Below, in pieces: positions 1 through 64,000 of a DNA stretch of 64,000 nt (within the stretch, counting starts at the first letter, position 1; each line of letters starts with the position of its first letter). Origin of the DNA: Limimaricola sp. (GTDB taxonomy: Bacteria > Pseudomonadota > Alphaproteobacteria > Rhodobacterales > Rhodobacteraceae); assembly GCF_016125575.1 (NCBI RefSeq), contig NZ_WGLM01000002.1, positions 372,001-436,000 on the forward strand, given 5' to 3'. The translations under genes and the position numbers were made by a program. Below the pieces are notes generated by a model, which had not been told where the DNA came from, made no database searches, and saw only the letters and a program-made list of their open reading frames with translations.

Positions 1-2925
1 AACCTCGGCAACGACCTGCTGGGGATGAAGGACCTCTCGGATCTCGCCTATACCGGCGCGGTCGCCAATACGCAGTCCTACCTGCTGATGTCGCATGACG
101 ATGCCGGGGGCAAACTGTGCTTCAACGCCCAGACCGACAGTATCTGGGTCGACTGGCCGGGCGTGGGCAGCCGGTTTCCGTTTCCGCGCGACAACGACAT
201 CCTGCGGCAGGCCAGCGATACGATCTGGGCCAACTACGTGGCCAACCCGCTGTGGGACGAGGCGTTCGGCTGGAAGGTCATCTCGACCCACCCGGTCGGC
301 GGCTGCCGCATGGCCGACAGCGCCGAAGACGGTGTCGTCAACGCCGATTGCCACGTCTTCACCGGCACGGGCGACGAGGTTTATGACGGGCTGATGGTCT
401 GCGACGGGGCGGTGATCCCCTCGGCGCTGGGGGTCAACCCGCTGCTGACGATCAGCGCGGTGACGATCCGGGCGATGGACAGGCTGATTGCCAAGCGCAA
501 CTGGCCGGTCACGTCCAGTCCCAAACCGGCCGCGTCGACCTCGCCGAAGGTAAATCTGACACCGCTTGAACCGGCCCCCTTCGCGGCGCTCGAGACGGCC
601 CTGAATTACGCAGCAGAGCGGCTGGGGCAGGCGATTCTGGGCATAGCGCTGGGGCGGGGCGGAACGGTCAAGACCGAGCTCTTCGACGCGGCCCGGACCT
701 TTGTCAAAGACCATGTTTCCGGCTGGCAGCAGCCGATCGCACTCGGCCTGATCAACAAAGCCGAGAAGGCGGCGGACATGAAAGACGATTTCCTGCCCGC
801 TTTTGAAACCCTCAAAGGATACGTCACCAAGATTCAGGGCGTTCTGACCGGCGGGGGCGCGTCATCAAGCGATGATGTCGCCGCGGCCCTGCTGGGCGTG
901 GTCGAGGAGATCGTGGGCGAACTGTCATCGGGCCTGTCGTTTTCCGAAACCATGTCAGGGGCGGTGGCGCAGCTTCCCCAAAGGCCGCACCCGGTCTCCG
1001 ATCCTTACCGGATCGGCGCGGCGCAGGGCGCAGTCGAAGGGGCGACCATCGAGGCCCTTTTCGTCGTTTCGACACCGGATGTCGACGACATGATGAAGGA
1101 TCCACGCCATCCTACCGCGTTGGGCGGATCGCTGGTGGTGGCCGGCACTCTGCCGGGGCTGCCGGCGGGCACCTACACCCTGTCTGATGGCACGTTCGAG
1201 CTGCTCAGGCAGGACGACACCGAGGTGGACCGCTGGCTGATGACCTATGCCGGTAAATTCCACGACGGCCTGACGTTTTCGGGCTACAAGGTGTTGCAGC
1301 GCCGACCGGGCAGCAACTGGTGGACCGACCTGACGACGCTGAACGTCGATATCTTCGATGCTTCGGGCAGCGCCGGGGTGCCGCTGGCCCGCGGGCAGCT
1401 GACACTGGGCGTGCAGGACTTCGTGCGGCAAAGCCAGACTATTCGCGCCGCGTTCAACGGCGCGCTTGGCGAGATGGGCATTTTCAACAAGGTGATCGAG
1501 GCCATCGAGGGGCATTCGCTGAAGACCCTCGTCAGGTCCTCCGACTTTCTCAACGGGCTGGCCCGCTTCGGGTTGAAGACCTATGGGACCGATGCGCAGG
1601 GCAACCTTCTGCCGCAGGCCAATGCCCTTGCCGCGCTTGCCGATATCGACGCGCCCATGCTGTTTGCCACGCTGATCTTCGAGGCCTATGGCGGGCTGCC
1701 GGCCTACCTCTACAACTATCCCGCCCGCAACGTGCCCGCTGGCGCGATGCCCCGTCCCGACGGCGGAACGCTGCCCGGCTTCCCGGAGATCAAGGCGCAG
1801 CCCCTGTCGGAAACCGTCGCGGGCGCGACGATGCAGCTAACCCGCTTTGAAGGGGGCAAGAAGGGGCCGGTGATCGTGGCCAACGGGCTGGGATTCCGCG
1901 GTCTGGGATTTGCCCTGATCAATCCCACCTCGAAGGCACCATCCTTCGTGCAAAGCCTGCTGAAGGAAGGTTACGACGTCTGGGTGTTCGACCATCGCGC
2001 CAGCCCGCAGAACGTGGGCACGAACGGCAAGGTCAACATCGACTACACCATCGACCAGATCGCCGAGGTGGACTGGGGCTGGGCCATCGATACGGTGCTG
2101 AAGGCGCGCCCCGACGTAAAGGACGTGCAGGTCATGGCCCATTGCCTGGGCGGGCTGACGGCGATGATGGCGGTCGCGGGCGGCCATGTGCGCGACATCC
2201 GGCAGATGATCGTCAGCCAGTTCAGCCTGCATCCCGTGACCAGCTGGTTCAACGAGCTGAAGGCCGATACCAACCTCGCCGCACTGATCCGAAGCGGGCT
2301 GGACATGACCGAGCGCGTCGCGATCGCGCAGCTGACGGGAAATCCCCTGCTGGGTGACCTGTTCGAGAAGCGCGAGATCTTCGATCTGTGCAGTGCCGTT
2401 CCGCCCGCGGGCAAACGGACGAAGGAGCAGGACCTGGCCCTGCTCATCGACACCCTTCTGTGGCGCGCGCCCTTCCCCGCGGGCGAGCCCTGCTACAGCC
2501 CGACCTGCCACCGGGTGTTCGGCGTGTTCGGCCAGGTCTACCTTCACGCCCAGCTTGACCAGTTCACGCACGAGGCGATCGGGGCGATGGCCGGACCGGT
2601 GGCGACCCGCCCGTTCCTGCAACTGGGCAAGATGATGCGCGCGGGCCTCGCGGTCGATGCGGGCGGGCGCAGCGCCACCTACATGGCGCATCCCGAGCGG
2701 TTCACGTTTCCGGTTCACCTGATCTCCGGTTCGCGCAATCAGCTTGTCACGCCGGACACCACGCTGCGCACCCAGCGCTGGCTGCAGAAAGGCACGCCCG
2801 CAAATGCGCACCTTTTCACCCGGCAGGTTTTCGACGGCTTCGGTCATCTCGACTGTTTCATCGGACGCGATGCGCCCGCCAAGGTCTTCGGCCCGCTGAT
2901 CGACCGGCTGAACGCCTTCAACTGA
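1..2925 (+). CDS. GMC oxidoreductase / alpha/beta hydrolase fusion, 5' end missing
   Basis: The frame is open from base 1, so the start and the FAD-binding N-terminus lie outside the window; 974 residues are visible. Residues about 20-160 are the C-terminal part of a GMC flavoprotein, with the active-site motif HPVGGCRM at about 97-104 and the usual end NPLLTISAV. A middle region (about 335-480) has no assignment I recognise. Residues about 610-970 look like an alpha/beta hydrolase: a nucleophile elbow AHCLGG with Cys715 where serine is usual, a possible acid Asp919 and a possible histidine His949 (GFGHLD). The GMC part resembles cholesterol-oxidase-like proteins, so a sterol or other hydrophobic alcohol is a plausible substrate, but this is inference. 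The next gene starts about 200 bp downstream. Confidence 0.85.
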   Translation, partial: NLGNDLLGMKDLSDLAYTGAVANTQSYLLMSHDDAGGKLCFNAQTDSIWVDWPGVGSRFPFPRDNDILRQASDTIWANYVANPLWDEAFGWKVISTHPVGGCRMADSAEDGVVNADCHVFTGTGDEVYDGLMVCDGAVIPSALGVNPLLTISAVTIRAMDRLIAKRNWPVTSSPKPAASTSPKVNLTPLEPAPFAALETALNYAAERLGQAILGIALGRGGTVKTELFDAARTFVKDHVSGWQQPIALGLINKAEKAADMKDDFLPAFETLKGYVTKIQGVLTGGGASSSDDVAAALLGVVEEIVGELSSGLSFSETMSGAVAQLPQRPHPVSDPYRIGAAQGAVEGATIEALFVVSTPDVDDMMKDPRHPTALGGSLVVAGTLPGLPAGTYTLSDGTFELLRQDDTEVDRWLMTYAGKFHDGLTFSGYKVLQRRPGSNWWTDLTTLNVDIFDASGSAGVPLARGQLTLGVQDFVRQSQTIRAAFNGALGEMGIFNKVIEAIEGHSLKTLVRSSDFLNGLARFGLKTYGTDAQGNLLPQANALAALADIDAPMLFATLIFEAYGGLPAYLYNYPARNVPAGAMPRPDGGTLPGFPEIKAQPLSETVAGATMQLTRFEGGKKGPVIVANGLGFRGLGFALINPTSKAPSFVQSLLKEGYDVWVFDHRASPQNVGTNGKVNIDYTIDQIAEVDWGWAIDTVLKARPDVKDVQVMAHCLGGLTAMMAVAGGHVRDIRQMIVSQFSLHPVTSWFNELKADTNLAALIRSGLDMTERVAIAQLTGNPLLGDLFEKREIFDLCSAVPPAGKRTKEQDLALLIDTLLWRAPFPAGEPCYSPTCHRVFGVFGQVYLHAQLDQFTHEAIGAMAGPVATRPFLQLGKMMRAGLAVDAGGRSATYMAHPERFTFPVHLISGSRNQLVTPDTTLRTQRWLQKGTPANAHLFTRQVFDGFGHLDCFIGRDAPAKVFGPLIDRLNAFN

Positions 2926-3131
2926 TCCGCTGCGCCGCCGGGGCACTGTCAGCGCAGATCTCTTCTCAACGTCGAGCACCGTCCTGCACGAGCGTGGCCG
3001 GCAAGTGCCGCTCCTGATGGAGGTCGGGTCGCAAAACGGGCTGAAAATCCGCAGCAATCGGCTAGAAATACTCTCTGTCCTGTGTGCCGTGCCCGCCTTG
3101 CGTCCGGGCGAGCAACGAAAGTGAAGACGAG

Positions 3132-3635
3132 TTGAAAAAGCTGGGTCTCGATGCAACGGACATCCGCATCCTGAGTGCCGTCCAAAGCCATGGGCAGTTG
3201 AGCAAGTCGCGATTGTCCGAGATCGTCAACATCTCGGCCACCCCGTGCTGGTCGCGACTGGACCGGCTGAAAGCGGCCGGCTACATCCGCGGTTATCACG
3301 CCGATGTCGCCCTTGAACGGGTCTGCGACCTGACACAGGTGATGGTCACAGTGTCGCTGACATATCACCGCAAGGCCGATTTCGACCGGTTCGAAAGCTG
3401 GGTCGCGCGGCACGACGAGATCACCGAGTGTGTCGCCACCGGCGGCGGCATGGACTACGTGATGAAAACCGTTTGCCCGACTTTGGCGGCCTTTCAGGTC
3501 CTCATGCAGGACATGCTGGATGCCGAGATCGGCGTCGACCGATACATGACCTACATCGCGACTCGGGTGGTCAAGGCAAGCCGGCCCAACATCGCGAAAC
3601 TGGCCGGTTCGGTGTCGCGCGACCGAACGGTCTGA
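3132..3635 (+). CDS. Lrp/AsnC family transcriptional regulator
   Basis: This 167-residue protein has the Lrp layout: an N-terminal winged helix-turn-helix beginning LDATDIRILSAV and continuing through LSEIVNISATPCWSRLDRL, then a RAM-type ligand-binding domain (about 75-150). Lrp/AsnC proteins bind DNA as oligomers and respond to amino acids or related small molecules. I chose the TTG at 3132 because Lrp proteins begin only a few residues before this helix; an in-frame GTG at 3084 would add 16 unusual residues, and neither site has a strong ribosome binding site. It lies 140 bp upstream of the DmdA-like gene on the same strand and is the natural candidate to control it. Confidence 0.85.
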   Translation: MKKLGLDATDIRILSAVQSHGQLSKSRLSEIVNISATPCWSRLDRLKAAGYIRGYHADVALERVCDLTQVMVTVSLTYHRKADFDRFESWVARHDEITECVATGGGMDYVMKTVCPTLAAFQVLMQDMLDAEIGVDRYMTYIATRVVKASRPNIAKLAGSVSRDRTV

Positions 3636-3775
3636 CAACGGCCTCAACTTCAGCCCGAGCGGACCGCAGCAGGCCGGTTTTTTGGACCGCATCCCGCAGC
3701 CTTCACCGACTAGACAAGCGTCACATTCAACCCGCGTCCGTGGCGCAGGCCCGGCGACAGCAAAGGCGAAAAACG

Positions 3776-4915
3776 ATGAACGCAGACGACTTCGGCTTTG
3801 GCACGCAGATCCGGAAATCGCCCTATTTCGACGCCACCGTGCGTTGGGGCGCCAAGGGATTTTCCGTTTACAATCATATGTATATCCCGCGTGATTTCGG
3901 CGATCCGGAGCAGAACTTCTGGAACCTCGTGAACGACGCGATCCTGTGTGACGTGGCCGTCGAGCGTCAGGTGGAAATCACCGGTCCCGATGCTGCGAAA
4001 TTCGTCCAGATGCTGACGCCGCGCGACCTGTCGAAGATGGCGGTCGGCCAGTGCAAGTACGTGCTGATCACCAATGCCCAGGGCGGCATCCTGAACGACC
4101 CGATCCTGCTGCGGCTGGCCGAGAACCATTTTTGGATCTCGCTGGCCGACAGCGACATCCTGCTTTGGGCGCAGGGTGTGGCCGTGCATGCAGGCCTCGA
4201 TGTGCAGATCGGCGAGCCGGACGTATCCCCGCTGCAGCTTCAGGGGCCGAAGTCCGGCCAGATCATGCAGGCCCTCTTCGGCGACGAGATCCTGAGCCTG
4301 AAATACTACTGGCTGCGCGAGCTGGAGCTTGACGGCATCCCGCTGATCGTATCGCGCACCGGCTGGTCAAGCGAGCTGGGCTACGAAATCTACCTGCGTG
4401 ATGGTTCCAAGGGCGATGCCCTGTGGGAGCGGATCATGGCCGCGGGCATGGAATATGGGCTGAAGCCCGGGCACACCTCGTCGATCCGGCGGATCGAAGG
4501 CGGGATGCTGTCCTATCACGCCGATGCGGACATCCACACCAACCCCTACGAGCTTGGCCTCGACCGGTTGGTCAACCTCGATATCGAGGCCGAGTTCATC
4601 GGCAAGGCGGCGCTCAAGCGCATCCGCGACGAGGGCGTGACGCGGATGCAGGTTGGGCTGATCATCGATACCGACCCGCTCAAGGGACCGAACACGACGT
4701 TCTGGACGATCAACCGCGACGGCGCCGAGATTGGCAAGGTCACGTCTGCCGTCTACTCGCCCCGGCTTGAGCGGAACATCGCGCTGGCCATGGTCGCGGT
4801 CGAGCATGCCCAGATCGGCGCGCAGGTCGAGATTGTGCTGCCCTCGGGACCGACCACGGCGACGATCGTGGAACGTCCGTTCTTCGACCCGAGAAAGTCG
4901 CTGGCCGCGGCCTGA
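3776..4915 (+). CDS. GcvT-family aminomethyltransferase / DMSP demethylase (DmdA)-like protein
   Basis: This 379-residue protein has the tetrahydrofolate-dependent aminomethyltransferase fold: an N-terminal folate-binding domain (about 30-270) and a C-terminal barrel (about 280-370). Motifs such as YNHMYIP, ERQVEITGPDA, QCKYVLITNAQGG, LNDPI and EPDVSPLQLQGP match, from memory, DmdA (dimethylsulfoniopropionate demethylase) more closely than housekeeping GcvT, but similarity looks moderate. It could be DmdA or a DmdA-like paralogue that demethylates another methylated compound. The ATG at 3776 follows AAAGGCG. A strong terminator-like hairpin follows, so it may be transcribed apart from the acyl-CoA genes downstream. 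The preceding Lrp gene is the likely regulator. Confidence 0.8.
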   Translation: MNADDFGFGTQIRKSPYFDATVRWGAKGFSVYNHMYIPRDFGDPEQNFWNLVNDAILCDVAVERQVEITGPDAAKFVQMLTPRDLSKMAVGQCKYVLITNAQGGILNDPILLRLAENHFWISLADSDILLWAQGVAVHAGLDVQIGEPDVSPLQLQGPKSGQIMQALFGDEILSLKYYWLRELELDGIPLIVSRTGWSSELGYEIYLRDGSKGDALWERIMAAGMEYGLKPGHTSSIRRIEGGMLSYHADADIHTNPYELGLDRLVNLDIEAEFIGKAALKRIRDEGVTRMQVGLIIDTDPLKGPNTTFWTINRDGAEIGKVTSAVYSPRLERNIALAMVAVEHAQIGAQVEIVLPSGPTTATIVERPFFDPRKSLAAA

Positions 4916-4926
4916 TTTGGGAAGGC

Positions 4927-4952
4927 ACCGGGTGCTGCGGGCACCCGGTTTC
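4927..4952 (+). terminator. Intrinsic terminator after the DmdA-like gene
   Basis: Perfect 9-bp stem (ACCGGGTGC with its complement), five-base loop, followed by TTTC, 11 bases after the stop codon. A second hairpin with an 8-bp stem (CCACCGCC/GGCGGTGG) lies at 4965-4988. Together they separate the DmdA-like gene from the downstream acyl-CoA genes. Confidence 0.7.
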
Positions 4953-5043
4953 ATTCAAGTGCTGCCACCGCCCTGACCGGGGCGGTGGCCGTGGGACATG
5001 CTGACCGAAAGCGTCCCGATCAACACATTCCGAAGGCCCCGAC

Positions 5044-5835
5044 ATGAGCATTCTGCTGCGCGACCTCGATGCCGACGGCATCCTCCGCCTGACCTTGAAC
5101 GATCCGGGCCGGCGCAATGCGCTGTCCGAGGCAATGCTGACCGCGCTGGGCCAAGCCGTTGCCGCGGCCGGCTCCGATCCGCAGGTGCGCGTCATCGTGC
5201 TGGCCGCGAACGGCCCGGCCTTCTGTGCGGGACATGACCTCAAGGAGATGACGGCGGGCCGCGCCGGGGCGGATCGCGGGAGGGCCTATTTCACCAAGGT
5301 GATGACGCAATGTTCGGGCGTGATGCAGGGCATCGTTTCCTGCCCCAAGCCGGTTATCGCCGAGGTGACGGGCATTGCCACGGCGGCGGGATGCCAGCTG
5401 GTGGCCAGTTGCGACCTCGCATTTGCGGCCCAGACGGCGCAATTCAGCACCCCGGGCGTGAATATCGGGCTTTTCTGTTCGACGCCGATGGTCGCCTTGT
5501 CCCGCAATGTCGCGGCCAAGCACGCGATGGAAATGCTGCTGACGGGCGACATGACCCCCGCTGCACGCGCTGCCGAAATCGGCCTCGTCAACCGGTGCGT
5601 TGCGCCCGATGAGCTGCGCGCAGAAGTGATGGCCGTCGCGCGCAAGATCGCCTCGAAATCCTCGATGACACTGGCGACCGGCAAGCGCGCCTTTTACGAA
5701 CAGCGGGATTTGCCGCTGGCCGAGGCTTATGCATACGCCTCGCGCGTGATGGTCGAGAACATGCTGGCGCATGATGCTGAAGAGGGCATCGGCGCCTTCA
5801 TCGGCAAGCGCGCGCCGCAATGGCAGGATGCCTAA
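5044..5835 (+). CDS. Enoyl-CoA hydratase/isomerase superfamily protein lacking both catalytic glutamates
   Basis: This 263-residue crotonase-fold protein has the oxyanion-hole segment AFCAGHDLKEM (about 59-69) and the second CoA-binding loop GIATAAGCQLVASCD (about 110-124). The two glutamates of classical enoyl-CoA hydratases (CEL and PEI motifs, 20 residues apart) are replaced by Gln118 (CQL) and Gly138 (PGV). It resembles the ECHDC3-type branch, where the classical water-addition residues are absent, so a true hydratase activity is doubtful. It may be an isomerase, thioesterase or other CoA-ester enzyme. It lies 3 bp upstream of the acyl-CoA synthetase, probably co-transcribed, which suggests both act on the same CoA ester. 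Confidence 0.85.
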   Translation: MSILLRDLDADGILRLTLNDPGRRNALSEAMLTALGQAVAAAGSDPQVRVIVLAANGPAFCAGHDLKEMTAGRAGADRGRAYFTKVMTQCSGVMQGIVSCPKPVIAEVTGIATAAGCQLVASCDLAFAAQTAQFSTPGVNIGLFCSTPMVALSRNVAAKHAMEMLLTGDMTPAARAAEIGLVNRCVAPDELRAEVMAVARKIASKSSMTLATGKRAFYEQRDLPLAEAYAYASRVMVENMLAHDAEEGIGAFIGKRAPQWQDA

Positions 5836-5838
5836 CCC

Positions 5839-7563
5839 ATGGCGAACCCCTTCAATACCGGTCTTGACCGTAACCCCGCGAACTACCAGCCGCTGACACC
5901 GCTGGGCTTTCTTGAACGTGCGGCGCTGGTCTTTCCCGACCATGTCGCGATCGTCCATGGTGCCATGCGGCGCACGTATGGCCAATTCTATGCGCGCGCG
6001 CGGCGATTGGGCTCGGCTCTGGCGCAGGCGGGTATCGGGCGGGGGCAGACGGTGTCGGTTCTGCTCGCCAACACGCCGGCGATGCTGGAATGCCATTACG
6101 GTGTGCCAATGTGCGGTGCCGTGCTGCACGCGATCAACACGCGGCTCGACGCGGCGATTATCGCCTTCCAGCTTGACCACGCCATGTCGCGGCTGGTCAT
6201 CGTGGATGCCGAGTTCCTGCCGTTGTTGCAAGAGGCGCTGGCCCTGTGCAAGGCGCCGCCCGCCGTCATCGTCTACGACGACCCGGAGTTTGACGGTCCG
6301 CGCATCACGCATCAGGACGACGATTACGAGGCATTCCTTGCCACGGGCGATCCGGACTTTGCATGGCTGATGCCCGAGGATGAATGGGACGCCATCGCGA
6401 TCAGCTATACCTCGGGCACCACAGGGGATCCCAAGGGCGTGGTGACCCATCACCGGGGTGCCTACCTGCTGGCGCAGGGAAATGCGCTGACGGCCTCGAT
6501 GGCCAAACACGCGGTCTACCTGTGGACGCTGCCGATGTTCCACTGCAACGGCTGGTGCTTTCCATGGACGCTGTCGGCCATCGTGGGCACCCATGTCTGC
6601 CTGCGGCAGGTCCGGGCCGAGCCGATCTGGGCGGCGCTGGCCGACGAGGGTGTTACCCATCTTTGCGGTGCGCCGATCGTCATGTCGCTGATGATTTCTG
6701 TTCCCGACACGATCAAGCGGGCCCTGCCGCGCCCGGTGCAGTTCTTTACCGCCGCGGCGCCGCCACCTGAAAAGCTGTTGGCCGACATGAAGACGGCCGG
6801 CTTCGATGTGACCCACCTTTATGGCCTGACGGAAACCTATGGCCCGGCGGTGGTCAACGACTGGCATCCCGACTGGTCAGGTCTGCCACCCGCCGAACAG
6901 GCACGGCTGAAGGCGCGGCAGGGCGTGCGTTACCTGCCTCTGGAGGGGCTTGACGTGCTTGACCCCGAGACGATGCGGCCCGTGCCGCACGACGGCCAGA
7001 CCATGGGCGAGGTTATGTTTCGCGGCAACGTCGTGATGAAGGGCTATTTCCGCAATCCCGCGGCCACGCAAGAGGCCTTCAAGGGAGGGTGGTTTCATTC
7101 CGGTGACCTCGGCGTGGTCCATCCTGACGGCTATATTCAGCTTAAGGACCGGTCGAAGGACGTCATTATCTCGGGTGGCGAAAACATCTCGTCCATCGAA
7201 GTCGAAGAAGTGCTTTACCGGCACGATGCAGTGGCCGTCGCGGCCGTGGTTGCCATGCCGCACGCCACCTGGGGCGAGACCCCCTGCGCCTTCGTCGAAT
7301 TGGCCGACGGGCAGACCACCGACTCCGCTGCGCTGCGGGCGTGGTGCCGTGATCATCTTGCCCATTACAAGGTGCCCGGCGTTTTCGTATTTGGCCCGGT
7401 TCCGCGCACTTCCACCGGCAAAATCCAGAAATTTGCCCTGCGAGAGAAGGCGCGCGCGCTCGACGTCGAGCGGCATCAGCCTGTCGGGCGGACGGATCAT
7501 GCGAAAATCGGGGCGAAAATCGGGACGGAAGGCGTGGTCGGCACGGTTGAACGGCCTATCTGA
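5839..7563 (+). CDS. AMP-forming acyl-CoA synthetase
   Basis: This 574-residue protein is an ANL-superfamily ligase that activates a carboxylic acid to an acyl-AMP and then an acyl-CoA. It shows the nucleotide loop YTSGTTGDPKGV (about 193-204), the A5 motif YGLTET (about 330), the HSGD motif (about 421), DRSKDVIISGGENISS (about 435-450) and the C-terminal catalytic lysine in RTSTGKIQK (about 530). The domain is complete by about residue 541; a further 30 or so residues carry an AKIGAKIG repeat and look like read-through of an ancestral stop. It follows the crotonase-fold gene by 3 bp. The family includes DmdB-like and medium-chain enzymes; the substrate cannot be read from sequence. Confidence 0.9.
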   Translation: MANPFNTGLDRNPANYQPLTPLGFLERAALVFPDHVAIVHGAMRRTYGQFYARARRLGSALAQAGIGRGQTVSVLLANTPAMLECHYGVPMCGAVLHAINTRLDAAIIAFQLDHAMSRLVIVDAEFLPLLQEALALCKAPPAVIVYDDPEFDGPRITHQDDDYEAFLATGDPDFAWLMPEDEWDAIAISYTSGTTGDPKGVVTHHRGAYLLAQGNALTASMAKHAVYLWTLPMFHCNGWCFPWTLSAIVGTHVCLRQVRAEPIWAALADEGVTHLCGAPIVMSLMISVPDTIKRALPRPVQFFTAAAPPPEKLLADMKTAGFDVTHLYGLTETYGPAVVNDWHPDWSGLPPAEQARLKARQGVRYLPLEGLDVLDPETMRPVPHDGQTMGEVMFRGNVVMKGYFRNPAATQEAFKGGWFHSGDLGVVHPDGYIQLKDRSKDVIISGGENISSIEVEEVLYRHDAVAVAAVVAMPHATWGETPCAFVELADGQTTDSAALRAWCRDHLAHYKVPGVFVFGPVPRTSTGKIQKFALREKARALDVERHQPVGRTDHAKIGAKIGTEGVVGTVERPI

Positions 7564-7680
7564 CAAAGGCCGGCGCAGCAGGCGGCGACAGGCAATCGAC
7601 CGCTTGCGCAATGCGCTGCAGCGTGGTGAACTAAGACAACGTCCGGCATCGCCGGTGCGGGCAACGGAGGGATGAGGAAA

Positions 7681-7874
7681 TGCAACTTCTGGCCAATATC
7701 GTTGGGGCGGTCGGTGCCATCGTTTACGTCGGCTATTTCGCCCTGTCGGTCGGTGCGCCCTCGCTCAGCATCATCGTTGCTCTTTCGCTGGCGATGATGG
7801 TTTATTCGTTCTACGACGATATGCGCACGGCCGCGTCGCGCGCGGTCCGGCTGGCCGACGCCAAGAAGGACTGA
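7681..7874 (+). CDS. Small membrane protein of unknown function
   Basis: A 64-residue protein with two predicted membrane segments (about 4-25 and 28-46) and a short charged C-terminus (DDMRTAASRAVRLADAKKD). The ATG is preceded by GGAGGGATGAGGAA, a good ribosome binding site. I do not recognise the family. It lies 117 bp after the acyl-CoA synthetase on the same strand and is followed by a convergent hairpin. The membrane pattern and ribosome binding site support a real gene. Confidence 0.6.
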
Positions 7875-7890
7875 CACGCCGCGCAGGCGT

Positions 7891-7915
7891 GAAAAGGGCG
7901 GCCCGCTGGCCGCCC
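7891..7915 (-). terminator. Intrinsic terminator for the amidase/TRAP operon
   Basis: Perfect 8-bp stem (GGGCGGCC/GGCCGCCC) with a 4-base loop. Read on the minus strand it is followed by TTTTC, so it fits termination of the minus-strand amidase transcript, 33 bp past its stop. It also lies downstream of the convergent small membrane protein gene. Confidence 0.75.
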
Positions 7916-7947
7916 CCCATATACTGAAACTCGAAGCAGACGCGCCG

Positions 7948-9279
7948 TCAGGCGGCGGTTGCGATGCGGTTCCACAACCAGTTGGCCGTCCGCAGCAGCC
8001 GCGCATCGTCGCCCACTTTCCCGACAAGTTGCACACCCAACGGCAGGCCGTTCGGCCCGGTCATCAGCGGCAGCGACAGTGCGGGCGTTCCCAGAAGCGA
8101 CCACGTGGTGCAGAAAACGGGGCTGCCCGTCGTCTCGATCCCCGGCGCCTCGCCGGGGGTGGCCGGGGTGAGGATCGCGTCGAACTCGTCAAAGATCGCG
8201 TCCAGCGCGCGCGTCAGCACCGGGATTCTGGCCAGCGCCCGGATATGGGCGGCCGCCGTAATCTCTGACCCGCTTTCAATCATCGCGCGCAGCCGCGGGC
8301 TCAGCTGGTCCTTGCCGCGCTCGTATTCCGGGGCAAGGCTGACGGCGAGTTCCGGATCCTGGATCAGGCGATGCAGCTCTACCGCCTCGGCAAAGACCTG
8401 CGGCAGCTCGACCGTTCCCACACTCTCGCCCAACTCATCGACAAGCTCGGCGAATGCCTCTTGCGTGCTGGCCCCGGCTTGCTCCCAAAGCGGGCTGCGC
8501 ACGAAGGCCACCCGTGGTGGCAGCGGTGGCACGGATGTGGCTGTCGCCAGAAGATCGGAGCGGGCATGCAGGCGTTCGGCGGTTTCGCCGGGGTCGGCAT
8601 CCATCAGGACCTCGGCGATCAGGGCCGCGTCGCGCACCGTGGGGGCAAAGACGCCGACCTGATCAAGGGTGCGCGAGACCGACAGCATCCCGCGTCGCGA
8701 GATCAGCCCGCGCGTTGGTTTGTAGCCGACCACACCGCAGAAGGCCGCCGGCCGGATCACCGATCCGTTGGTTTGCGAGCCGACGGCAAGCGGCACCATG
8801 CCGCTGGCCACCGCCGCGGCCGACCCGCTGGACGATCCGCCCGGCGTGCGCGACGGGTCGACGGGATGATGGGTCTTGCCGGGCTGAAAGGTGGCAAGTT
8901 CCGTCGTCACCGTCTTGCCCATGATGACAGCGCCCGCTTCGCGCAAGAGCCGCACCACGGTGCTGTCTTCCAGCGTCCGCCGCCCGGCATGGAGCGGCGT
9001 GCCATCCTCGGTCGGCATGTCGCGGGTGTCGAAGATATCCTTCACCCCGACCGGCACGCCATGTAGCGGCCCGATCGGTTGGCCCTGCGCGCGCAGCTTG
9101 TCCAGCTTGCCCGCCTGCCGAAGCGCATGATCTGGGTCGATAAAGGCCCATGCCTCTATGCCCGGGTCCACTTCGGCAATCCGCTTGAGGTGGGCCTCCG
9201 TCACATCCGTGGCGGTGATCCGGCCGTCACGCAGGGCTTTCTGCGTGGCGGCCAGTGTCGTCATCTCTGTCTCGGTCAT
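7948..9279 (-). CDS. Amidase (amidase-signature family)
   Basis: This 443-residue protein hydrolyses an amide or related C-N bond. The Ser-cisSer-Lys signature is present: lysine in VGVKDIFDT, the cis-serine in TPGGSSSGSAAAVASG, and the nucleophile region GSQTNGSVIRPAAFCG, followed by GYKPTRG. The ATG at 9277-9279 overlaps the stop of the TRAP large permease (ATGA), so the two are translationally coupled; a frame extension nine codons upstream is possible but unlikely. Its place as last gene of a TRAP operon suggests that it processes an amide imported by that transporter. The substrate is unknown; Asp/Glu-tRNA amidotransferase subunit A is unlikely because GatB and GatC are absent. Confidence 0.9.
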   Translation of the reverse strand: MTETEMTTLAATQKALRDGRITATDVTEAHLKRIAEVDPGIEAWAFIDPDHALRQAGKLDKLRAQGQPIGPLHGVPVGVKDIFDTRDMPTEDGTPLHAGRRTLEDSTVVRLLREAGAVIMGKTVTTELATFQPGKTHHPVDPSRTPGGSSSGSAAAVASGMVPLAVGSQTNGSVIRPAAFCGVVGYKPTRGLISRRGMLSVSRTLDQVGVFAPTVRDAALIAEVLMDADPGETAERLHARSDLLATATSVPPLPPRVAFVRSPLWEQAGASTQEAFAELVDELGESVGTVELPQVFAEAVELHRLIQDPELAVSLAPEYERGKDQLSPRLRAMIESGSEITAAAHIRALARIPVLTRALDAIFDEFDAILTPATPGEAPGIETTGSPVFCTTWSLLGTPALSLPLMTGPNGLPLGVQLVGKVGDDARLLRTANWLWNRIATAA

Positions 9280-10625
9280 CTGGCGTAGAGCGTGTTCGGC
9301 AGCCACAAGACGATCTCTGGGTATATGTAGATCAGTGCCATGGTGATGAAGACCATGAAGACGAAGGGCAGCGAACCGGCGAAGATGTCCGACAGCTTGA
9401 CCTCCGGTGGCGAGACACCCTTGAGGTAGTAGGCCGCCATGGCCATTGGTGGCGTGTTGAACGAGGTCTGGATGTTCAACGCGACGAGGATGCCGAAGAC
9501 GATCGGGTCAACCCCGAAGAACTTCAGCAGCGGCAGGAAGATGGGCACGAAGATGATAATGATCTCGGTCCATTCCAACGGCCAGCCCAGCAGGAAGATG
9601 ATGGACTGGGTCAGGATCAGGAACCCGACCCGGTTCATGTGCAGGCCCTTGATCAGCTCTTCGACCAGCCCTTGGCCGCCCAGATAGGCAAAGACCGACG
9701 CGAAGGTCCACGAGCCCACGAAGAGGAACGTCACCATCGCCGAGGTGCGCGCGGTCAGATAGACCGCCTCTTTCAGCCGGGTGAAATCCAGTTCGCGATA
9801 GGCGGCGGCCAAGAGCAGGCTGCCGAATGCGCCAACGGCGGCGGCCTCCGTCGGGGTGGCAAAGCCAAAGAGGATCGCGCCCAGCACCGACAGGATCAGC
9901 AGCGCCAGCGGGAAGAACGAGGTCAGCAGGGCAAGGAAGATGCTGAAGTAGGATTGCGTCACCTCGCTGGCCGGCATCTTGGGCGCAAGCTTGGGGTTGA
10001 TGATCGCGCGGCCCACCACGTAGATCACGTAAAGTCCTGCCAGCAGAAAGCCGGGAAGAAAGGCGCCTGCATAAAGCTTGACCACGGATTCCCCTGCCGT
10101 GGCGGCGTAAAGGATCAGCAGGATCGACGGCGGGATCATGATACCAAGGCACCCGCCAGCGCAGACCACGCCGGCCGCCAGCTTGGTGTCGTAACCCGCC
10201 TTCAGCATTGCCGGGAAGGCCAGCAGGCCCATCAGCGTCACCACCGCGCCCACGATGCCCGTGGCCGTCGCGAAAAGTGCACAGGTCACCAGCGTCGCCA
10301 CGGCAAGCGAACCGGGCACGCGCCGCGCCGCGATCTGGATCGAGTAGAACAGCCGATCAAGGATGTTGGCTCGCTCCACCACGTATCCCATGAACAGGAA
10401 TAGCGGCACCGCCGTCAGCGTGTCGTTACTGAGAATGCTGAACGTGTTCTGCACCAACAGGTCGAACACGCGGTTGTTCAACAAGTGGCTGAACTGGTCC
10501 GGGGTGGCATAGGCAAAATAGCCAAAGCCCACTGCCATGCCCATCAGCGTGAACACCACCGGGAAACCCAGCAGCACCACGAAAATGAACAGGACGATCA
10601 TCAGAAGGCCGAGTTCGCCGCCCAT
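9276..10625 (-). CDS. TRAP transporter large permease (DctM-type)
   Basis: A 449-residue inner-membrane protein with about 12 hydrophobic segments, the ion-coupled translocation subunit of a tripartite TRAP transporter. Conserved stretches include TLTAVPLFLFMGYVVERA, ATGIVGAVVTLMG, GGCLGIMIPPSILLILY and, near the end, FNTPPMAMAAYYLKGV. These resemble the FcbT3/COG4664 ('mannitol/chloroaromatic') subgroup. Its start overlaps the stop of the small permease by one base (TAATG), and its stop overlaps the amidase start. The substrate is not predictable; the co-transcribed amidase suggests an amide-containing organic acid. Confidence 0.93.
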   Translation of the reverse strand: MGGELGLLMIVLFIFVVLLGFPVVFTLMGMAVGFGYFAYATPDQFSHLLNNRVFDLLVQNTFSILSNDTLTAVPLFLFMGYVVERANILDRLFYSIQIAARRVPGSLAVATLVTCALFATATGIVGAVVTLMGLLAFPAMLKAGYDTKLAAGVVCAGGCLGIMIPPSILLILYAATAGESVVKLYAGAFLPGFLLAGLYVIYVVGRAIINPKLAPKMPASEVTQSYFSIFLALLTSFFPLALLILSVLGAILFGFATPTEAAAVGAFGSLLLAAAYRELDFTRLKEAVYLTARTSAMVTFLFVGSWTFASVFAYLGGQGLVEELIKGLHMNRVGFLILTQSIIFLLGWPLEWTEIIIIFVPIFLPLLKFFGVDPIVFGILVALNIQTSFNTPPMAMAAYYLKGVSPPEVKLSDIFAGSLPFVFMVFITMALIYIYPEIVLWLPNTLYAR

Positions 10626-11242
10626 TACGCTTTCTCCCCGGCATGGCCCTTGGCCATTTCAATTTCATCGTGGGTGGCCATGAATTCTCGCTCGTGAAGG
10701 ATGGCGGTTTCCATTTCCTCGACATCCTGTGCGCGCTGTGGCCAGCCGCCCGTGCGCAGGCAGTAGATGCAGCGCATCACCTCGGCCGCGCCCTGCAGCA
10801 GCAACAGCGCCCCCGCGACGGGGATCAGCGTTTTCAACGGAAAGATCGGGATATCGACCGGGCTGTAGATGCTGACCTCGTGGTAGCGCCACGATTTGGC
10901 CGCATAGCTCCATCCGGCGAAGGTCAGGGCGGAGACGCCCGGAAAGAAGAACAGGACATAAAGCGTCAGGTCGATCGTCGCCTGCTTCCGCTCTGACAGA
11001 AGCCGGTAGATGATGTCGCCGCGCACATGCGCGTTGCGCGAAAGCGTGTAAGCGCCCGCCATGATGAACGACGCCCCGTACATGTTGTACGACAGGTCGT
11101 AGTTCCAGTCCGTGGGGTTGTTCATCACGTAGCGGACGAAAACCTCATAGCAGGTCCCCAGCGTCAGGATCAGGATATACCACCCGAAGGCCTTGCCGAT
11201 CGCCGTGCTGAACTGGTCGATCGTTCGTATCGCAGAAAGCAT
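10625..11242 (-). CDS. TRAP transporter small permease (DctQ-type)
   Basis: A 205-residue membrane protein with four predicted transmembrane segments, matching the DctQ subunit. N-terminal motifs IDQFSTAIGKAFGWYILILT and FVRYVMNNPTDWNYDLSYNMYGASF are typical of the FcbT2/COG4665 type, as are HVRGDIIYRLLSER and the segment ending IPIFPLKTLIPVAGALLLLQG. A long hydrophilic C-terminus (about 160-205) extends past the last membrane segment. It lies downstream of the binding-protein gene across a hairpin and is coupled to the large permease by TAATG. Confidence 0.92.
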   Translation of the reverse strand: MLSAIRTIDQFSTAIGKAFGWYILILTLGTCYEVFVRYVMNNPTDWNYDLSYNMYGASFIMAGAYTLSRNAHVRGDIIYRLLSERKQATIDLTLYVLFFFPGVSALTFAGWSYAAKSWRYHEVSIYSPVDIPIFPLKTLIPVAGALLLLQGAAEVMRCIYCLRTGGWPQRAQDVEEMETAILHEREFMATHDEIEMAKGHAGEKA

Positions 11243-11278
11243 GGTCGCGCCTCACACTTCTTTATTGTCGCCACGAAC

Positions 11279-11300
11279 AGGACGGCGCGAACGCCGTCCT
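11279..11300 (-). terminator. Hairpin between TRAP binding-protein and permease genes
   Basis: Perfect 9-bp stem (AGGACGGCG/CGCCGTCCT) with a CGAA tetraloop and no T-run, located 27 bp after the binding-protein stop and before the small permease. Such hairpins usually stabilise the upstream message or partly terminate, giving more binding protein than permease; that role is inferred. Confidence 0.7.
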
Positions 11301-11327
11301 GCCCCTGTCGCTGTCGCGGCAGATGCC

Positions 11328-12449
11328 TCAGAGTTCGAGCGGTTGCTCGTCCCCGAAATAGTGGGTGTAGGCCAATGCAAAATCGTTGTTCATCATGATG
11401 TTGCAGTAGGCCCGGTTCTTGGCGAACTCACGCTGGCTGTCGATGACCTTCTGGAAGAAGGCATCCTGGCCGTATTGCGCGGCAACCTTGTCCCACGCGT
11501 CCAGCTGTGCCGAAAGCACCGATTGCGGGGTCCGCTTGACGGTGACACCGGCCTCCTTGATCTGCTGGAGGTAGTCGGCATAGCTCGAATAGGCGAGCTG
11601 CAGGTTGGTCGAGTTGGCAGCCTGCACCGAGTGGTTGATGATCGCCTGCTGTTCCTGGGCGAGCCCGTTCCAGCGGTCTTTGTTGATCTCGAATTCAAGG
11701 CATTCGTTGGCCTGGTGATACGAGCTCAGCATGTAGTACTTGGCCACATCGGGCGCGCCGAAGCGGAAGTCCGAGGTCGGGTTGGAGTACTCGAAGGCGT
11801 CGATGACGTGCTTTTCCATCGCCGGCACGATCTCGCCGCCGGGCAGCTGGGTCACCTTGCAGCCAAGTTCCTGCATCACGTTGGCGGCAAGGCCCACGGT
11901 GCGGTACTTGAGGTTCTGCATGTCGTCGATCGAGGTGATCTCCTTGTTGAACCAGCCCAGCGGCTGGGGCGACTGCGGCATGTGGAACCAGCCGACGATG
12001 TTCAGCCCGAGGATGTCCTGGGTCAGTTCCTTGTAAAGGTCCTTGCCGGGTCCGTAGAACCAGGCCAGCACGCCATGGGTATCCCAGCCGAAGCAGGGCC
12101 CGGTGCCGAACAGCGACGCGGCACGGTTCTTGCCGTACCAGTAGGCGGGCACGAGGTGGCCGGCATCGAGCACGCCGTTGGACACCGCGTCCTGCACTTC
12201 GTTGGTCTTCACCACCGCGCCGACGGTCAGGTAATCGATCTTCAGGCGGCTGCCGCCCAGATCGTTGATCGTGTCGACAAGCTGCATCGCGTAATCGTTG
12301 AAGATGTCGCCCGGGGCCCACGACCCCTGCATCTTGAGCGTCGCCGTTTCGGCGCGCGACACTTCCGGCATGGCGAGCGTCGCCGCGCCGGCGACAGCCG
12401 CACCGCCGATAAACCTGCGCCGCGAGACTCTCTGATTCTTGTCCGTCAT
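11328..12449 (-). CDS. TRAP transporter periplasmic substrate-binding protein (DctP-type, Tat-exported)
   Basis: A 373-residue periplasmic receptor. The N-terminus (RVSRRRFIGGAAVAGAA, then SRAE) is a twin-arginine signal, as in the FcbT1/COG4663 subgroup, followed by the mature start TLKMQGSWAPGDIFNDYAMQLVD. Other family features are NEVQDAVSNGVLDAGHL and NLKYRTVGLAANVMQELG. I placed the start at 12449, where AGGGAGGATAAG precedes ATG; a longer frame upstream has no support. It is the first gene of the minus-strand P-Q-M-amidase operon. Its promoter should lie in the divergent region shared with the AraC gene. Confidence 0.92.
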   Translation of the reverse strand: MTDKNQRVSRRRFIGGAAVAGAATLAMPEVSRAETATLKMQGSWAPGDIFNDYAMQLVDTINDLGGSRLKIDYLTVGAVVKTNEVQDAVSNGVLDAGHLVPAYWYGKNRAASLFGTGPCFGWDTHGVLAWFYGPGKDLYKELTQDILGLNIVGWFHMPQSPQPLGWFNKEITSIDDMQNLKYRTVGLAANVMQELGCKVTQLPGGEIVPAMEKHVIDAFEYSNPTSDFRFGAPDVAKYYMLSSYHQANECLEFEINKDRWNGLAQEQQAIINHSVQAANSTNLQLAYSSYADYLQQIKEAGVTVKRTPQSVLSAQLDAWDKVAAQYGQDAFFQKVIDSQREFAKNRAYCNIMMNNDFALAYTHYFGDEQPLEL

Positions 12450-13070
12450 CTTATCCTCCCTTTCAGAATTGGGTCCCAGCACCCTCGACACTGGTACCGC
12501 ACACATTGGCCCCAGACGGCTGCCTCCCCGACAGGGCGCCCCGGACCTCAGCTGGCGTATCGAAAACGGTGATCGCGCCATCCAATGCGCCGGTTTCACG
12601 ACACATCAACTCCGCATGATAGGTGACCGGGGCCGTTAGTCCAGACACTTTGGTAAGAAAAGTTGACCTCCTTGGGCCCTTACGCAACTTTTCGCGCCGC
12701 CGGTCTTGTGACGTCCTGCCCCGGCAAACATCAATTGCGCGCCCCGTCAGCTATCTGCCCGGCATCATTTCCTGATCTCGAATGGGACGATCCCGCATTG
12801 CGCCACCCCTGCGCCCAAGCAGCAGCTGGCCATCTTCATATCGCTTGCGGCTGATGTCGCGCGCACGGCACCTCACGCGGAATCGGCAAATCGTGACCCA
12901 AAATGACCGATTCAGGTCAAGAAAGTATCAGTGCCATGCCGGAACCGTAGTAGCGGGGCCCGGAATCGGGGCGTAACCTCATTCTAAAGGGTGCCCTGAG
13001 AGGCACCGCCCTCGGGGAGGAGGGAGGCCGCAAGCGGGGCGATCCGCGCAGCCGGAAGGGAGGATGTGCC
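12450..13070. other. Divergent intergenic region, 621 bp, no gene seen
   Basis: This stretch lies between the minus-strand TRAP operon and the plus-strand AraC gene and must hold both promoters. I see no convincing small gene, tRNA or strong palindrome. Short open frames here have poor ribosome binding sites and unnatural composition. Purine-rich ribosome binding sites mark both ends (near 12455 on the minus strand and 13061 on the plus strand). Confidence 0.5.
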
Positions 13071-13958
13071 ATGTTGAAACCTGACCTGGAAGTCGTCCAG
13101 ATCGGCCGCAGCGAATCGTTCAAGGCGTGGGAACACGGCTATCCGTTCCACACCGTGCGCTGGCACTTTCACCCCGAATACGAGATTCACCACGTCGTCG
13201 AGACCTCGGGGCGCTACTTCGTGGGCGACTTCATCGGCAGCTTCGAGCCGGGCAACCTTGTGCTGACCGGCCCCAACCTGCCGCATAACTGGGTCAGTGA
13301 CGTGCCCGATGATGCGCAGATCCCCCTGCGCAACCGGGTGTTGCAATTCACCGAAGAGTTCGTCGCCAAGGCCACAGCACTTTTCCCCGAGATGGCACCC
13401 TGTGCGCGCATCATGGAGGCCAGCCGCCGCGGCGTGCTGTTCACGCCCAAAACGGCGGCCGAGGTCGGCCCGCTGCTGGCCGAACTGATCCCGGCGCGGG
13501 GCGTGCGCCGGCTGGAGCTGTTTCTGGCCATCATCGACAGGCTGTGCAGCGCCGAGGGCGCGCGGCCGCTCTCCAGCGCCGATTACCTGCCCGACCCGTC
13601 GGGATTCATGTCCGAGGGGATCAACGCCGCGCTGGCCTTCATCAACGCCAACCTGACCGAACCCTTCGGCGAGGCAGACCTGGCCGCCATCGCCGGGCTG
13701 AGCCCCAGCGCCTTCTCGCGCAGCTTTCGGCGCCATACCGGCATGGCGCTGGTCAAGTATGTCAACCGCCTGCGTATCAACCTCGCCTGCCAGCTTCTGA
13801 TGGGCGACGAGGCGCGCTCGATCACCGACATCTGCTTTTCGTCGGGCTTCAACAACATCTCGAATTTCAACCGCCAGTTCCTTGCCCAGAAGGGCATGAC
13901 CCCGTCCGAGTTCCGCCGTCTGCTGATCGGCAACATCTCGGCGCTGGCGGCGCAATGA
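13071..13958 (+). CDS. AraC family transcriptional regulator, probable ribitol operon activator
   Basis: A 295-residue regulator with an N-terminal cupin-like effector domain (histidines in RWHFHPEYEIHHV, about 23-35, and GPNLPHNW, about 67-74). Two C-terminal helix-turn-helix motifs follow (about 200-285): FGEADLAAIAGLSPSAFSRSFRRHTG and ITDICFSSGFNNISNFNRQF, which is the AraC signature. The ATG follows GGGAGGATGTGCC. It is immediately upstream of, and on the same strand as, the ribitol ABC transporter operon, so it most likely senses ribitol or a related polyol and activates that operon. Control of the divergent TRAP operon is a second possibility. Confidence 0.9.
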   Translation: MLKPDLEVVQIGRSESFKAWEHGYPFHTVRWHFHPEYEIHHVVETSGRYFVGDFIGSFEPGNLVLTGPNLPHNWVSDVPDDAQIPLRNRVLQFTEEFVAKATALFPEMAPCARIMEASRRGVLFTPKTAAEVGPLLAELIPARGVRRLELFLAIIDRLCSAEGARPLSSADYLPDPSGFMSEGINAALAFINANLTEPFGEADLAAIAGLSPSAFSRSFRRHTGMALVKYVNRLRINLACQLLMGDEARSITDICFSSGFNNISNFNRQFLAQKGMTPSEFRRLLIGNISALAAQ

Positions 13959-14201
13959 GACTGCCTATGCGGAAGGAAATGAACATGACAAAGCCGAACC
14001 GCGACTGACTGGGCCGGCGGGCCAGCCCCCGCCCGTCCCCCCCAATTTCGACCCAGCGCAAGGCCCCTTGCGGCCGGCCCGGCGACAGCCCTGTCGCCGC
14101 ACGCCCCCGCTTTGCCCCGCGCCGGTAAACGGCCCTGCACGCGGTGACCCGCGCGTGCACCGGTCTGCATTCAGACGGAGGTCACACGTGGAGGAAAACC
14201 G

Positions 14202-15254
14202 ATGACATTTTCGACCCTGAGAACCACCAGCGCGCTTGCGCTTGCGGCCAGCCTGCTGGGCGGCGCGGCCTTTGCCCAGACTTCGGGCACCGTGGCCTTC
14301 CTGATGCCTGACCAGGCCTCGACCCGCTACGAACAGCACGACTTTCCGGGCTTCAAGGCCGCGATGGACAAGCTTTGCGCCGATTGCACGGTGATCTACC
14401 AGAACGCCAATGCCGACGTGGCGCTGCAACAGCAGCAGTTCAACTCGGTCATCGCGCAGGGCGCCAAGGTGATCGTGCTTGACCCGGTCGATTCCGCCGC
14501 CGCCGCGGGGCTGGTGCAGATCGCCCATTCGCAGGGCGTCAAGGTCGTGGCCTATGACCGCCCGATCCCCGACACCCCGGCCGATTTCTACGTCTCCTTC
14601 GACAACGAGGGGATTGGCCACGCCATCGCTGCCTCGCTGGTCGATCTGCTGAAGGCCAACGGCGTTCCGGCGGGTTCAGGCGTGCTGGAAATCAACGGCT
14701 CGCCCACCGATGCCGCGGCGGGGCTGATCCGCGACGGTGTTCACTCTGCCTTGGCAGATTCCGGCTACAAGACACTGGCCGAGTTCGACACGCCCGACTG
14801 GGCGCCGCCCAAGGCGCAGGAATGGGCCGCGGGCCAGATCACCCGCTTCGGCGACCAGATCAAGGGCGTGGTGGCCGCAAATGACGGCACCGGCGGCGGT
14901 GCGATTGCCGCCTTCAAGGCCGCCGGCGTCAACCCGGTTCCGCCGGTCACCGGCAACGACGCGACCATCGCGGCGCTGCAGCTGATCATCGCGGGCGACC
15001 AGTACAACACCATCTCGAAACCCTCCGAGATCGTGGCCGCGGCCGCCGCGCAAGTGGCGATGGACCTGATGAACGGCAAGACGCCCGAAGCGACGACGAC
15101 GCTTTACAACACGCCGTCGCAACTGTTCGTGCCGGCGGTCGTGACGCGCAAGAACATCAAGGCCGAGATCTTCGACAAGGGCATCCAGACGCCCGACCAG
15201 GTCTGCACCGGCGAATATGCGGCCGGCTGCAAGGAACTGGGCATCACCAACTGA
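14202..15254 (+). CDS. Periplasmic sugar/polyol-binding protein of ABC transporter (XylF/RbsB-like), probable ribitol receptor
   Basis: A 350-residue secreted protein with a Sec signal peptide (TSALALAASLLGGAAFAQ, cleavage near residue 26) and a type I periplasmic-binding-protein fold: VAFLMPDQASTRYEQHDFPG, GAKVIVLDPVD and KVVAYDRPIPDTPADFYVSF resemble XylF. A cysteine pair near the C-terminus (VCTGEYAAGCKELG) may form a disulfide. GGAGGAAAACC precedes the ATG. It is first of a five-gene run with ATPase, permease, ribitol dehydrogenase and kinase. Ribitol is inferred as the substrate from the dehydrogenase; other pentitols or pentoses remain possible. Confidence 0.9.
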   Translation: MTFSTLRTTSALALAASLLGGAAFAQTSGTVAFLMPDQASTRYEQHDFPGFKAAMDKLCADCTVIYQNANADVALQQQQFNSVIAQGAKVIVLDPVDSAAAAGLVQIAHSQGVKVVAYDRPIPDTPADFYVSFDNEGIGHAIAASLVDLLKANGVPAGSGVLEINGSPTDAAAGLIRDGVHSALADSGYKTLAEFDTPDWAPPKAQEWAAGQITRFGDQIKGVVAANDGTGGGAIAAFKAAGVNPVPPVTGNDATIAALQLIIAGDQYNTISKPSEIVAAAAAQVAMDLMNGKTPEATTTLYNTPSQLFVPAVVTRKNIKAEIFDKGIQTPDQVCTGEYAAGCKELGITN

Positions 15255-15262
15255 GGCCAAGG

Positions 15263-15292
15263 GGCTGCGCCGCGTATCGTCGCGGCGCAGCC
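15263..15292 (+). terminator. Long hairpin between binding-protein and ATPase genes
   Basis: Perfect 12-bp stem (GGCTGCGCCGCG and its complement) with a 6-base loop, 9 bases after the binding-protein stop, without a T-run. As in other ABC operons, it probably protects the upstream message or causes partial termination so that receptor exceeds membrane components. Confidence 0.7.
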
Positions 15293-15329
15293 TGACACCG
15301 GACGCACTGACGCGGGGGAGAGGACCACC

Positions 15330-16136
15330 ATGACGACGCAGGCAACGACCCATGCCGGGCAGAAGGGCGAACTTCTTCTGCGGCTGAAGGGCATTTCCAA
15401 GCAGTTCGGGGCGGTCACCGCGCTTTCGGACATCGAACTCGACATTCACGCGGGCGAGGTGGTGGCGCTGGTCGGCGACAACGGCGCGGGCAAGTCGACG
15501 CTGGTCAAGGTGCTGGCGGGCGTGCACCAGCCCAGCTCGGGCACCATCGAATATCGCGGGCGGGCGGTCAGCCTGTCCAGCCCGGCGGCCGCCCTTGAAC
15601 TGGGCATCGCGACCGTGTTTCAGGACCTCGCGCTGTGCGAGAACCTTGACGTGGTGGCCAACCTTTTTCTGGGTCACGAGATCAATCCCTGGCGGCTGGA
15701 CGAAGTGCAGATGGAGGTCCGCGCCTGGACCCTGCTGCAGGAACTGGCCGCGCGCATCCCGTCGGTGCGCGAACCCATCGCCTCGCTGTCGGGCGGGCAG
15801 CGCCAGACAGTCGCCATCGCGCGCTCGCTGCTGCTAGATCCCAGTATCATCATGCTGGACGAACCCACCGCCGCGCTGGGCGTGGCGCAGACGGCCGAGG
15901 TGCTCAACCTCATCGAACGGGTGCGCGACCGGGGCCACGGGGTGATCCTGATCTCGCACAACATGGAGGACGTGCGCGCGGTGGCCGACCGCATCGTCGT
16001 GCTGCGTCTGGGCCGCAACAACGGCACCTTCACCGCCGAGACCAGCCAGCAGGACCTTGTCGCCGCGATCACCGGCGCCAACGAGAATGCTGTTTCGCGC
16101 CGTGCCGCGCGCCACCAAGAGTTGACGGAGGAGTGA
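15330..16136 (+). CDS. ABC transporter ATP-binding protein (sugar/polyol type)
   Basis: A 268-residue single-domain ATPase: Walker A GDNGAGKST (about 50-58), Q-loop region VFQDLALCENLDVVANLFLG, signature LSGGQRQ (about 153-159), Walker B IIMLDEPTAAL (about 171-181) and the switch histidine in ILISHNMEDV (about 207). It resembles the single-domain ATPases of FrcA/XylG-like systems rather than the double-domain RbsA type. It lies between the binding protein and the permease, 4 bp before the permease, and energises import. GGGGAGAGG precedes the ATG. Confidence 0.93.
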   Translation: MTTQATTHAGQKGELLLRLKGISKQFGAVTALSDIELDIHAGEVVALVGDNGAGKSTLVKVLAGVHQPSSGTIEYRGRAVSLSSPAAALELGIATVFQDLALCENLDVVANLFLGHEINPWRLDEVQMEVRAWTLLQELAARIPSVREPIASLSGGQRQTVAIARSLLLDPSIIMLDEPTAALGVAQTAEVLNLIERVRDRGHGVILISHNMEDVRAVADRIVVLRLGRNNGTFTAETSQQDLVAAITGANENAVSRRAARHQELTEE

Positions 16137-16140
16137 GCCG

Positions 16141-17391
16141 ATGAGCCAGAACCAGATTTCCGCCGCCGCCAAACTCGATCAGGCTGACAGCCGCGTGCGA
16201 CATGACGAAGGCATTGCCGGCGCCATTCGCGCCTTCTGGGACAGGGTGCGCTCGGGTGACCTTGGCATGCTGCCGGTCCTTGTCGGGCTGGTCCTAATCT
16301 CGGTCGTGTTCACCCTGCTAAACCCGGTCTTTCTTGCCCCCAACAACCTCGTCAACCTCATCTTCGATGCCGCCGCGATCGGCCTGATCTCGCTGGGCGT
16401 GGTCTGCGTGCTGCTTCTGGGAGAGATCGACCTGTCCATCGGCTCGATGAGCGGGCTGGCCTCGGCGCTGATCGGGGTCCTGTGGGTCAACAGTGGCCTG
16501 CCGGTGGCGGTCGCGGTCTTGGCGGCGCTGGCTTCCGGCGCGGTCGTGGGGCTGATCTACGGCGTGCTGCGCAACCGTTTCGAAATGCCGAGTTTCGTCG
16601 CCACCCTCTCGGGCCTGCTGGCACTGCTGGGCCTGCAGCTTTACCTGCTCGGCGCGACCGGGTCGATCAACCTGCCCTATGCCTCGCCGCTGGTCCGCTT
16701 CGGGCAGATCCTGATCATGCCGGCGTGGCTCTCTTACCTGTTGGCGTTGCTCCCCGGGTTAAGCGTGGTGTTGACAGGCATGGGCACGATGCGCCGTCGC
16801 CGCGCGGCGAACCTGTCCAGCGCGGGCCTCAGCGTGGTGCTGGCTAGGGCAATCATCCTGACCGTCGCGCTGGTCTTCTGCGTCTATTACCTCAGCCTCG
16901 GGCGCGGTGTGCCATGGATGTTTGGCGTTTTCGTGCTGTTCGTGCTGGGGCTCGACTATGCCCTGCGCCGCACACAATGGGGCCGGTCGATGTTCGCGGT
17001 GGGCGGCAATGCCGAGGCCGCGCGGCGGTCAGGCATCAACGTACAGCGCATTCGCCTGTCGGCCTTCGTGCTGTGTTCCAGTTTCGCCGCGCTGGGCGGC
17101 GTGTTCTCGGCCGCGCGGCTGGCCTCGGCCAGCCAGCAGGCCGGCACCGGCGACGTGAACCTCAACGCCATCGCCGCGGCGGTGATCGGTGGAACCTCGC
17201 TTTTCGGCGGGCGCGGCTCGGCCTGGTCGGCGCTTCTGGGGGTGATCGTCATCCAGGCGATCTCGAACGGGCTGACGCTGCTGAACCTCAGCTCGTCCCT
17301 GCGCTACATGATCACCGGCGGCGTGCTGGCCATCGCGGTCATCGTCGACTCGCTCGCGCGGCGCTCGCGTGCCAGCCACGGCCGGGCCTGA
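16141..17391 (+). CDS. ABC transporter permease (XylH/RbsC-like)
   Basis: A 416-residue membrane permease with about ten hydrophobic segments. The N-terminal 35 residues are cytoplasmic and charged. Family motifs are [48 protein letters not shown], and the permease signature region [24 protein letters not shown] followed by [29 protein letters not shown]. It belongs to the same operon as the binding protein and ATPase, and would form the channel for ribitol uptake. The stop is followed closely by a GGAGAAGG ribosome binding site for the dehydrogenase. Confidence 0.93.
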
Positions 17392-17404
17392 AAGGAGAAG
17401 GACA

Positions 17405-18133
17405 ATGACGTTGCAACTGCAAGGCAAGGTCGCGGCGGTCACCGGCGCGGCCTCGGGGATCGGCCTCGAATGCGCCCGCGCGATGCTGAAGGCGGGGGCG
17501 AAGGTGGTGCTGGTCGACCGCGCCGGGGAGAGGCTACGCGCGCTTTGCACCGATCTTGGGCCCGCTGCCTTTCCGCTGGTCGTCGACCTGATGGACCCGG
17601 CCAGCGTCGATGGCATGGCCGACCGGATCGTCGCGCTGGCCGGCGGGCTCGACATCTTCCACGCCAATGCCGGGGCCTATGTCGGCGGCGACGTGGTGAC
17701 GGGCGATCCCGATGCATGGGACCGGGTGCTGAACCTCAACATCAACGCCGCCTTCCGGTCGGTCCGGGCGGTGCTGCCGCACATGGTGGCGCAGAAATCG
17801 GGCGACATCATCTTCACCAGTTCCATCGCCGGGATCGTGCCCGTGGTGTGGGAGCCGATCTACACCGCCTCGAAATTCGCGGTGCAGGCTTTCGTGCATA
17901 CCGTGCGCCGGCAGGTGGCGCCGCATGGCATCCGGGTGGGGGCAGTGGCGCCGGGGCCGGTGGTGACGGCGCTGCTTGATGACTGGCCCAAGGCCAAGAT
18001 GGACGAGGCGCTGGCCAATGGCAGCCTGATGCAGCCCGTCGAGGTGGCCGAGGCGGTGATGTTCATGCTGACCCGCCCACGCGGCGTGACGATCCGCGAC
18101 CTTGTCATCCTGCCGGCCAGCGTGGACCTGTGA
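17405..18133 (+). CDS. rbtD: Ribitol 2-dehydrogenase (short-chain dehydrogenase)
   Basis: A 242-residue SDR enzyme predicted to oxidise ribitol to D-ribulose with NAD+. It has the nucleotide motif TGAASGIG (about 13-20), the NAG motif (ANAG, about 88-91) and the catalytic serine and YxxxK (YTASK, about 151-155). From memory it closely matches enterobacterial ribitol dehydrogenase over its whole length, including [40 protein letters not shown] and the C-terminal block [20 protein letters not shown], so the substrate call is firmer than usual for an SDR. AAAGGAGAAGG precedes the ATG. Its stop overlaps the kinase start (TGATG). Confidence 0.9.
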
Positions 18134-19734
18134 TGGCGCGCGACTGCTATATCGGCGTCGACGTGGGCACCGGCAGCGCGCGCGCCGGGGTCTTCGACCG
18201 CGCGGGGCGGATGCTGGCTTCGGCCCGGCGCGACATCACCCTTTTCCGCGCCGCAGGGTCCGTTGTCGAGCAATCCAGTGCCGAGATCTGGGCCGCGGTT
18301 TGCGATTGCGTGCGCCGCGCCGTGGCTGCGGCAGCCGTCGCGCCCGCGCGCATCGGCGGCATCGGCTTCGACGCGACATGTTCGCTGGTGGTGCTGGGGC
18401 AGGGCGGCGCGCCCTTGCCGGTCGGGCCGTCCGGGGACCCGGCGCGCGACATCATCGTCTGGATGGATCACCGCGCCACCTACCAGGCGCGCCGGATCAA
18501 CGCGACCGGCCATGACGTGCTGCGCTATGTTGGCGGCGTGATCTCGCCCGAGATGGAAACGCCGAAACTGCTGTGGCTGAAGGAAAACCGCCGCGCCACC
18601 TTCGACGCCGCATGGCAGTTCTTCGATCTGACAGATTTCCTGACATGGAAGGCCAGCGGCAGCCTTGCCCGGTCGATCTGCACGGTGACGTGCAAGTGGA
18701 CCTACCTCGCGCATGAGGGGCGCTGGGACGCGGGGTATTTCCGCGCCGCGGGGCTGGAAGAGTTTGCGGATGAGGGCTTTGCTCGCATCGGGACCGACGT
18801 GGTGGCGCCCGGCACCGCGCTGGGCCAGGGCCTGACCGAACAGGCCGCCATCGCGATGGGCCTGCCGGTGGGCACGCCCGTCGCGGCCGGGCTGATCGAC
18901 GCCCATGCGGGCGGGATCGGCACGGTCGGGGCCACTGGTAGCGATCCGACGGCGAACATGGCCTATGTCTTTGGCACCTCCTCCTGCACCATGACCACGA
19001 CGCGCGATCCGGTCTTTGTGCCGGGCGTCTGGGGACCCTATTTCTCGGCCATGGTGCCGGGGTTCTGGCTGAACGAGGGTGGCCAGTCGGCCGCGGGCGC
19101 AGCGATTGACCAGTTGCTGGCGCTGCATCCTTTCGCCGCCGAGGCGCGCGGCCTTGCCGCCGATGCCGGCCAGCCGCTGCCGGTCTGGCTGGCCGGGCAG
19201 GCCGGCGATCCGTCGCAGGCGGTGCGGCTGGCGGCTGGGCTGCACGTGGTGCCCGAGTTTCTGGGCAACCGCGCCCCCTTTGCCGATCCGGACGCGCGGG
19301 CGGTCATCGCCGGGCTGGGGATGGAGAACGATCTGACCAGCCTTGTCGCGCTTTACGTGGCGGGGCTTTGCGGCATCGGTTACGGCCTGCGCCAGATCAT
19401 CGCCGCGCAGGCCGATGCGGGCGCGCCGATCGAACGGATCATGATCAGCGGCGGCGCAGGGGCGTCGGACTTGGTGCGGCAACTGCTGGCCGACGCCACG
19501 GGGACCGAGGTTGTCGCTGCCCGCGCGACCGAGCCCGTCTTGCTGGGGGCCGCGATACTGGGTGCGGTGGCGGGCGGCGGCTTTGCCGATATCGTCACCG
19601 CGATGGCGGCGATGTCTGCGCCCGACCGCAGCTTTGCCCCCGCCACGGGCGAGGAGGCCACCCAGCACGCGCGCCGCTTCGACGCCTTCACGCGCTTGCA
19701 GGCGCTGGCACGCGACTTGCGAGGGTCGGAGTAA
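18133..19734 (+). CDS. FGGY-family pentulose kinase, probable D-ribulokinase
   Basis: A 533-residue carbohydrate kinase that would phosphorylate the D-ribulose made by the adjacent dehydrogenase. The FGGY N-terminal domain begins YIGVDVGTGSARAGVFD (phosphate 1 motif) and contains IGFDATCSLVVL and IVWMDHRAT; the C-terminal domain has AYVFGTSSCTM, NEGGQSAAGAAIDQLL, and the adenosine-binding MISGGAGASDLVRQLLADATG. The length and these motifs fit the ribulokinase branch related to human FGGY rather than xylulokinase. The start ATG overlaps the dehydrogenase stop; a GTG one codon earlier is an alternative. A strong hairpin ends the operon. Confidence 0.9.
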   Translation: MARDCYIGVDVGTGSARAGVFDRAGRMLASARRDITLFRAAGSVVEQSSAEIWAAVCDCVRRAVAAAAVAPARIGGIGFDATCSLVVLGQGGAPLPVGPSGDPARDIIVWMDHRATYQARRINATGHDVLRYVGGVISPEMETPKLLWLKENRRATFDAAWQFFDLTDFLTWKASGSLARSICTVTCKWTYLAHEGRWDAGYFRAAGLEEFADEGFARIGTDVVAPGTALGQGLTEQAAIAMGLPVGTPVAAGLIDAHAGGIGTVGATGSDPTANMAYVFGTSSCTMTTTRDPVFVPGVWGPYFSAMVPGFWLNEGGQSAAGAAIDQLLALHPFAAEARGLAADAGQPLPVWLAGQAGDPSQAVRLAAGLHVVPEFLGNRAPFADPDARAVIAGLGMENDLTSLVALYVAGLCGIGYGLRQIIAAQADAGAPIERIMISGGAGASDLVRQLLADATGTEVVAARATEPVLLGAAILGAVAGGGFADIVTAMAAMSAPDRSFAPATGEEATQHARRFDAFTRLQALARDLRGSE

Positions 19735-19763
19735 GGGCTGCAACACGCCTTGTGCAGCCCCTT
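19735..19763 (+). terminator. Terminator of the ribitol operon
   Basis: An 8-bp perfect stem (GGGCTGCA/TGCAGCCC) begins directly after the kinase stop codon, encloses a 10-base loop and ends CCTT. It lies between the plus-strand operon and the convergent minus-strand small gene. Confidence 0.6.
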
Positions 19764-19796
19764 GCCGCCCGCAGGTCCATCCGGGCAAAGGGACGC

Positions 19797-19982
19797 TTAG
19801 AACCGGTCTGGAAAGCATAACATCACCTGCTGGATGTCGAGGTCGCTGGAAAATGCCTCGGCGTTGCGGGTCAGCATGTCGTGGACGAAATCGCGGCGCG
19901 AGCGGGTGCCGTCGACGGGCGAGAGGTGCGCCGTGTGATGGCGCGTGCGGCCACGGAAACGAAAGAAGATCGGGAACGGCAT
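19797..19982 (-). CDS. Small conserved-looking hypothetical protein
   Basis: A 61-residue soluble, basic protein (MPFPIFFRFRGRTRHHTAHL...) with no membrane segment or signal peptide. I do not recognise a named domain. Its composition (few low-complexity arginine or proline runs at the C-terminus, ending IQQVMLCFPDRF) looks like a real protein rather than a shadow frame. On the minus strand the ATG is preceded by GCAGGAGACCGCCG. It is divergent from the LysR gene, with a 12-bp palindrome in the gap, and so may be a target of that regulator. Confidence 0.55.
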   Translation of the reverse strand: MPFPIFFRFRGRTRHHTAHLSPVDGTRSRRDFVHDMLTRNAEAFSSDLDIQQVMLCFPDRF

Positions 19983-20047
19983 CGGCGGTCTCCTGCATGG
20001 GTCAATGACCGGACGTTAGAGCGGCCTGGCGGGGGGCTGGTATCCGG

Positions 20048-20059
20048 CACAACGTTGTG
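20048..20059. promoter_or_regulatory. Perfect 12-bp palindrome upstream of the LysR gene
   Basis: CACAACGTTGTG is its own reverse complement and lies 13 bases before the LysR start, in the gap to the divergent small gene. It is a candidate operator for autoregulation; this is inferred from position and symmetry only. Confidence 0.4.
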
Positions 20060-20072
20060 TTGTTCTACGAAA

Positions 20073-20969
20073 ATGAAGAGCCGATTTCGCAATTGGTCAG
20101 ATGTGCGCATCTTCCTCGCGGTGATCCGCGCAGGCTCCACCCTTGGCGCTTCGCGGCGGCTGGGGATTGCCCAGCCCACCGTCGCCCGCCGGATCGAGGC
20201 GCTTGAACACGAGATGGGACTTGTTCTTTTTGACCGCGACAACAGGGGGTTCCGCCCCACTGCCGCCGCACAGGCCCTGCTGCCGCTGGCGCAATCGATG
20301 GAGGCTGCTGCACTGGCACTGGAAGAGCGCGCGCAGGATTTGCAGCGCCCCCGTCCGATCCGCATCACCGCGTTTTCGCCCAACTTCTCGGCCCGTGTCA
20401 GCGACATCTTCACGGCTTTCTCGGAACGCCACCCGGATGTGGCTTTTGCCTTTCTGCCGGGGGGCGAGATCCTCGACCTCGCGAAAGGCGAGGCCGATAT
20501 CGCCCTGCGCGTCACCCGGACGCAGCCCGACCCTGACCTGATCTGTCGCAAGATCAGTACCGCGCATTTCACTCTTTTTGGTGCACCCGCCTATGCCCGC
20601 GCGCATGGCCTGCCGACCTCGCCCGAAGAGATGGGGGAACATGTCCTTGTCGATTACGTGCCGCATGGTGGCCAATCGTTCCATCACGACTGGCTGGCGC
20701 GGCACGTCCCCCCCGATCGGATCGTTGCCATCTACGGCGAGTTTGGCCTACTCGAGGCCGCGATCCGGGCGGGCCGGGGTCTTGGCGTGATCAACCTGCG
20801 CCTTGCCGAGGCGGACGAAGCTTCTGGGCGGCTGATCCGCTGTTTTCCGCCGCCCGAGGCATTGTCCGCCGACCACCTGATGCTGGTCGCGCCCGAGGCC
20901 TACCGCCGTCCCGACGTGCGGGCCTTCACCCGCTTCTTCGCGCCCCGCTACGCCGCGATCTTTCGTTAG
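20073..20969 (+). CDS. LysR family transcriptional regulator
   Basis: A 298-residue regulator with an N-terminal winged helix (about 8-66: WSDVRIFLAVIRAGSTLGASRRLGIAQPTVARRIEALEHEMG, given here as family context) and a C-terminal substrate-binding domain (about 92-295) that starts IRITAFSPNFSARVSDIF. The internal ATG at 20073 fits the usual LysR beginning (RNWSDVRIFLAV); the frame is open further upstream but that part has no family character. It is divergent from the 61-residue gene and 54 bp upstream of the permease gene on the same strand. LysR proteins usually control neighbours, so either may be its target. Confidence 0.9.
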   Translation: MKSRFRNWSDVRIFLAVIRAGSTLGASRRLGIAQPTVARRIEALEHEMGLVLFDRDNRGFRPTAAAQALLPLAQSMEAAALALEERAQDLQRPRPIRITAFSPNFSARVSDIFTAFSERHPDVAFAFLPGGEILDLAKGEADIALRVTRTQPDPDLICRKISTAHFTLFGAPAYARAHGLPTSPEEMGEHVLVDYVPHGGQSFHHDWLARHVPPDRIVAIYGEFGLLEAAIRAGRGLGVINLRLAEADEASGRLIRCFPPPEALSADHLMLVAPEAYRRPDVRAFTRFFAPRYAAIFR

Positions 20970-21023
20970 CGGCGCGCAAGGGCGGCCGCCGGCCACCAGC
21001 GCAAGCGACCGAAAGGACAGACA

Positions 21024-22184
21024 ATGGAAAATACTTCACGCGCCGTCCTTGGCGCCCTTCACCTTGTCGCGGCAATGGGCTGGCAGGTGCTCTGGGGCCT
21101 GATCCTCGGTTTTGCCGTTTCGGCCATCGTCGACGCGGTGGTTTCGAAGGCAGAGCTGCAAAAGCTGATCCCCGACGCCTCGGCCCGGTCGGTTACGCGG
21201 GCGACATTGCTGGGTGCTGCCTCGTCATCGTGTTCCTATGCGGCAGTTGCGATTGCGCGGTCGCTCTTTCGCAAGGGCGGCGATTTCACCGCAGCGATCG
21301 CGTTCCAGTTCGCCTCGACCAATCTGGTGATCGAGCTGGGGCTGTTGCTGGTCGTGCTGATGGGCTGGCGTTTCGGGCTGGCCGAGTTCGTGGGTGGGCC
21401 GATCATGATCGCGCTGCTTGTCGTAGGCTTTCGCGCGTTTCTGCGCCCCGGCATGGTCGAGGCCGCCCGGCGACAGGCCGACCGCGGCCTGCAGGGCCGG
21501 ATGGAGGGCCATGCCGATATGGCCCAGATGGACAAGTCCGGCGATTGGCGCTCGCGGCTTGCCTCGCCCAAGGGCTGGGACGCGATCAGCCATTACTTCG
21601 TGATGAACTGGTCGATGCTTTGGCGTGACATCGCGGCGGGCCTGGTGATTTCCGGCGCTTTGGGTGCGTTGGTACCCGACGAATTCTGGCACGCGGCTTT
21701 TCTGGTCAACGACCCGACGCTGGGCCGCCTCTGGGGGCCCTTGATCGGCCCGCTGATCGCGGTGGCGTCATTCACCTGCTCGATCGGTAACGTGCCGCTG
21801 GCCGCAGTGCTGTGGAATGGCGGGATCAGTTTCGGCGGGGTTGTGGCGTTCCTGTTCGGCGACCTGATCATTCTGCCGATCCTGAACATCTACCGCCGCT
21901 ATTACGGGATGAAGATGGCGATCTTCCTTGGGGCCATGTTCTATGCCGCGATGGTCCTTGCCGCGCTGGCGGTCGATCTGGTCTTTGGCGGGCTGGGCCT
22001 GATCCCCGAGATGCGCCACGTCAACGTGGGCGAGGCGGCGTTTTCACTGAATTATACGACGGTGCTGAACGTCGTCGCGCTGGTCTTCGCGGGCTGGCTT
22101 TACCTGCGCTACCGGCGGAGCGGCGGGCCGCGGATGATGCGTGCGATGAAGAGAAATGGGCAGGGGCATCAGGACCAAGCATAG
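21024..22184 (+). CDS. Permease, ArsP/DUF318 (UPF0718) type
   Basis: A 386-residue membrane protein with about eight to ten hydrophobic segments in two repeated halves separated by a hydrophilic loop (about 145-190). Each half has a cysteine motif at the same place: SSSCSYAAVAIARSLF (about 71-86) and FTCSIGNVPLAAVLWNGG (about 250-267), followed by FLFGDLIILPILNIYRRYYG. This layout matches the two-part permease family that includes organoarsenical exporter ArsP, but the family's usual CxCG pattern is reduced to a single cysteine per half. The cargo is unknown. GAAAGGACAGACA precedes the ATG; the LysR gene lies just upstream. Confidence 0.8.
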   Translation: MENTSRAVLGALHLVAAMGWQVLWGLILGFAVSAIVDAVVSKAELQKLIPDASARSVTRATLLGAASSSCSYAAVAIARSLFRKGGDFTAAIAFQFASTNLVIELGLLLVVLMGWRFGLAEFVGGPIMIALLVVGFRAFLRPGMVEAARRQADRGLQGRMEGHADMAQMDKSGDWRSRLASPKGWDAISHYFVMNWSMLWRDIAAGLVISGALGALVPDEFWHAAFLVNDPTLGRLWGPLIGPLIAVASFTCSIGNVPLAAVLWNGGISFGGVVAFLFGDLIILPILNIYRRYYGMKMAIFLGAMFYAAMVLAALAVDLVFGGLGLIPEMRHVNVGEAAFSLNYTTVLNVVALVFAGWLYLRYRRSGGPRMMRAMKRNGQGHQDQA

Positions 22185-22504
22185 GCCATTTGCCCCCGTG
22201 GCGCAGGTGCCGGGGGCCAGATGCGTGCCGACGATCACGCCATGCATCAGTCGTCCCGGCTGCAGGGGCTGGCGGAGTGAAAAGCGACAATAGGCGGATC
22301 GTGCGGAACGGAGCGGAGCTGCAGATCATCTGGATCGCAAAAGGATGAGGCTGCCGCGCCCGCTATCGGCCCCACCCAGAGCCAGCCAAAGGCATGGTGC
22401 GGAACCATGACCTCGGGCGCCTTGGTAGGGGCCAAGGCCGATGTTCCGGTCGCGACGTGGACCAGCACCGGCGGGCCTGCCTGCAGGAGCCGGGCGAGTG
22501 GCAT
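22185..22504 (-). pseudogene. Frameshifted remnant of a DUF2306-type membrane protein
   Basis: The minus strand from an ATG at 22504 reads PLARLLQAGPPVLVHVATG..., then HHAFGWLWVGPIAGAAASSF, which has the look of DUF2306 proteins. After that the frame is lost: the family's next block appears in another frame (APFRTIRLLSLFTPPAPAAG, near 22315-22255), and a final block (GVIVGTHLAPG, near 22240) in a third position. At least two frameshifts are therefore needed. It starts 16 bases after the DUF1127-like remnant, as in an operon. Assembly or sequencing error is the alternative explanation. Confidence 0.55.
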
Positions 22505-22520
22505 GGAATATTGCCTTTGC

Positions 22521-22734
22521 TCAACGCCAGATGCCCAGCGCGCCACGGGCAGCGGCTTCGGTGGCGGCACTGGTCGCGCGATAGCGGGTCCGGCAGGCCG
22601 ATATCGGCGCGCAGGTGATCGGTCAGGTCGCTGGCGGCGGGGCTGCACGCAGGGTGGCGCGGGCCGAACACGACGATCACGCGGATCATCGGCAGCCAGT
22701 TGCGGCGGGGGCGGAGTGTTATCGAAGATGTCAT
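22521..22734 (-). pseudogene. Frameshifted DUF1127 (YjiS-like) small protein
   Basis: From an ATG at 22734 the minus strand reads a basic N-terminus (TSSITLRPRRNWLPMIRV) and then the DUF1127 core-like DHLRADIGLP. The end typical of the family (TEAAARGALGIWR followed by stop at 22521) is found one base out of frame. The span is 214 bp, one base more than 71 codons, so a single extra base would explain it. The segment between (about residues 22-35) is also unusual. DUF1127 proteins are short arginine-rich proteins, some with RNA-related roles. Confidence 0.5.
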
Positions 22735-22762
22735 GGCAGTCGGGCCTTTTCTTGAAACGGGT

Positions 22763-24040
22763 CTATTGGGCGGCGAGGGTGGGCGCGGCCAGCGCGCGGC
22801 AAATCGGGGCAAGGCAGGGATGCAGCATCGTCCAGGCGGCGAGGGCCGCCACGGCCAGCCCGGACCCGCCCAGCAGCGCGGTCAGGCTTTGCGCCGCCAC
22901 CGCGCCCGAGACCGCCTGCGAAATCGGCACGAGCCCGATATTGGCCAGCATCAGCATGCTCATGACCCGACCCAGCATCCGGCGCGGCGTGTGGCCCTGC
23001 AGCCAGGTGTAAAGCAGGATCGCGAGATAGCCGTTGCCAAGGCCCACCGCCGCCAGCATCGCGGCGTCGCTGGCGATGCTGCGTGAAACGGCCAGCGCAG
23101 GCAGCACCGCCGCAAAGCCGAAAAGCAGCGCGATCAGGATCGCCCGCACGGCGCCTGCCCGTGGGCGGGGCAGCACACCGGCGGCGGCCAGGCCCACCAG
23201 ATTGCCAAGCGAGAAGGCCGACATCAGCAGGCCGAACGCCGTGGCGCCTTGCGGCAGGCGGCCCGCCGCGATCAGAGGGATGCCAACCAGAAGCGGCCCG
23301 ACCAACAGAAAGTTCACCGCGGCAAGCAGCAGGAACATCATCCGCATCGGGCCGTCGTGCCAGACATGGGCCAGCGCGTCGCGGATCTCGGCCAGAAGGC
23401 CGTCGTCGCCTTGAGCGGGCGCCGGGGCCGCGCCGCCCCGGATGAATAGCAGGCAAAGCCCGGACGCCGCGAAACTTGCCGCATCCAGCGCGTAGGCCCA
23501 GCCGGTGCCGTCTGCGCCGGCCGCCGCGCCACCCACCAGCAAGCCCGCCAGCGAGGGGCCGACGAAGGCCGCGACCTCGGTCAGGGCCATCTGCACGCCA
23601 TTGCCGGCGCCCAGTGCCGTTTCGGGCACCAGAAGCGGCAGGATCGCCGTTTCGGCCGGCACCGCAAAGCCCGCAACAGTGCCAAAGGCAAGGCTGAAGC
23701 CAAGGATCAGCGGGATGCCGGCCTGTCCGCCCAGCACCGCCGCCGCCATCAGCCCGACCAGCGCAAAGCGCAATGCGTCGGCCAGATACATCATCCGCCG
23801 CGGCGAGATGCGATCGGTCACCGCCCCGCCCAGCAGCATGACGCCGGCGCGCGGCAATCCCTCAAGCGCAAGGACCAGCCCAAGAAGCATCGGGTCATGA
23901 CTGACCTGCAGCACCAGCCATGGTGTCGCGATGAGGGCAAACTGGTCGCCGAGGCGCGACAAGATGCTGGCGGTCAACAGCAGGCGGAAATCACGGTTCC
24001 GCGCAAGCTGGCGCAACGGGGTCTTGGCAGGGGTCGTCAT
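22763..24040 (-). CDS. MFS transporter (drug/exporter type)
   Basis: A 425-residue protein with about 12 predicted membrane segments. It begins TPLRQLARNRDFRLLLTASILSRLGDQFALIATPWLVLQ, typical of the MFS_3 / enterobactin-exporter-like group, and carries the loop motif GGAVTDRISPRRMMYLADALRF after the second segment. I chose the ATG at 24040, preceded by AAGGAGAAAGCC; the longer open frame runs into the divergent promoter. It is divergent from an ArsR-like regulator with a palindrome between them, the usual arrangement of a repressor-controlled efflux pump. The substrate is unknown. Confidence 0.9.
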   Translation of the reverse strand: MTTPAKTPLRQLARNRDFRLLLTASILSRLGDQFALIATPWLVLQVSHDPMLLGLVLALEGLPRAGVMLLGGAVTDRISPRRMMYLADALRFALVGLMAAAVLGGQAGIPLILGFSLAFGTVAGFAVPAETAILPLLVPETALGAGNGVQMALTEVAAFVGPSLAGLLVGGAAAGADGTGWAYALDAASFAASGLCLLFIRGGAAPAPAQGDDGLLAEIRDALAHVWHDGPMRMMFLLLAAVNFLLVGPLLVGIPLIAAGRLPQGATAFGLLMSAFSLGNLVGLAAAGVLPRPRAGAVRAILIALLFGFAAVLPALAVSRSIASDAAMLAAVGLGNGYLAILLYTWLQGHTPRRMLGRVMSMLMLANIGLVPISQAVSGAVAAQSLTALLGGSGLAVAALAAWTMLHPCLAPICRALAAPTLAAQ

Positions 24041-24112
24041 GGCTTTCTCCTTCGGTCGAACGGCTGGCCCCGAGTCGTCGGGACGCGGCCTGATTAAGGA
24101 TGCAAAGAAATC

Positions 24113-24134
24113 TATGCAAGTATTTATTTGCATA
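24113..24134. promoter_or_regulatory. Inverted repeat between MFS and ArsR-like genes, likely operator
   Basis: Perfect 7-bp arms TATGCAA and TTGCATA separated by 8 bases, in an AT-rich stretch of the divergent promoter region. Further TGCAA/TTGCA half-sites lie at about 24101 and 24142. The symmetry, spacing and position make it a likely binding site for the adjacent winged-helix regulator. Confidence 0.6.
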
Positions 24135-24175
24135 AAAATGTTTGCAACCGCCGCGTGCCTTGATAGAACCAAGGC

Positions 24176-24793
24176 ATGGACAACGAGGGATCAGTCAGAA
24201 CGAAAGGAAACCGGCGCGATTCCGGGGCACTGAAGGCCTTGGCGCACCCTGATCGGCTGCGCATGCTGGGCATCCTGCGGTTCGATGGTCCCGATACAGC
24301 CTCGGGGCTGGCCAAGCGGATGGGGCTGACCTCGGGTGCCACGTCCTATCATCTGCGCCACCTCGCCCGGCACGGCTATATCGACGAGGCGCAGGAGCTT
24401 GGCATAGGGCGCGAGAAGTTCTGGCGCGCGTGCGCACAGGCCGGCGGCGACGATCCGGCCCAGATGGACGAAGGGCGCGCGATGGCCGAACTGGAGATGG
24501 CGCGCGCGCTGATCGGCCAGCACACCGGCTACATGCAGCAGGCGCTGGCCCAGTTTCCCGGCCTGTCGCCGGACTGGCGCGCGGCCTCGAATGCCAGCGA
24601 CTACATTCTCAGCATGACCGCGCCAGAGGCCCGCGCGCTCAAGGACAAGCTGACGGCGCTGTTATGGGAAGAGGTACGCAAAAACGCTCCCGCCGACACG
24701 AAAGCGCGGGCGGGAACGCGTCAGTTCATGGTGATGCTGCATGCCTTCCCGTTTCCCGGCGCGGCCGAGACCGGGCCGGAGGAAGAAGACTGA
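24176..24793 (+). CDS. ArsR-like winged-helix transcriptional regulator
   Basis: A 205-residue protein with an N-terminal ArsR-type winged helix (about 17-85): LKALAHPDRLRMLGILRFDGPDTASGLAKRMGLTSGATSYHLRHLARHGYI, quoted in part as the family hallmark HPDRLRML and SYHLRHL. The C-terminal 110 residues are a helical region without the metal-binding cysteines of ArsR/SmtB, so it is more likely a drug or small-molecule sensor. It is divergent from the MFS transporter gene and shares a palindromic promoter region with it, which suggests that it represses both genes. Confidence 0.88.
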   Translation: MDNEGSVRTKGNRRDSGALKALAHPDRLRMLGILRFDGPDTASGLAKRMGLTSGATSYHLRHLARHGYIDEAQELGIGREKFWRACAQAGGDDPAQMDEGRAMAELEMARALIGQHTGYMQQALAQFPGLSPDWRAASNASDYILSMTAPEARALKDKLTALLWEEVRKNAPADTKARAGTRQFMVMLHAFPFPGAAETGPEEED

Positions 24794-24799
24794 CCTGCT

Positions 24800-25192
24800 C
24801 TAGTCCAGCCCGTATTCTGTCATCCGGTCCAGCCCTTCGGTCAGGAACTCGCCCACTTCGGGTTGGCCCAGCAGGTAGCGACTGACCGGCCCGTCATGGC
24901 GTTCGCGTGCTAGCAGCATCGTTTCGTCCCATTCCTCGGGTTCGGCATCGCCGCGTCCGATCCAGAACAGCGCGACCAGCGCGTCCTTCTGTTCGTCGTT
25001 CATGCTTTCGATTTCCTGCGTAATCTCGTCACGACTCAGATCGCCGGGCGATTCCTGCAACTCTGCGGAAACCTCGTCATCGCTGGCATTGCCGCCCGGA
25101 TCGGAGATGTCGGTGTCTTCGCGGGCCATCACGGCGTCCAGCCGCAATACCAGCTCCTCGATCTCGGAAGTGTCAAAGGGGAGGGCGACCAT
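24800..25192 (-). CDS. DUF3775 domain-containing protein
   Basis: A 130-residue acidic soluble protein. Its end (MNDEQKDALVALFWIGRGD...WDETMLLARER...GPVSRYLLGQPEVGEFLTEGLDRM) matches the DUF3775 family, common in alphaproteobacteria and without a known function. The ATG at 25192 follows ACAGGAGAATCCG; an in-frame ATG 21 bases upstream would overlap that ribosome binding site. It converges on the ArsR-like gene with 6 bp between stops. Its upstream neighbour on the same strand is the glyoxalase-superfamily gene, which ends about 100 bp before it. Confidence 0.8.
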   Translation of the reverse strand: MVALPFDTSEIEELVLRLDAVMAREDTDISDPGGNASDDEVSAELQESPGDLSRDEITQEIESMNDEQKDALVALFWIGRGDAEPEEWDETMLLARERHDGPVSRYLLGQPEVGEFLTEGLDRMTEYGLD

Positions 25193-25297
25193 CGGATTCT
25201 CCTGTCTTTTCATGATTGCCAGACTAACGTCGGCGATGGCGAGTGCACTCGGGCTTGTCGGACGGCTCGCCCGGTCGGCTGGAACCTGCCGGGATGG

Positions 25298-25729
25298 TCA
25301 GATCTCGATCTCCAGCTGCGGGCGGCCGTCCGACGTCCGCTCGCGCGAGGCGCCATAAGGGCCAACGGTGCCCGTCACCCGCTTGCGGAAGTTCGAAAAG
25401 CTGTCGAACGTCACCACGTCCACCGCCTCGTCAAGGTCCAGCTCCAGCCGGAACCAGCCGGGCCGCACCATTTCGACCGCGCGGACCGTCGCCGCAAAGG
25501 GCTGCGACAGATAGTGCCCCTGCACGCGCCCGCCCGGCGTGAACCCCTCGGGCGGCCGGTTGCCGATGGCCGCATGCAGCGAGTTCCAGTCGCGGTAGCC
25601 CAGCTGGTGGGCCACCAGCTCCAGCGCCTGCGCATGGCTGATCGTGGTGCCGTTCGCGGCCAGCCCTTCGCGCAGGCGCACGGCCTGTGCCTTGGCCCCG
25701 GCGATGGTGGGAAGATCGTTGGCAGTCAT
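25298..25729 (-). CDS. Glyoxalase-superfamily / small conserved protein
   Basis: A 143-residue protein with an N-terminal helical motif AKAQAVRLREGLAANGTTISHAQALELVAHQLGYRDWNSL (hallmarks ISHAQALE and GYRDWNSLH). This motif occurs in proteins annotated as 'glyoxalase superfamily protein', sometimes fused to a glyoxalase fold. Here it is followed by a beta-rich region (about 70-143) without obvious metal ligands. Its ATG overlaps the MATE gene's stop (ATGA), so the two are translationally coupled. The function is unknown; annotation as a glyoxalase enzyme would be unsafe. Confidence 0.75.
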   Translation of the reverse strand: MTANDLPTIAGAKAQAVRLREGLAANGTTISHAQALELVAHQLGYRDWNSLHAAIGNRPPEGFTPGGRVQGHYLSQPFAATVRAVEMVRPGWFRLELDLDEAVDVVTFDSFSNFRKRVTGTVGPYGASRERTSDGRPQLEIEI

Positions 25730-27096
25730 CGGGCAAGCCCCTCCACGGGCATGTTGAAGAGTGTTCCGCGCCGATGGGCGCGCACAAGGACAAGGATGGC
25801 GACCACGGCCAGCAGTGCCTCGGCCAGCGGCGGCGTCCACCAGACCGCGCCGGGCCCAAAGGCCAGCGGCAGCGCGAGGCTGAGTGGCAGGGCGAAAAGA
25901 TAGGGCTTGGTCAGGCCCATCAGGGCTGCGCGTGGGGCGTCGCCGACGGCCTGGAAATGGCCCGCCAGCATCAAATGCGGCCCCGACAGCAGGTAGAGCG
26001 TGACCATCACCGGCATGATCGCGGCAACCTCCGCCACCACCGCGGGGTCGGTGACAAATATTGCACCGATGCGCGCGGCCTGCGTCATCGCCAGCCCCTC
26101 GACCGTGGCGCAGAAGGCCAGGGCCAGGATCAGCGCCAAGCCAAGGCTGGCCCCCGCGCGGGCCTTTTGCCCTGCGCCATGGGCATGGCCGGTGATCGTC
26201 TGCATCGCTTGGCTCAGCCCCAGCAGCGGCAGGATGGCAAAGGTCATCACGCGGGTGACGATGCCATAGGCCGTGACCGTGGTGGCGTAATGCGGCGCAT
26301 GGGCCAGTTGCAAAGCGGCAAGGATTGCCGAGGCGCCAAGCGCCATGCCGATGAAGCTTAGCCCCTGCGGCGCGCCCAGTGCCAGCATTGCCCGCCACTG
26401 GCCGGTGCCCGCACCGCGCAGGCCGGGGCGCAGCACCGCGTAGCCGCGGGCGCGAAAGATCAGCACCAGCGCCAGCGCCAGCGCCTGTGCTGCCGCCGTG
26501 CCCCAGGCCGCGCCCGCCACGCCCAGCCCGGCCACGGCGATCAGCAGGTAGTCGAAACCGATATTGGCCAGCGTCACCAGCAGGCCCGCGAGGGCCATGA
26601 AGCCCACCCGCCCCTCGCTGCGCAGCGCGTCCGATTGCACGGCCAACAGCACAAAGAGCGGCGAGAAGACGACGGTCAGGCCAAGATATGTCGCGGCCAG
26701 CGGCGCCAGCGCCGGGTTGGCGCCCGCCGCCAGCGCGATCAGCGGGCGTCCGGCGGCAAGGTAGGCCATTCCCAGCACTGCGGCGGCGGCCAGCGCCAGC
26801 ACCTGCGCGCCGGCGAATGTGGCCTGGGCTGCGTCATGATTGCCGGCGCCCAGTTGGCGCGCCAGAAGGCTGGCCATGCCGCTGGCCACGATCGTCGCCG
26901 TGGCTACGACCAGCATGTAAAGCGGAAAGGCCAGCGTTACCGCGGCCAGCGCCGACGGCCCGGCATAGCGGCCCAGGAACAGGGCATCGGCCACGCTGAG
27001 CATGCCGTTGACGGCCATCAGCAGGATGATCGGCAACGCCGTGCGCGCAAATAGCGCGGGCAGGGGGCGGTTCAGGTAAGGATTATCGGCGGACAT
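25726..27096 (-). CDS. MATE family multidrug/cation exporter
   Basis: A 456-residue protein with about 12 membrane segments in two halves. Family motifs include PIILLMAVNGMLSVADALFLGRYAGPSALAAVTLAFP at the start (hallmark ADALFLGRYAGP) and MASLLARQLGAGNHDAA, with a second-half copy GLSQAMQTITGHAHGAGQKARA. MATE proteins export cationic drugs and metabolites using sodium or proton gradients. I chose the start at 27096 (GAGGAGTGCCCGTATC before ATG). The first gene of a two-gene unit, it is coupled to the 143-residue protein by ATGA. Confidence 0.9.
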   Translation of the reverse strand: MSADNPYLNRPLPALFARTALPIILLMAVNGMLSVADALFLGRYAGPSALAAVTLAFPLYMLVVATATIVASGMASLLARQLGAGNHDAAQATFAGAQVLALAAAAVLGMAYLAAGRPLIALAAGANPALAPLAATYLGLTVVFSPLFVLLAVQSDALRSEGRVGFMALAGLLVTLANIGFDYLLIAVAGLGVAGAAWGTAAAQALALALVLIFRARGYAVLRPGLRGAGTGQWRAMLALGAPQGLSFIGMALGASAILAALQLAHAPHYATTVTAYGIVTRVMTFAILPLLGLSQAMQTITGHAHGAGQKARAGASLGLALILALAFCATVEGLAMTQAARIGAIFVTDPAVVAEVAAIMPVMVTLYLLSGPHLMLAGHFQAVGDAPRAALMGLTKPYLFALPLSLALPLAFGPGAVWWTPPLAEALLAVVAILVLVRAHRRGTLFNMPVEGLAR

Positions 27097-27301
27097 GATA
27101 CGGGCACTCCTCGCGGTCGGGTCTCGCAAGGTGGATGGGTTCCGCATTGCCACCCGCGCGAGACGCGCAGAGGGGTCCGTCATCAAAGCATCGTCACAGA
27201 ACTTCACCATGACCCTTGGCGGGTCCGCGGAAGGCAGGCGTCTGCGGCCGACTGCCCCCTACGCCGCCCGTCGCCCGCCTGTCAAGCCGCTTTGTGCCGA
27301 T

Positions 27302-29728
27302 TCAGCCCCGCATCCGCGCGCCCGTGGCGTCGTAAAGCGGCGCGCCGGTCACCTCGGCCGGGCGCATCTGTCCGCCGATCTCGACCAGCAGCCGGGCGCC
27401 CGGCGCGGCCCTGTCGGGCGTGACATAGCCCATCGCGACCGAGCGGCCGACATGGTGCGCATAGCCGCCCGAGGTGACATGGCCCACGCAGGTCTCGCCC
27501 TGCAGGATCGCCTCGTCGCCCACCACGTCGAGGTCGGTCTCGACGATCATGGTGACCAGCTTCAGCGCCGCGCCCGCCTCGCGTTCGGCCAGCGCGTCCT
27601 TCTTGCCGATGAAGTCCTTGGTCCAGTCGATGAAGGCATCCAGTCCGCTCATCGCGGCGGTATAGTCGGGGCGGTATTCCAGCCCCCAGACGCCCCAGCC
27701 CTTTTCCAGCCGCAGGCTCATCAGCGCGCGCGCGCCATAAGCGCGCAGGCCGAGATCGGCGCCGGCCGCCTCCAGACCTTCCCACAGGCGCAAAAGGTAA
27801 GGCGGTTCGCAATAGATCTCGAAGCCCAGCTCGCCCGAAAAGCTGATCCTGAGCAGCATCACCGGCACGTCGCAGACGACCGTTTGGCGCAGGTCGCGAA
27901 AGCGCAGCGCGCCCACGTCCTCGCGCGTCACCCGTGCCAGCAGGTCGCGCGCCCGCGGCCCCGAGATGGCGACGCCCTGCCAGCGGTCCGAGACATTGGC
28001 ATAGCGCACGCCGTCCGGCGGCAGGTTCTCTTCGAACCAGCGGCGATGCATTTCCTGTGCCGTGCCCGAACCCAGCAGCACGAAACGGTCTTCGGCCAGG
28101 CAGCTGACGGTCAGGTCGCCCGCCAGCTTGCCCCTGGGCGACAGCATCGGCGACAGCGCCACGCGCCCCGGCGCGGGGATCCGGCCCGCCAGCATCCGGT
28201 CGAGGAAGGCGCGCGCGCCGGGGCCTTCGACGCTGTGCTTGCCGAAATTGGCGATCTCGATCATGCCCACCGCGCCGCGCACGGCGGCCACCTCGCGCGC
28301 GACGTAGCCGTGGCTGCGGTTGCGGGCGAATGTCGGCTCTTCATGCGCGTCGGCGGGGCCGTCGGCGAACCACAGCGCGTTTTCCAGCCCGAAGGAAACG
28401 CCCATCACCGCGCCCTTGGCGACCAGCCGGTCGTAAAGCGCGGTCGTCTTCTGGCGGCGGCCCTTGGGCAGCGTTTCGTTGGGGAAGGTCATGACGAAAC
28501 GGCGTTCGTAATTCTCGGCCGACTTGACGGTGCCCCAGTCGGGCGTGGCGAAATCGCCGAAGCGGGCGATGTCCATCGCGCGCACGTCGATCTCGGGTTC
28601 GCCCTCGATCATCCATTCGGCCAGGCTCTTGCCCACGCCGCCGCCCTGGCAGAAGCCCGCCATCACGCCGACCGCGGCCCAGTAGTTGCGCAGGCCCGGC
28701 ACCGGCCCGATCATCGGGTTGCCGTCGGGGCCGAAGGTGAAGGGGCCGTTGACCACCGTCTTGATCCCCGCCTGACTCAGCGTCGGGATCCGCTCGAAGG
28801 CCAGTTCCAGCCGGTCTGCCACGCGGTCGAGGTCGGGCGGCAGCAGTTCGTGGCCGAAATCCATCGGCGTGCCGCCGACCTTCCACGGCGTCGATTTGGG
28901 CTCGTAGGTGCCCAGCAGCATGCCGTTGCGTTCCTGCCGGAAGTAGATGTTGGCCTCGTAGTCGATGCCGGCGGGCAGGCGCTGGCCGTCCTTCATCCGC
29001 TCGACGATCGCGGGAATGTCCTCGGTGATCAGGTAATGATGCTCCATCGGCTGCACCGGCAGGCCAAGGCCCGCCATCCGCCCCGCCTCGCGCGCCCAGA
29101 GGCCGGCAGCATTCACCACGTGCTCGGCCCGGATGGTGCCCGCGGGCGTCACCACGTCCCAGTCGCCCTGCGTGGTCTTCCGCGTCTCGATCACCGGGGT
29201 ATGGGTGAAATACTGTGCCCCATGCACCCGCGCGGCCTTGGCATAGGCATAACAGACGCCCGACGGGTCCACGTCGCCATCCAGCGGATCCCAGAGCGCG
29301 GCGATGTAATGGCTGGGGTCGATCAGCGGGTGGCGGCGGGCCACCTCGTCAAGGCTGATGAACTCCTGATCCAGCCCCATATAGCGCGCCTTGGAGCGTT
29401 CGCGTTTGAGGTAGTCGTGCCAGACCTCGGTCGAGGCGAGGTAGAAGCCGCCGGTATTGTGCATCCCCACCGAATGGCCCGATGTCGCCTCGATCTCCTT
29501 GTAAAGGTTGATAGTATAGCCCTGCAGGCGGCTGATGTTGGGGTCCGAGCTGATCGTGTGGATCTGCCCCGCCGCGTGCCAGCTTGACCCGCTGGTCAAC
29601 TCGTCGCGCTCCAAGAGCACCACGTCCTTCCAGCCGAACTTGGCAAGGTGAAATAGGATCGAACAGCCCACCACGCCACCGCCGATGATGACGACGCGGG
29701 CATGGGCGGGAAGGGTGGTCTGCGACAT
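27302..29728 (-). CDS. FAD-dependent dehydrogenase with GcvT domain (dimethylglycine/sarcosine dehydrogenase type)
   Basis: An 808-residue two-part enzyme. The N-terminal DAO-type FAD domain (about 10-380) starts RVVIIGGGVVGCSILFHLA and contains SSWHAAG, where His51 matches the residue that binds FAD covalently in dimethylglycine and sarcosine dehydrogenases. A bridging region follows, then a C-terminal GcvT-like folate-binding domain (about 430-800; FGKHSVEGPGARAFLDR, ISFSGELGFEIYCEP, and the barrel with GHVTSGGYAHHVGRSVAMGYV). Such enzymes oxidatively demethylate N-methylated amino acids and pass the methyl as formaldehyde or methylene-tetrahydrofolate. The exact substrate is undecided. The gene stands alone but lies 5 kb from gcvTHP. 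Confidence 0.9.
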   Translation of the reverse strand: MSQTTLPAHARVVIIGGGVVGCSILFHLAKFGWKDVVLLERDELTSGSSWHAAGQIHTISSDPNISRLQGYTINLYKEIEATSGHSVGMHNTGGFYLASTEVWHDYLKRERSKARYMGLDQEFISLDEVARRHPLIDPSHYIAALWDPLDGDVDPSGVCYAYAKAARVHGAQYFTHTPVIETRKTTQGDWDVVTPAGTIRAEHVVNAAGLWAREAGRMAGLGLPVQPMEHHYLITEDIPAIVERMKDGQRLPAGIDYEANIYFRQERNGMLLGTYEPKSTPWKVGGTPMDFGHELLPPDLDRVADRLELAFERIPTLSQAGIKTVVNGPFTFGPDGNPMIGPVPGLRNYWAAVGVMAGFCQGGGVGKSLAEWMIEGEPEIDVRAMDIARFGDFATPDWGTVKSAENYERRFVMTFPNETLPKGRRQKTTALYDRLVAKGAVMGVSFGLENALWFADGPADAHEEPTFARNRSHGYVAREVAAVRGAVGMIEIANFGKHSVEGPGARAFLDRMLAGRIPAPGRVALSPMLSPRGKLAGDLTVSCLAEDRFVLLGSGTAQEMHRRWFEENLPPDGVRYANVSDRWQGVAISGPRARDLLARVTREDVGALRFRDLRQTVVCDVPVMLLRISFSGELGFEIYCEPPYLLRLWEGLEAAGADLGLRAYGARALMSLRLEKGWGVWGLEYRPDYTAAMSGLDAFIDWTKDFIGKKDALAEREAGAALKLVTMIVETDLDVVGDEAILQGETCVGHVTSGGYAHHVGRSVAMGYVTPDRAAPGARLLVEIGGQMRPAEVTGAPLYDATGARMRG

Positions 29729-29972
29729 GGGACACCTCTGCAGGCTGGCGGGCCGGGACGCGGCCGGGTGGGGCGGTTTCGTGGCAAGGGCCCGGTGGAC
29801 CCTGCCCGCTGGCGGGGCAATACCCCATCGACCATGCATCACGAATGCGGCTCACGCCAAGCCCCGGTGCGGGATCGCTGGCGGACATCCTCACGGGTCT
29901 GGGACAACCGGTCGCTTGCCCTCGGCGCAGGTGCGGCCTAAGACGACCGGGAGTTGCAGAGGACCAGACCAC

Positions 29973-31766
29973 ATGGCCGAGGCGAACCAACCCTCCCCCG
30001 AAGACCGCCCGAAATCCCGCCGCGTCGGCGCACTGATGCAGTTGTGGCCCTTCATGGCGCCCTACAAGCCGATGCTGATCGCGGCCACGCTGGCCCTTGT
30101 TTTGACCGCCAGCGTGACGCTTGTTTTGCCATTGGCGGTGCGTCGCGTCGTCGACACGTTCGAGGCGCAAAGCGCGGTGCTGCTGGACCAGTATTTCGGC
30201 GCGGCGCTGTTTCTGGCGCTGCTGCTCGCCGTGGGCTCGGCGCTGCGCTACTACCTCGTCACCCGGCTGGGCGAGCGGGTGGTGGCCGATATCCGCAAGG
30301 CTACCTTCGAGAAGATGATCGGGATGAGTCCCGCCTTCTTTGAACGCATTATGACGGGCGAGGTGCTTAGCCGCATTACCACCGACACCACGCTGATCCT
30401 GTCGGTCATCGGCTCGTCGGTTTCGGTGGCGCTGCGCACCTTGCTGACGCTCTTCGGCGGGCTTGTTCTGATGTTCATCACCTCGGCCAAGCTGGCGGGG
30501 CTGGTGCTGCTGCTGGTCCCCGTGGTGATCGTGCCCATCGTCGTGATGGGCCGCCGCCTGCGGCGCCTGAGCCGCGATAACCAGGACTGGATCGCGCAAT
30601 CCTCGGGCAATGCCTCGGAATCGCTCTTGTCGGTGCAGACCGTGCAGGCCTTTACCCACGAGGCCCTGAGCCGCGTGCGCTTTGACAAGATGACCGAGTC
30701 GAGCTTTGCCTCCGCCAAGGCGCGCATCGGCACCCGCTCGATCATGACGGCGATCGTGATGTTCCTTGTCTTCGCGGGCGTGCTGGGCGTGCTCTGGATC
30801 GGCGCGCAGGACGTGCGCGCCGGCAACATGAGCGCGGGCGAGCTCGTGCAGTTCGTGATCTACTCGGTCCTTGTCGCCGGCGGTGTCGGTGCGCTGACCG
30901 AAATCTGGGGCGAGCTGCAGCGCGCTGCCGGCGCGACCGAGCGTCTGGTCGAACTGCTGCATGCCGAAGACGATGTGGCCGATCCGGCCAGCCCGGTTGC
31001 GGCCCCTGCCAGCCGGCGGGGCGAGATCATCTTCGACGACGTGGTATTCCACTATCCCGCGCGCCCCCATGTCGCAGCACTCAACGGTGTCAGCCTTGAC
31101 GTGCGGCCGGGCGAGACGGTGGCGCTGGTCGGCCCTTCCGGCGCTGGCAAATCGACCATCATCCAGTTGCTTCTGCGCTTTTACGATCCCCGCTCTGGCG
31201 CGATCCGCCTTGATGGCGTGGACTTGCGCGCGATGGCGCGGGCGGATTTCCGTCGTCATATCGCCCTTGTCCCGCAGGACCCGGTGATCTGCGCCGACAC
31301 CGCGCGCGAGAATATCCGGTTTGGCCGTCCCGGCGCCACCGATGCCGAGGTCGAGGCCGCGGCCAAGGCCGCTGCCGCGCATGATTTCCTCGTGGCGCTG
31401 CCAGATGGTTATGACAGTTTCGTGGGCGAACGCGGCGTGATGCTGTCGGGCGGCCAGAAACAGCGGATCGCCATTGCCCGCGCGATTCTGCGCGACGCGC
31501 CGGTGCTGCTACTCGACGAAGCGACCAGCGCGCTGGACGCGGAAAGCGAACGCGCCGTGCAGCAGGCGGTCGACAAGCTGGCCGAGGGGCGCACCACCCT
31601 GATCGTCGCGCACCGTCTTGCCACGGTGAAAAAGGCCGACCGCATCATCGTGCTGCAGGACGGCCAGATCGTGGCGCAGGGCACACACGAGCAACTGGTC
31701 GCGGAGGGTGGCCTTTACGCCCGGCTTGCCCGGCTGCAATTCACCGAAGGCCTCGCTGCGGAGTAG
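29973..31766 (+). CDS. ABC exporter (fused permease and ATPase, MsbA-like)
   Basis: A 597-residue half-transporter. Six membrane segments (about 25-310) begin LWPFMAPYKPMLIAATLALVLTASVTLVLPLAVRRVVD. The ATPase domain (about 345-590) has Walker A GPSGAGKST, Q-loop ALVPQDPVICADTARENIRFG, signature LSGGQKQR, Walker B VLLLDEATSALD and the switch histidine in LIVAHRL. Homodimers of this type flip lipids or export drugs and peptides. I chose the ATG at 29973 after GCAGAGGACCAGACC; upstream codons of the open frame lie in the divergent promoter shared with the FAD-dependent dehydrogenase. Substrate unknown. Confidence 0.9.
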   Translation: MAEANQPSPEDRPKSRRVGALMQLWPFMAPYKPMLIAATLALVLTASVTLVLPLAVRRVVDTFEAQSAVLLDQYFGAALFLALLLAVGSALRYYLVTRLGERVVADIRKATFEKMIGMSPAFFERIMTGEVLSRITTDTTLILSVIGSSVSVALRTLLTLFGGLVLMFITSAKLAGLVLLLVPVVIVPIVVMGRRLRRLSRDNQDWIAQSSGNASESLLSVQTVQAFTHEALSRVRFDKMTESSFASAKARIGTRSIMTAIVMFLVFAGVLGVLWIGAQDVRAGNMSAGELVQFVIYSVLVAGGVGALTEIWGELQRAAGATERLVELLHAEDDVADPASPVAAPASRRGEIIFDDVVFHYPARPHVAALNGVSLDVRPGETVALVGPSGAGKSTIIQLLLRFYDPRSGAIRLDGVDLRAMARADFRRHIALVPQDPVICADTARENIRFGRPGATDAEVEAAAKAAAAHDFLVALPDGYDSFVGERGVMLSGGQKQRIAIARAILRDAPVLLLDEATSALDAESERAVQQAVDKLAEGRTTLIVAHRLATVKKADRIIVLQDGQIVAQGTHEQLVAEGGLYARLARLQFTEGLAAE

Positions 31767-31886
31767 CAAACGCGCGGCCACAACGGCGGTTTCGCAGCGT
31801 CAGACTTGCGGCGCAGGGGCTTTGTCATCATCTTCCATCAGACGCCGAACCCGCGGAGGAAACGGGAGGCGCAGGGAGGGTAGAGT

Positions 31887-33779
31887 ATGAGTTACGCCGG
31901 GATCGCCGACCGCGACGCGATCGAGAACCAGATGCCGTGGTCTGAACGACCGCTGCCAGCCACCACTTACGGCCTGCTGTCAAAGACGGCCTCGAAATAT
32001 GGTGGCCACAACGCCGTAAGTTTCCAGCTTCTGTCCGATCCCGCCTCGAAGAAGGAAACTCTGCGCTGGCTGCAACTGCAGGAAATGACGGCGCAGACGG
32101 CGAACCTGCTGCGCAGCCTTGGTGTGGGTGAAACCGACGTGGTTGCCTGTGTTCTGCCCAACTGCACGGAAACCATCCTGACCTACCTCGGTGGGCAAGT
32201 CGCCGGCATCGTCAACCCGATCAACCCGCTGCTCGACGCCGAACAGATCGCCGGCATCCTGCGCGAGACGGGGGCCAAGGTGCTGGTCACGCTCAAGGCG
32301 TTCCCCAAGACCGACGTGGCGCAGAAGGCCGCGCGCGCGGTGGAACTTGCGCCCAACGTCACCCACGTGCTGGAGGTGGATCTGGTGCGCTACCTCACCG
32401 GCCTCAAGCGGGTGATCGTGCCGCTGATCCGGCCCAAGAACCCCGTCGCCCACAGGGCAAAGGTGCTGGATTTCAACGCCGAGATCGCGCGCCAGCCGAA
32501 AAAGCTCGCCTTCGCCGATTCGACCGCCGACCGGGTGGCGGCCTATTTCCATACCGGCGGCACCACCGGCCTGCCGAAGGTGGCGCAGCACCGCTATTCG
32601 GGGATCATCTACAACGCCTGGCTGGGTGACGAGCTTCTCTTCACCGAGAAGGACGTGATGATGTGCCCGCTGCCGATGTTCCACGTCTTTGCCGCCATCG
32701 TGGTGATGGGCGCCTCGCTGGCCTCGGGCGCGCATGTCGTCTTTCCCACGCCGCAGGGCTACCGGGGCGAGGGGGTGTTCGACAATTTCTGGAAGCTGAT
32801 CGAACGCTACAAGGCCACCTTCCTCATCACCGTGCCCACCGCGATGGCCGCGCTGATGCAGCGCAAGGTCAATGCCGACATCAGCACGCTGCAAATGGCC
32901 TTTTCCGGCTCGGCCCCCTTGCCGGTGGAGCTTTACAAGCGGTTCGAGGCCGCGGCGGGCGTGACCATCTGCGAAGGCTACGGCCTGACCGAGGCGACCT
33001 GCCTCGTCTCAATCAACCCGCCCGACGGGGTCAAGAAGATCGGCTCGATCGGCATTCCCTTCCCCTATACCCAGGTCAAGATCATGAACGTGACGACCGG
33101 GCAGGAATGCCCGACCGACACCGTGGGCGAGATCTGCATTTCCAACCCCGGCATCTATCAGGGCCGCACCTATACCGACGCCGACAAGAACCGCAGCCTG
33201 TTCTACCCCGGCCCCGAGGGTGACCAGCAGTTCCTGCGCACCGGCGACCTGGGCCGGATCGACGAGGACGGCTATGTCTGGATCACCGGCCGAGCGAAGG
33301 ACCTGATCATTCGCGGCGGCCACAACATCGACCCCGCCGAGATCGAGGAGGCGCTGGCCGGCCATCCCGCCATCGCCTTCGCCGGCGCCATCGGCCAGCC
33401 CGATGCCTATGCCGGCGAGGTGCCCTGCGCCTATGTCGAGTTGATCGACGGGGCCGAGGTCAGCGATGCCGAACTGATGGCCTTTGCCAAGGATCACATC
33501 GCCGAACGCGCGGCCCATCCCAAGCACCTTGAGATCCTGCCGGAACTGCCCAAGACGGCCGTCGGCAAGATCTTCAAGCCCGACCTGCGCAAGCGCGCGA
33601 TCACCCGCATCTACAACCAGGCGCTGGAAGGCGCGGGCCTGCCCGCGCAGGTGGTCGAGGTCGTGGAGGACAAGAAACGCGGACTGGTCGCGCATCTGGC
33701 CAAGACCGGCGAAGTTGGCGATGACGCGGTCGCGCAGGTGCTGGGCGTATTCACGCAAGGCTGGGAGTGGCGGCCGTGA
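31887..33779 (+). CDS. AMP-forming acyl-CoA synthetase, long form
   Basis: A 630-residue ANL-superfamily ligase. Motifs: the nucleotide loop FHTGGTTGLPKVAQH (about 214-228), YGLTEATC (about 365), RTGDLGRIDEDGYVWITGRAKDLIIRGG (hallmarks TGDLG and GRAKDLIIRGG, about 451-478) and the C-terminal lysine in LPKTAVGKIFK (about 553-563). A further 60 residues follow the usual end (about 570-630). The A3 motif has GGTTG instead of SGTTG. It is preceded by GCAGGGAGGGTAGAGT and overlaps the dipeptidase start by four bases (GTGA). The substrate cannot be inferred; its neighbour being a peptidase is unusual for a fatty acid enzyme. Confidence 0.9.
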   Translation: MSYAGIADRDAIENQMPWSERPLPATTYGLLSKTASKYGGHNAVSFQLLSDPASKKETLRWLQLQEMTAQTANLLRSLGVGETDVVACVLPNCTETILTYLGGQVAGIVNPINPLLDAEQIAGILRETGAKVLVTLKAFPKTDVAQKAARAVELAPNVTHVLEVDLVRYLTGLKRVIVPLIRPKNPVAHRAKVLDFNAEIARQPKKLAFADSTADRVAAYFHTGGTTGLPKVAQHRYSGIIYNAWLGDELLFTEKDVMMCPLPMFHVFAAIVVMGASLASGAHVVFPTPQGYRGEGVFDNFWKLIERYKATFLITVPTAMAALMQRKVNADISTLQMAFSGSAPLPVELYKRFEAAAGVTICEGYGLTEATCLVSINPPDGVKKIGSIGIPFPYTQVKIMNVTTGQECPTDTVGEICISNPGIYQGRTYTDADKNRSLFYPGPEGDQQFLRTGDLGRIDEDGYVWITGRAKDLIIRGGHNIDPAEIEEALAGHPAIAFAGAIGQPDAYAGEVPCAYVELIDGAEVSDAELMAFAKDHIAERAAHPKHLEILPELPKTAVGKIFKPDLRKRAITRIYNQALEGAGLPAQVVEVVEDKKRGLVAHLAKTGEVGDDAVAQVLGVFTQGWEWRP

Positions 33780-34837
33780 TCCCTGTCTTCGACGGCCATA
33801 ACGATTTCCTGCTGCGGCTGTTCCTCAACGCGGGCGACCGCGCCGCGATCTGGGATGGCAGCCGCGGCGGCGGCCACCTCGACCTGCCGCGGATGAAGAC
33901 GGGCGGGTTCGCGGGCGGCTTCTTCGCCATCTTCCTGCCGCCCGCCGCCGAGACCGGCAATGCCGCCGATTTCGACCGCATGATGGCCAATCCGCCCTAT
34001 GACCTGCCGCTGCCCCCGGCGCTGGACCTTGCCGCCGCGCAGCCGATGGCGCTGGCAATGGCGGGCCACCTGATGTGGATGGAGCGCGCCAGCGGCGGCG
34101 CGTTCCGCGTCTGCCGCAGCGCGGCCGAGGTGCAGGCGGCCATGGCCGAGGGCGTGATCGCCGGCATCATGCACATGGAAGGGGCCGAGGCGATCGGGAC
34201 CGATCTCGATGCGCTGCACGTCTGGCACGCGGCGGGCCTGCGCTCGATTGGCCCGGTCTGGAGCCGACCCACCGCCTTCGGCCACGGCGTGCCGTTCCGC
34301 TACCCCTCCAGCCCCGATACCGGGCCGGGCCTGACCGAGGCGGGCAAAGCGCTGGTGCGCGAATGCGATGCGCTGGGCATCATGATCGACCTGTCGCACC
34401 TTAACGAGAAGGGGTTCGACGATGTCGCGCGGATCAGCGGCAAGCCGCTGGTCGCGACCCATTCCAACGCCCATGCCGTCACGCCCTCGGCCCGCAACCT
34501 GACCGACCGGCAGCTGGACGCGATCCGCGACAGTGGCGGCATGGTGGGGCTGAACTTCGCCGCCGCCTTCCTGCGGCCCGATGGCCGGCGCGACCCCGAT
34601 GTCGGCTGGGATCCGGTCCTGCGCCATCTCGACCACCTCGTCGCGCGGCTGGGCGAGGATCATGTCGGCCTCGGATCGGACTTCGACGGGGCAGTGGTGC
34701 CCGCGCCCATCGGCGATGTCACCGGCCTTCCCGCGCTGCTTGGCGCGATGCGGGCGCATGGCTACGACGAGGCGCTGATCGCAAAGATCGCGCACCGAAA
34801 CTGGCTGGCCCTGCTGGGGCGCAGCTGGGGCGCATAG
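33776..34837 (+). CDS. Membrane-dipeptidase (M19, renal dipeptidase) family protein
   Basis: A 353-residue zinc metallopeptidase-fold protein. The first metal motif is intact (FDGHND, about 4-9), as are MEGAEAIG (bridging glutamate), IDLSHLNEKGF, VATHSNAHAVTPSARNLTD (second histidine) and the C-terminal LGSDFDGA. M19 enzymes cleave dipeptides, including dehydropeptides and D-containing ones. The GTG at 33776 overlaps the stop of the acyl-CoA synthetase (GTGA) and gives the usual N-terminus IPVFDGHND; a GTG at 33767 is the alternative. Immediately downstream is the glycine riboswitch of gcvT, so this gene probably ends a separate transcript. Confidence 0.88.
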   Translation: MIPVFDGHNDFLLRLFLNAGDRAAIWDGSRGGGHLDLPRMKTGGFAGGFFAIFLPPAAETGNAADFDRMMANPPYDLPLPPALDLAAAQPMALAMAGHLMWMERASGGAFRVCRSAAEVQAAMAEGVIAGIMHMEGAEAIGTDLDALHVWHAAGLRSIGPVWSRPTAFGHGVPFRYPSSPDTGPGLTEAGKALVRECDALGIMIDLSHLNEKGFDDVARISGKPLVATHSNAHAVTPSARNLTDRQLDAIRDSGGMVGLNFAAAFLRPDGRRDPDVGWDPVLRHLDHLVARLGEDHVGLGSDFDGAVVPAPIGDVTGLPALLGAMRAHGYDEALIAKIAHRNWLALLGRSWGA

Positions 34838-34919
34838 GCCGCCCGGCCGTGCCCTGATGGGCGGGGTGCGCGGCCATGAAGATTGCGCTTGCCGCCGCAC
34901 CGGCGCTTGCCCTACCAAG

Positions 34920-35092
34920 AGCGGGCACGGCGGGAGAACTGGTCATCCAGTGCCGAAGGAGCAACCGCCCCGGTAATCTCTCAGGCGCAAGGACCGCCGT
35001 GTCGACAGGAACTCTGGAGAGTGGCGTGCGCGCCCGCCGAAGGGATAACGATCTCAGGCTCCCGGACCGGCCGGGAACGGACAGAGGGGGCA
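34920..35092 (+). promoter_or_regulatory. Tandem glycine riboswitch upstream of gcvT
   Basis: Two glycine aptamers lie in tandem, ending 65 bp before gcvT. The first has the core GCCGAAGGAGCAACCGCCCC, then GGTAATCTCTCAGGCGCAAG and GACCGCC (about 34951-34997). The second has CGCCCGCCGAAGGGATAACG followed by ATCTCAGGCTCCCGGACC (about 35031-35068) and ends GGACAGAGGGGG. The linker between has GAACTCTGGAGAGTGG. This class senses glycine and in gcv operons normally turns expression on when glycine is abundant. It is placed directly before gcvT-gcvH-gcvP, which fits. Confidence 0.93.
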
Positions 35093-35156
35093 TCGTGACG
35101 CGGGCGCGGCCCGCAGCGATGCCGGTTGCGCCATGCATCCCGGCGGGGAGATTGGG

Positions 35157-36293
35157 ATGACGGACGACGACCTGCTTCAAACGCCGCTGAATGCGCTGCA
35201 CGCCGAACTGGGCGCGCGCATGGTGCCTTTCGCGGGCTACGCGATGCCGGTGCAATACCCGATGGGCGTGTTGCAGGAACACCTGTGGACGCGGGCCAAG
35301 GCGGGGCTGTTCGACGTCTCGCACATGGGCCAGGTGCTGCTGCGCCCCCGCTCGGGCGATGTCGCCGATGCCGCGCGCGCGCTCGAGGCGCTGGTGCCAG
35401 TGGACCTGATGTCGCTTGCGCCGGGGCGGCAACGCTATGCGCTGTTCACCAACGCGGCGGGCGGGATCGAAGACGACCTGATGGTCGTCAACCGCGGGGA
35501 TGACCTGTTCGTGGTGGTCAACGCCGCCTGCAAGGCCGCCGACATCGCCCACATGCAACAACACCTGTCAGAGGCGTGCGACGTGGTCGCGCTGCCCGAA
35601 CGGGCGCTGCTGGCGCTGCAAGGCCCCGCGGCCGAGGCGGTGCTGGAGGCGCTGGTGCCGGGCGTGGCGGGGATGCGGTTCATGGACGTGGGCGTGTTCG
35701 AGGGCAGCCACGGCGCGCTGTGGATCTCGCGCTCGGGCTATACCGGCGAGGATGGGTTCGAGATCTCGGCCCTGGCCGCGCAGGCCGAGGCCCTGGCCCG
35801 GGCGCTGCTGGCGCATCCCGATGTCGCCCCGATCGGCCTTGGCGCGCGCGACAGCCTGCGGCTGGAGGCGGGGCTGTGCCTTTACGGCGCCGATCTCGAT
35901 GCCACGACCTCGCCGGTTGAGGCGTCGCTGACCTGGGCCCTGCAGAAGGCCCGCCGCCCCGGCGGCGCCCGCGCGGGCGGCTATCCGGGCGCCGACAGGA
36001 TCGGGCGGGAACTGGCCGAGGGGCCGGCGCGGCTGCGCGTGGGCCTTCTGCCCGAGGGCCGCGCGCCGATGCGGGCGGGCACCGCGCTTTTCGCGGTCGA
36101 GGCCGGGGGCAGCGCCATTGGCCATGTCACCTCCGGCGGCTTTGGCCCCTCTCTCAACCGGCCTGTCGCGATGGGCTATGTCGCCGCGGACGACGCCGCG
36201 CCAGGCACTCCACTCTGGGGCGAGGTGCGGGGCAAGCGCCTGCCCGTGGCCGTCGTGCCGATGCCGTTTCAACCCACCACCTACAAACGCTGA
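35157..36293 (+). CDS. gcvT: Glycine cleavage system T protein (aminomethyltransferase)
   Basis: A 378-residue tetrahydrofolate-dependent enzyme that releases ammonia and methylene-tetrahydrofolate from the aminomethyl group carried by the H protein. Motifs: LQTPLNALHAELGARMVPFAGYAMPVQY (hallmark RMVPFAGYAMPVQ), GLFDVSHMGQ, YALFTNAAGGIEDDLMV, SRSGYTGEDGFEI, LGARDSLRLEAGLCLYGADLD and, at the end, GHVTSGGFGPSLNRPVAMGYV. The ATG at 35157 follows GGGGAG; an ATG at 35133 in the same frame is less likely. It lies directly behind the glycine riboswitch and 15 bp before gcvH. Confidence 0.96.
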   Translation: MTDDDLLQTPLNALHAELGARMVPFAGYAMPVQYPMGVLQEHLWTRAKAGLFDVSHMGQVLLRPRSGDVADAARALEALVPVDLMSLAPGRQRYALFTNAAGGIEDDLMVVNRGDDLFVVVNAACKAADIAHMQQHLSEACDVVALPERALLALQGPAAEAVLEALVPGVAGMRFMDVGVFEGSHGALWISRSGYTGEDGFEISALAAQAEALARALLAHPDVAPIGLGARDSLRLEAGLCLYGADLDATTSPVEASLTWALQKARRPGGARAGGYPGADRIGRELAEGPARLRVGLLPEGRAPMRAGTALFAVEAGGSAIGHVTSGGFGPSLNRPVAMGYVAADDAAPGTPLWGEVRGKRLPVAVVPMPFQPTTYKR

Positions 36294-36308
36294 TCCACCG
36301 GAGGCAAC

Positions 36309-36671
36309 ATGCTGAAATTCACCGAGGAACATGAATGGCTGCGGGTCGAGGGCGACACCGTCGTCGTCGGCATCACCGAACATGCCGCGACGCAACTGGG
36401 CGACATCGTCTTCGTCGATCTGCCCGAGGAAGGCACGGAGGTGACCAAGGACGACGAGGTCGTCACGATCGAAAGCGTCAAGGCCGCCTCGGACATTCTG
36501 GCGCCGATGGATGGCACCATCGTCGAGGTCAACGACGTGCTGGCCGACAATCCCGCCCTCGTCAACGAGGACCCGCTGGGTGACGGCTGGTTCTTCAAGA
36601 TGGAGATCGAGGACAAGGCGGCGCTGGACGAGTTGATGGATGAGGAAGCCTACCTGAAATACATCGGCTGA
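36309..36671 (+). CDS. gcvH: Glycine cleavage system H protein
   Basis: A 120-residue lipoyl carrier that shuttles the methylamine intermediate between P and T proteins. The lipoylation site is Lys58 in VVTIESVKAASDI, and the N-terminus LKFTEEHEWLRVEGDTVVVGITEHAATQLGD (hallmark EEHEWLR and GITEHAA) and C-terminus LVNEDPLGDGWFFKM are typical. The length is normal for the family. GGAGGCAAC precedes the ATG. It lies 15 bp after gcvT; the 96-bp gap to gcvP holds a hairpin and a repeat element. Confidence 0.97.
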   Translation: MLKFTEEHEWLRVEGDTVVVGITEHAATQLGDIVFVDLPEEGTEVTKDDEVVTIESVKAASDILAPMDGTIVEVNDVLADNPALVNEDPLGDGWFFKMEIEDKAALDELMDEEAYLKYIG

Positions 36672-36677
36672 GGGCGG

Positions 36678-36736
36678 TCGCCCTCGGGCGGGCCCGAGGG
36701 CGATGCCTCCGGCGGGAGTATTTCGGGCAAGATGAA
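36678..36736 (+). repeat. Hairpin plus conserved repeat segment, copy 1 (gcvH-gcvP gap)
   Basis: A perfect 12-bp GC-rich stem (TCGCCCTCGGGC and its complement, 36678-36703) is followed directly by CCTCCGGCGGGAGTATTTC and GGCAAGATGAA (to 36736). The same hairpin-plus-segment arrangement recurs at 56651-56711, with a different stem sequence but an almost identical segment. It resembles an interspersed repeat element, placed inside the gcv operon between coding regions. It may attenuate or stabilise the gcvTH message. Confidence 0.75.
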
Positions 36737-36767
36737 AGGGCCCGACCGGCCCGCAAGGAGAGGCGCG

Positions 36768-39617
36768 ATGCCGTTCACACCGACCGAATACCTGCCCTAT
36801 GATTTCGCCAATCGCCGCCATATCGGCCCTTCGCCTGCCGAGATGGCCGAGATGCTGAAGGTCATCGGCGCCGAGAGCCTTGATGCGCTGATCGACGCCA
36901 CGGTGCCCGAAAGCATCCGCCAAGCCGACCCGCTGGATTTCGGCAAGCCGAAATCCGAGGGCGAACTGCTGAACCTGATGGAGCGGGTGGCGGGCCGCAA
37001 CAAGGTGCTGACCAGCCTGATCGGGCAGGGGTTCTACGGCACCGTCACCCCGCCCGCGATCCAGCGCAACATCCTCGAAAACCCGGCCTGGTACACCGCC
37101 TACACGCCCTACCAGCCCGAGATCAGCCAGGGCCGGCTGGAGGCGCTGCTGAACTACCAGACGATGATCTGTGACCTGACCGGGCTGGAGATTGCCAATG
37201 CCAGCCTGCTCGACGAGGCGACGGCCTGCGCCGAGGCGATGACGATGGCCGAGCGGGTGGCCAAATCGAAGGCGTGCGCCTTCTTCGTCGATCATCACTG
37301 CCACCCGCAGAACATCGCCGTGATGCAGACCCGCGCCGCACCGCTGGGGATCGAGGTGATCGTCGGCGACCCGGCCGAGATGGAGCCGGAGAAGGTCTTC
37401 GGCGCGATCTTCCAGTACCCGGGCACCTACGGCCATCTGCACGACTTCACCGCGCCGATCGCCGCGCTGCATGCGGCCGGCGCCATCGCGGTGATGGCGG
37501 CCGATCCGCTGGCGCTGACGCTGCTGAAGGAACCGGGCGCGATGGGCGCCGACATCGCCGTTGGTTCGACCCAGCGGTTCGGCGTGCCGCTGGGCTATGG
37601 CGGGCCGCATGCCGCCTATTTCGCCTGCAAGGACGCCTATAAGCGCGCGATGCCGGGCCGCATCGTGGGCGTCAGCATCGACAGTCACGGGCATCAGGCC
37701 TTCCGGCTGTCGCTTCAGACGCGCGAACAGCATATCCGGCGCGAGAAGGCCACGTCGAACGTCTGCACCGCGCAGGCGCTGCTGGCGGTGATGGCCTCGA
37801 TGTATGCCGTGTTCCACGGGCCTGTCGGCCTGAAGGCCATTGCCCAGCGCATCCACCGCAAGACGGTACGGTTGGCCCGCGGGCTGGAGGCGGCGGGGTT
37901 CACCGTGGAACCGGACGCCTTCTTCGACACGATCACCGTCGATGTCGGCCCCCTGCAGGGCGCGGTGATGCAACTGGCCGTCGAAAACGGCATCAACCTG
38001 CGCAAGGTGGGCAGCACAAGGGTGGGCATCAGCCTGGACGAGCGGACGCGCCGTTCGACCATCGAGGCGGTCTGGCGCGCCTTCGGCATCGACCGCAAGG
38101 ACGACGACCTGACCCATCGCTACCGCATCCCCGAGGCGCTGAACCGCGAGAGCGATTACCTGACCCACCCGATCTTCCACATGAACCGGGCCGAGACCGA
38201 GATGATGCGCTACATGCGCCGCCTGTCGGACCGCGACTTGGCGCTGGACCGCGCGATGATCCCGCTGGGCTCCTGCACGATGAAGCTGAACGCGGCGGCC
38301 GAGATGATGCCGCTGACATGGCCCGCCTTCTCGATGATCCATCCCTTCGTGCCTCTGGATCAGGCGGGGGGCTATCAGGACATGATCGCGGACCTGTCGG
38401 CAAAGCTCTGCACGATCACCGGCTATGACGCCATCTCGATGCAGCCCAACTCGGGTGCGCAGGGCGAATATGCGGGCCTGCTGACCATCATGGCCTGGCA
38501 CAAGTCGCGCGGCGACACGCAGCGCCGGGTCTGCCTGATCCCGGTCTCGGCCCACGGCACCAACCCCGCCAGCGCGCAGATGGCAGGGATGGACGTCGTG
38601 GTGGTGGGGCTGGCCGATGACGGCGACATCGACCTGGCCGAGTTTCGCGCCAAGGCCGCCGCCGCGGGCGACAGGCTGGCCGCCTGCATGATCACTTATC
38701 CCAGCACGCATGGTGTCTTCGAGGAAACGGTGCGCGAGGTCTGCGCGATCACGCATGAATTTGGCGGGCAGGTCTATATCGACGGGGCCAACATGAACGC
38801 CATGGTCGGCCTGTCGAAACCGGCCGAGATCGGCGGCGATGTGAGCCACCTCAACCTGCACAAGACCTTCGCCATTCCGCATGGCGGCGGCGGCCCCGGC
38901 ATGGGGCCGATCGGGGTGAAGGCGCACCTAGTGCCGCACCTGCCGGGCCACCCCGAAACCGGCGGCGCCGAGGGGCCGGTTTCCGCGGCACCCTGGGGCT
39001 CGGCCTCGATCCTGCTGATCTCTTGGGCCTATATCCAGATGATGGGCGGGGCCGGGCTGACGCAGGCCACCAAGGTGGCGATCCTGAACGCCAATTACAT
39101 CGCGCGGCGGCTGGAGGGCGCGTTCGACGTGCTGTTCAAGGGGCGCACGGGGCATGTGGCGCATGAATGCATCCTTGATACCCGCCCCTTTGCCGAAACT
39201 GCGGGCGTCACCGTGGACGACATCGCCAAGCGCCTGATCGACAACGGCTTTCACGCGCCGACGATGAGCTGGCCGGTGGCCGGCACGCTGATGGTTGAGC
39301 CCACAGAATCCGAGACAAAGGCCGAGCTGGACCGGTTCTGCGACGCGATGCTCGATATCCGGCGCGAGATCGGGCGGGTGGAAGCGGGCGACTGGCCGCG
39401 CGACAACAACCCGCTGAAGAACGCGCCGCATACGGTCGAGGATCTGGTCAGCGACTGGGACCGTCCCTACAGCCGCGAAGAGGCGTGCTTTCCCAAGGGG
39501 TCTTTCCGGGTGGACAAGTACTGGGCGCCGGTCAACCGGGTGGACAATGTCTATGGTGACCGTCACCTTGTCTGCATCTGCCCGCCGCTGGAAAGCTATG
39601 CGGAGGCAGCCGAATAA
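36768..39617 (+). CDS. gcvP: Glycine dehydrogenase (decarboxylating), P protein
   Basis: A 949-residue pyridoxal-phosphate enzyme that decarboxylates glycine and transfers the methylamine to lipoyl-GcvH. The cofactor lysine is Lys699 in [17 protein letters not shown]. Other blocks: [18 protein letters not shown] at the start, [47 protein letters not shown] (hallmark [12 protein letters not shown]) and [12 protein letters not shown]. This is the single-chain form, not the two-subunit form. Start at 36768 (GCAAGGAGAGGCGCG). It follows gcvH across the repeat element and completes the operon; no lipoamide dehydrogenase gene is in the window. Confidence 0.97.
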
Positions 39618-39641
39618 CGACGAGCCGGACCGGAGGACATG

Positions 39642-41093
39642 ATGACCAGGCACGAGCGCAACTATATCGCCGGGGACTGGCTGGACGGGGACGAGCCCAT
39701 CGCCAACATCAACCCTTCCGACACGTCCGACATCATCGGCCATTATGCACAGGCGACGTCGGCGCAACTGGATGATGCGCTGGAGGCAGCGCGGCAGGCC
39801 CAGAAGGCATGGGCGGCCACCGGGCTGGAGCGGCGGCAATCGGTGCTGATGGCCATTGGCAACGAGCTGATGGAACGGGCGGCCGAACTGGGCGAGCTAC
39901 TGAGCCGCGAAGAGGGCAAACCGTTGGTCGAGGGCAAGGGCGAGGTCTTCCGCGCCGGCCAGTTCTTTACCTACTACGCCGCCGAGGTGCTACGGCAGTT
40001 GGGCGAGAACGCCGATTCGGTCCGCGCCGGTGTTGAAGTGGATGTCCGACGCGAGCCGGTGGGCGTGGTGGCCATCATCAGCCCGTGGAACTTCCCCACC
40101 GCCACGGCCAGCTGGAAGATCGCCCCGGCGCTGGCCTTCGGCAATGCTGTGCTGTGGAAACCGGCGAACCTGACGCCGGCCAGCGCCGTTGCGCTGACCG
40201 AGATCATCAGCCGGCAGGACATTCCCAAGGGCCTTTTCAACCTTGTCATGGGGACCGGTCACGCGGTGGGCCAGCGCCTTGTCGAAAGCCGCGCCATCAA
40301 TGCGATCAGCTTCACCGGTTCGGTTCCAGTGGGTCGCGGCATCGCTGCTGCCGCCGCGCCGAACTTTACCAAGGTGCAGCTTGAGATGGGGTCGAAGAAC
40401 GCGATGGTCGTGATGGATGACGCCGATCTTGACCTGGCCGTTGCGCATTCGCTGAACGGGGCCTTCGGGGGCACGGGGCAGAAATGCACCGCCTCGTCGC
40501 GACTGGTGGTGCATGAAAAGGTGCATGACGCCTTCGTCGAGCGGCTGGTGGCCAGCGCGCGCGACCTGCGGGTGGGCCACGCCCTGCACGAATCGACGCA
40601 GATCGGCCCGGTCGCCAGCGCGGGCCAGTTGGCCGAGAACCTCGACTGGGTGGAAAAGGGCCGGGCCGAGGGCGCGGAACTGGCCTGCGGTGGCGAAAGG
40701 CTCAACCGCGATACCGAAGGCTATTACATGGCGCCGGGCGTTTTCGTGAACACCACCAACGCGATGCAGATCAACCGTGAGGAAATGTTCGCGCCGCTGG
40801 CCGCCGTCATCAAGGTGGGAAGCTATGGCGAGGCGCTTTCGGTGGTCAACGACACGCGCTTTGGCCTGACTTCGGGCATCATGACGCGCAGCCTCGCCCG
40901 CGCGTCGCATTTCCGCCGCAACGCCGCCACCGGCTGCGTCATGGTTAACCTGCCGACAGCCGGCACCGATTACCACGTTCCCTTCGGCGGGCGCGGCGAA
41001 AGTTCTTATGGCCCGCGCGAACAGGGGCGCTGGGCGGTCGATTTCTATACCACGGTCAAGACGACCTATTCTTTCGCAGGCAGCCCGGAATGA
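39642..41093 (+). CDS. NAD(P)+-dependent aldehyde dehydrogenase
   Basis: A 483-residue aldehyde dehydrogenase that oxidises an aldehyde to an acid. The catalytic cysteine is in FGGTGQKCTASSRL (about 280-293), the glutamate in QLEMGSKNAMVV (about 246-257), and the cofactor region is ISPWNFPTATASWKIAPALAFGN (hallmark SPWNFP, about 147-152). It resembles the 2,5-dioxovalerate / ketoglutarate-semialdehyde branch, but this is not decisive. The second of two adjacent ATGs (39642) is best spaced from GGAGG. It starts 24 bp after gcvP and is the first of four genes joined by ATGA overlaps. Confidence 0.92.
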   Translation: MTRHERNYIAGDWLDGDEPIANINPSDTSDIIGHYAQATSAQLDDALEAARQAQKAWAATGLERRQSVLMAIGNELMERAAELGELLSREEGKPLVEGKGEVFRAGQFFTYYAAEVLRQLGENADSVRAGVEVDVRREPVGVVAIISPWNFPTATASWKIAPALAFGNAVLWKPANLTPASAVALTEIISRQDIPKGLFNLVMGTGHAVGQRLVESRAINAISFTGSVPVGRGIAAAAAPNFTKVQLEMGSKNAMVVMDDADLDLAVAHSLNGAFGGTGQKCTASSRLVVHEKVHDAFVERLVASARDLRVGHALHESTQIGPVASAGQLAENLDWVEKGRAEGAELACGGERLNRDTEGYYMAPGVFVNTTNAMQINREEMFAPLAAVIKVGSYGEALSVVNDTRFGLTSGIMTRSLARASHFRRNAATGCVMVNLPTAGTDYHVPFGGRGESSYGPREQGRWAVDFYTTVKTTYSFAGSPE

Positions 41094-42070
41094 ACTTTCG
41101 CATCGACAACCTGCAATACGCCAACTGGTCGGAGAAGATCTTCCGCCAGATGCGGGCAGGGGGCCTCGATGCCGTTCATGTCACCATCGCCTACCACGAA
41201 ACCTTCCGCGAGACGGTGCTGCAACTGGAGGCGTGGAACCGCTGGTTCGAACGTTTCCCCGACCTGATCTTTCAGGGCTTCACCGCCGCTGACGTGGCCC
41301 ATGCCAAGGACACCGGGCGCACGGCCATCTTCATGGGATTTCAGAACCCAAGCCCGATCGAGGACGATATCGGGCTTGTCGAGGTCTGGCACCGGTTAGG
41401 CGTGCGCTTCATGCAACTGACCTACAACAACCAGTCGCTGCTGGCGACGGGCTGTTACGAAGATCACGACACTGGCCTCACGCGGATGGGCAAACAGGTG
41501 GTGGCAGAGATGAACCGTGTCGGCATGGTCATCGACATGAGCCATTCCGCCGAACGTTCCACGCTGGAGGCGATCGAGCATTCGAGCCGGCCGATCGCCA
41601 TTACCCATGCCAATCCGCATGTCTGGGCGCCCGCCCTGCGCAACAAGTCCGATACGGTGATCCGCGCGCTTGGCAAAAGCGGCGGGATGCTGGGCTTCTC
41701 GCTTTACCCCCATCACCTGAAGGGCAAATCTGCCTGCACCTTGCAGGATTTCTGCGAGATGGTCGCGCGCACCGCCGAGATGATGGGGCCCGAGCATGTT
41801 GGCATCGGCTCGGACCTTTGCCAGGATCAGCCTGACAGCGTGGTCGAATGGATGCGCACCGGCCGCTGGACCAAGCAGGTGGATTATGGCGAGGGGTCTG
41901 CCGCAGCGCCCGGTTTTCCGCCGATGCCCAGCTGGTTCCGCGACAACCGTGATTTTCCCAATCTTGAAAAAGGGTTGCGCGCGACGGGGCTGAACCCCAA
42001 GGAAATCGCCGGCATCATGGGCAACAACTGGGCGCGTTTCTACGAGGTCAGTTTCGGAGGCCAGGCATGA
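41090..42070 (+). CDS. M19 dipeptidase-like protein with altered metal site
   Basis: A 326-residue amidohydrolase-fold protein of the M19 group. It keeps VIDMSHSAERS, ITHANPHVWAPALRNKSD and GSDLCQDQ. The first metal motif HxD is absent: the start reads RIDNLQYANWSEKIFRQM where M19 enzymes have DGHND, and the bridging-glutamate region reads MGFQNPSPIEDD. It may have another metal site, a different reaction, or none. From memory, M19-like genes also occur beside dimethylglycine genes in pseudomonads, which would fit this neighbourhood. It overlaps the aldehyde dehydrogenase and the next gene by ATGA. Confidence 0.82.
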   Translation: MNFRIDNLQYANWSEKIFRQMRAGGLDAVHVTIAYHETFRETVLQLEAWNRWFERFPDLIFQGFTAADVAHAKDTGRTAIFMGFQNPSPIEDDIGLVEVWHRLGVRFMQLTYNNQSLLATGCYEDHDTGLTRMGKQVVAEMNRVGMVIDMSHSAERSTLEAIEHSSRPIAITHANPHVWAPALRNKSDTVIRALGKSGGMLGFSLYPHHLKGKSACTLQDFCEMVARTAEMMGPEHVGIGSDLCQDQPDSVVEWMRTGRWTKQVDYGEGSAAAPGFPPMPSWFRDNRDFPNLEKGLRATGLNPKEIAGIMGNNWARFYEVSFGGQA

Positions 42071-43761
42071 CCGATCCCGCAGCGCAGACTGCACCTGACA
42101 TTGTCCCGCGTCCACCCGCACAGGTGATGCGGCTGGCCCGGCTGGGCGCGTTCCACCAGCATCGCCTGTCCTTCCTGCGCATCCTGCTGCGCCGCGCCAA
42201 GGCCGAAAGCTGGCGCTATGATCGCCGGGTGTTCGACGTCGATGCGCGCGGCGTGGGCCACGCGGTGCTGAGCATGCACACGCCCAAACATGTCTATAGC
42301 CTTGTCGCCTTTGCCCATGATCTGCCGCCTGAGATGCGCTCGGACCGGGTGATCGCGACCGCATGGGACGCCACCTTCGCCTTGTTCGACGGCCTCCCGA
42401 CCGAGGCTGAAATTGCCGACCTGCGCGCCAACATCCCGCTGCAGGAAGCCGGGCGCGTCGGGCCCAAGGTGCTGTCGGTCAGTCGCGCCAACCGTTCCGT
42501 GCGGCTTTGGGATTACGTGGTGGGGTGCCTTGCCGCCGGACATCAGCCCGACGCTGAGCGGATCGAGGAGGTGGGCTACCTGATGCGCACCACGGCCGTT
42601 TATGGCTCGGGCAAGCTGGGTGCCGCGGACCGCGAGGCGACTGCCGACCGCCCCGAGTTTCAGCCGCCTTTCCAGATCGAGATGCTGGCGGTCTGGCTGA
42701 TCCGCACCTTCGTGATGGACCTTGTCGAACATATGGCGCGGGCGACATCGCCGCAGGCCGTCCCGCTTGATCCCGCGTTGCGCCGCCGCTTCGGCATCGG
42801 CAATTCCACCGGCCTTGGCATGGCGCCCTACCTCATCAATCACCCTGTCCTGCTCAACAACTGGATCGGTGTGCGCGAAGAGGCGCTGGCCCGCGTCCGC
42901 CGGGTGCAAACCGCCACGCCCGAGGCCGCGGCGACCTTCCGCAGCCTTGTCGCCCGAGCCCGGCTGAATGTCGATCTCTGGCGGTCCGCGCATCCGCTGC
43001 AACTGGAGAAACTGGCCGAACTGCGCGCCGATCTCGACCGGCTGCTTGCCCATCTCGACACCGCCGACCTCGTTCATGACGATCCGTGGGACCGCCTCTG
43101 GCGGTGGGCCGAAGAGGCGCTGGGGCTGGAGGGGCAAGAGGCCGTGGTCTCGCTCCTGCTCGAACCTTATGGCGATCTGGTCGACGGGATGGATTGCTGC
43201 ATGGCCGCTGACGAGGCCGCGGCCTTTCGCATCGACGCCACGATGAGCGTTGGCCGCCTCGCCGCGATCCTGCGCGATACCTACGGCTGGGCCCTTGCGA
43301 TCGACTGGGACGCACCACCGGCGCAGGCCCGTGCCTGGTACACCTCGGCCGAAAAGCTGGAACCGCGGCTGGGGGAACGCTGGGCCGAACCTGTCGGCGA
43401 CTACGAACAGCCGCTTTCGCCCGGGCGCGACGCCGCGCGGCTGGCCGCGACGCTTGCCGACTGGTCGGAGGCCGCGAAGGTGGCCGAGGTGCTGCTGCGT
43501 CATCCCGAACACCGCCACATCATCCGCCGTGCGCAGATCGCCGCGCGCCACCCCTATGCCGAGATCCGCGACAACACGATCGGCGCCGAGGTGCTGCCGA
43601 TCGACCTGCTCCGCGCGAAACTGGCCTTCTTCGGCGCGCAGCATTTCGATCCGCGCTCGGACCGTTGGGTGCGTATCAGCCTCTATCCCGGCGCGCCTTT
43701 CCCCGACGAACTGGCCAGCGCCGATCCCGACGACTGGACCTACCCGACGCTACCGGCATGA
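42067..43761 (+). CDS. Uncharacterised conserved-looking 564-residue protein
   Basis: I do not recognise this family. The protein is soluble, without signal peptide or membrane segment, alanine- and arginine-rich and probably helical. Distinct blocks are FHQHRLSFLRILLRRAKAESWRYD (about 28-51; hallmark HRLSFLRILLRRA), PKHVYSLVAFAHDLPPEMRSDRV, VSRANRSVRLWDYVVGCLAAG, PFQIEMLAVWLIRTFVMDLVEHMAR (hallmark QIEMLAVWLIR, about 200) and GNSTGLGMAPYLINHPVLLNNWI (about 240-262). The last blocks look like an active-site or cofactor pocket. It is coupled by ATGA overlaps to the M19-like gene before and DUF3726 after, so it works with them. Confidence 0.85.
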   Translation: MTDPAAQTAPDIVPRPPAQVMRLARLGAFHQHRLSFLRILLRRAKAESWRYDRRVFDVDARGVGHAVLSMHTPKHVYSLVAFAHDLPPEMRSDRVIATAWDATFALFDGLPTEAEIADLRANIPLQEAGRVGPKVLSVSRANRSVRLWDYVVGCLAAGHQPDAERIEEVGYLMRTTAVYGSGKLGAADREATADRPEFQPPFQIEMLAVWLIRTFVMDLVEHMARATSPQAVPLDPALRRRFGIGNSTGLGMAPYLINHPVLLNNWIGVREEALARVRRVQTATPEAAATFRSLVARARLNVDLWRSAHPLQLEKLAELRADLDRLLAHLDTADLVHDDPWDRLWRWAEEALGLEGQEAVVSLLLEPYGDLVDGMDCCMAADEAAAFRIDATMSVGRLAAILRDTYGWALAIDWDAPPAQARAWYTSAEKLEPRLGERWAEPVGDYEQPLSPGRDAARLAATLADWSEAAKVAEVLLRHPEHRHIIRRAQIAARHPYAEIRDNTIGAEVLPIDLLRAKLAFFGAQHFDPRSDRWVRISLYPGAPFPDELASADPDDWTYPTLPA

Positions 43762-44369
43762 GCTGGTCGCTCAACGAGGTAGAGGCGCTGGCGCGCAAGG
43801 CAGCGCGCGGTGCGGGCCTTAGCTGGGGGCTGGCCGAAGAGGCCGGGCGGGCGACACGTTGGCTCATCGCTCATGGCCTGCCGGGCGCCGAGGTCCTTTC
43901 GGCCGCGCTGACCCGCCTCGACGGCCTGCCGCACGACGCGGTGGCCCCACTGGATGGCTGGCAGGCGCGCGACGTGCTTTGCCCGATCACGACAGGTGCC
44001 GCACTGGCAGACCTTGGCGCGGCCGGAGGGGGCGATTTGCGGTTGGGCCCCGTCGCGGGGCCCCTGCTGCTGCTGCCGTTCATTGCGCCCCATGTCGTGA
44101 CGCTGTCGTGGGATGGCGTGCGGCTGGGCATGCGCGATGAGGCGGTGATCCTTGGCGGTGCCCCCGATGGCGTGCGCGCGGCGATCGCCCAAAGCGTTCG
44201 GATCGAGACCGGACCGGCCGAAGGTCGTGCGCTGCCATTGCAAGACCGCGCAGAACTGGATGCCGAGACGGTCAGCCGTCTCGATGCCTTCGCGCAGCGC
44301 ACCTATGCTCCCGCGACCGAGGCAAGCCGCATTGCCGGGGCCGGCGCGGGACTGGCCGATAACGACTAG
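43758..44369 (+). CDS. DUF3726 domain-containing protein
   Basis: A 203-residue soluble protein. The beginning (SLNEVEALARKAARGAGLSWGLAEEAGRATRWL; hallmark GLSWGLAEEAGRA) fits DUF3726, a family without known function. The rest alternates small hydrophobic strands and loops and ends in an alanine/glycine-rich tail. The ATG at 43758 overlaps the preceding stop (ATGA), which is why I rejected a longer frame upstream. It ends the four-gene unit that starts with the aldehyde dehydrogenase. A gap of 220 bp precedes the protease gene. Confidence 0.82.
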   Translation: MSWSLNEVEALARKAARGAGLSWGLAEEAGRATRWLIAHGLPGAEVLSAALTRLDGLPHDAVAPLDGWQARDVLCPITTGAALADLGAAGGGDLRLGPVAGPLLLLPFIAPHVVTLSWDGVRLGMRDEAVILGGAPDGVRAAIAQSVRIETGPAEGRALPLQDRAELDAETVSRLDAFAQRTYAPATEASRIAGAGAGLADND

Positions 44370-44591
44370 GCCAGCACGCGCCGCGCGGCTCTTTTCACGG
44401 CGGCCCGCACGGCGACGCACATTGGCGTGACAAGCGTTACACCCCCCCTCACCTCGGCGATGTCCTGCCCATATCAAGAGGCAACGGCGCCCCGGTCCCA
44501 AGGCGAGACAGGATCGGCGCGCGCCGGCCGAGGTTGCGCGTGCACCGCGCGTCCTCATTCCAAGGGAACCCGTCTCGCTGGACAAAACGAC

Positions 44592-46127
44592 ATGACACCC
44601 ACATCTCCACTTCGCCGCGCACGGTCGCTTCTCATGGCCAGTGCGGCCGCGCTGGCCATTGGCTCTGTCGCGGTGCCCTTTCCCTCGGCCCTGCAGGCCC
44701 AGACGGCCAATGCGCCTGCCAGCCTCGTGACCCCCGACGGGTCATTTGCCGAGATCGTCAAACTGGCCAAACCCGCCGTGGTCACGGTGACCACCCAACT
44801 GACCGCGCAGCCCGCCTTCAGCGCGCCCGCGCCCGGAATGCCGGGGCAGGGGCCGCAAGGACAGGGCCAGATCCCCTTTGACCAGTTCTTCCAGCATTTC
44901 TTTGGGCCGGGCGGACCGGGCCAGATGGCACCGGGCCCCCAGCGCGGCCAACCTGACGCGGCACTTGGCTCGGGCTTCATCATCCGGGCTGACGGCTACA
45001 TCGTCACCAACAACCACGTCATCGACCATGCATCCAAGATTACCGTCACGCTTGACGATGGCACGGATTATCCGGCCAAACTGGTCGGCACCGATCCCAA
45101 GACCGACATCGCGGTCCTGAAGATCGACGCCACTGGCCTTCCCACCGTGCAGTGGGGCGACAGCAACGCGATCGAGGTCGGCGACCAGGTCGTGGCCATC
45201 GGTAACCCGTTCGGCATTGGCACGACGGTGACACGCGGCATCGTCTCTGCTCGTGGTCGCGACCTGCACAATGGCCCCTATGACGACTTTCTGCAGGTCG
45301 ACGCCGCGATCAACCACGGCAACTCTGGCGGGCCGCTGATCAACGTGGCGGGCCAGGTGGTGGGGATCGACAGCGCGATCTACTCACCCAATGACGGCAG
45401 TGTCGGCGTGGGCTTTGCCATTCCCTCGGATCAGGCCCGGGCCATCGTCACGGGGCTGATCGACAAGGGCAAGATCGACCGCGGCTATCTTGGCGTGCAG
45501 ATCCAGAACGTGACGTCTGACATTGCCAATGCGCTCAGCCTGCCGGATTCGCACGGTGCGCTGGTGGCGCAGGTCAACCCCGACACACCGGCCGCCAAAG
45601 CCGGGCTGGAGGCGGGTGACGTCGTGATCAGCCTCAATGGCGTCAAGATCACCGACAGCCGTGACCTGTCGCGCAGCGTTGCGGCCATCCCGCCGGGCCA
45701 ATCCTCGACCTTCGGGATCTGGCGCAACGGGGCTGAAAAGGACATCACGGTCACGCTTGCCTCGCTGCCCGCGACCCCGGCAGCACCCGACCTCAACTCC
45801 CAGCAGCCCGATACCAACGGGACTGCGGTGCCAAGCCTCGGGCTCAACCTTACGCAGTTGACGCCGGATATTCGCCAGCAGCTGGGCCTGCCAGATACCG
45901 AAACCGGACTGGTCATCATGGGCATCGACAGCAACTCGCCGCTGACCGATGTCGGGCTGAAGCCGGGCGATGTGATCGTATCGGTCAACACCCACCCGGT
46001 GATGACGCTGGACGCGCTCGACAAGGAGCTCAAGACGGCCGCCGACGACGGCAAGCACTCGGTGCTGCTGATGATCGACCGTCAGGGCAAGCAGATGTTC
46101 GTGGGCGTGCCGGTCGGCAAGGTCTGA
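44592..46127 (+). CDS. Periplasmic serine protease, Deg/HtrA (Do) family
   Basis: A 511-residue envelope quality-control protease. A signal peptide (SLLMASAAALAIGSVAVPF, then LQAQ) spans about 13-37. The trypsin-like domain holds His142 (TNNHVID), Asp172 (KTDIAVLK) and Ser245 (NHGNSGGPLIN), followed by two PDZ domains (about 300-395 and 410-505). A glycine/proline/glutamine-rich loop (about 75-115, FDQFFQHFFGPGGPG) precedes the catalytic part. The ATG at 44592 follows weakly purine-rich sequence; the longer open frame upstream lacks family character. A strong terminator lies downstream. These proteins degrade or refold misfolded periplasmic proteins. Confidence 0.93.
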   Translation: MTPTSPLRRARSLLMASAAALAIGSVAVPFPSALQAQTANAPASLVTPDGSFAEIVKLAKPAVVTVTTQLTAQPAFSAPAPGMPGQGPQGQGQIPFDQFFQHFFGPGGPGQMAPGPQRGQPDAALGSGFIIRADGYIVTNNHVIDHASKITVTLDDGTDYPAKLVGTDPKTDIAVLKIDATGLPTVQWGDSNAIEVGDQVVAIGNPFGIGTTVTRGIVSARGRDLHNGPYDDFLQVDAAINHGNSGGPLINVAGQVVGIDSAIYSPNDGSVGVGFAIPSDQARAIVTGLIDKGKIDRGYLGVQIQNVTSDIANALSLPDSHGALVAQVNPDTPAAKAGLEAGDVVISLNGVKITDSRDLSRSVAAIPPGQSSTFGIWRNGAEKDITVTLASLPATPAAPDLNSQQPDTNGTAVPSLGLNLTQLTPDIRQQLGLPDTETGLVIMGIDSNSPLTDVGLKPGDVIVSVNTHPVMTLDALDKELKTAADDGKHSVLLMIDRQGKQMFVGVPVGKV

Positions 46128-46151
46128 CCCTCGGCCACGACGAAAGGATCA

Positions 46152-46183
46152 GGGGCCGTCCGCAGGGGCGGCCCCTTTTCTTT
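46152..46183 (+). terminator. Intrinsic terminator after the Deg protease
   Basis: A 10-bp stem (GGGGCCGTCC with GGGCGGCCCC, one G-T pair), GCAG loop, followed by TTTTCTTT. It lies 24 bases past the protease stop and reaches the stop of the convergent gene at 46182. Confidence 0.9.
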
Positions 46184-47648
46184 ATTCCCCGAACGACAGC
46201 GGCGCCGCGCCTGTCAGCAGGTCCAGCGTGGTGCGCGCCACGGCATCTGCATTGGCCTCGACATCGTAGCCGTCGACCATGTTGAAATAGACCTCTTCGA
46301 TGATGCCTTCATGCGCGCGGGCCATCAGTGCACCCGCGGCCTGCTCCAGCGCGGCATGGTCGATCTCCATCGCCGCGATCGCCTCGAAATCGAGGCCCGG
46401 CGCGTAGCGCACCACGCCCGGCAGCGACCCGTACCACGCCTGCCCGAACACCATCGCCGGCCGGCCCTTGCGAATGGCCTCCCATCCGGCGGTGCCGGTG
46501 ACGGTCGCGGTAAAGCGCGCGTTCGCGGCCAGTGCGGCGGTATTGGCGTAAGAGGGCATGAACTGCACCGCCGGGATCCGGGCCAGCCGGTGAAAGAACA
46601 TCGGCCCGCGCGCATAGGCGCCCTGGCGGGGGTTTTCCTTGACATAGATCTTCCAGCCTTCGGGCAGGTCGCGCGCCAGGGCCTCGATCATCAGCGCCTG
46701 GTCACGGTAGATGCCGCCCAGCGATGACGTGGACATCTCGGGCTGGTTGTGGAGCGGCACGTAGACAAAAGGCAAGGACAGGTCAATTTCCGTGCCCTCG
46801 AACTCGGCCAGGTGTTCGAAATAGGCAAGTTCGTTGACGTGGAAGAATTGCGCGAAGGGGTCGCGCCAGTCCGGGAAACTGCGGTAGATCGCGTTCATTC
46901 GCCGCACCGTGCGGGCGATGAAGGCCGGGTTCAGCAGCTTGGCGGGATCCTTGCGCGCCATGTACTGCACCAGCTGGCCCACGCCGCGAGCGGTCAGCTT
47001 TCCGGGCTTTCCGGGCTTCTGCCAGCTGTCCTTCATGTAGAAAAGGTCGGGCGCCGAACCCTTCTCGATCGGATAGGGCGGCGCGTCGCTGCCGGACAGG
47101 TCGAAATGCCCGTAATCCTCGATCCGGCTCATCGAGAAATAGCGGTTGGGAAAGATCGTCTGGCACAGCACGATGGTGCGGATGCCCAGCGATTGCGCGA
47201 CCTGGTACATCACCATGTCATAGGTCAGGTGCGGGACGTTGTAGAACAGGACGTGTGTCACGCCCTCGTCCAGCATCCGCTGCGCGAAGGCATCCGAGAG
47301 GATGTGGAAATAATCGAGGTAATCCTGCAGGTTCTGGATGTTGTGCGACCGGTAGCGATAGGCCGGGGCCGAGCGGTGCATCTGGTCCACCGCGGTTTCC
47401 AGCGAGGCGGCGAATTGCGGCGAGGCGATCAGCGCCATGTTCGCCCCGGTCTGGTGCTGGCCCTCCATGAAGGCCCCGCGCCGGCCGCGGCGCACCTCCA
47501 TCCGGCTGAGCGAGGGCGCGTGCCAGTCTGCATCACGATCGCCCATGTGAATCGCCAGCTCGACCTTGCCCTCCGACAGCGCCAGCATCCGCTCCATGAA
47601 GCGTTTGCGGTGCGTGCCACGGGCATCGCAAAGCAGGCGGATCGTCAT
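46182..47648 (-). CDS. Capsule polysaccharide export/synthesis-like protein (KpsC/KpsS-like glycosyltransferase candidate)
   Basis: A 488-residue soluble protein. The C-terminal half contains TGTAGWEAIRKGRPAMVFGQAWYGSLPGV (hallmark GTAGWEAIRKGRPAMVFG), which resembles the donor-site region of KpsC/KpsS-type Kdo transferases (pattern GS.GFEAL..GKP...FG). The middle has FVYVPLHNQPEMSTS and DLPEGWKIYVKENPRQ, also usual in that group. No membrane segments. It stands alone, not beside capsule genes, between two convergent neighbours, and its sugar and acceptor are unknown. Similar proteins are usually labelled hypothetical. It starts at 47648 in a gap of about 280 bp to the next plus-strand gene. 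Confidence 0.7.
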   Translation of the reverse strand: MTIRLLCDARGTHRKRFMERMLALSEGKVELAIHMGDRDADWHAPSLSRMEVRRGRRGAFMEGQHQTGANMALIASPQFAASLETAVDQMHRSAPAYRYRSHNIQNLQDYLDYFHILSDAFAQRMLDEGVTHVLFYNVPHLTYDMVMYQVAQSLGIRTIVLCQTIFPNRYFSMSRIEDYGHFDLSGSDAPPYPIEKGSAPDLFYMKDSWQKPGKPGKLTARGVGQLVQYMARKDPAKLLNPAFIARTVRRMNAIYRSFPDWRDPFAQFFHVNELAYFEHLAEFEGTEIDLSLPFVYVPLHNQPEMSTSSLGGIYRDQALMIEALARDLPEGWKIYVKENPRQGAYARGPMFFHRLARIPAVQFMPSYANTAALAANARFTATVTGTAGWEAIRKGRPAMVFGQAWYGSLPGVVRYAPGLDFEAIAAMEIDHAALEQAAGALMARAHEGIIEEVYFNMVDGYDVEANADAVARTTLDLLTGAAPLSFGE

Positions 47649-47820
47649 TCTTTGGCACCCTCAGACAGGACCGCCCGGCCTTAGCACCGCGCCCCGTCAA
47701 ACTCAATGCAGCGGGGTTTGTGGGCCATGCCCGGCCCGACCGCGGGCGGTCCGGCATCGCGGACTGCCCAAGGCGACTGGCCGCGCATCCCAAACGTGAT
47801 CGTCGCGCCGCAGTTCTGTG

Positions 47821-47836
47821 ATGTATGTCAATACAT
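47821..47836. promoter_or_regulatory. 16-bp inverted repeat upstream of a small secreted protein
   Basis: ATGTAT-GTCA-ATACAT, perfect 6-bp arms around 4 bases, in an AT-rich patch 89 bp before the small gene. The spacing resembles binding sites of CRP/FNR-type or other dimeric regulators, but the bases do not match the FNR consensus. Confidence 0.4.
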
Positions 47837-47924
47837 TGTAACGCTGCGGAAAGGCCTGTGTTCAGTGCGGGGTCCATCTGGATGGCATGGCAATGATGCC
47901 AGATCGCTTCGAAAGGACACCCTC

Positions 47925-48209
47925 ATGAAAATCTCCGCCTTGCCCGCCATCGCCGGGCTTGCCCTTGTCGCCTCTCTCGGGGCGCAAAGTGCTTCGGCTT
48001 ATGTCAACACCACGAAGACGGCGCCTTATGCCAACCTGCGTACCAGCGTTCAGTCGGACTTTGCCGCGCTGGGCATCAAGGCCAACGCGGCGTCGCTGAG
48101 CTATGACAAGCTGACGCGAATCGAACAAGTGCTGAAAAGCCAAGCCAGCACGCATATGAAGGCTGCCGGCGTGATGCATATCATCAAGAGCGAAACCAGC
48201 TTTGAATAG
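47925..48209 (+). CDS. Small secreted hypothetical protein
   Basis: A 94-residue protein with a clear Sec signal peptide (ISALPAIAGLALVASLGAQSASA, cleavage near residue 25). The mature part is about 69 residues, beginning YVNTTKTAPYANLRTSVQSDF and rich in alternating polar helices. No cysteine, so it is not a lipoprotein or a disulfide protein. Similar short periplasmic proteins of unknown function occur in Rhodobacteraceae. GAAAGGACACCCTC precedes the ATG at 47925; a longer frame upstream runs into the promoter region. It converges on metG. Confidence 0.8.
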   Translation: MKISALPAIAGLALVASLGAQSASAYVNTTKTAPYANLRTSVQSDFAALGIKANAASLSYDKLTRIEQVLKSQASTHMKAAGVMHIIKSETSFE

Positions 48210-48234
48210 GCCGCGACCGAACAGGGGGTCGGCC
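48209..48234 (+). terminator. Possible terminator between the small secreted protein and metG
   Basis: GGCC-GC-GACC pairs with GGTC-GGCC around an 8-base loop (two-base bulge) directly after the stop codon. No T-run follows, so termination is uncertain; position between convergent genes is the main support. Confidence 0.35.
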
Positions 48235-48250
48235 GCGCGCCGGCCCCCGC

Positions 48251-50008
48251 TCAGGCGCGAATGCCGGCAAACCGCGTCTGCCAGTCGGCGCGCTCTTCGT
48301 CGGTGATCTTGCGGAACGTCACCTCGGGCACGTTGAAGGCATGGCCGGGGGGCAGGGCCTGCAGCGCCCCGGCCACGTCGTCGGGCCAGGACCAGTCGTC
48401 GGTCTGCATCGCCGCCATCAGTCCCGCGCTGGCATCGGGGATGAAGGCCGCCGACAGCACCGCGTAAAACCGGATCAGGTTCAGCCCCAGCCGCACCTGC
48501 ATCGCGGCGACCGCCGGGTCGGTCTTGAACGTGGTCCAGGGTGCAGCCGATTGCAGGTATTCGTTGCCCGCCACCCAGATCGCGCGCAATTCTGCCGCGG
48601 CCTTGCGCACCTCGATGGCGTCCATCTGCGCCTGATAGGCCGCGACGCGGGCCGTCAGGTCGGCGATCAGTGCCTGTTCTTGGTCTCCATATGCGCCGCC
48701 CTCGGGCACGACCTCGCCGAACTTCGACCGGCAGAACTTGGTGATGCGGCTGACGAAGTTACCCAGCACATCGGCCAGGTCCTTGTTCACCGAGGCCTGG
48801 AAGTTCTCCCAGGTGAACTCGGCATCCGAGGTTTCGGGCGCGTGGCTCAGCAGCCACCAGCGCCAGTAGTCGGACGGCAGGATCGCCAGCGCCTGGTCCA
48901 TGAACACGCCGCGCCCGCGCGAGGTGGAGAACTGGCCGCCGTCATAATTGAGGTAATTGAAGGACTTGATGTAATCGACCAGCTTCCACGGCTCGCCCGA
49001 GCCGAGGATCGTGGCGGGAAAGCTCAGCGTGTGGAAGGGCACGTTGTCCTTGCCCATGAACTGGGTGTAGCGCACGTCGTCTGCACCCTTGTCGGTGCGC
49101 CACCAGCGTTCCCAGTCGGTCCCCTTGCCCGCGTCGACCCATTCCTGCGCGCAGGCGATGTATTCGATCGGCGCGTCGAACCAGACGTAGAAAACCTTGC
49201 CCTCCATCCCCGGCCAGTCGGCGTCGCCATCCTTGACAGGAATGCCCCAGTCGAGGTCGCGGGTGATGCCACGGTCCTGCAGCCCCTCGCCATCCCTCAG
49301 CCATTTCAAGGCGATGGAAGTCGTCAGGATGGGCCACGTAGTCCTTATCATTTCGACGCCGTTCCGTATTTCACCGGTCGGCTCAGTCTTAGAGAGAATC
49401 CACTGCTCTAACTGCCCGCGCATCGCGGACTGGCGCAGGTAAAGGTGCTTGGTCTCGCGCAGTTCCAGCTCGGTCGAGCCGGAGATGACCGAACGCGGGT
49501 TGATCAGGTCGGTCGGGTCCAGCTGCTTGGTGCAGTTGTCGCACTGGTCGCCGCGCGCACTTTCAAAGCCGCAATTGGGGCAGGTGCCCTCGATGTAGCG
49601 GTCGGGCAGGAAGCGGCCATCGGCCACCGAATACATCTGGTGCTCGGTCACCTCGCGGATCAGGCCGGCCTCTTTCAGCCGGTGAGCGAAATGCTGCGTC
49701 AGGCGGTGGTTCTGCGGGCTGGAGGAGCGGCCGAAATGGTCGAACGACAGCGCGAAGCCGCGCGCGATGCCGGCCTGCACGTCATGCATCTCGGCGCAAT
49801 ATTCGGCCACGGGCTTGCCCGCCTTGGCCGCCGCCAGTTCGGCGGGCGTGCCATGTTCGTCGGTGGCGCAAAGGAACAAAACTTCGTGACTGCGCGCGCG
49901 CAGGTAGCGGGCGTAAAGGTCGGCCGGCAACTGGCTGCCCACCAGGTTGCCGAGGTGCTTGATCCCGTTGATATAGGGAATTGCCGAAGTAATCAGGTGT
50001 CGCGCCAT
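48251..50008 (-). CDS. metG: Methionyl-tRNA synthetase
   Basis: A 585-residue class I aminoacyl-tRNA synthetase. N-terminal block [18 protein letters not shown] carries the HIGH-like motif; the zinc knuckle is [17 protein letters not shown] (four cysteines); the KMSKS-like loop reads [11 protein letters not shown], a common variant in this group. The tRNA anticodon-binding helices follow. No C-terminal dimerisation domain. ATG at 50008 gives the usual start RHLITSAIP; one at 50017 is also possible. A patch near 49340-49410 reads [20 protein letters not shown] where the family usually goes from SKT directly to WP; it uses codons rare for this genome (see findings). Confidence 0.95.
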
Positions 50009-50150
50009 CGCCGCCATCCGCCGTAAAACCCCGGCGCAATTAGCCCATAAGATGGGCAGGTGCCAGCCTTTGCGTGCCCCCTTGCCGTGATCGAAGGTTT
50101 CGCCACCCTCTCGGATCGGGTAAAACAGAGAAAAATGAAGGAGGAACGGC

Positions 50151-50690
50151 ATGAAACCTTCGGTTGCCCTTGGCCTGACGGCGTCGGCCCTTGCGATCGG
50201 CGCGGCGATGCCGGCCGCAGCGCAGCAGTTCTACGTCGGCGGCGGGCTTGACTACGGCCAGACCTCGCTGTCCTCGCCCTTGCCGGATGACGGCCACCTC
50301 TCCACCGGGTCGGTGCTAGCCGGCGTTACGGTGCCGATGGGGCAGCAGTTCTACCTCGGCGCGGAACTCGATACTTCGCTGGGTGCGAATTACAGCACGG
50401 ACTACGGCGACACCGTCGACAACATCACCCGCCTGCGCGCCGTCGCGGGCTACCGGTTCCCGACCTATTCGGTCTTTGCGACGCTGGGTGCGGTGCAGGT
50501 CAAGGGTGCGCTTTTCGACGGCGACAACGGCACCAGCAAAGGCACCACCTTCAGCCTTGGCGCCGATGTGCCGGTGACCGGCAATCTCGACCTGCGCTTC
50601 GAGGTGATCCGCGACCAGGTGGATCTCTTCAACGTCGGATACCGCTGGGACAACACCTCGGCTCGCGTGGCAGCCGTCTACCGTTTCTAG
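50151..50690 (+). CDS. Small outer-membrane beta-barrel protein, copy 1
   Basis: A 179-residue protein with a signal peptide ([21 protein letters not shown], cleavage after AAAQ) followed by [15 protein letters not shown]. Alternating hydrophobic strands and the final aromatic residue (AAVYRF) are typical of an outer-membrane barrel, probably eight-stranded like OmpA/OmpW-type proteins. It is divergent from metG and 14 bp upstream of an AMP-forming ligase. A second copy of this barrel-ligase pair follows at 52216. GGAGGAACGGC precedes the ATG. Its role, perhaps small-molecule passage, is inferred from the pairing only. Confidence 0.8.
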
Positions 50691-50704
50691 GCCCGACACT
50701 GGCC

Positions 50705-52117
50705 GTGTTCTCCACCGGCCTGATGGATGCGCTTGCGCGAAACGGCACAGCGCCCGCGCTGATGACCCGCGATGGTCAGATCCTGAGCCACGCACGACTG
50801 CGCCGCAACATCGCGATCCTTGCTCAGCGGCTGACCAATGCCGGCCTCGCGCCGGGGCAAACTTTCATCGTTCTGGACGAGAACCGTGACCTGCAGATCA
50901 TGGCCCGGTTCGCCGCCCTTCTTGTCGGCGCCGAAGTGGTGATGTCGCCGGGGCCGAAGGGGTTTCTGGGGACCGGGACCCAGATCGACCGGGCGCTTGT
51001 TCCTCCGGGCCGCGCGCATGGTCCCGGAACACCCATCGCCTTCGATCCGGCATGGTTCGCCGATGACGCGCCGGTTCCAGACACGGCGTGGCGCGGCGGC
51101 GGCGGGATGCATTTCTCCTCCTCCGGTTCGACAGGCGAACAAAAGTTCATGCGGCTCTCTGATGAGGGCATGGCGCACTGGATGGGCCTGATTGAGGGCC
51201 ATATCGGGCCGGATCGCGGCCCGCGTCTACTGACCTTGCCTGCCTTTTCCGCATTCGGGCTGTTTCAGTTGACCAAGGCCCTGATGGCGGGTCAAAGCGT
51301 GATGGGCACCATGGACGGGGTGGCGGAAACACTGGCGCAATCACACCGCCTTGGCGTGCGCGAAATGGTGCTGACGCCGCCGATCCTTGCCGACGTTCTG
51401 GCGGCAATTGCCGATGGAAGCCCGGCGCCCGACATCGTGCGGATCGTCTTCGGCGGAGCCATCGCCGATCCGGGTCTGTTGCGCCGGGCAAGAGAGGTCT
51501 TTCCCGCGGCCGAGTTGGTCGTGGTCTTCGGGGCCACGGAGATTGGCCTTGTCGCCTGTGGCCGCTGGCCGGACGAAGGCGCGCCGATGGGCTGGGGCGG
51601 CTGGCTGCTGCCGGGGATCGAGGCGCGGTTGGCCGATGCGGGCACTTTCGCCGATTATCCGGCCGAGGCGGGCAGGCTGGGCTTTCGCGTTCCGCCCGTC
51701 GCGCGGGCGCTGGGCTATCTTGGCCGCGGGCCGGCCTTCGACCCCGATGGCTGGTTCGACACCGGCGACATTGCCACGATCGCCCCCGACGGCGCGCTGG
51801 TGATCCTCGGGCGCGAGGATTTCCTGATCAACCTCGGCGGCGTAAAGACCACGCCCGAGGCGATCGAGGCGCTGTGCCTTGGCCAGCCGGGCGTGGCGCA
51901 GGTTGCGGCTACTCGCGTTCCCGGAAAGGCGCATGACCGGTTGGGCCTGATGGTGGCGCCGGGGCGGGGCTTTGACGCGAGCAGGTTGCGCGCCGCCGTC
52001 GCCGCGCGGCTGGATATTGCCCTGACCATCGAGGTGCGCGAGGTGGAGGCCCTGCCGCGCCTGCCCTCCGGCAAGATCGACCGCGCCGCCGTCGCCCGCG
52101 CCTTCGCCCACGTCTAG
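50705..52117 (+). CDS. Compact AMP-forming ligase (ANL superfamily), copy 1
   Basis: A 470-residue ANL-type ligase, shorter than the usual 510-550. Motifs: HFSSSGSTGEQKFM (nucleotide loop, about 136-149), FGATEIG (A5, about 275), WFDTGDIATI (A7), GREDFLINLGGVKTTPEAIE (A8) and LPRLPSGKIDRAAV with the C-terminal lysine. It is therefore probably active in adenylating a carboxylic acid; CoA, a carrier or an amine could be the acceptor. The GTG at 50705 starts it, 14 bp after the barrel gene. No carrier protein, thioesterase or dehydrogenase is adjacent. Confidence 0.85.
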   Translation: MFSTGLMDALARNGTAPALMTRDGQILSHARLRRNIAILAQRLTNAGLAPGQTFIVLDENRDLQIMARFAALLVGAEVVMSPGPKGFLGTGTQIDRALVPPGRAHGPGTPIAFDPAWFADDAPVPDTAWRGGGGMHFSSSGSTGEQKFMRLSDEGMAHWMGLIEGHIGPDRGPRLLTLPAFSAFGLFQLTKALMAGQSVMGTMDGVAETLAQSHRLGVREMVLTPPILADVLAAIADGSPAPDIVRIVFGGAIADPGLLRRAREVFPAAELVVVFGATEIGLVACGRWPDEGAPMGWGGWLLPGIEARLADAGTFADYPAEAGRLGFRVPPVARALGYLGRGPAFDPDGWFDTGDIATIAPDGALVILGREDFLINLGGVKTTPEAIEALCLGQPGVAQVAATRVPGKAHDRLGLMVAPGRGFDASRLRAAVAARLDIALTIEVREVEALPRLPSGKIDRAAVARAFAHV

Positions 52118-52215
52118 CGGCGGGTCGTGCATTCGTGCCGATGCGGGGCTTGTTTGTTCTTTCGCTGCGGCCGCAACTGGACTATTCTTGGTCGCGTCAA
52201 GTCTGGAGAATGCGC

Positions 52216-52767
52216 ATGAAACCGTCCGTCCTGCTCGGCCTCACGGCCTCGACCCTTGCGATGGGCGCGGCACTGCCGGCCACCGCGCAACAGTTCTACG
52301 TCGGCGGCGGTTTCGACTACGGCAGCACGACCCTGACCGACGATATCGCAAACACCTACGATAGTCACCTCGGGGCACCCACGCTTCTCGCCGGTGTCAT
52401 GATGCCGGTGTCGCCGCAATTCTATCTCGGGGCCGAGATCGACACCTCGCTAGGGGCTAACCTCGACTCCTCGTCCTTCTCCGGCGGCTCGGTCGACAAC
52501 GTCAGCCGCCTGCGCGCCATCGCGGGCTACCAGTTGCCGAACTTCTCGGTTTTCGCCAGCCTGGGCGCGGTTCAGTACAACGGCGCGCTCGACAGCGGCG
52601 CGACGGGGACCAGCAACGGCACCACCTACGGCCTTGGTGCCCAGGTGCCGGTGACCAGCAACATGGACGTGCGCTTTGAGGTGATCCACGATCAGGTGAA
52701 CACCTTCGACTACGGCTACAAGTGGGACAACACCGCGTTGCGCGCCGCCGCCGTGTTCCGGTTCTGA
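52216..52767 (+). CDS. Small outer-membrane beta-barrel protein, copy 2
   Basis: A 183-residue homologue of the barrel at 50151: the signal peptide (KPSVLLGLTASTLAMGAALPATAQ) and the mature start QFYVGGGFDYGSTTL are nearly superimposable, and so is the end LRAAAVFRF. A loop early in the barrel (TDDIANTYDSHL) differs most, as expected for an exposed loop. I chose the ATG at 52216 (TGGAGAATGCGC before it); upstream in-frame codons are not family-like. It follows the first ligase by about 100 bp and precedes the second by 31 bp. Confidence 0.8.
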   Translation: MKPSVLLGLTASTLAMGAALPATAQQFYVGGGFDYGSTTLTDDIANTYDSHLGAPTLLAGVMMPVSPQFYLGAEIDTSLGANLDSSSFSGGSVDNVSRLRAIAGYQLPNFSVFASLGAVQYNGALDSGATGTSNGTTYGLGAQVPVTSNMDVRFEVIHDQVNTFDYGYKWDNTALRAAAVFRF

Positions 52768-52798
52768 CCTGACTAATCGTCTTTTCTCGATTGACCTG

Positions 52799-54187
52799 AT
52801 GCAGGCGCTGGCTCGTCATGCCAACGCGCCCGCCCTGTTGACGCGCGACGGCCAGACCGTCAGTCATTCCCGCCTGCGCCGCAATATCGGCATTCTGGCC
52901 CAACGGATGGCCGCGGTGGGCCTAGCCCCCGGCGACAGGATGATCGCACAGGTCGATAACCGGGATTTGCAGATCATGGCACGATTTGCGGCCCTTCTGC
53001 TGGGCGCCGAGGTGGTGATGGCGCCCGACGCAAGCGGATTTCTCGCGTCTGGAGGGACGGTTGACTGGTCGCTGGTGTTTCCCGGTCAGTCGCCGGGGCC
53101 GGGCCGGCCCATCACCTTTTCGCCGAACTGGTTTGCCGACGATGCACCGGCCCCGCCCGAGGATTGGCCCGGCGGCGGGGGCATGATCTTTGGCTCCTCA
53201 GGCTCGACGGGCCTGCAGAAGTTCATGCTCGCCTCCGATAGCGTGCTTGCCAGTTGGCAACGGCGCGCGCGGACCGCGATTGGGCCCGATTTCGGCAACC
53301 GGCTGCTCGGCATTCCGGCGTTCAGCGTCTTCGGTCTGATCTACTTGTCCAAGGCTCTGATCGAGGGGCATGCCGCGATGGGCACGATGGGCGACACCGT
53401 GGCGACGATGGTCGCTGCGCGCAATTTCGACGTGCGTGAACTTGTCGGCACGCCGCTGATCCTGAACGACGTGACCGAAGCGGCAGAGGCGGGCCACCCG
53501 ATGCCCGCCTTCGCCCGCTTCCTGTTCGGCGGCGCCATCGCGGATAACCAGACGCTGGCCCGCACCGCAGCGGCCTTCGCGGGTGCGCATCTCGATGTCG
53601 TGGTCGGGTCAAGTGAATACAGCATCTCGACGCTCGGCCGCGTGCAGGAGCGGGCGATTCCGCTGGGCTGGGTCGGCTGGCCGGTCCCGGACACCGAGCT
53701 GCGGCTGGACTCGGCGGGTGCCTATACTGGCTATCCGGCGGCGGCGGGGCGGCTGTCAATCCGGGTGCCGGAAGACTCGCGTGTCACCGGCTACCTCAAC
53801 GGCGCGCCCGCCTTCGATCCCGAGGGCTGGTTCGACACTGGCGACATCGCCACGATCGCCTCCGATGGTTCGTTGGTGATCCACGGGCGCGAGGATTTCC
53901 TGATCAACCTCGGCGGCATCAAGACCACGCCGGAATCGATCGAGGCGCTTTGCCTCGCTCATCCCGGCGTCGCGCAGGTTGCCGCCACGCGCATTCCGGG
54001 GCAGGCGCATGACCGGCTGGGCCTGCTGGTGGCCGTCGGGCCGGGGTTCGATGCGGACCGCCTGCGCGCCGCCCTGGCCGCCCGCCTGGACCTTGCACTG
54101 GCCATCGAGGTCCGCGAGGTGGAGGCCCTGCCGCGCCTGCCCACCGGCAAGATCGACCGTGCTGCCGTGGCCCGCCTCTTCGCCTAG
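52799..54187 (+). CDS. Compact AMP-forming ligase (ANL superfamily), copy 2
   Basis: A 462-residue homologue of the ligase at 50705 over its whole length (RLRRNI, NRDLQIMARFAALL, AFDPEGWFDTGDIATIA, GREDFLINLGGIKTTPESIEALC, LPRLPTGKIDRAAVARLF). The nucleotide loop reads GSSGSTGLQKFM. The A5 motif is degenerate: VVGSSEYSIS, where copy 1 has FGATEIG and active enzymes have YGxTE. The glutamate is kept but the residues before it have changed. The start ATG lacks a strong ribosome binding site; similarity to copy 1 extends about six codons upstream, so a non-ATG start is possible. Its stop shares the tetranucleotide CTAG with the convergent MFS gene. Confidence 0.83.
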   Translation: MQALARHANAPALLTRDGQTVSHSRLRRNIGILAQRMAAVGLAPGDRMIAQVDNRDLQIMARFAALLLGAEVVMAPDASGFLASGGTVDWSLVFPGQSPGPGRPITFSPNWFADDAPAPPEDWPGGGGMIFGSSGSTGLQKFMLASDSVLASWQRRARTAIGPDFGNRLLGIPAFSVFGLIYLSKALIEGHAAMGTMGDTVATMVAARNFDVRELVGTPLILNDVTEAAEAGHPMPAFARFLFGGAIADNQTLARTAAAFAGAHLDVVVGSSEYSISTLGRVQERAIPLGWVGWPVPDTELRLDSAGAYTGYPAAAGRLSIRVPEDSRVTGYLNGAPAFDPEGWFDTGDIATIASDGSLVIHGREDFLINLGGIKTTPESIEALCLAHPGVAQVAATRIPGQAHDRLGLLVAVGPGFDADRLRAALAARLDLALAIEVREVEALPRLPTGKIDRAAVARLFA

Positions 54188-55419
54188 CTGTCGCCCGCCG
54201 CGCCGCGCCCGCGCCGCAGCAGCCGCCCGACGATGAAACTGGTGCGCGGGACATAGACATAGCCCATCCGCTCGGCCGGGCTGGGCCGTGCCCGCATCCG
54301 CGCAAAGCCGAAGATCACAAGGCCCAGATGCGCCGCCGCCAGCACCACGAAAAGCGCCGGCGGCCCGAAATGCTGGATCAGCACCGAGGTGCCCCAAGGT
54401 GCGGCGATGGCCCCCAGGGCGTAAAAGAACATCAGCGCCGCGGACAGTTCCACCCGCGCGTCATCCTCGGCAAAGTCATGCGCGTGGGCTGCCGAGATCG
54501 AGTAGATCGGGTAGGTCGACAGCCCCACCAGCCCCGCCGCGACAAGGATCGCCAGCGGGCCCATCTGCGCCGCGCCGATGGTGGCCAGCGACGTGCCGAT
54601 CGAGGCCACCGACAGCCCGATCAGCACCCAGCGCCGGTCAAACTTGTCGGCCAGCCAGCCCACCGGGTATTGCGCCAGCCCGCCGCCCGCCACGTAGATG
54701 GCAAGGAACGTGCCGATCTGGTCGGGCCGCAGCCCCACGGCCTGTCCGTAGATTGGCCCCACCATGCGGAAACTGGCCGACGAGAGCCCGGCCACCATCA
54801 CGCCCAAGGTGGCCAGCGGCGAGATCCGCCAGCTCAGCGCCGGGCGCAGGCGCGGGGCCAGTGCGGTGGCAGGCTGCTCGGCCCGGCTGATCGCCAGCGG
54901 CAGCAGCGAGGCGCAGCAGACGATCGTCAGCAGGTTGTAGGCGATATAGGTGGGCACGCTCGCCAGCGTGCCGATCATGAACTGCGCCCCCAACGAGGCG
55001 ACAATGTCGACCACGCGGTAGCTGCCCATCGCGCGGCCCCGCGTCTGGTTGGTGACCTTGGCTTGCAGCCATGCCTCGATCACCGTGTAGCAGCCCGCCA
55101 CGCACAGGCCCGAGGCCAGCCGAAAGAGCGCCCACCATGCCGGGTTCGTCACCAGCACATGAGCCGCCAACCCGATGGCGCCCAGCGCGGTGAAGGCGGC
55201 ATAGGTGCGCGCGTGGCCCACGCTGCCCATCAGCCGCGGCGCCCACCAGCAGCCGATGAAGAAGCCCAGGAAATGGGCCGAGCCCAGCACCCCCACCTGC
55301 GCCGTGCCAAAGCCCGCCGCCAGCCCCGTAAGCGCGTCCAGCGGGCCGACCCCGCCCGAGGACAGCTGCAACAGCATCACCGAGGCGAAGAGCGAGGCAA
55401 AGGACAACATCAGGCGCAT
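54184..55419 (-). CDS. MFS transporter
   Basis: A 411-residue membrane protein with about 12 predicted segments. Block VGVLGSAHFLGFFIGCWWAPRLMGSVGHARTYAAF (hallmark FLGFFIGCWWAPR) and VIEAWLQAKVTNQTRGRAMGSYRVVD match the YcaD-like/sugar-efflux-like MFS group. GLAQYPVGWLADKFDRRWVLIGLS is the second-half loop motif. I chose the ATG at 55419; the longer frame lacks a membrane-like beginning. Cargo is unknown. It is convergent with the second AMP ligase, sharing its stop codon bases, and divergent from the aldo/keto reductase gene. Confidence 0.88.
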   Translation of the reverse strand: MRLMLSFASLFASVMLLQLSSGGVGPLDALTGLAAGFGTAQVGVLGSAHFLGFFIGCWWAPRLMGSVGHARTYAAFTALGAIGLAAHVLVTNPAWWALFRLASGLCVAGCYTVIEAWLQAKVTNQTRGRAMGSYRVVDIVASLGAQFMIGTLASVPTYIAYNLLTIVCCASLLPLAISRAEQPATALAPRLRPALSWRISPLATLGVMVAGLSSASFRMVGPIYGQAVGLRPDQIGTFLAIYVAGGGLAQYPVGWLADKFDRRWVLIGLSVASIGTSLATIGAAQMGPLAILVAAGLVGLSTYPIYSISAAHAHDFAEDDARVELSAALMFFYALGAIAAPWGTSVLIQHFGPPALFVVLAAAHLGLVIFGFARMRARPSPAERMGYVYVPRTSFIVGRLLRRGRGAAGDS

Positions 55420-55526
55420 GGTGCGGCCACTCTGGGCCGGGGGACAGCCGGGCGCAATCGGCTTTGCACGCTTGTCATCGCCGCCGGTCACGCTAGGACA
55501 GGCACGACAATTTGAAAGGACCCCTC

Positions 55527-56570
55527 ATGCGCAACGTTTCCCTGGGCCGCTCCGGCATCGACGTGACCGAATGGTGCCTCGGCACCATGACTTTCGGCAA
55601 TCAGACGCCCCAGGACGATGCCCATGCCCAGATCGACCGCGCGCTGGATGCCGGCATCACCTTCATCGACACGGCCGAGATGTACCCGGTCAACCCGGTC
55701 AGCCGCGAAACCGCCGGCCGCTCCGAGACGATCCTTGGCAACTGGTTCGTCAAGACCGGCCGGCGAAACGAGGTGGTGCTGGCCACCAAGGTTTCGGGGC
55801 CCAATGGCGGCTTCATCCGTGATGGCAAGGGGTTCGACAGCACTGTCATTCCGCAGGCGATCGACGCCTCGCTCAAGCGGCTCAAGACCGACGTGATCGA
55901 CCTTTATCAGCTGCACTGGCCGGTGCGCGGCTCCTACATGTTCCGCCAGAACTGGAGCTTCGATCCCTCGGGGCAGGACCGCGCGACGACGCTGGCGCAC
56001 ATGGATGACGTGCTGGGCGCGATGGGCCGGCTGGTGGAGGCGGGCAAGATCCGCGCCTTTGGCCTCTCGAACGAAAGCACCTGGGGCACGACCCGCTGGA
56101 TCGACCGGGCCGAGGCGGCAGGCCTGCCGCGCGTGGCCTCGGTGCAAAACGAATATTCGCTGCTCTGCCGCCTTTACGATACCGACATGGCCGAGATGGC
56201 GGTGAACGAGGACGTGACGCTGATGTCCTTCTCGCCGCTTGCCGCGGGCCTGCTGACGGGCAAATACCAGAACGGCGCGGTGCCCGCGGGCAGCCGCATG
56301 GCGCTGAACGGCGATCTGGGCGGCCGCAAGAGCCCGCGCGTCTTTGCCGCCGTGCAGGCCTATCTCGACCTCGCGCGCGAAGCCGGGCTCGATCCGGTGC
56401 ACATGGCGATGGCCTGGCAGCGGACGCGCCCCTTCACGGTCTCGGCGATCTTCGGCGCAACCACGGTCGATCAGCTCGACCGTATCCTTGCGGGCCGCGA
56501 CGTGGTGCTGTCCGACGACCTCGTCAAGGCGATCGACACGGTCCACCGCACCCACCCGATGCCCTACTGA
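55527..56570 (+). CDS. Aldo/keto reductase (Tas-like)
   Basis: A 347-residue NADPH-dependent aldo/keto reductase. The beginning (LGRSGIDVTEWCLGTMTFG) and the catalytic tetrad region fit: Asp in FIDTAEMYPVNP, Tyr in the same block, Lys in VLATKVSG and His in YQLHWPVRG. The cofactor segment is FSPLAAGLLTGKY. The insert SYMFRQNWSF and the PVNP segment resemble E. coli Tas. The ATG at 55527 follows TTTGAAAGGACCCC. It is divergent from the MFS gene and may be independent of the following carnitine operon, from which it is separated by repeats and a terminator. Confidence 0.9.
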   Translation: MRNVSLGRSGIDVTEWCLGTMTFGNQTPQDDAHAQIDRALDAGITFIDTAEMYPVNPVSRETAGRSETILGNWFVKTGRRNEVVLATKVSGPNGGFIRDGKGFDSTVIPQAIDASLKRLKTDVIDLYQLHWPVRGSYMFRQNWSFDPSGQDRATTLAHMDDVLGAMGRLVEAGKIRAFGLSNESTWGTTRWIDRAEAAGLPRVASVQNEYSLLCRLYDTDMAEMAVNEDVTLMSFSPLAAGLLTGKYQNGAVPAGSRMALNGDLGGRKSPRVFAAVQAYLDLAREAGLDPVHMAMAWQRTRPFTVSAIFGATTVDQLDRILAGRDVVLSDDLVKAIDTVHRTHPMPY

Positions 56571-56573
56571 CCG

Positions 56574-56606
56574 GCTTCTTCTGGCCGGAAATACTCTCGG
56601 GGGGTG
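56574..56606 (-). repeat. Repeat segment, inverted copy
   Basis: GGCCGGAAATACTCTCGGGG and flanking bases (starting near CTTCTTCT) are the reverse-complement form of the conserved segment found at 56678-56711 and 36703-36736, with a few mismatches. It faces the other copy across the terminator and hairpin. Confidence 0.65.
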
Positions 56607-56625
56607 AAGGCGACGCAGGCGCCGA

Positions 56626-56650
56626 GGGGGGCAGACAGCCCCCCTTTTCT
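56626..56650 (+). terminator. Intrinsic terminator after the aldo/keto reductase
   Basis: A perfect 7-bp stem GGGGGGC/GCCCCCC with a 5-base loop (AGACA) followed by TTTTCT. It lies 56 bases after the stop of the reductase gene. Confidence 0.85.
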
Positions 56651-56711
56651 CGCCGTGTCGCGGGGCGCGACACGGCGATGCCTCCGGCGGGAGTATTTCC
56701 GGCAAGATGAA
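56651..56711 (+). repeat. Hairpin plus conserved repeat segment, copy 2
   Basis: A perfect 12-bp stem (CGCCGTGTCGCG and its complement, 56651-56677, GGG loop) is followed by CCTCCGGCGGGAGTATTTC and GGCAAGATGAA (to 56711). This matches the copy between gcvH and gcvP in layout and, in the conserved segment, in sequence except for one base. The two stems are unrelated in sequence. Confidence 0.75.
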
Positions 56712-56787
56712 GCGCAGAGCGAGCGCCTCTCTTGCGCCTCGCCCGGAAATCGGGAACGCTCGCGCCGAGGCAAGGGAGGGTTGCACG

Positions 56788-57702
56788 ATGCCGTTGGCCA
56801 TGAACCGGGAGGTTTTCATCACCTGTGCCGTGACCGGCTCGGGTGCCACGCAGGACCGCAGCCCGCATGTGCCGCGCAGCCCTGCGCAAATCGCCGAAAG
56901 CGCGCTGGAGGCGGCACGGGCAGGGGCAGCCATCGTGCATTGCCATGTGCGCGACCCCGAGACGGGCAAGCCTTCGCGCGATCCTGCGCTTTACCGCGAG
57001 GTGACCGAGCGCATTCGCGAATCGGAAACCGACGTGGTGCTGAACCTCACCGCCGGGATGGGCGGCGACATCGTGTTCGGTCCCACCGAACGTCCGCTGC
57101 CCCCCGTCGCGGGCACCGACATCGCAGGTGCGGCCGAACGGGTGCGCCACATCGCCGAATGCCTGCCCGAGATCTGCACGCTCGACTGCGGCACCATGAA
57201 CTTCGCCGAGGCCGATTACGTCATGACCAACACGCCCGGCATGTTGCGGGCGATGGGCGCGATGATGACCGAACTGGGCGTCAAGCCCGAGATCGAGGCG
57301 TTCGACACCGGCCACCTGTGGTTTGCCAAGGAACTGGTGAAGGAAGGCGTGCTGAAGGGCCCGGCGCTTGTGCAGCTGTGCATGGGCGTGCCCTGGGGCG
57401 CGCCTGATGACCTCAATACCTTCATGGCGATGGTCAACAACGTGCCGCCGGACTGGACGTTCTCGGCCTTCGCGCTGGGGCGCAACCAGATGGCTTATGC
57501 CGCCGCCGCCGTGCTGGCGGGCGGCAATGTGCGCGTCGGGCTGGAAGACAATCTCTGGCTAGGCAAGGGTCAGCTTGCCACCAATGCGCAACTGGTCGAA
57601 CGCGCGGTGGGCATCGTCGAGGGGATGGGCGCGCGCCTGCTCGGCCCTGCCGAGGTGCGCGACAGGCTGGGGCTGACCAAGCGCGCCCCGAAAGCGGCGT
57701 GA
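56788..57702 (+). CDS. Beta-keto acid cleavage enzyme (BKACE), probable 3-dehydrocarnitine cleavage enzyme
   Basis: A 304-residue TIM-barrel enzyme of the BKACE family (DUF849): it condenses a beta-keto acid with acetyl-CoA to give acetoacetate and a new acyl-CoA. Motifs include [13 protein letters not shown] at the start, the metal-binding [14 protein letters not shown] (about 52-65), [31 protein letters not shown] and [11 protein letters not shown]. The gene lies in one unit with a carnitine dehydrogenase-thioesterase fusion, so the substrate is most likely 3-dehydrocarnitine, giving betainyl-CoA. AGGGAGGGTTGCACG precedes ATG at 56788. Its stop overlaps the GTG of the lipocalin gene. Confidence 0.9.
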
Positions 57703-58226
57703 GCCCGCGCGCGCTTCTTTTCGCACTGCCGCTGGTGCTGGCGGGCTGCGCCATCGTTGCGCCGTCATATCGCGACGCCAGCGTGCCGATCGCCTCGCGC
57801 GCGGTCTTCGATCCGTCGCGCTACCTTGGCCTCTGGCACGAGGTGGCCCGCTACCCGGTTGTCTTTGAAAATGGCTGCACCGACGTCACCGCTGAATACA
57901 CCCAGCGCGACGATGGGCTGATTGGTGTGCACAACATCTGCCGCAAGGCCGACGGCACCACGCGCGATATCACCGGCACCGCCGAAGTGGCAGGGCCGGG
58001 GCGTCTGAAGGTACGCTTTCCCTCCGTGCCCTTCGTCGCCGCCGATTACTGGGTGCTCTGGGTGGCCGAGGATTACGGCACGGCCGTGGTCGGCGCGCCC
58101 AATGGCCGCTCCGGCTGGATCCTGAACCGCACGCCCACAATTACGCCCGACAGGCTGGCCGCGGCGCGCGAGGTGCTTGATTTCAACGGTTACGACCTGA
58201 GCAAGCTGGAGGTACTGAGCCCATGA
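57699..58226 (+). CDS. Lipocalin family lipoprotein (Blc-like)
   Basis: A 175-residue lipoprotein: signal peptide with lipobox LAGC (Cys17), then a lipocalin domain beginning [17 protein letters not shown] (the GxW signature) and containing [18 protein letters not shown] and the [16 protein letters not shown] strand. Bacterial lipocalins bind hydrophobic ligands at the outer membrane. GTG start, overlapping the BKACE stop (GTGA). Its inclusion between two carnitine-degradation enzymes is unusual; perhaps the operon also handles acyl-carnitines or membrane lipids. It overlaps the next gene by ATGA. Confidence 0.9.
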
Positions 58227-58579
58227 CCCTGCGCACAGCGCTTGCCTGCGCCCTGATCGCCCTGCCCGGGGCGCTGGCGGCCGAAACCTACCCTTGGGAA
58301 GGCGCCTGGGTGGTCGAACCGGCCGAATGTGACGGCGACCGCACTGTCTATACGCCCGAGGAATTCGTCACTGCGATGCACAGCTGCAACGTCACCGCCA
58401 TCACCGCCTTGCCGGGCCTGTCGGCTTGGCGTCTGGATATCCAATGTGGCGAAGGGACGCCGGTCTTTGACGCCAGTCGAATCCTGATGCTGACCGACCG
58501 GGCCGGGCCGATGTGGGAATGGTATGGCCCCGGAAAGGGCGCGCCGCTGCAGGTGCAGCGCTGCGCGGACTACTCATGA
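58223..58579 (+). CDS. Small exported hypothetical protein
   Basis: A 118-residue protein with a signal peptide (LRTALACALIALPGALAAE, cleavage about residue 20). The mature part is about 98 residues with four cysteines (AEC, SCN, QCG, RCA), probably two disulfides in the periplasm. It includes YPWEGAWVVEPAECDGDRTVY and AWRLDIQCG. No family recognised. It is coupled to the lipocalin before and the lipoprotein after by ATGA overlaps, suggesting a joint envelope function. Confidence 0.75.
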   Translation: MTLRTALACALIALPGALAAETYPWEGAWVVEPAECDGDRTVYTPEEFVTAMHSCNVTAITALPGLSAWRLDIQCGEGTPVFDASRILMLTDRAGPMWEWYGPGKGAPLQVQRCADYS

Positions 58580-58887
58580 GGGGCGCGGCGGCCCTGCTGG
58601 CGCTGGCCGCGTTGCTGGCGGGGTGCGACAGTGTGCCGGGGGCCGGCGTGGACGGGCAGGGCGGGCTGATCCCGGTTGCGGCTGGCACGCCTCGGGCGGA
58701 ACGGCTGGTCCTGCATGGCGGACACATCACGTTCGATCAATGCGTGGCGCAGGGCGGCCTGATCATTCAGGACAAGGGCAACCCGATGATGGCCTGTGAC
58801 CCGACGGTCGACCGTGCACCGCCCCCTGTTGACGAATTCAACCATCCCAGCGTCGAGCCGGGCAAGGTCACGACACAAGCAGGCTAG
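58576..58887 (+). CDS. Small putative lipoprotein
   Basis: A 103-residue protein with a signal peptide and lipobox (LAALLAGC, Cys18). The mature part has two further cysteines (FDQCVAQGGLIIQDKGNPMMACDP), which could form one disulfide. A proline-rich stretch (DRAPPPVDEFNHP) follows. No family recognised. ATG at 58576 overlaps the preceding stop; 12 bp separate it from the carnitine dehydrogenase fusion. Confidence 0.72.
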   Translation: MRGAAALLALAALLAGCDSVPGAGVDGQGGLIPVAAGTPRAERLVLHGGHITFDQCVAQGGLIIQDKGNPMMACDPTVDRAPPPVDEFNHPSVEPGKVTTQAG

Positions 58888-58899
58888 GAGCGACGGAAA

Positions 58900-60363
58900 A
58901 TGACTGGAACGGCGGCGATCATCGGGGGCGGCGTCATCGGCGGCGGTTGGGCGGCGCGGTTTCTGCTGATGGGTTGGGACGTGCGCGTCTTCGATCCCGA
59001 TCCCGAAGCAGAACGCAAGATCGGCGAGGTGCTGGACAATGCGCGCCGCGCGCTGCCGGGCCTGTCGGATGTTGCGCTGCCCGCGGAAGGGACGCTCAGT
59101 TATCACACCACGATGTCCGATGCGGTTGCCGGTGCCGACTGGATTCAGGAAAGCGTGCCGGAACGGCTGCCGCTCAAGCACAAGGTATTCCAGACGCTGC
59201 AGGAGCATTGTCGCCCGGAGGCGATCATCGGCTCGTCCACATCGGGGTTCAAACCGTCGGAGTTGCAGAACTGTGCGACCCGGCCCGGCCAGATCGTGGT
59301 GACGCACCCGTTCAACCCGGTCTACCTTTTGCCGCTGATCGAACTGGTGCCGAGCGAAGCAAACCCGCCCGACATGGTCGCCCGCGCCGCCGAGATCCTG
59401 ACCTCGATCGGCTGCTTCCCCCTGCATGTCCGCAAGGAGATCGACGCCCATATCGCCGACCGCTTTCTCGAGGCCGTCTGGCGCGAGGCGCTGTGGCTGA
59501 TCCGCGACGGCATTGCCACGACCGAAGAGATCGACAACGCAATCCGCTATGGCTTTGGCTTGCGCTGGGCGCAGATGGGCCTGTTCGAGACCTACCGCAT
59601 CGCCGGGGGCGAGGCCGGGATGCGCCATTTCATCGAACAGTTCGGGCCGTGCCTTTCGTGGCCATGGACCAAGCTGATGGATGTGCCCGAGCTGACCGAA
59701 GATCTGATCGATACCATCGCCGTTCAGTCGGACGCTCAATCGGGTGCCCATCCCATCCGTGCGCTTGAACGCATCCGCGACGACAACCTTGTTACCATCC
59801 TGCGCGGCCTGAAGGCGCGGGACTGGGGCGCGGGGCGGCTTCTAAACGCGCAAGATCGGCGGATCGATAGCTTACCCGCCAGCCTTGACGACGTGGCCGA
59901 CCTTTCGGCGCCGGTTCTGACGGTGCTGCGGGCCGTGCCGCTCGACTGGACCGACTATAACGGCCACATGAACGAGGCACGCTACCTTCAGGTTTTCGGC
60001 GATGCGACGGACAAGTTCATGGCGCTGGTGGGATGCGACATGGCCTATATCGCCACCGGCGGCAGCTACTTCACCGCCGAGACGCATATCCGCCACTTGT
60101 CCGAATGCCGGGCGGGCGCGCGGGTGCGTGTGGAAACCCAATGCCTGCTTGGAGCCGGCAAGAAGATGCACCTCTTTCACCGCATGTTCGAGGGCGAGAC
60201 GCTGCTGGCCACGGGCGAACACATGCTGATCCATGTCAGCCTTGCCACCCGCAAGGCGGCAGAGCCTGACGCGCGGGTCGCCGAGCCGTTGGGCCGGATC
60301 GCCGCCGCCCATGCTGGGCTGCCGCGTCCCGAAGGCGCGGGCGCTGCTGTCGGCGTCCGATGA
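58900..60363 (+). CDS. L-carnitine dehydrogenase fused to a thioesterase domain
   Basis: A 487-residue bifunctional protein. Residues about 1-320 are a 3-hydroxyacyl-CoA-dehydrogenase-like NAD enzyme (IIGGGVIGGGWAARFLLMGWDVRVFDPD start; ESVPERLPLKH; IGSSTSGFKPSEL; VVTHPFNPVYLLPLIELVPS), the layout of L-carnitine dehydrogenase. Residues about 345-455 are a 4HBT-type hotdog thioesterase (VPLDWTDYNGHMNEARYL; HIRHLSECRAGARVRVETQ). This matches known fusions in which the second domain hydrolyses betainyl-CoA to glycine betaine. With BKACE it would convert carnitine to glycine betaine. GGAGCGACGGAAA precedes ATG. It overlaps the SDR gene by ATGA. Confidence 0.9.
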   Translation: MTGTAAIIGGGVIGGGWAARFLLMGWDVRVFDPDPEAERKIGEVLDNARRALPGLSDVALPAEGTLSYHTTMSDAVAGADWIQESVPERLPLKHKVFQTLQEHCRPEAIIGSSTSGFKPSELQNCATRPGQIVVTHPFNPVYLLPLIELVPSEANPPDMVARAAEILTSIGCFPLHVRKEIDAHIADRFLEAVWREALWLIRDGIATTEEIDNAIRYGFGLRWAQMGLFETYRIAGGEAGMRHFIEQFGPCLSWPWTKLMDVPELTEDLIDTIAVQSDAQSGAHPIRALERIRDDNLVTILRGLKARDWGAGRLLNAQDRRIDSLPASLDDVADLSAPVLTVLRAVPLDWTDYNGHMNEARYLQVFGDATDKFMALVGCDMAYIATGGSYFTAETHIRHLSECRAGARVRVETQCLLGAGKKMHLFHRMFEGETLLATGEHMLIHVSLATRKAAEPDARVAEPLGRIAAAHAGLPRPEGAGAAVGVR

Positions 60364-61118
60364 GCAGGGTCCTGATCACCGCGGGCGGCTCTGGCATCGG
60401 CCGCGCGATGGCCACGGCCTTTGCCGCCGCGGGTCATGATGTCTGGGTGACCGATGTCGACGCCGACTCGCTTGATGCGCTGCCTGCGGCCTGGCGGGCC
60501 GAGCTTGTCGATGTCTCCGACGAGGCCGCGATGGCGGCGCTTTTCGAACGGATTGTCGCTGAATGGGGCGGGCTGGACGTGGTCTGCGCCAATGCCGGCA
60601 TCGCCGGGCCCACCGCCAAGGTCGAGGATGTGGCCTGGGACGACTGGCGCGCCTGCCTTGACGTGACGCTGGGCGGCGCCTTCCTGACGGCGAAATACGC
60701 GGCGCCGCTGATGAAGGCGCAGCGCGCCGGGTCGATCGTGCTGACCTCGTCCACCGCGGGCATCTACGGCTATCCCAACCGCGCGCCCTATGCCGCCGCA
60801 AAGTGGGGCGTGATCGGCCTGATGAAGACGCTGGCGATGGAGCTTGGCCCCTTCGGCATCCGCGCCAACGCGATCTGCCCCGGTGCGGTGGAGGGCCCAC
60901 GGATGGAGCGCGTGCTGGAACGCGAGGCGGCGATCAAGGGCATGACCCGCGACGATGTCTATCGCGGCTATGCCTCGGGCACGGCACTGGGCGCTTTCGT
61001 CACGGCCGAGGACGTGGCTGCAATGGCGCTTTACCTTGGATCAGGCGGGGCGCGGATGGTGTCGGGGCAGGTGATTTCGGTCGACGGATTCACGATCAAT
61101 CCTGATCCGCAGGTCTAG
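60360..61118 (+). CDS. Short-chain dehydrogenase/reductase
   Basis: A 252-residue SDR oxidoreductase with the classical NAD(P) motif (TAGGSGIG, about 7-14), ANAGIAGPTAK (about 77-87), the catalytic serine in LTSSTAG and YAAAKWG (YxxxK, about 142-148), and the C-terminal GQVISVDGF. It is translationally coupled to the carnitine dehydrogenase-thioesterase gene (ATGA). A substrate linked to carnitine or its esters is a reasonable inference, but SDR specificity cannot be read here. It is the last gene of the unit, followed by a hairpin. Confidence 0.88.
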   Translation: MSRVLITAGGSGIGRAMATAFAAAGHDVWVTDVDADSLDALPAAWRAELVDVSDEAAMAALFERIVAEWGGLDVVCANAGIAGPTAKVEDVAWDDWRACLDVTLGGAFLTAKYAAPLMKAQRAGSIVLTSSTAGIYGYPNRAPYAAAKWGVIGLMKTLAMELGPFGIRANAICPGAVEGPRMERVLEREAAIKGMTRDDVYRGYASGTALGAFVTAEDVAAMALYLGSGGARMVSGQVISVDGFTINPDPQV

Positions 61119-61164
61119 CACTCACGCGCGCGTATGAAATAGATGATACAAATCAATGTATTGG

Positions 61165-61192
61165 CCGGCGTCCCCATGGGGACAGCCGGTTT
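61165..61192 (+). terminator. Terminator between the carnitine operon and the XRE gene
   Basis: CCGGC-G-TCCCC pairs with GGGGA-C-A-GCCGG (one bulged A), followed by TTT. It lies between convergent genes, 47 bases past the SDR stop. Confidence 0.6.
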
Positions 61193-62052
61193 CAGCCGAT
61201 CTTCGCTCGCCACTCCATCAAGTGCGCTGGCAGGTCGCGGGCAGTGACGCTTGCCTCGCGCACCAGCGTATCGAAGTGGCGGGTCATCGCCTGCACCCGT
61301 TCGGTGTCGCGGAAAACAAGGTAGTTGCGGCCTAGGTAAATCGCCGCCAGCAGCGGTCCGAACACCGTGACCGGCGCCGAATAGAGCCGCCGCGCGTCAA
61401 ACAGCACCACCCGCAAAGACGGGTAAAGCTGGTCCTGCAGCCGCGCCATATGTTCGATCTGTTCGACCCGGATCGCCGCAGGCAGCCCGGCGTAATATCC
61501 GGTGCCGGAGGCGAAACTGGCGATCTCGTGCAGCGGGATCGCGATTTCGTAGTCCGACCGCGCGCCGCGCATCCATGCCAGCCTGTCCTCGCTGGCGTTG
61601 ATCGCCTGCTCTGTCGTCCGGCCCAGCGACGGCTCGTATTCCCACATCAGCATCGCATGAGTCTTCAGCATGTCCGGCAGGCCCGAGGGCACGTACCGGA
61701 TCTTGTAGCCCGCCGCCTCCTGGTGCCAGGCAAAGATATGTTCATCGACCAGCGCACGGGGCGCTTCGGTCATCATCATTGCCGCGGCGACCAGATCGGC
61801 CGCCCGCTCGGGCCGGGCCGACAGCCCCAGCAACCAGTCCGCCGAAACCCCCAGAGCCGCAGCGCATTCGCCGATCAGCTGCGCATTCGGCAACCGCTTG
61901 CCCTCGGGCAACAGCAGTTGCGACACCGTCGAACGATCCGCTCCAATCGCCCGCGCCAGCCCCGCCTGGCTTAACCCGGCTTCGCGCAGCGCCTGGCCCA
62001 GCCTCTCGCGGAACAGGGTGGCGCGGTCGCGCTTGTCGATTTTTGGCGGCAT
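61192..62052 (-). CDS. XRE family helix-turn-helix transcriptional regulator
   Basis: A 286-residue regulator. The N-terminal helix-turn-helix (about 14-76) reads FRERLGQALREAGLSQAGLARAIGADRSTVSQLL in its first part (hallmark LSQAGLARAIGADRSTVSQLL), followed by a long C-terminal domain (about 85-286) of unknown ligand, with EHIFAWHQEAAGYKIRYVPSGLPDMLKTH (hallmark YKIRYVPSGLPDML). It is divergent from the fatty acid desaturase, about 125 bp away, and convergent to the carnitine operon. It may regulate either; the divergent desaturase is the more natural target. Confidence 0.85.
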   Translation of the reverse strand: MPPKIDKRDRATLFRERLGQALREAGLSQAGLARAIGADRSTVSQLLLPEGKRLPNAQLIGECAAALGVSADWLLGLSARPERAADLVAAAMMMTEAPRALVDEHIFAWHQEAAGYKIRYVPSGLPDMLKTHAMLMWEYEPSLGRTTEQAINASEDRLAWMRGARSDYEIAIPLHEIASFASGTGYYAGLPAAIRVEQIEHMARLQDQLYPSLRVVLFDARRLYSAPVTVFGPLLAAIYLGRNYLVFRDTERVQAMTRHFDTLVREASVTARDLPAHLMEWRAKIG

Positions 62053-62176
62053 TGTAGTGTTTTCTCACCAATGATGGGTTTTCGTTGCGAAGATACGAGG
62101 TCATCAGCCGCTCTGGCAAGTGCTAGGCTGCCGCAGAAGCGGTGCGGGGACGGCACGGCTCTTCTTGAGGCAGGGA

Positions 62177-63073
62177 ATGCAGAAACGGCGAACCGCCACG
62201 GTGGAATGGCGGACATTGGGTGCGATTACAGGGTGTTACGCCCTTTGGGCGCTGGGGGTTTTCGTCCTCCCGCCCGTTTCATTGCCACTCGCCGTCATTG
62301 TCACGGCACTTGCCGCGGCCTTTCATTCCTCGTTGACGCACGAAGTGATCCACGGCCACCCCTTCCGTTCGGCCCGACTGAACGCGGCGTTGGTTGCGCC
62401 GCCGCTCGTGCTGGCCGTGCCTTTCCTGCGTTTTCGCGATACCCATCTGGCGCACCACAACGACGCCCGCCTGACCGACCCCTATGACGACCCTGAAAGC
62501 AATTACATGGACGGCGGCGACTGGGAGGCACGGCCGGGCTGGTACCAGGGCCTGCGGCGGATCAACAACACGCTGGCGGGGCGGCTACTTATCGGTCCCG
62601 CGCTGGGTCAGGTGATGTGGATGGCGGCCGATCTGCGCGCGATCCGTGCAGGCGACGGCGCGGTTCTGCGTGGATGGCTCTGGCATCTACCCGGACTGGC
62701 ACTAGTTCTGGCCGTTGTGGCGGTTTCGCCGATGCCACTATGGGCCTACCTGCCGGCCGCCTATGCAGCGCTGTCGTTGTTGAAGATCCGGACCTTCCTT
62801 GAACATCGGGCGCATGAGCGCGCGCCGGGCCGGACCGTGGTGATCGAGGATCGGGGGCCGCTGGCGCTGTTGTTTCTCAACAACAACCTGCATCTGGTGC
62901 ACCACATGCATCCGCGCGCGCCGTGGTATGCGCTGCCGGGCCTCTACCGCGCCAATCCCGATCGCTACCTTGGCCGGAATGAAGGCTATCGCTATACCAG
63001 CTACGGCGAAGTCTTTCGCCGCTATTTCTGGCGCGCCAAGGACCCCGTGCCGCACCCTATCTGGCGGCGCTAG
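62177..63073 (+). CDS. Fatty acid desaturase family protein
   Basis: A 298-residue membrane-bound di-iron enzyme. Three histidine boxes are present: HEVIHGH (about 55-61), HLAHHND (about 92-98) and, near the end, HLVHHMH (about 235-241). Membrane segments flank them. This type introduces a double bond or a hydroxyl into an acyl chain or related lipid. I chose the ATG at 62177, preceded by GAGGCAGGGA; a longer frame upstream starts with unusual composition. It is divergent from the XRE regulator. Its stop and that of the convergent Nudix gene share CTAG. Confidence 0.9.
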   Translation: MQKRRTATVEWRTLGAITGCYALWALGVFVLPPVSLPLAVIVTALAAAFHSSLTHEVIHGHPFRSARLNAALVAPPLVLAVPFLRFRDTHLAHHNDARLTDPYDDPESNYMDGGDWEARPGWYQGLRRINNTLAGRLLIGPALGQVMWMAADLRAIRAGDGAVLRGWLWHLPGLALVLAVVAVSPMPLWAYLPAAYAALSLLKIRTFLEHRAHERAPGRTVVIEDRGPLALLFLNNNLHLVHHMHPRAPWYALPGLYRANPDRYLGRNEGYRYTSYGEVFRRYFWRAKDPVPHPIWRR

Positions 63074-63765
63074 GGCAGGGATCGGTCAAGCGGGCTTTGG
63101 CCACCGAGCCGCGTGACAAGGTGGCGTTCGTCGTCGTTGCGGAAGAACGGCACCAAGGCGGGTGGGGCGGTATCGGTCACGCGCGCGGCGATCTCGGCTA
63201 GCACCACCTCGGTGATGAATGGCAGATCGAAGGCGCGCGCCTTGTCGAGTGGCACCCATTGCAGATGCGCCAGTTCGTCTTCGGCGCGCCCGAAATCATC
63301 CGGGTCGGTGGACAGGGCGGCCGCATCCAGCAGGAAAAATCGCGCGTCAAACCGGCGCGGCCGGCCCGGAGGCGTGACCGCGCGAAAGACGAATTGCAAC
63401 TTGTCTCCGGCGGGGCGGTGGCCGGTGGCGGCATAGCCACGCCAACCTTGCGGTGGGTCGGGCCACGACGCGCGCGCGCCGGCAACTTGCCCGGTTTCTT
63501 CCCAAAGCTCGCGAATGGCGGCGGCCGCAAGCGTTTCGGGGGTCAGTGCGCTGTGTTCGGCCAGCCTTTCGGCGCAAGTCGCGGGCAGCGCGGAGGCAAG
63601 CGCAATTGCCGCGTCGCCGGGATCGACAGCGCCGCCCGGAAACACGAATTTCGACGGAAGAAAGGCGGCGCCGGCGCCGCGCTGGCCCATCAGGACCGCA
63701 GGCCGGGTTGCCCGGTCACGCAGGACAATGATGGTGGCCGCGTCGCGGATGGCGGTCTTGTCCAT
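63070..63765 (-). CDS. Nudix hydrolase
   Basis: A 231-residue pyrophosphohydrolase. The Nudix box is spread by an insertion: FVFPGGAVDPGDA (about 40-52), then about 30 residues (ASALPATCAERLAEHSALT), then AAAIRELWEETGQ (about 81-93), which carries the REx2EE metal-binding part. This split form is known from the NUDT8/19-like branch acting on CoA or nucleotide derivatives. It lies 12 bp after the DUF983 gene on the same strand and overlaps the desaturase at their stops. Confidence 0.88.
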   Translation of the reverse strand: MDKTAIRDAATIIVLRDRATRPAVLMGQRGAGAAFLPSKFVFPGGAVDPGDAAIALASALPATCAERLAEHSALTPETLAAAAIRELWEETGQVAGARASWPDPPQGWRGYAATGHRPAGDKLQFVFRAVTPPGRPRRFDARFFLLDAAALSTDPDDFGRAEDELAHLQWVPLDKARAFDLPFITEVVLAEIAARVTDTAPPALVPFFRNDDERHLVTRLGGQSPLDRSLP

Positions 63766-63777
63766 GCCGCCCCCGGC

Positions 63778-64000
63778 CTAGTCCTGACCGCCGAAGCCGT
63801 GCATCCGCTTGGCCCACTGGATGGCCACGACCATGCCCTTCAGCCGCGGCAGCAGGAACAGCGACAAGGCCACGCAGCCCACGGTAAAGCCGCCTGCAAG
63901 CACCAGCGGCGCGGGCCGCCAGACCTCGAACACGATCAGAATCAGCGGCGCCATGATGTGACCCACCAACAGGATCGTCAGGTAGGCCGGACCGTCATCG
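63778..64000 (-). CDS. DUF983 family membrane protein, 5' end beyond the window
   Basis: The last 73 or so residues of a small membrane protein whose start lies beyond 64000. The visible part begins DDGPAYLTILLVGHIMAPLILI, has two membrane segments and ends QWAKRMHGFGGQD, all typical of DUF983 proteins. In Rhodobacteraceae this gene commonly precedes a Nudix gene, as here. The function is unknown. Confidence 0.85.
   Translation of the reverse strand, partial: DDGPAYLTILLVGHIMAPLILIVFEVWRPAPLVLAGGFTVGCVALSLFLLPRLKGMVVAIQWAKRMHGFGGQD

Follow-up and report, generated by a model that had tools for sequence, protein, structure and literature searches.

Two small outer-membrane barrels alternate with two AMP-forming ligases in Limimaricola sp., and the locus raises the question of whether barrel and ligase belong together and, if they do, what kind of compound the pair may handle. 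Both the PF13505 barrels and the AMP-forming ligases include many members with no assigned role. By the window we mean the whole stretch of DNA that was analysed, 64,000 nucleotides in length.

The four-gene locus and its duplication

The order barrel–ligase–barrel–ligase, as given in the original prediction, was confirmed at 50151–54187 by open reading frame (ORF) listing with translation and by Pfam, with four plus-strand ORFs at the positions it gave. The locus and its flanks are as follows.

50151..50690, plus strand: barrel 1, 179 aa, signal peptide, eight-stranded outer-membrane beta-barrel, PF13505
50705..52117, plus strand: ligase 1, 470 aa, AMP-forming (ANL), GTG start, PF00501, ANL fold
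51116..51148, plus strand: P-loop of ligase 1 (A3 motif, SSSGSTGEQKF), motif in the translation
52073..52075, plus strand: A10 lysine codon of ligase 1 (LPSGKIDR), motif in the translation
52216..52767, plus strand: barrel 2, 183 aa, PF13505, about 65% identity to barrel 1
52799..54187, plus strand: ligase 2, 462 aa, AMP-forming, PF00501, 63% identity to ligase 1
54149..54151, plus strand: A10 lysine codon of ligase 2 (LPTGKIDR), motif in the translation
48251..50152, minus strand: flank, outside the module, metG (methionine--tRNA ligase), divergent, by Pfam/NCBIfam
54184..55491, minus strand: flank, outside the module, MFS transporter, convergent, 4-base overlap with the ligase 2 stop

Ligase 1 starts 14 bases past barrel 1 (an in-frame ATG at 50723, corresponding to the start of ligase 2, is a possible later start) and ligase 2 starts 31 bases past barrel 2. 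The first ATG of the metG ORF overlaps barrel 1 by two bases, and the true metG start is probably downstream of it. A promoter and terminator scan gave nothing exceeding shuffled sequence, and in the flanks Pfam and NCBIfam found no transporter besides the MFS gene, no hydroxylase and no catabolic gene directly beside the pair.

The two ligases align over 462 residues with no gaps and 63% identity, and the barrels are 63% identical counting gaps (65% over aligned residues); since both halves stand at 63–65% identity, barrel and ligase were duplicated together, as had been proposed. The NG86 dS/dN values (0.70/0.26 for the barrels, 0.94/0.30 for the ligases) suggest that all four genes are under purifying selection and that the two halves are of similar age. 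Divergence had been noted in the barrel's loop and in the ligase active-site motifs, and it is indeed concentrated at barrel residues 31–75 (47–63% identity in 30-residue windows) and in the N-domain of the ligases, whose identity is 54% ahead of residue 340 and 84% beyond it; the A5 motif is FGATE for ligase 1 and VGSSE for ligase 2. It is plausible that the two copies handle different substrates. Windowed pS gave a significant gene-conversion signal for the ligases (p 8.5e-4); a hint of barrel gene conversion in windowed pS was rejected as not significant (Fisher p 0.38).

Recurrence of the pairing in three layouts

The minimal barrel–ligase pair (form A) is found elsewhere in two distant alphaproteobacteria, genome G175 (L015/L047) and the MAG contig WGNJ01000007.1 (L044), where the barrel lies upstream of the ligase by 6 and 15 bases, the ligases show 36–38% identity and the gene neighbours differ. 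Profile scores set the core members well apart, at 668–777 bits for the ligases (next best 237) and 238–300 bits for the barrels (next best 72), and a core ligase immediately follows each of the four core barrels. Form A is rare, occurring in 2 of 198 genera of the family when the best 8 candidates per genome were scored, as in the other family searches. The family and class genome sets are samples, and up to 30 loci per search, among the matches listed, were compared. Run across the class (385 genomes, best 4 candidates per genome), a ligase profile yielded no additional core ligase, and G312 (L050), the top ligase match outside the family, has no barrel in its flanks. Within the plasmid collection no record carries a window ligase at E 1e-20 or the source genome's form B barrel (see below) at E 1e-6, and a form B ligase from G016 retrieved two distant ligases alone at E 1e-25.

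In the source genome two more loci of the barrel family adjoin ligases, and each represents a larger layout that is found again in other genera. Form B (the source genome's C3, G016 and G197) has three ligases beside the barrel, together with a TctC-like/TctA carboxylate importer; its ligases are the nearest relatives of the window ligases and run directly into the TctC-like and TctA genes (over the Pfam cut-off: TctA in 3/3 loci, TctC in 1/3, TctB in 0/3). TTT (TctC–TctA–TctB) systems import aromatic acids such as terephthalate and isophthalate, according to passages of PMC13040137. The window pair, in contrast to its relatives, has no flanking TTT gene: by Pfam, TctC, TctA and TctB are absent beside it, the flanks being metG and the MFS gene. 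Form C (C5, G012 and G163, in three genera) combines a barrel with four tandem ligases, whose order is kept across the genera, a PobA-like hydroxylase (TIGR02360, E 1e-143 to 1e-155, under the equivalog cut-off and over the subfamily cut-off), a sulfotransferase and an NAD epimerase. The TctC, TctA, PobA, epimerase and sulfotransferase profiles were partly built from the loci that they mark, and these genes were also checked by Pfam/NCBIfam.

Does such adjacency merely reflect two common gene types falling together? Among related barrels, 80 of 93 have no ligase in the flanks examined (mostly 1.5 kb); the adjacency expected at the outset is constant for the core barrels and absent from most of their relatives. 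One case looks like chance and was rejected as such: in G128 (L126/L162) the barrel is convergent with a ligase that is PimA-like (TIGR03205, below cut-off) and is placed among ordinary ligases. In the source genome, however, three of five over-cut-off PF13505 barrel loci have one of 15 ligases at a distance of 1.5 kb or less (P 2.6e-5), or two of four with the window excluded (P 1.1e-3). Since 15 is a minimum count, with ligase 1 as the query, P was also computed with the number of ligases doubled and tripled, and at threefold it is 6.7e-4 and 9.7e-3, respectively. Moreover, the ligase tree has a branch (99/97), recovered by 98% of the bootstrap trees, with all 28 sampled barrel-locus ligases on the same side of it. 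Ligase ORFs shorter than 380 aa, barrel ORFs shorter than 120 aa and duplicates were left out; four long rows (L042, L046, L050 and L051), none from a barrel locus, were also left out of the careful tree. The barrel tree agrees with the ligase tree in part: form A barrels make one group and form B/C barrels another, and barrels lacking a ligase are found within or next to each of them. Given the recurrence in distant genomes, the single ligase clade and the P values from the source genome, the barrel–ligase pairing is real and goes beyond chance, and a chance origin, already contradicted by these results, is extremely improbable.

Barrel interior and ligase motifs

Both barrels match PF13505 above the Pfam cut-off, and the AlphaFold2 model of barrel 1 (pLDDT 80) has eight strands, with outward loops of 5–8 residues between predicted strands. 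The best structural matches, NspA, OmpA and OmpW, are tied at Z about 18 (OmpW: Z 18.0, rmsd 2.3, 149 aligned) and do not tell functions apart; barrel 2 matched no solved-structure sequence up to E 1. Residues E72, R94, R96, R149, E151 and R172, invariant in all four core barrels, point inward by strand prediction, so that the interior is predicted to be charged and polar, lined by Arg and Glu, and a hydrophobic lumen is disfavoured. The outer-membrane lipid enzymes PagL and PagP have conserved catalytic Ser/His; when residues of this type were sought, the invariant columns of the four core barrels held neither Ser nor His.

A charged interior and a fold like that of OmpA, OmpX and NspA (eight strands, Z about 14–18, polar interior) would also suit a barrel that has a sensing or structural role and is only co-expressed with a ligase that works independently. 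Eight-stranded barrels with a charged interior are often closed structural proteins, and ligase-less members occur in both groups of related barrels. Unlike OmpA, OmpX and NspA, however, the window barrel has no OmpA-like C-terminal domain, its outward loops are short and its gene is linked to ligases; the tight pairing in several layouts would then need another cause, and we regard this explanation as rather improbable.

The original prediction likened the pair to FadL and FadD of E. coli, which also join an outer-membrane protein to an AMP-forming ligase that traps the imported acid. The substrate of FadL and FadD is, in contrast, hydrophobic. The FadL barrel is larger and belongs to another family, and the fadL and fadD genes are not adjacent. 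The same division of labour is seen in the alk genes of Pseudomonas putida GPo1, where, according to passages of PMC5376172, the acyl-CoA synthetase AlkK and the eight-stranded importer AlkL co-occur in one gene set, AlkL being an OmpW-family protein with a modelled hydrophobic channel and a lateral opening. The window ligase, though, is from a different clade, and Pfam gave for the barrels no FadL family match (PF13505 alone, plus a sub-threshold OEP for barrel 2) and no OmpW match up to E 1. Further, a passage of PMC6812396 cites AlkL as inactive for fatty acids. Given the eight-stranded PF13505 barrel, its predicted Arg/Glu-lined interior and linked genes that point to polar or aromatic carboxylates, the hydrophobic version of the analogy fits poorly, and vectorial acylation of a hydrophobic acid in the manner of FadL/FadD or AlkL/AlkK appears distinctly improbable. 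Uptake coupled to trapping, the other part of the same proposal, gains support, since the closest relatives of the window ligases run into a TctC-like/TctA carboxylate importer.

That the ligases are AMP-forming is borne out by complete core motifs, with the P-loop Lys, A5 Glu, A7 Asp and A10 Lys present in both, and by PF00501 scores of 85.6 and 59.3 bits (cut-off 29.9). Fold, core motifs and an INxGGxK-type A8 are shared with aryl-acid activating ANL enzymes (EntE, PchD, CahJ and aryl-CoA ligases), and PchD, EntE and CahJ are among the best matches of the ligase model, where they tie with many others; identity to these enzymes by structural alignment is 22–25%. The model, with a pLDDT of 68 and values below 50 in the P-loop and A5 regions, is too weak for pocket prediction. 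The window ligases differ from these enzymes in that none of their best 25 NCBIfam matches reaches its cut-off and in that A4 is Ser in both. In the aryl-CoA ligase subfamily A4 is an aromatic residue of the acyl pocket (passages of PMC8388817); this feature, absent from the window ligases, occurs in none of the 28 barrel-locus ligases, as against 38 of the 39 controls (31 H, 6 F and 1 Y).

A possible route for polar acids

We tentatively suggest that each barrel–ligase pair of the window is a minimal import-and-activate module, present here in two copies that have diverged, and that its substrate is a carboxylic acid of polar and perhaps aromatic character. The eight-stranded barrel would admit or capture the acid at the outer membrane, a carrier encoded elsewhere would take it across the inner membrane, and the cytoplasmic ANL ligase would convert it through the adenylate to a CoA ester or other thioester, CoA being the presumed acceptor; once so converted the acid would be trapped, as it could not exit the cell. 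Such a module is supported by the gene pair and its joint duplication, by the recurrence in distant genomes, by the complete core ATP and A10 motifs of both window ligases and by a distinct ligase clade common to the importer and PobA-like loci; the metG and MFS flanks of the window and the differing neighbours of form A loci count against it.

A serious rival, if on balance an unlikely one, is biosynthesis with surface display or release, in which the ligases would activate acids made by the cell into an aryl- or acyl-conjugate, to be anchored, released or sensed by the barrel at the outer membrane, the window pair being the remnant of a small biosynthetic cluster in reduced form. Form C, with its four order-conserved ligases, sulfotransferase, NAD epimerase and PobA-like hydroxylase in three genera, looks biosynthetic; those of its neighbours examined by Pfam include no ring-cleavage or beta-oxidation family, and the PchD, EntE and CahJ matches, tied as they are with many, lean the same way. 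Against this, the nearest relatives of the window ligases adjoin an importer, the genes directly beside the window pair include neither a tailoring enzyme nor a carrier protein, and the outward barrel loops are short.

It is also conceivable, and we say so with more reserve than for the import-and-activate module, that this unnamed ANL ligase clade and the small barrels constitute one system in alphaproteobacteria with three layouts: the pair, form B with its TTT-type importer and three ligases, and form C with its PobA-like hydroxylase, sulfotransferase, epimerase and four tandem ligases. The A10 adenylation lysine is missing from 13 of 14 sampled form C ligases, which retain the ATP-site motifs, suggesting ligases that hand on or assemble activated acids and do not adenylate them. 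We know of no precedent for an outer-membrane-linked multi-ligase pathway.

A literature search found no description of such a barrel–ligase module, and the pair may be an undescribed route by which organic acids are taken up and activated. The conserved pairing gives both families a testable role, in that the ligase predicts what its barrel handles, and since the same ligase clade lies beside a carboxylate importer and a PobA-like hydroxylase, the substrates can be guessed. If the import-and-activate module is correct, it would constitute a compact route for polar acids from the outer membrane to the cytoplasm, with a bearing on the use of aromatic and plant-derived acids and on the engineering of uptake.

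A duplicated barrel–ligase unit in the window

The genes considered here form a single run, with the following features (window coordinates):

within 50151-54187, + strand: barrel 1, ligase 1, barrel 2 and ligase 2
flank of the four-gene run, divergent: metG
flank of the four-gene run, convergent: MFS gene
51725-52117 and 53789-54187: C-terminal ligase domains, far more alike than the N-domains

Both barrels carry PF13505 and a signal peptide and both ligases match PF00501 (Pfam); none of the best 25 NCBIfam matches to the ligases reached its cut-off. Ligase 1 lies 14 bases behind barrel 1 and ligase 2 lies 31 bases behind barrel 2; 98 bases separate ligase 1 from barrel 2. The original prediction of a two-gene module duplicated in tandem holds: the order is barrel–ligase–barrel–ligase, the ligases are 63% identical over 462 gap-free residues and the barrels 63–65% identical. 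Considering these identities and the dS/dN values between copies (ligases 0.94/0.30, barrels 0.70/0.26), we infer a single duplication of the unit, with all four genes apparently maintained by selection.

Ligase identity is 84% beyond residue 340 and 54% up to it. Synonymous difference also falls along the ligases (pS 0.61 in the N-domain, 0.35 in the C-domain), and identical fourfold sites number 47/69 in the C-domain versus 51/120 in the N-domain (Fisher p 8.5e-4); in comparisons with the relatives described below the C-domain has a smaller advantage (0.48 vs 0.34 for L044, 0.38 vs 0.35 for G175). This suggests that gene conversion homogenised the C-terminal domains while the substrate-binding domains drifted apart, which fits, and does not prove, different substrates for the two copies. 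Between the barrels, no significant variation of divergence along the length was found (p 0.38). Elsewhere in the window, a 488-aa protein (46182-47648, - strand) matches Capsule_synth (PF05159) and has no NCBIfam match at E 0.1.

Recurrence of barrel–ligase loci

Related loci of three forms were found, with these features:

L044, flank of the minimal pair: ABC transporter and two permeases, pst-like by reading of the sequence
G175, flank of the minimal pair: SBF-family transporter
L048:3728-12085, L096:3992-12257, L098:6325-18000 (three genera): form B cluster of three ligases, small barrel and TctC-like/TctA importer
L095:8819-14718 (G000:C5:773.8-779.7 kb), own genome: form C tandem ligases

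The minimal pair (form A) recurs outside the window. Searching 198 genera of the family with ligase 1 gave, outside the window, a single close relative in genome G175, and a genome-collection scan gave one more, on MAG contig WGNJ01000007.1 (locus L044); in both a barrel lies immediately upstream (gaps of 6 and 15 bases), and a core ligase directly follows the core barrel in 4/4 cases. Profiles built from the very core rows being scored gave 668–777 bits for core ligases (next-best 237) and 238–300 for core barrels (next-best 72). Barrel/ligase identities per compared pair are roughly parallel (0.65/0.63, 0.38/0.38, 0.39/0.36, 0.41/0.30), and the flanking genes are not the same between genomes. 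The L044 ligase (L044:7983-9383) has Arg for the P-loop Lys, and motifs A7 and A8 are altered in the G175 ligase (TADCG; SCGTVT; L047:7452-8834).

The window's own genome (G000) has eight PF13505 barrels above cut-off at five loci, and ligases adjoin barrels at two loci besides the window. The first, on contig C3 (L048), runs ligase, barrel, divergent ligase pair; the second ligase of the pair leads on to TctC-like and TctA genes and a weak TctB end. G016 (L096) shares this order; G197 (L098) has all form B parts with an ABC transporter interposed. Pfam cut-offs were passed by TctA in 3/3 loci, TctC in 1/3 (40.4, 26.1 and 21.9 bits vs 27) and TctB in 0/3.

At the second, on C5 (L095), four tandem ligases precede a barrel and an NAD epimerase; a sulfotransferase and PobA-like hydroxylase are close by. 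This form C set also occurs in G163 (L160) and G012 (L158; 2.4 kb between barrel and first ligase), with hydroxylase and sulfotransferase at other positions, and incompletely, amid transposases, in G184 (L161); the barrel profile that retrieved these three genomes was built without their sequences. The four ligase paralogues keep an identical order in three genera. The PobA-like proteins score 479–517 bits against TIGR02360, under its cut-off of 538.7, and 470–507 against subfamily PRK08243, over its cut-off of 351. The A10 lysine, highly conserved according to excerpts of PMC8388817 and present in all 39 control ligases, is missing in 13/14 form C tandem ligases (DGxPxR-like, not GKxDR; L095, L160, L158, L161), which retain the P-loop Lys, A5 Glu and A7 Asp. 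A further ligase of G184, on its contig C1, is broken into three ORFs (L163:5925-7694), in the same genome as the partial form C locus.

Positions within 1.5 kb of any of the 15 own-genome ligases found with the ligase 1 query make up 1.4% of the genome, and therefore the barrel loci near ligases (3/5; 2/4 with the window left out) have P 2.6e-5 and 1.1e-3; the ligase count is at least 15, and assuming three times as many gives P 6.7e-4 and 9.7e-3. Ligases lie within 1.5 kb of 12 out of 93 distinct related barrels and within 3 kb of 13, counts that are not a random sample because the seeds were partly picked for ligase linkage. Twelve of these are accounted for by forms A, B and C and by a locus on G012 contig C15, where barrel and ligase are convergent. 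The thirteenth, in G128, whose ligase sits in the tree among those not from barrel loci, was judged chance. Of the remaining 80 barrels, 28 were viewed over roughly 2 to 9 kb on each side, and none of them had a ligase; the rest were viewed mostly with a 1.5 kb flank. Three tandem PF13505 barrels (G000:C5:907427-909559; L097) have no ligase within the 10 kb stretch examined.

Histories of the two partners

In a 63-row tree, the 28 barrel-locus ligases share one side of a branch (support 99/97; 98% of bootstrap trees), and a first tree of 67 rows gave the identical split (SH-aLRT 81). Within the 28, one cluster (98/87) unites form A, the TTT-linked and the divergent ligases of form B, and the G012 C15 ligase; another (100/100) unites form C with those form B ligases that are paired with a barrel. 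Form A does not come out as a clean single clade, TTT-linked ligases being nested inside (92/89) and the G175 row long. In the alignment, the A4 aromatic residue, assigned to the acyl pocket in excerpts of PMC8388817, occurs in 0/28 barrel-locus ligases vs 38/39 others, and Asn in A8 in 27/28 vs 6/39; the P-loop Lys (27/28), A5 Glu (28/28) and A7 Asp (28/28) are retained.

In the barrel tree, made by a quick method and with many weak forks, form A barrels are one group (SH-aLRT 94) whose sisters are two ligase-less barrels (99); form B, form C and G012 C15 barrels fall in a separate group of 18 (98), 10 of them not near a ligase. Congruence is thus partial: the two trees match in placing A with A, and C with C plus the form B ligases paired with a barrel, but no sister relationship links the two barrel groups. 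This argues against one common origin of the pair, or else for replacement of the barrel.

Possible function

Modelling gave the barrel eight strands (pLDDT 80), with outward loops of 5–8 residues between predicted strands; NspA, OmpA and OmpW match it equally well (Z about 18), which informs on fold only. For the ligase the model is less confident (pLDDT 68), but it matches ANL enzymes at Z about 30–32. The original prediction had a hydrophobic acid admitted by the barrel and trapped by the ligase. In the excerpts of PMC5376172, the OmpW channel is described, and that of AlkL modelled, as hydrophobic, whereas the window barrel has a predicted inward face with Glu and Arg residues (E72, R94, R96, R149, E151, R172), invariant across the four core barrels.

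Form C could alternatively make a product; such a biosynthetic role, which the sulfotransferase and epimerase of the set would suit, we consider a serious rival, though somewhat less probable than the import reading given below. The component proteins are of known kinds, and the conserved combination and its ligase clade are apparently undescribed in the literature searched, mostly at title and abstract level. Terephthalate and isophthalate are taken up by TTT systems, according to excerpts of PMC13040137. We tentatively suggest, as the best reading, that the window module may import and activate a polar acid, because the ligase clade goes together with barrels, and its nearest branch also with a carboxylate importer; the PobA-like gene is a further pointer in that direction.
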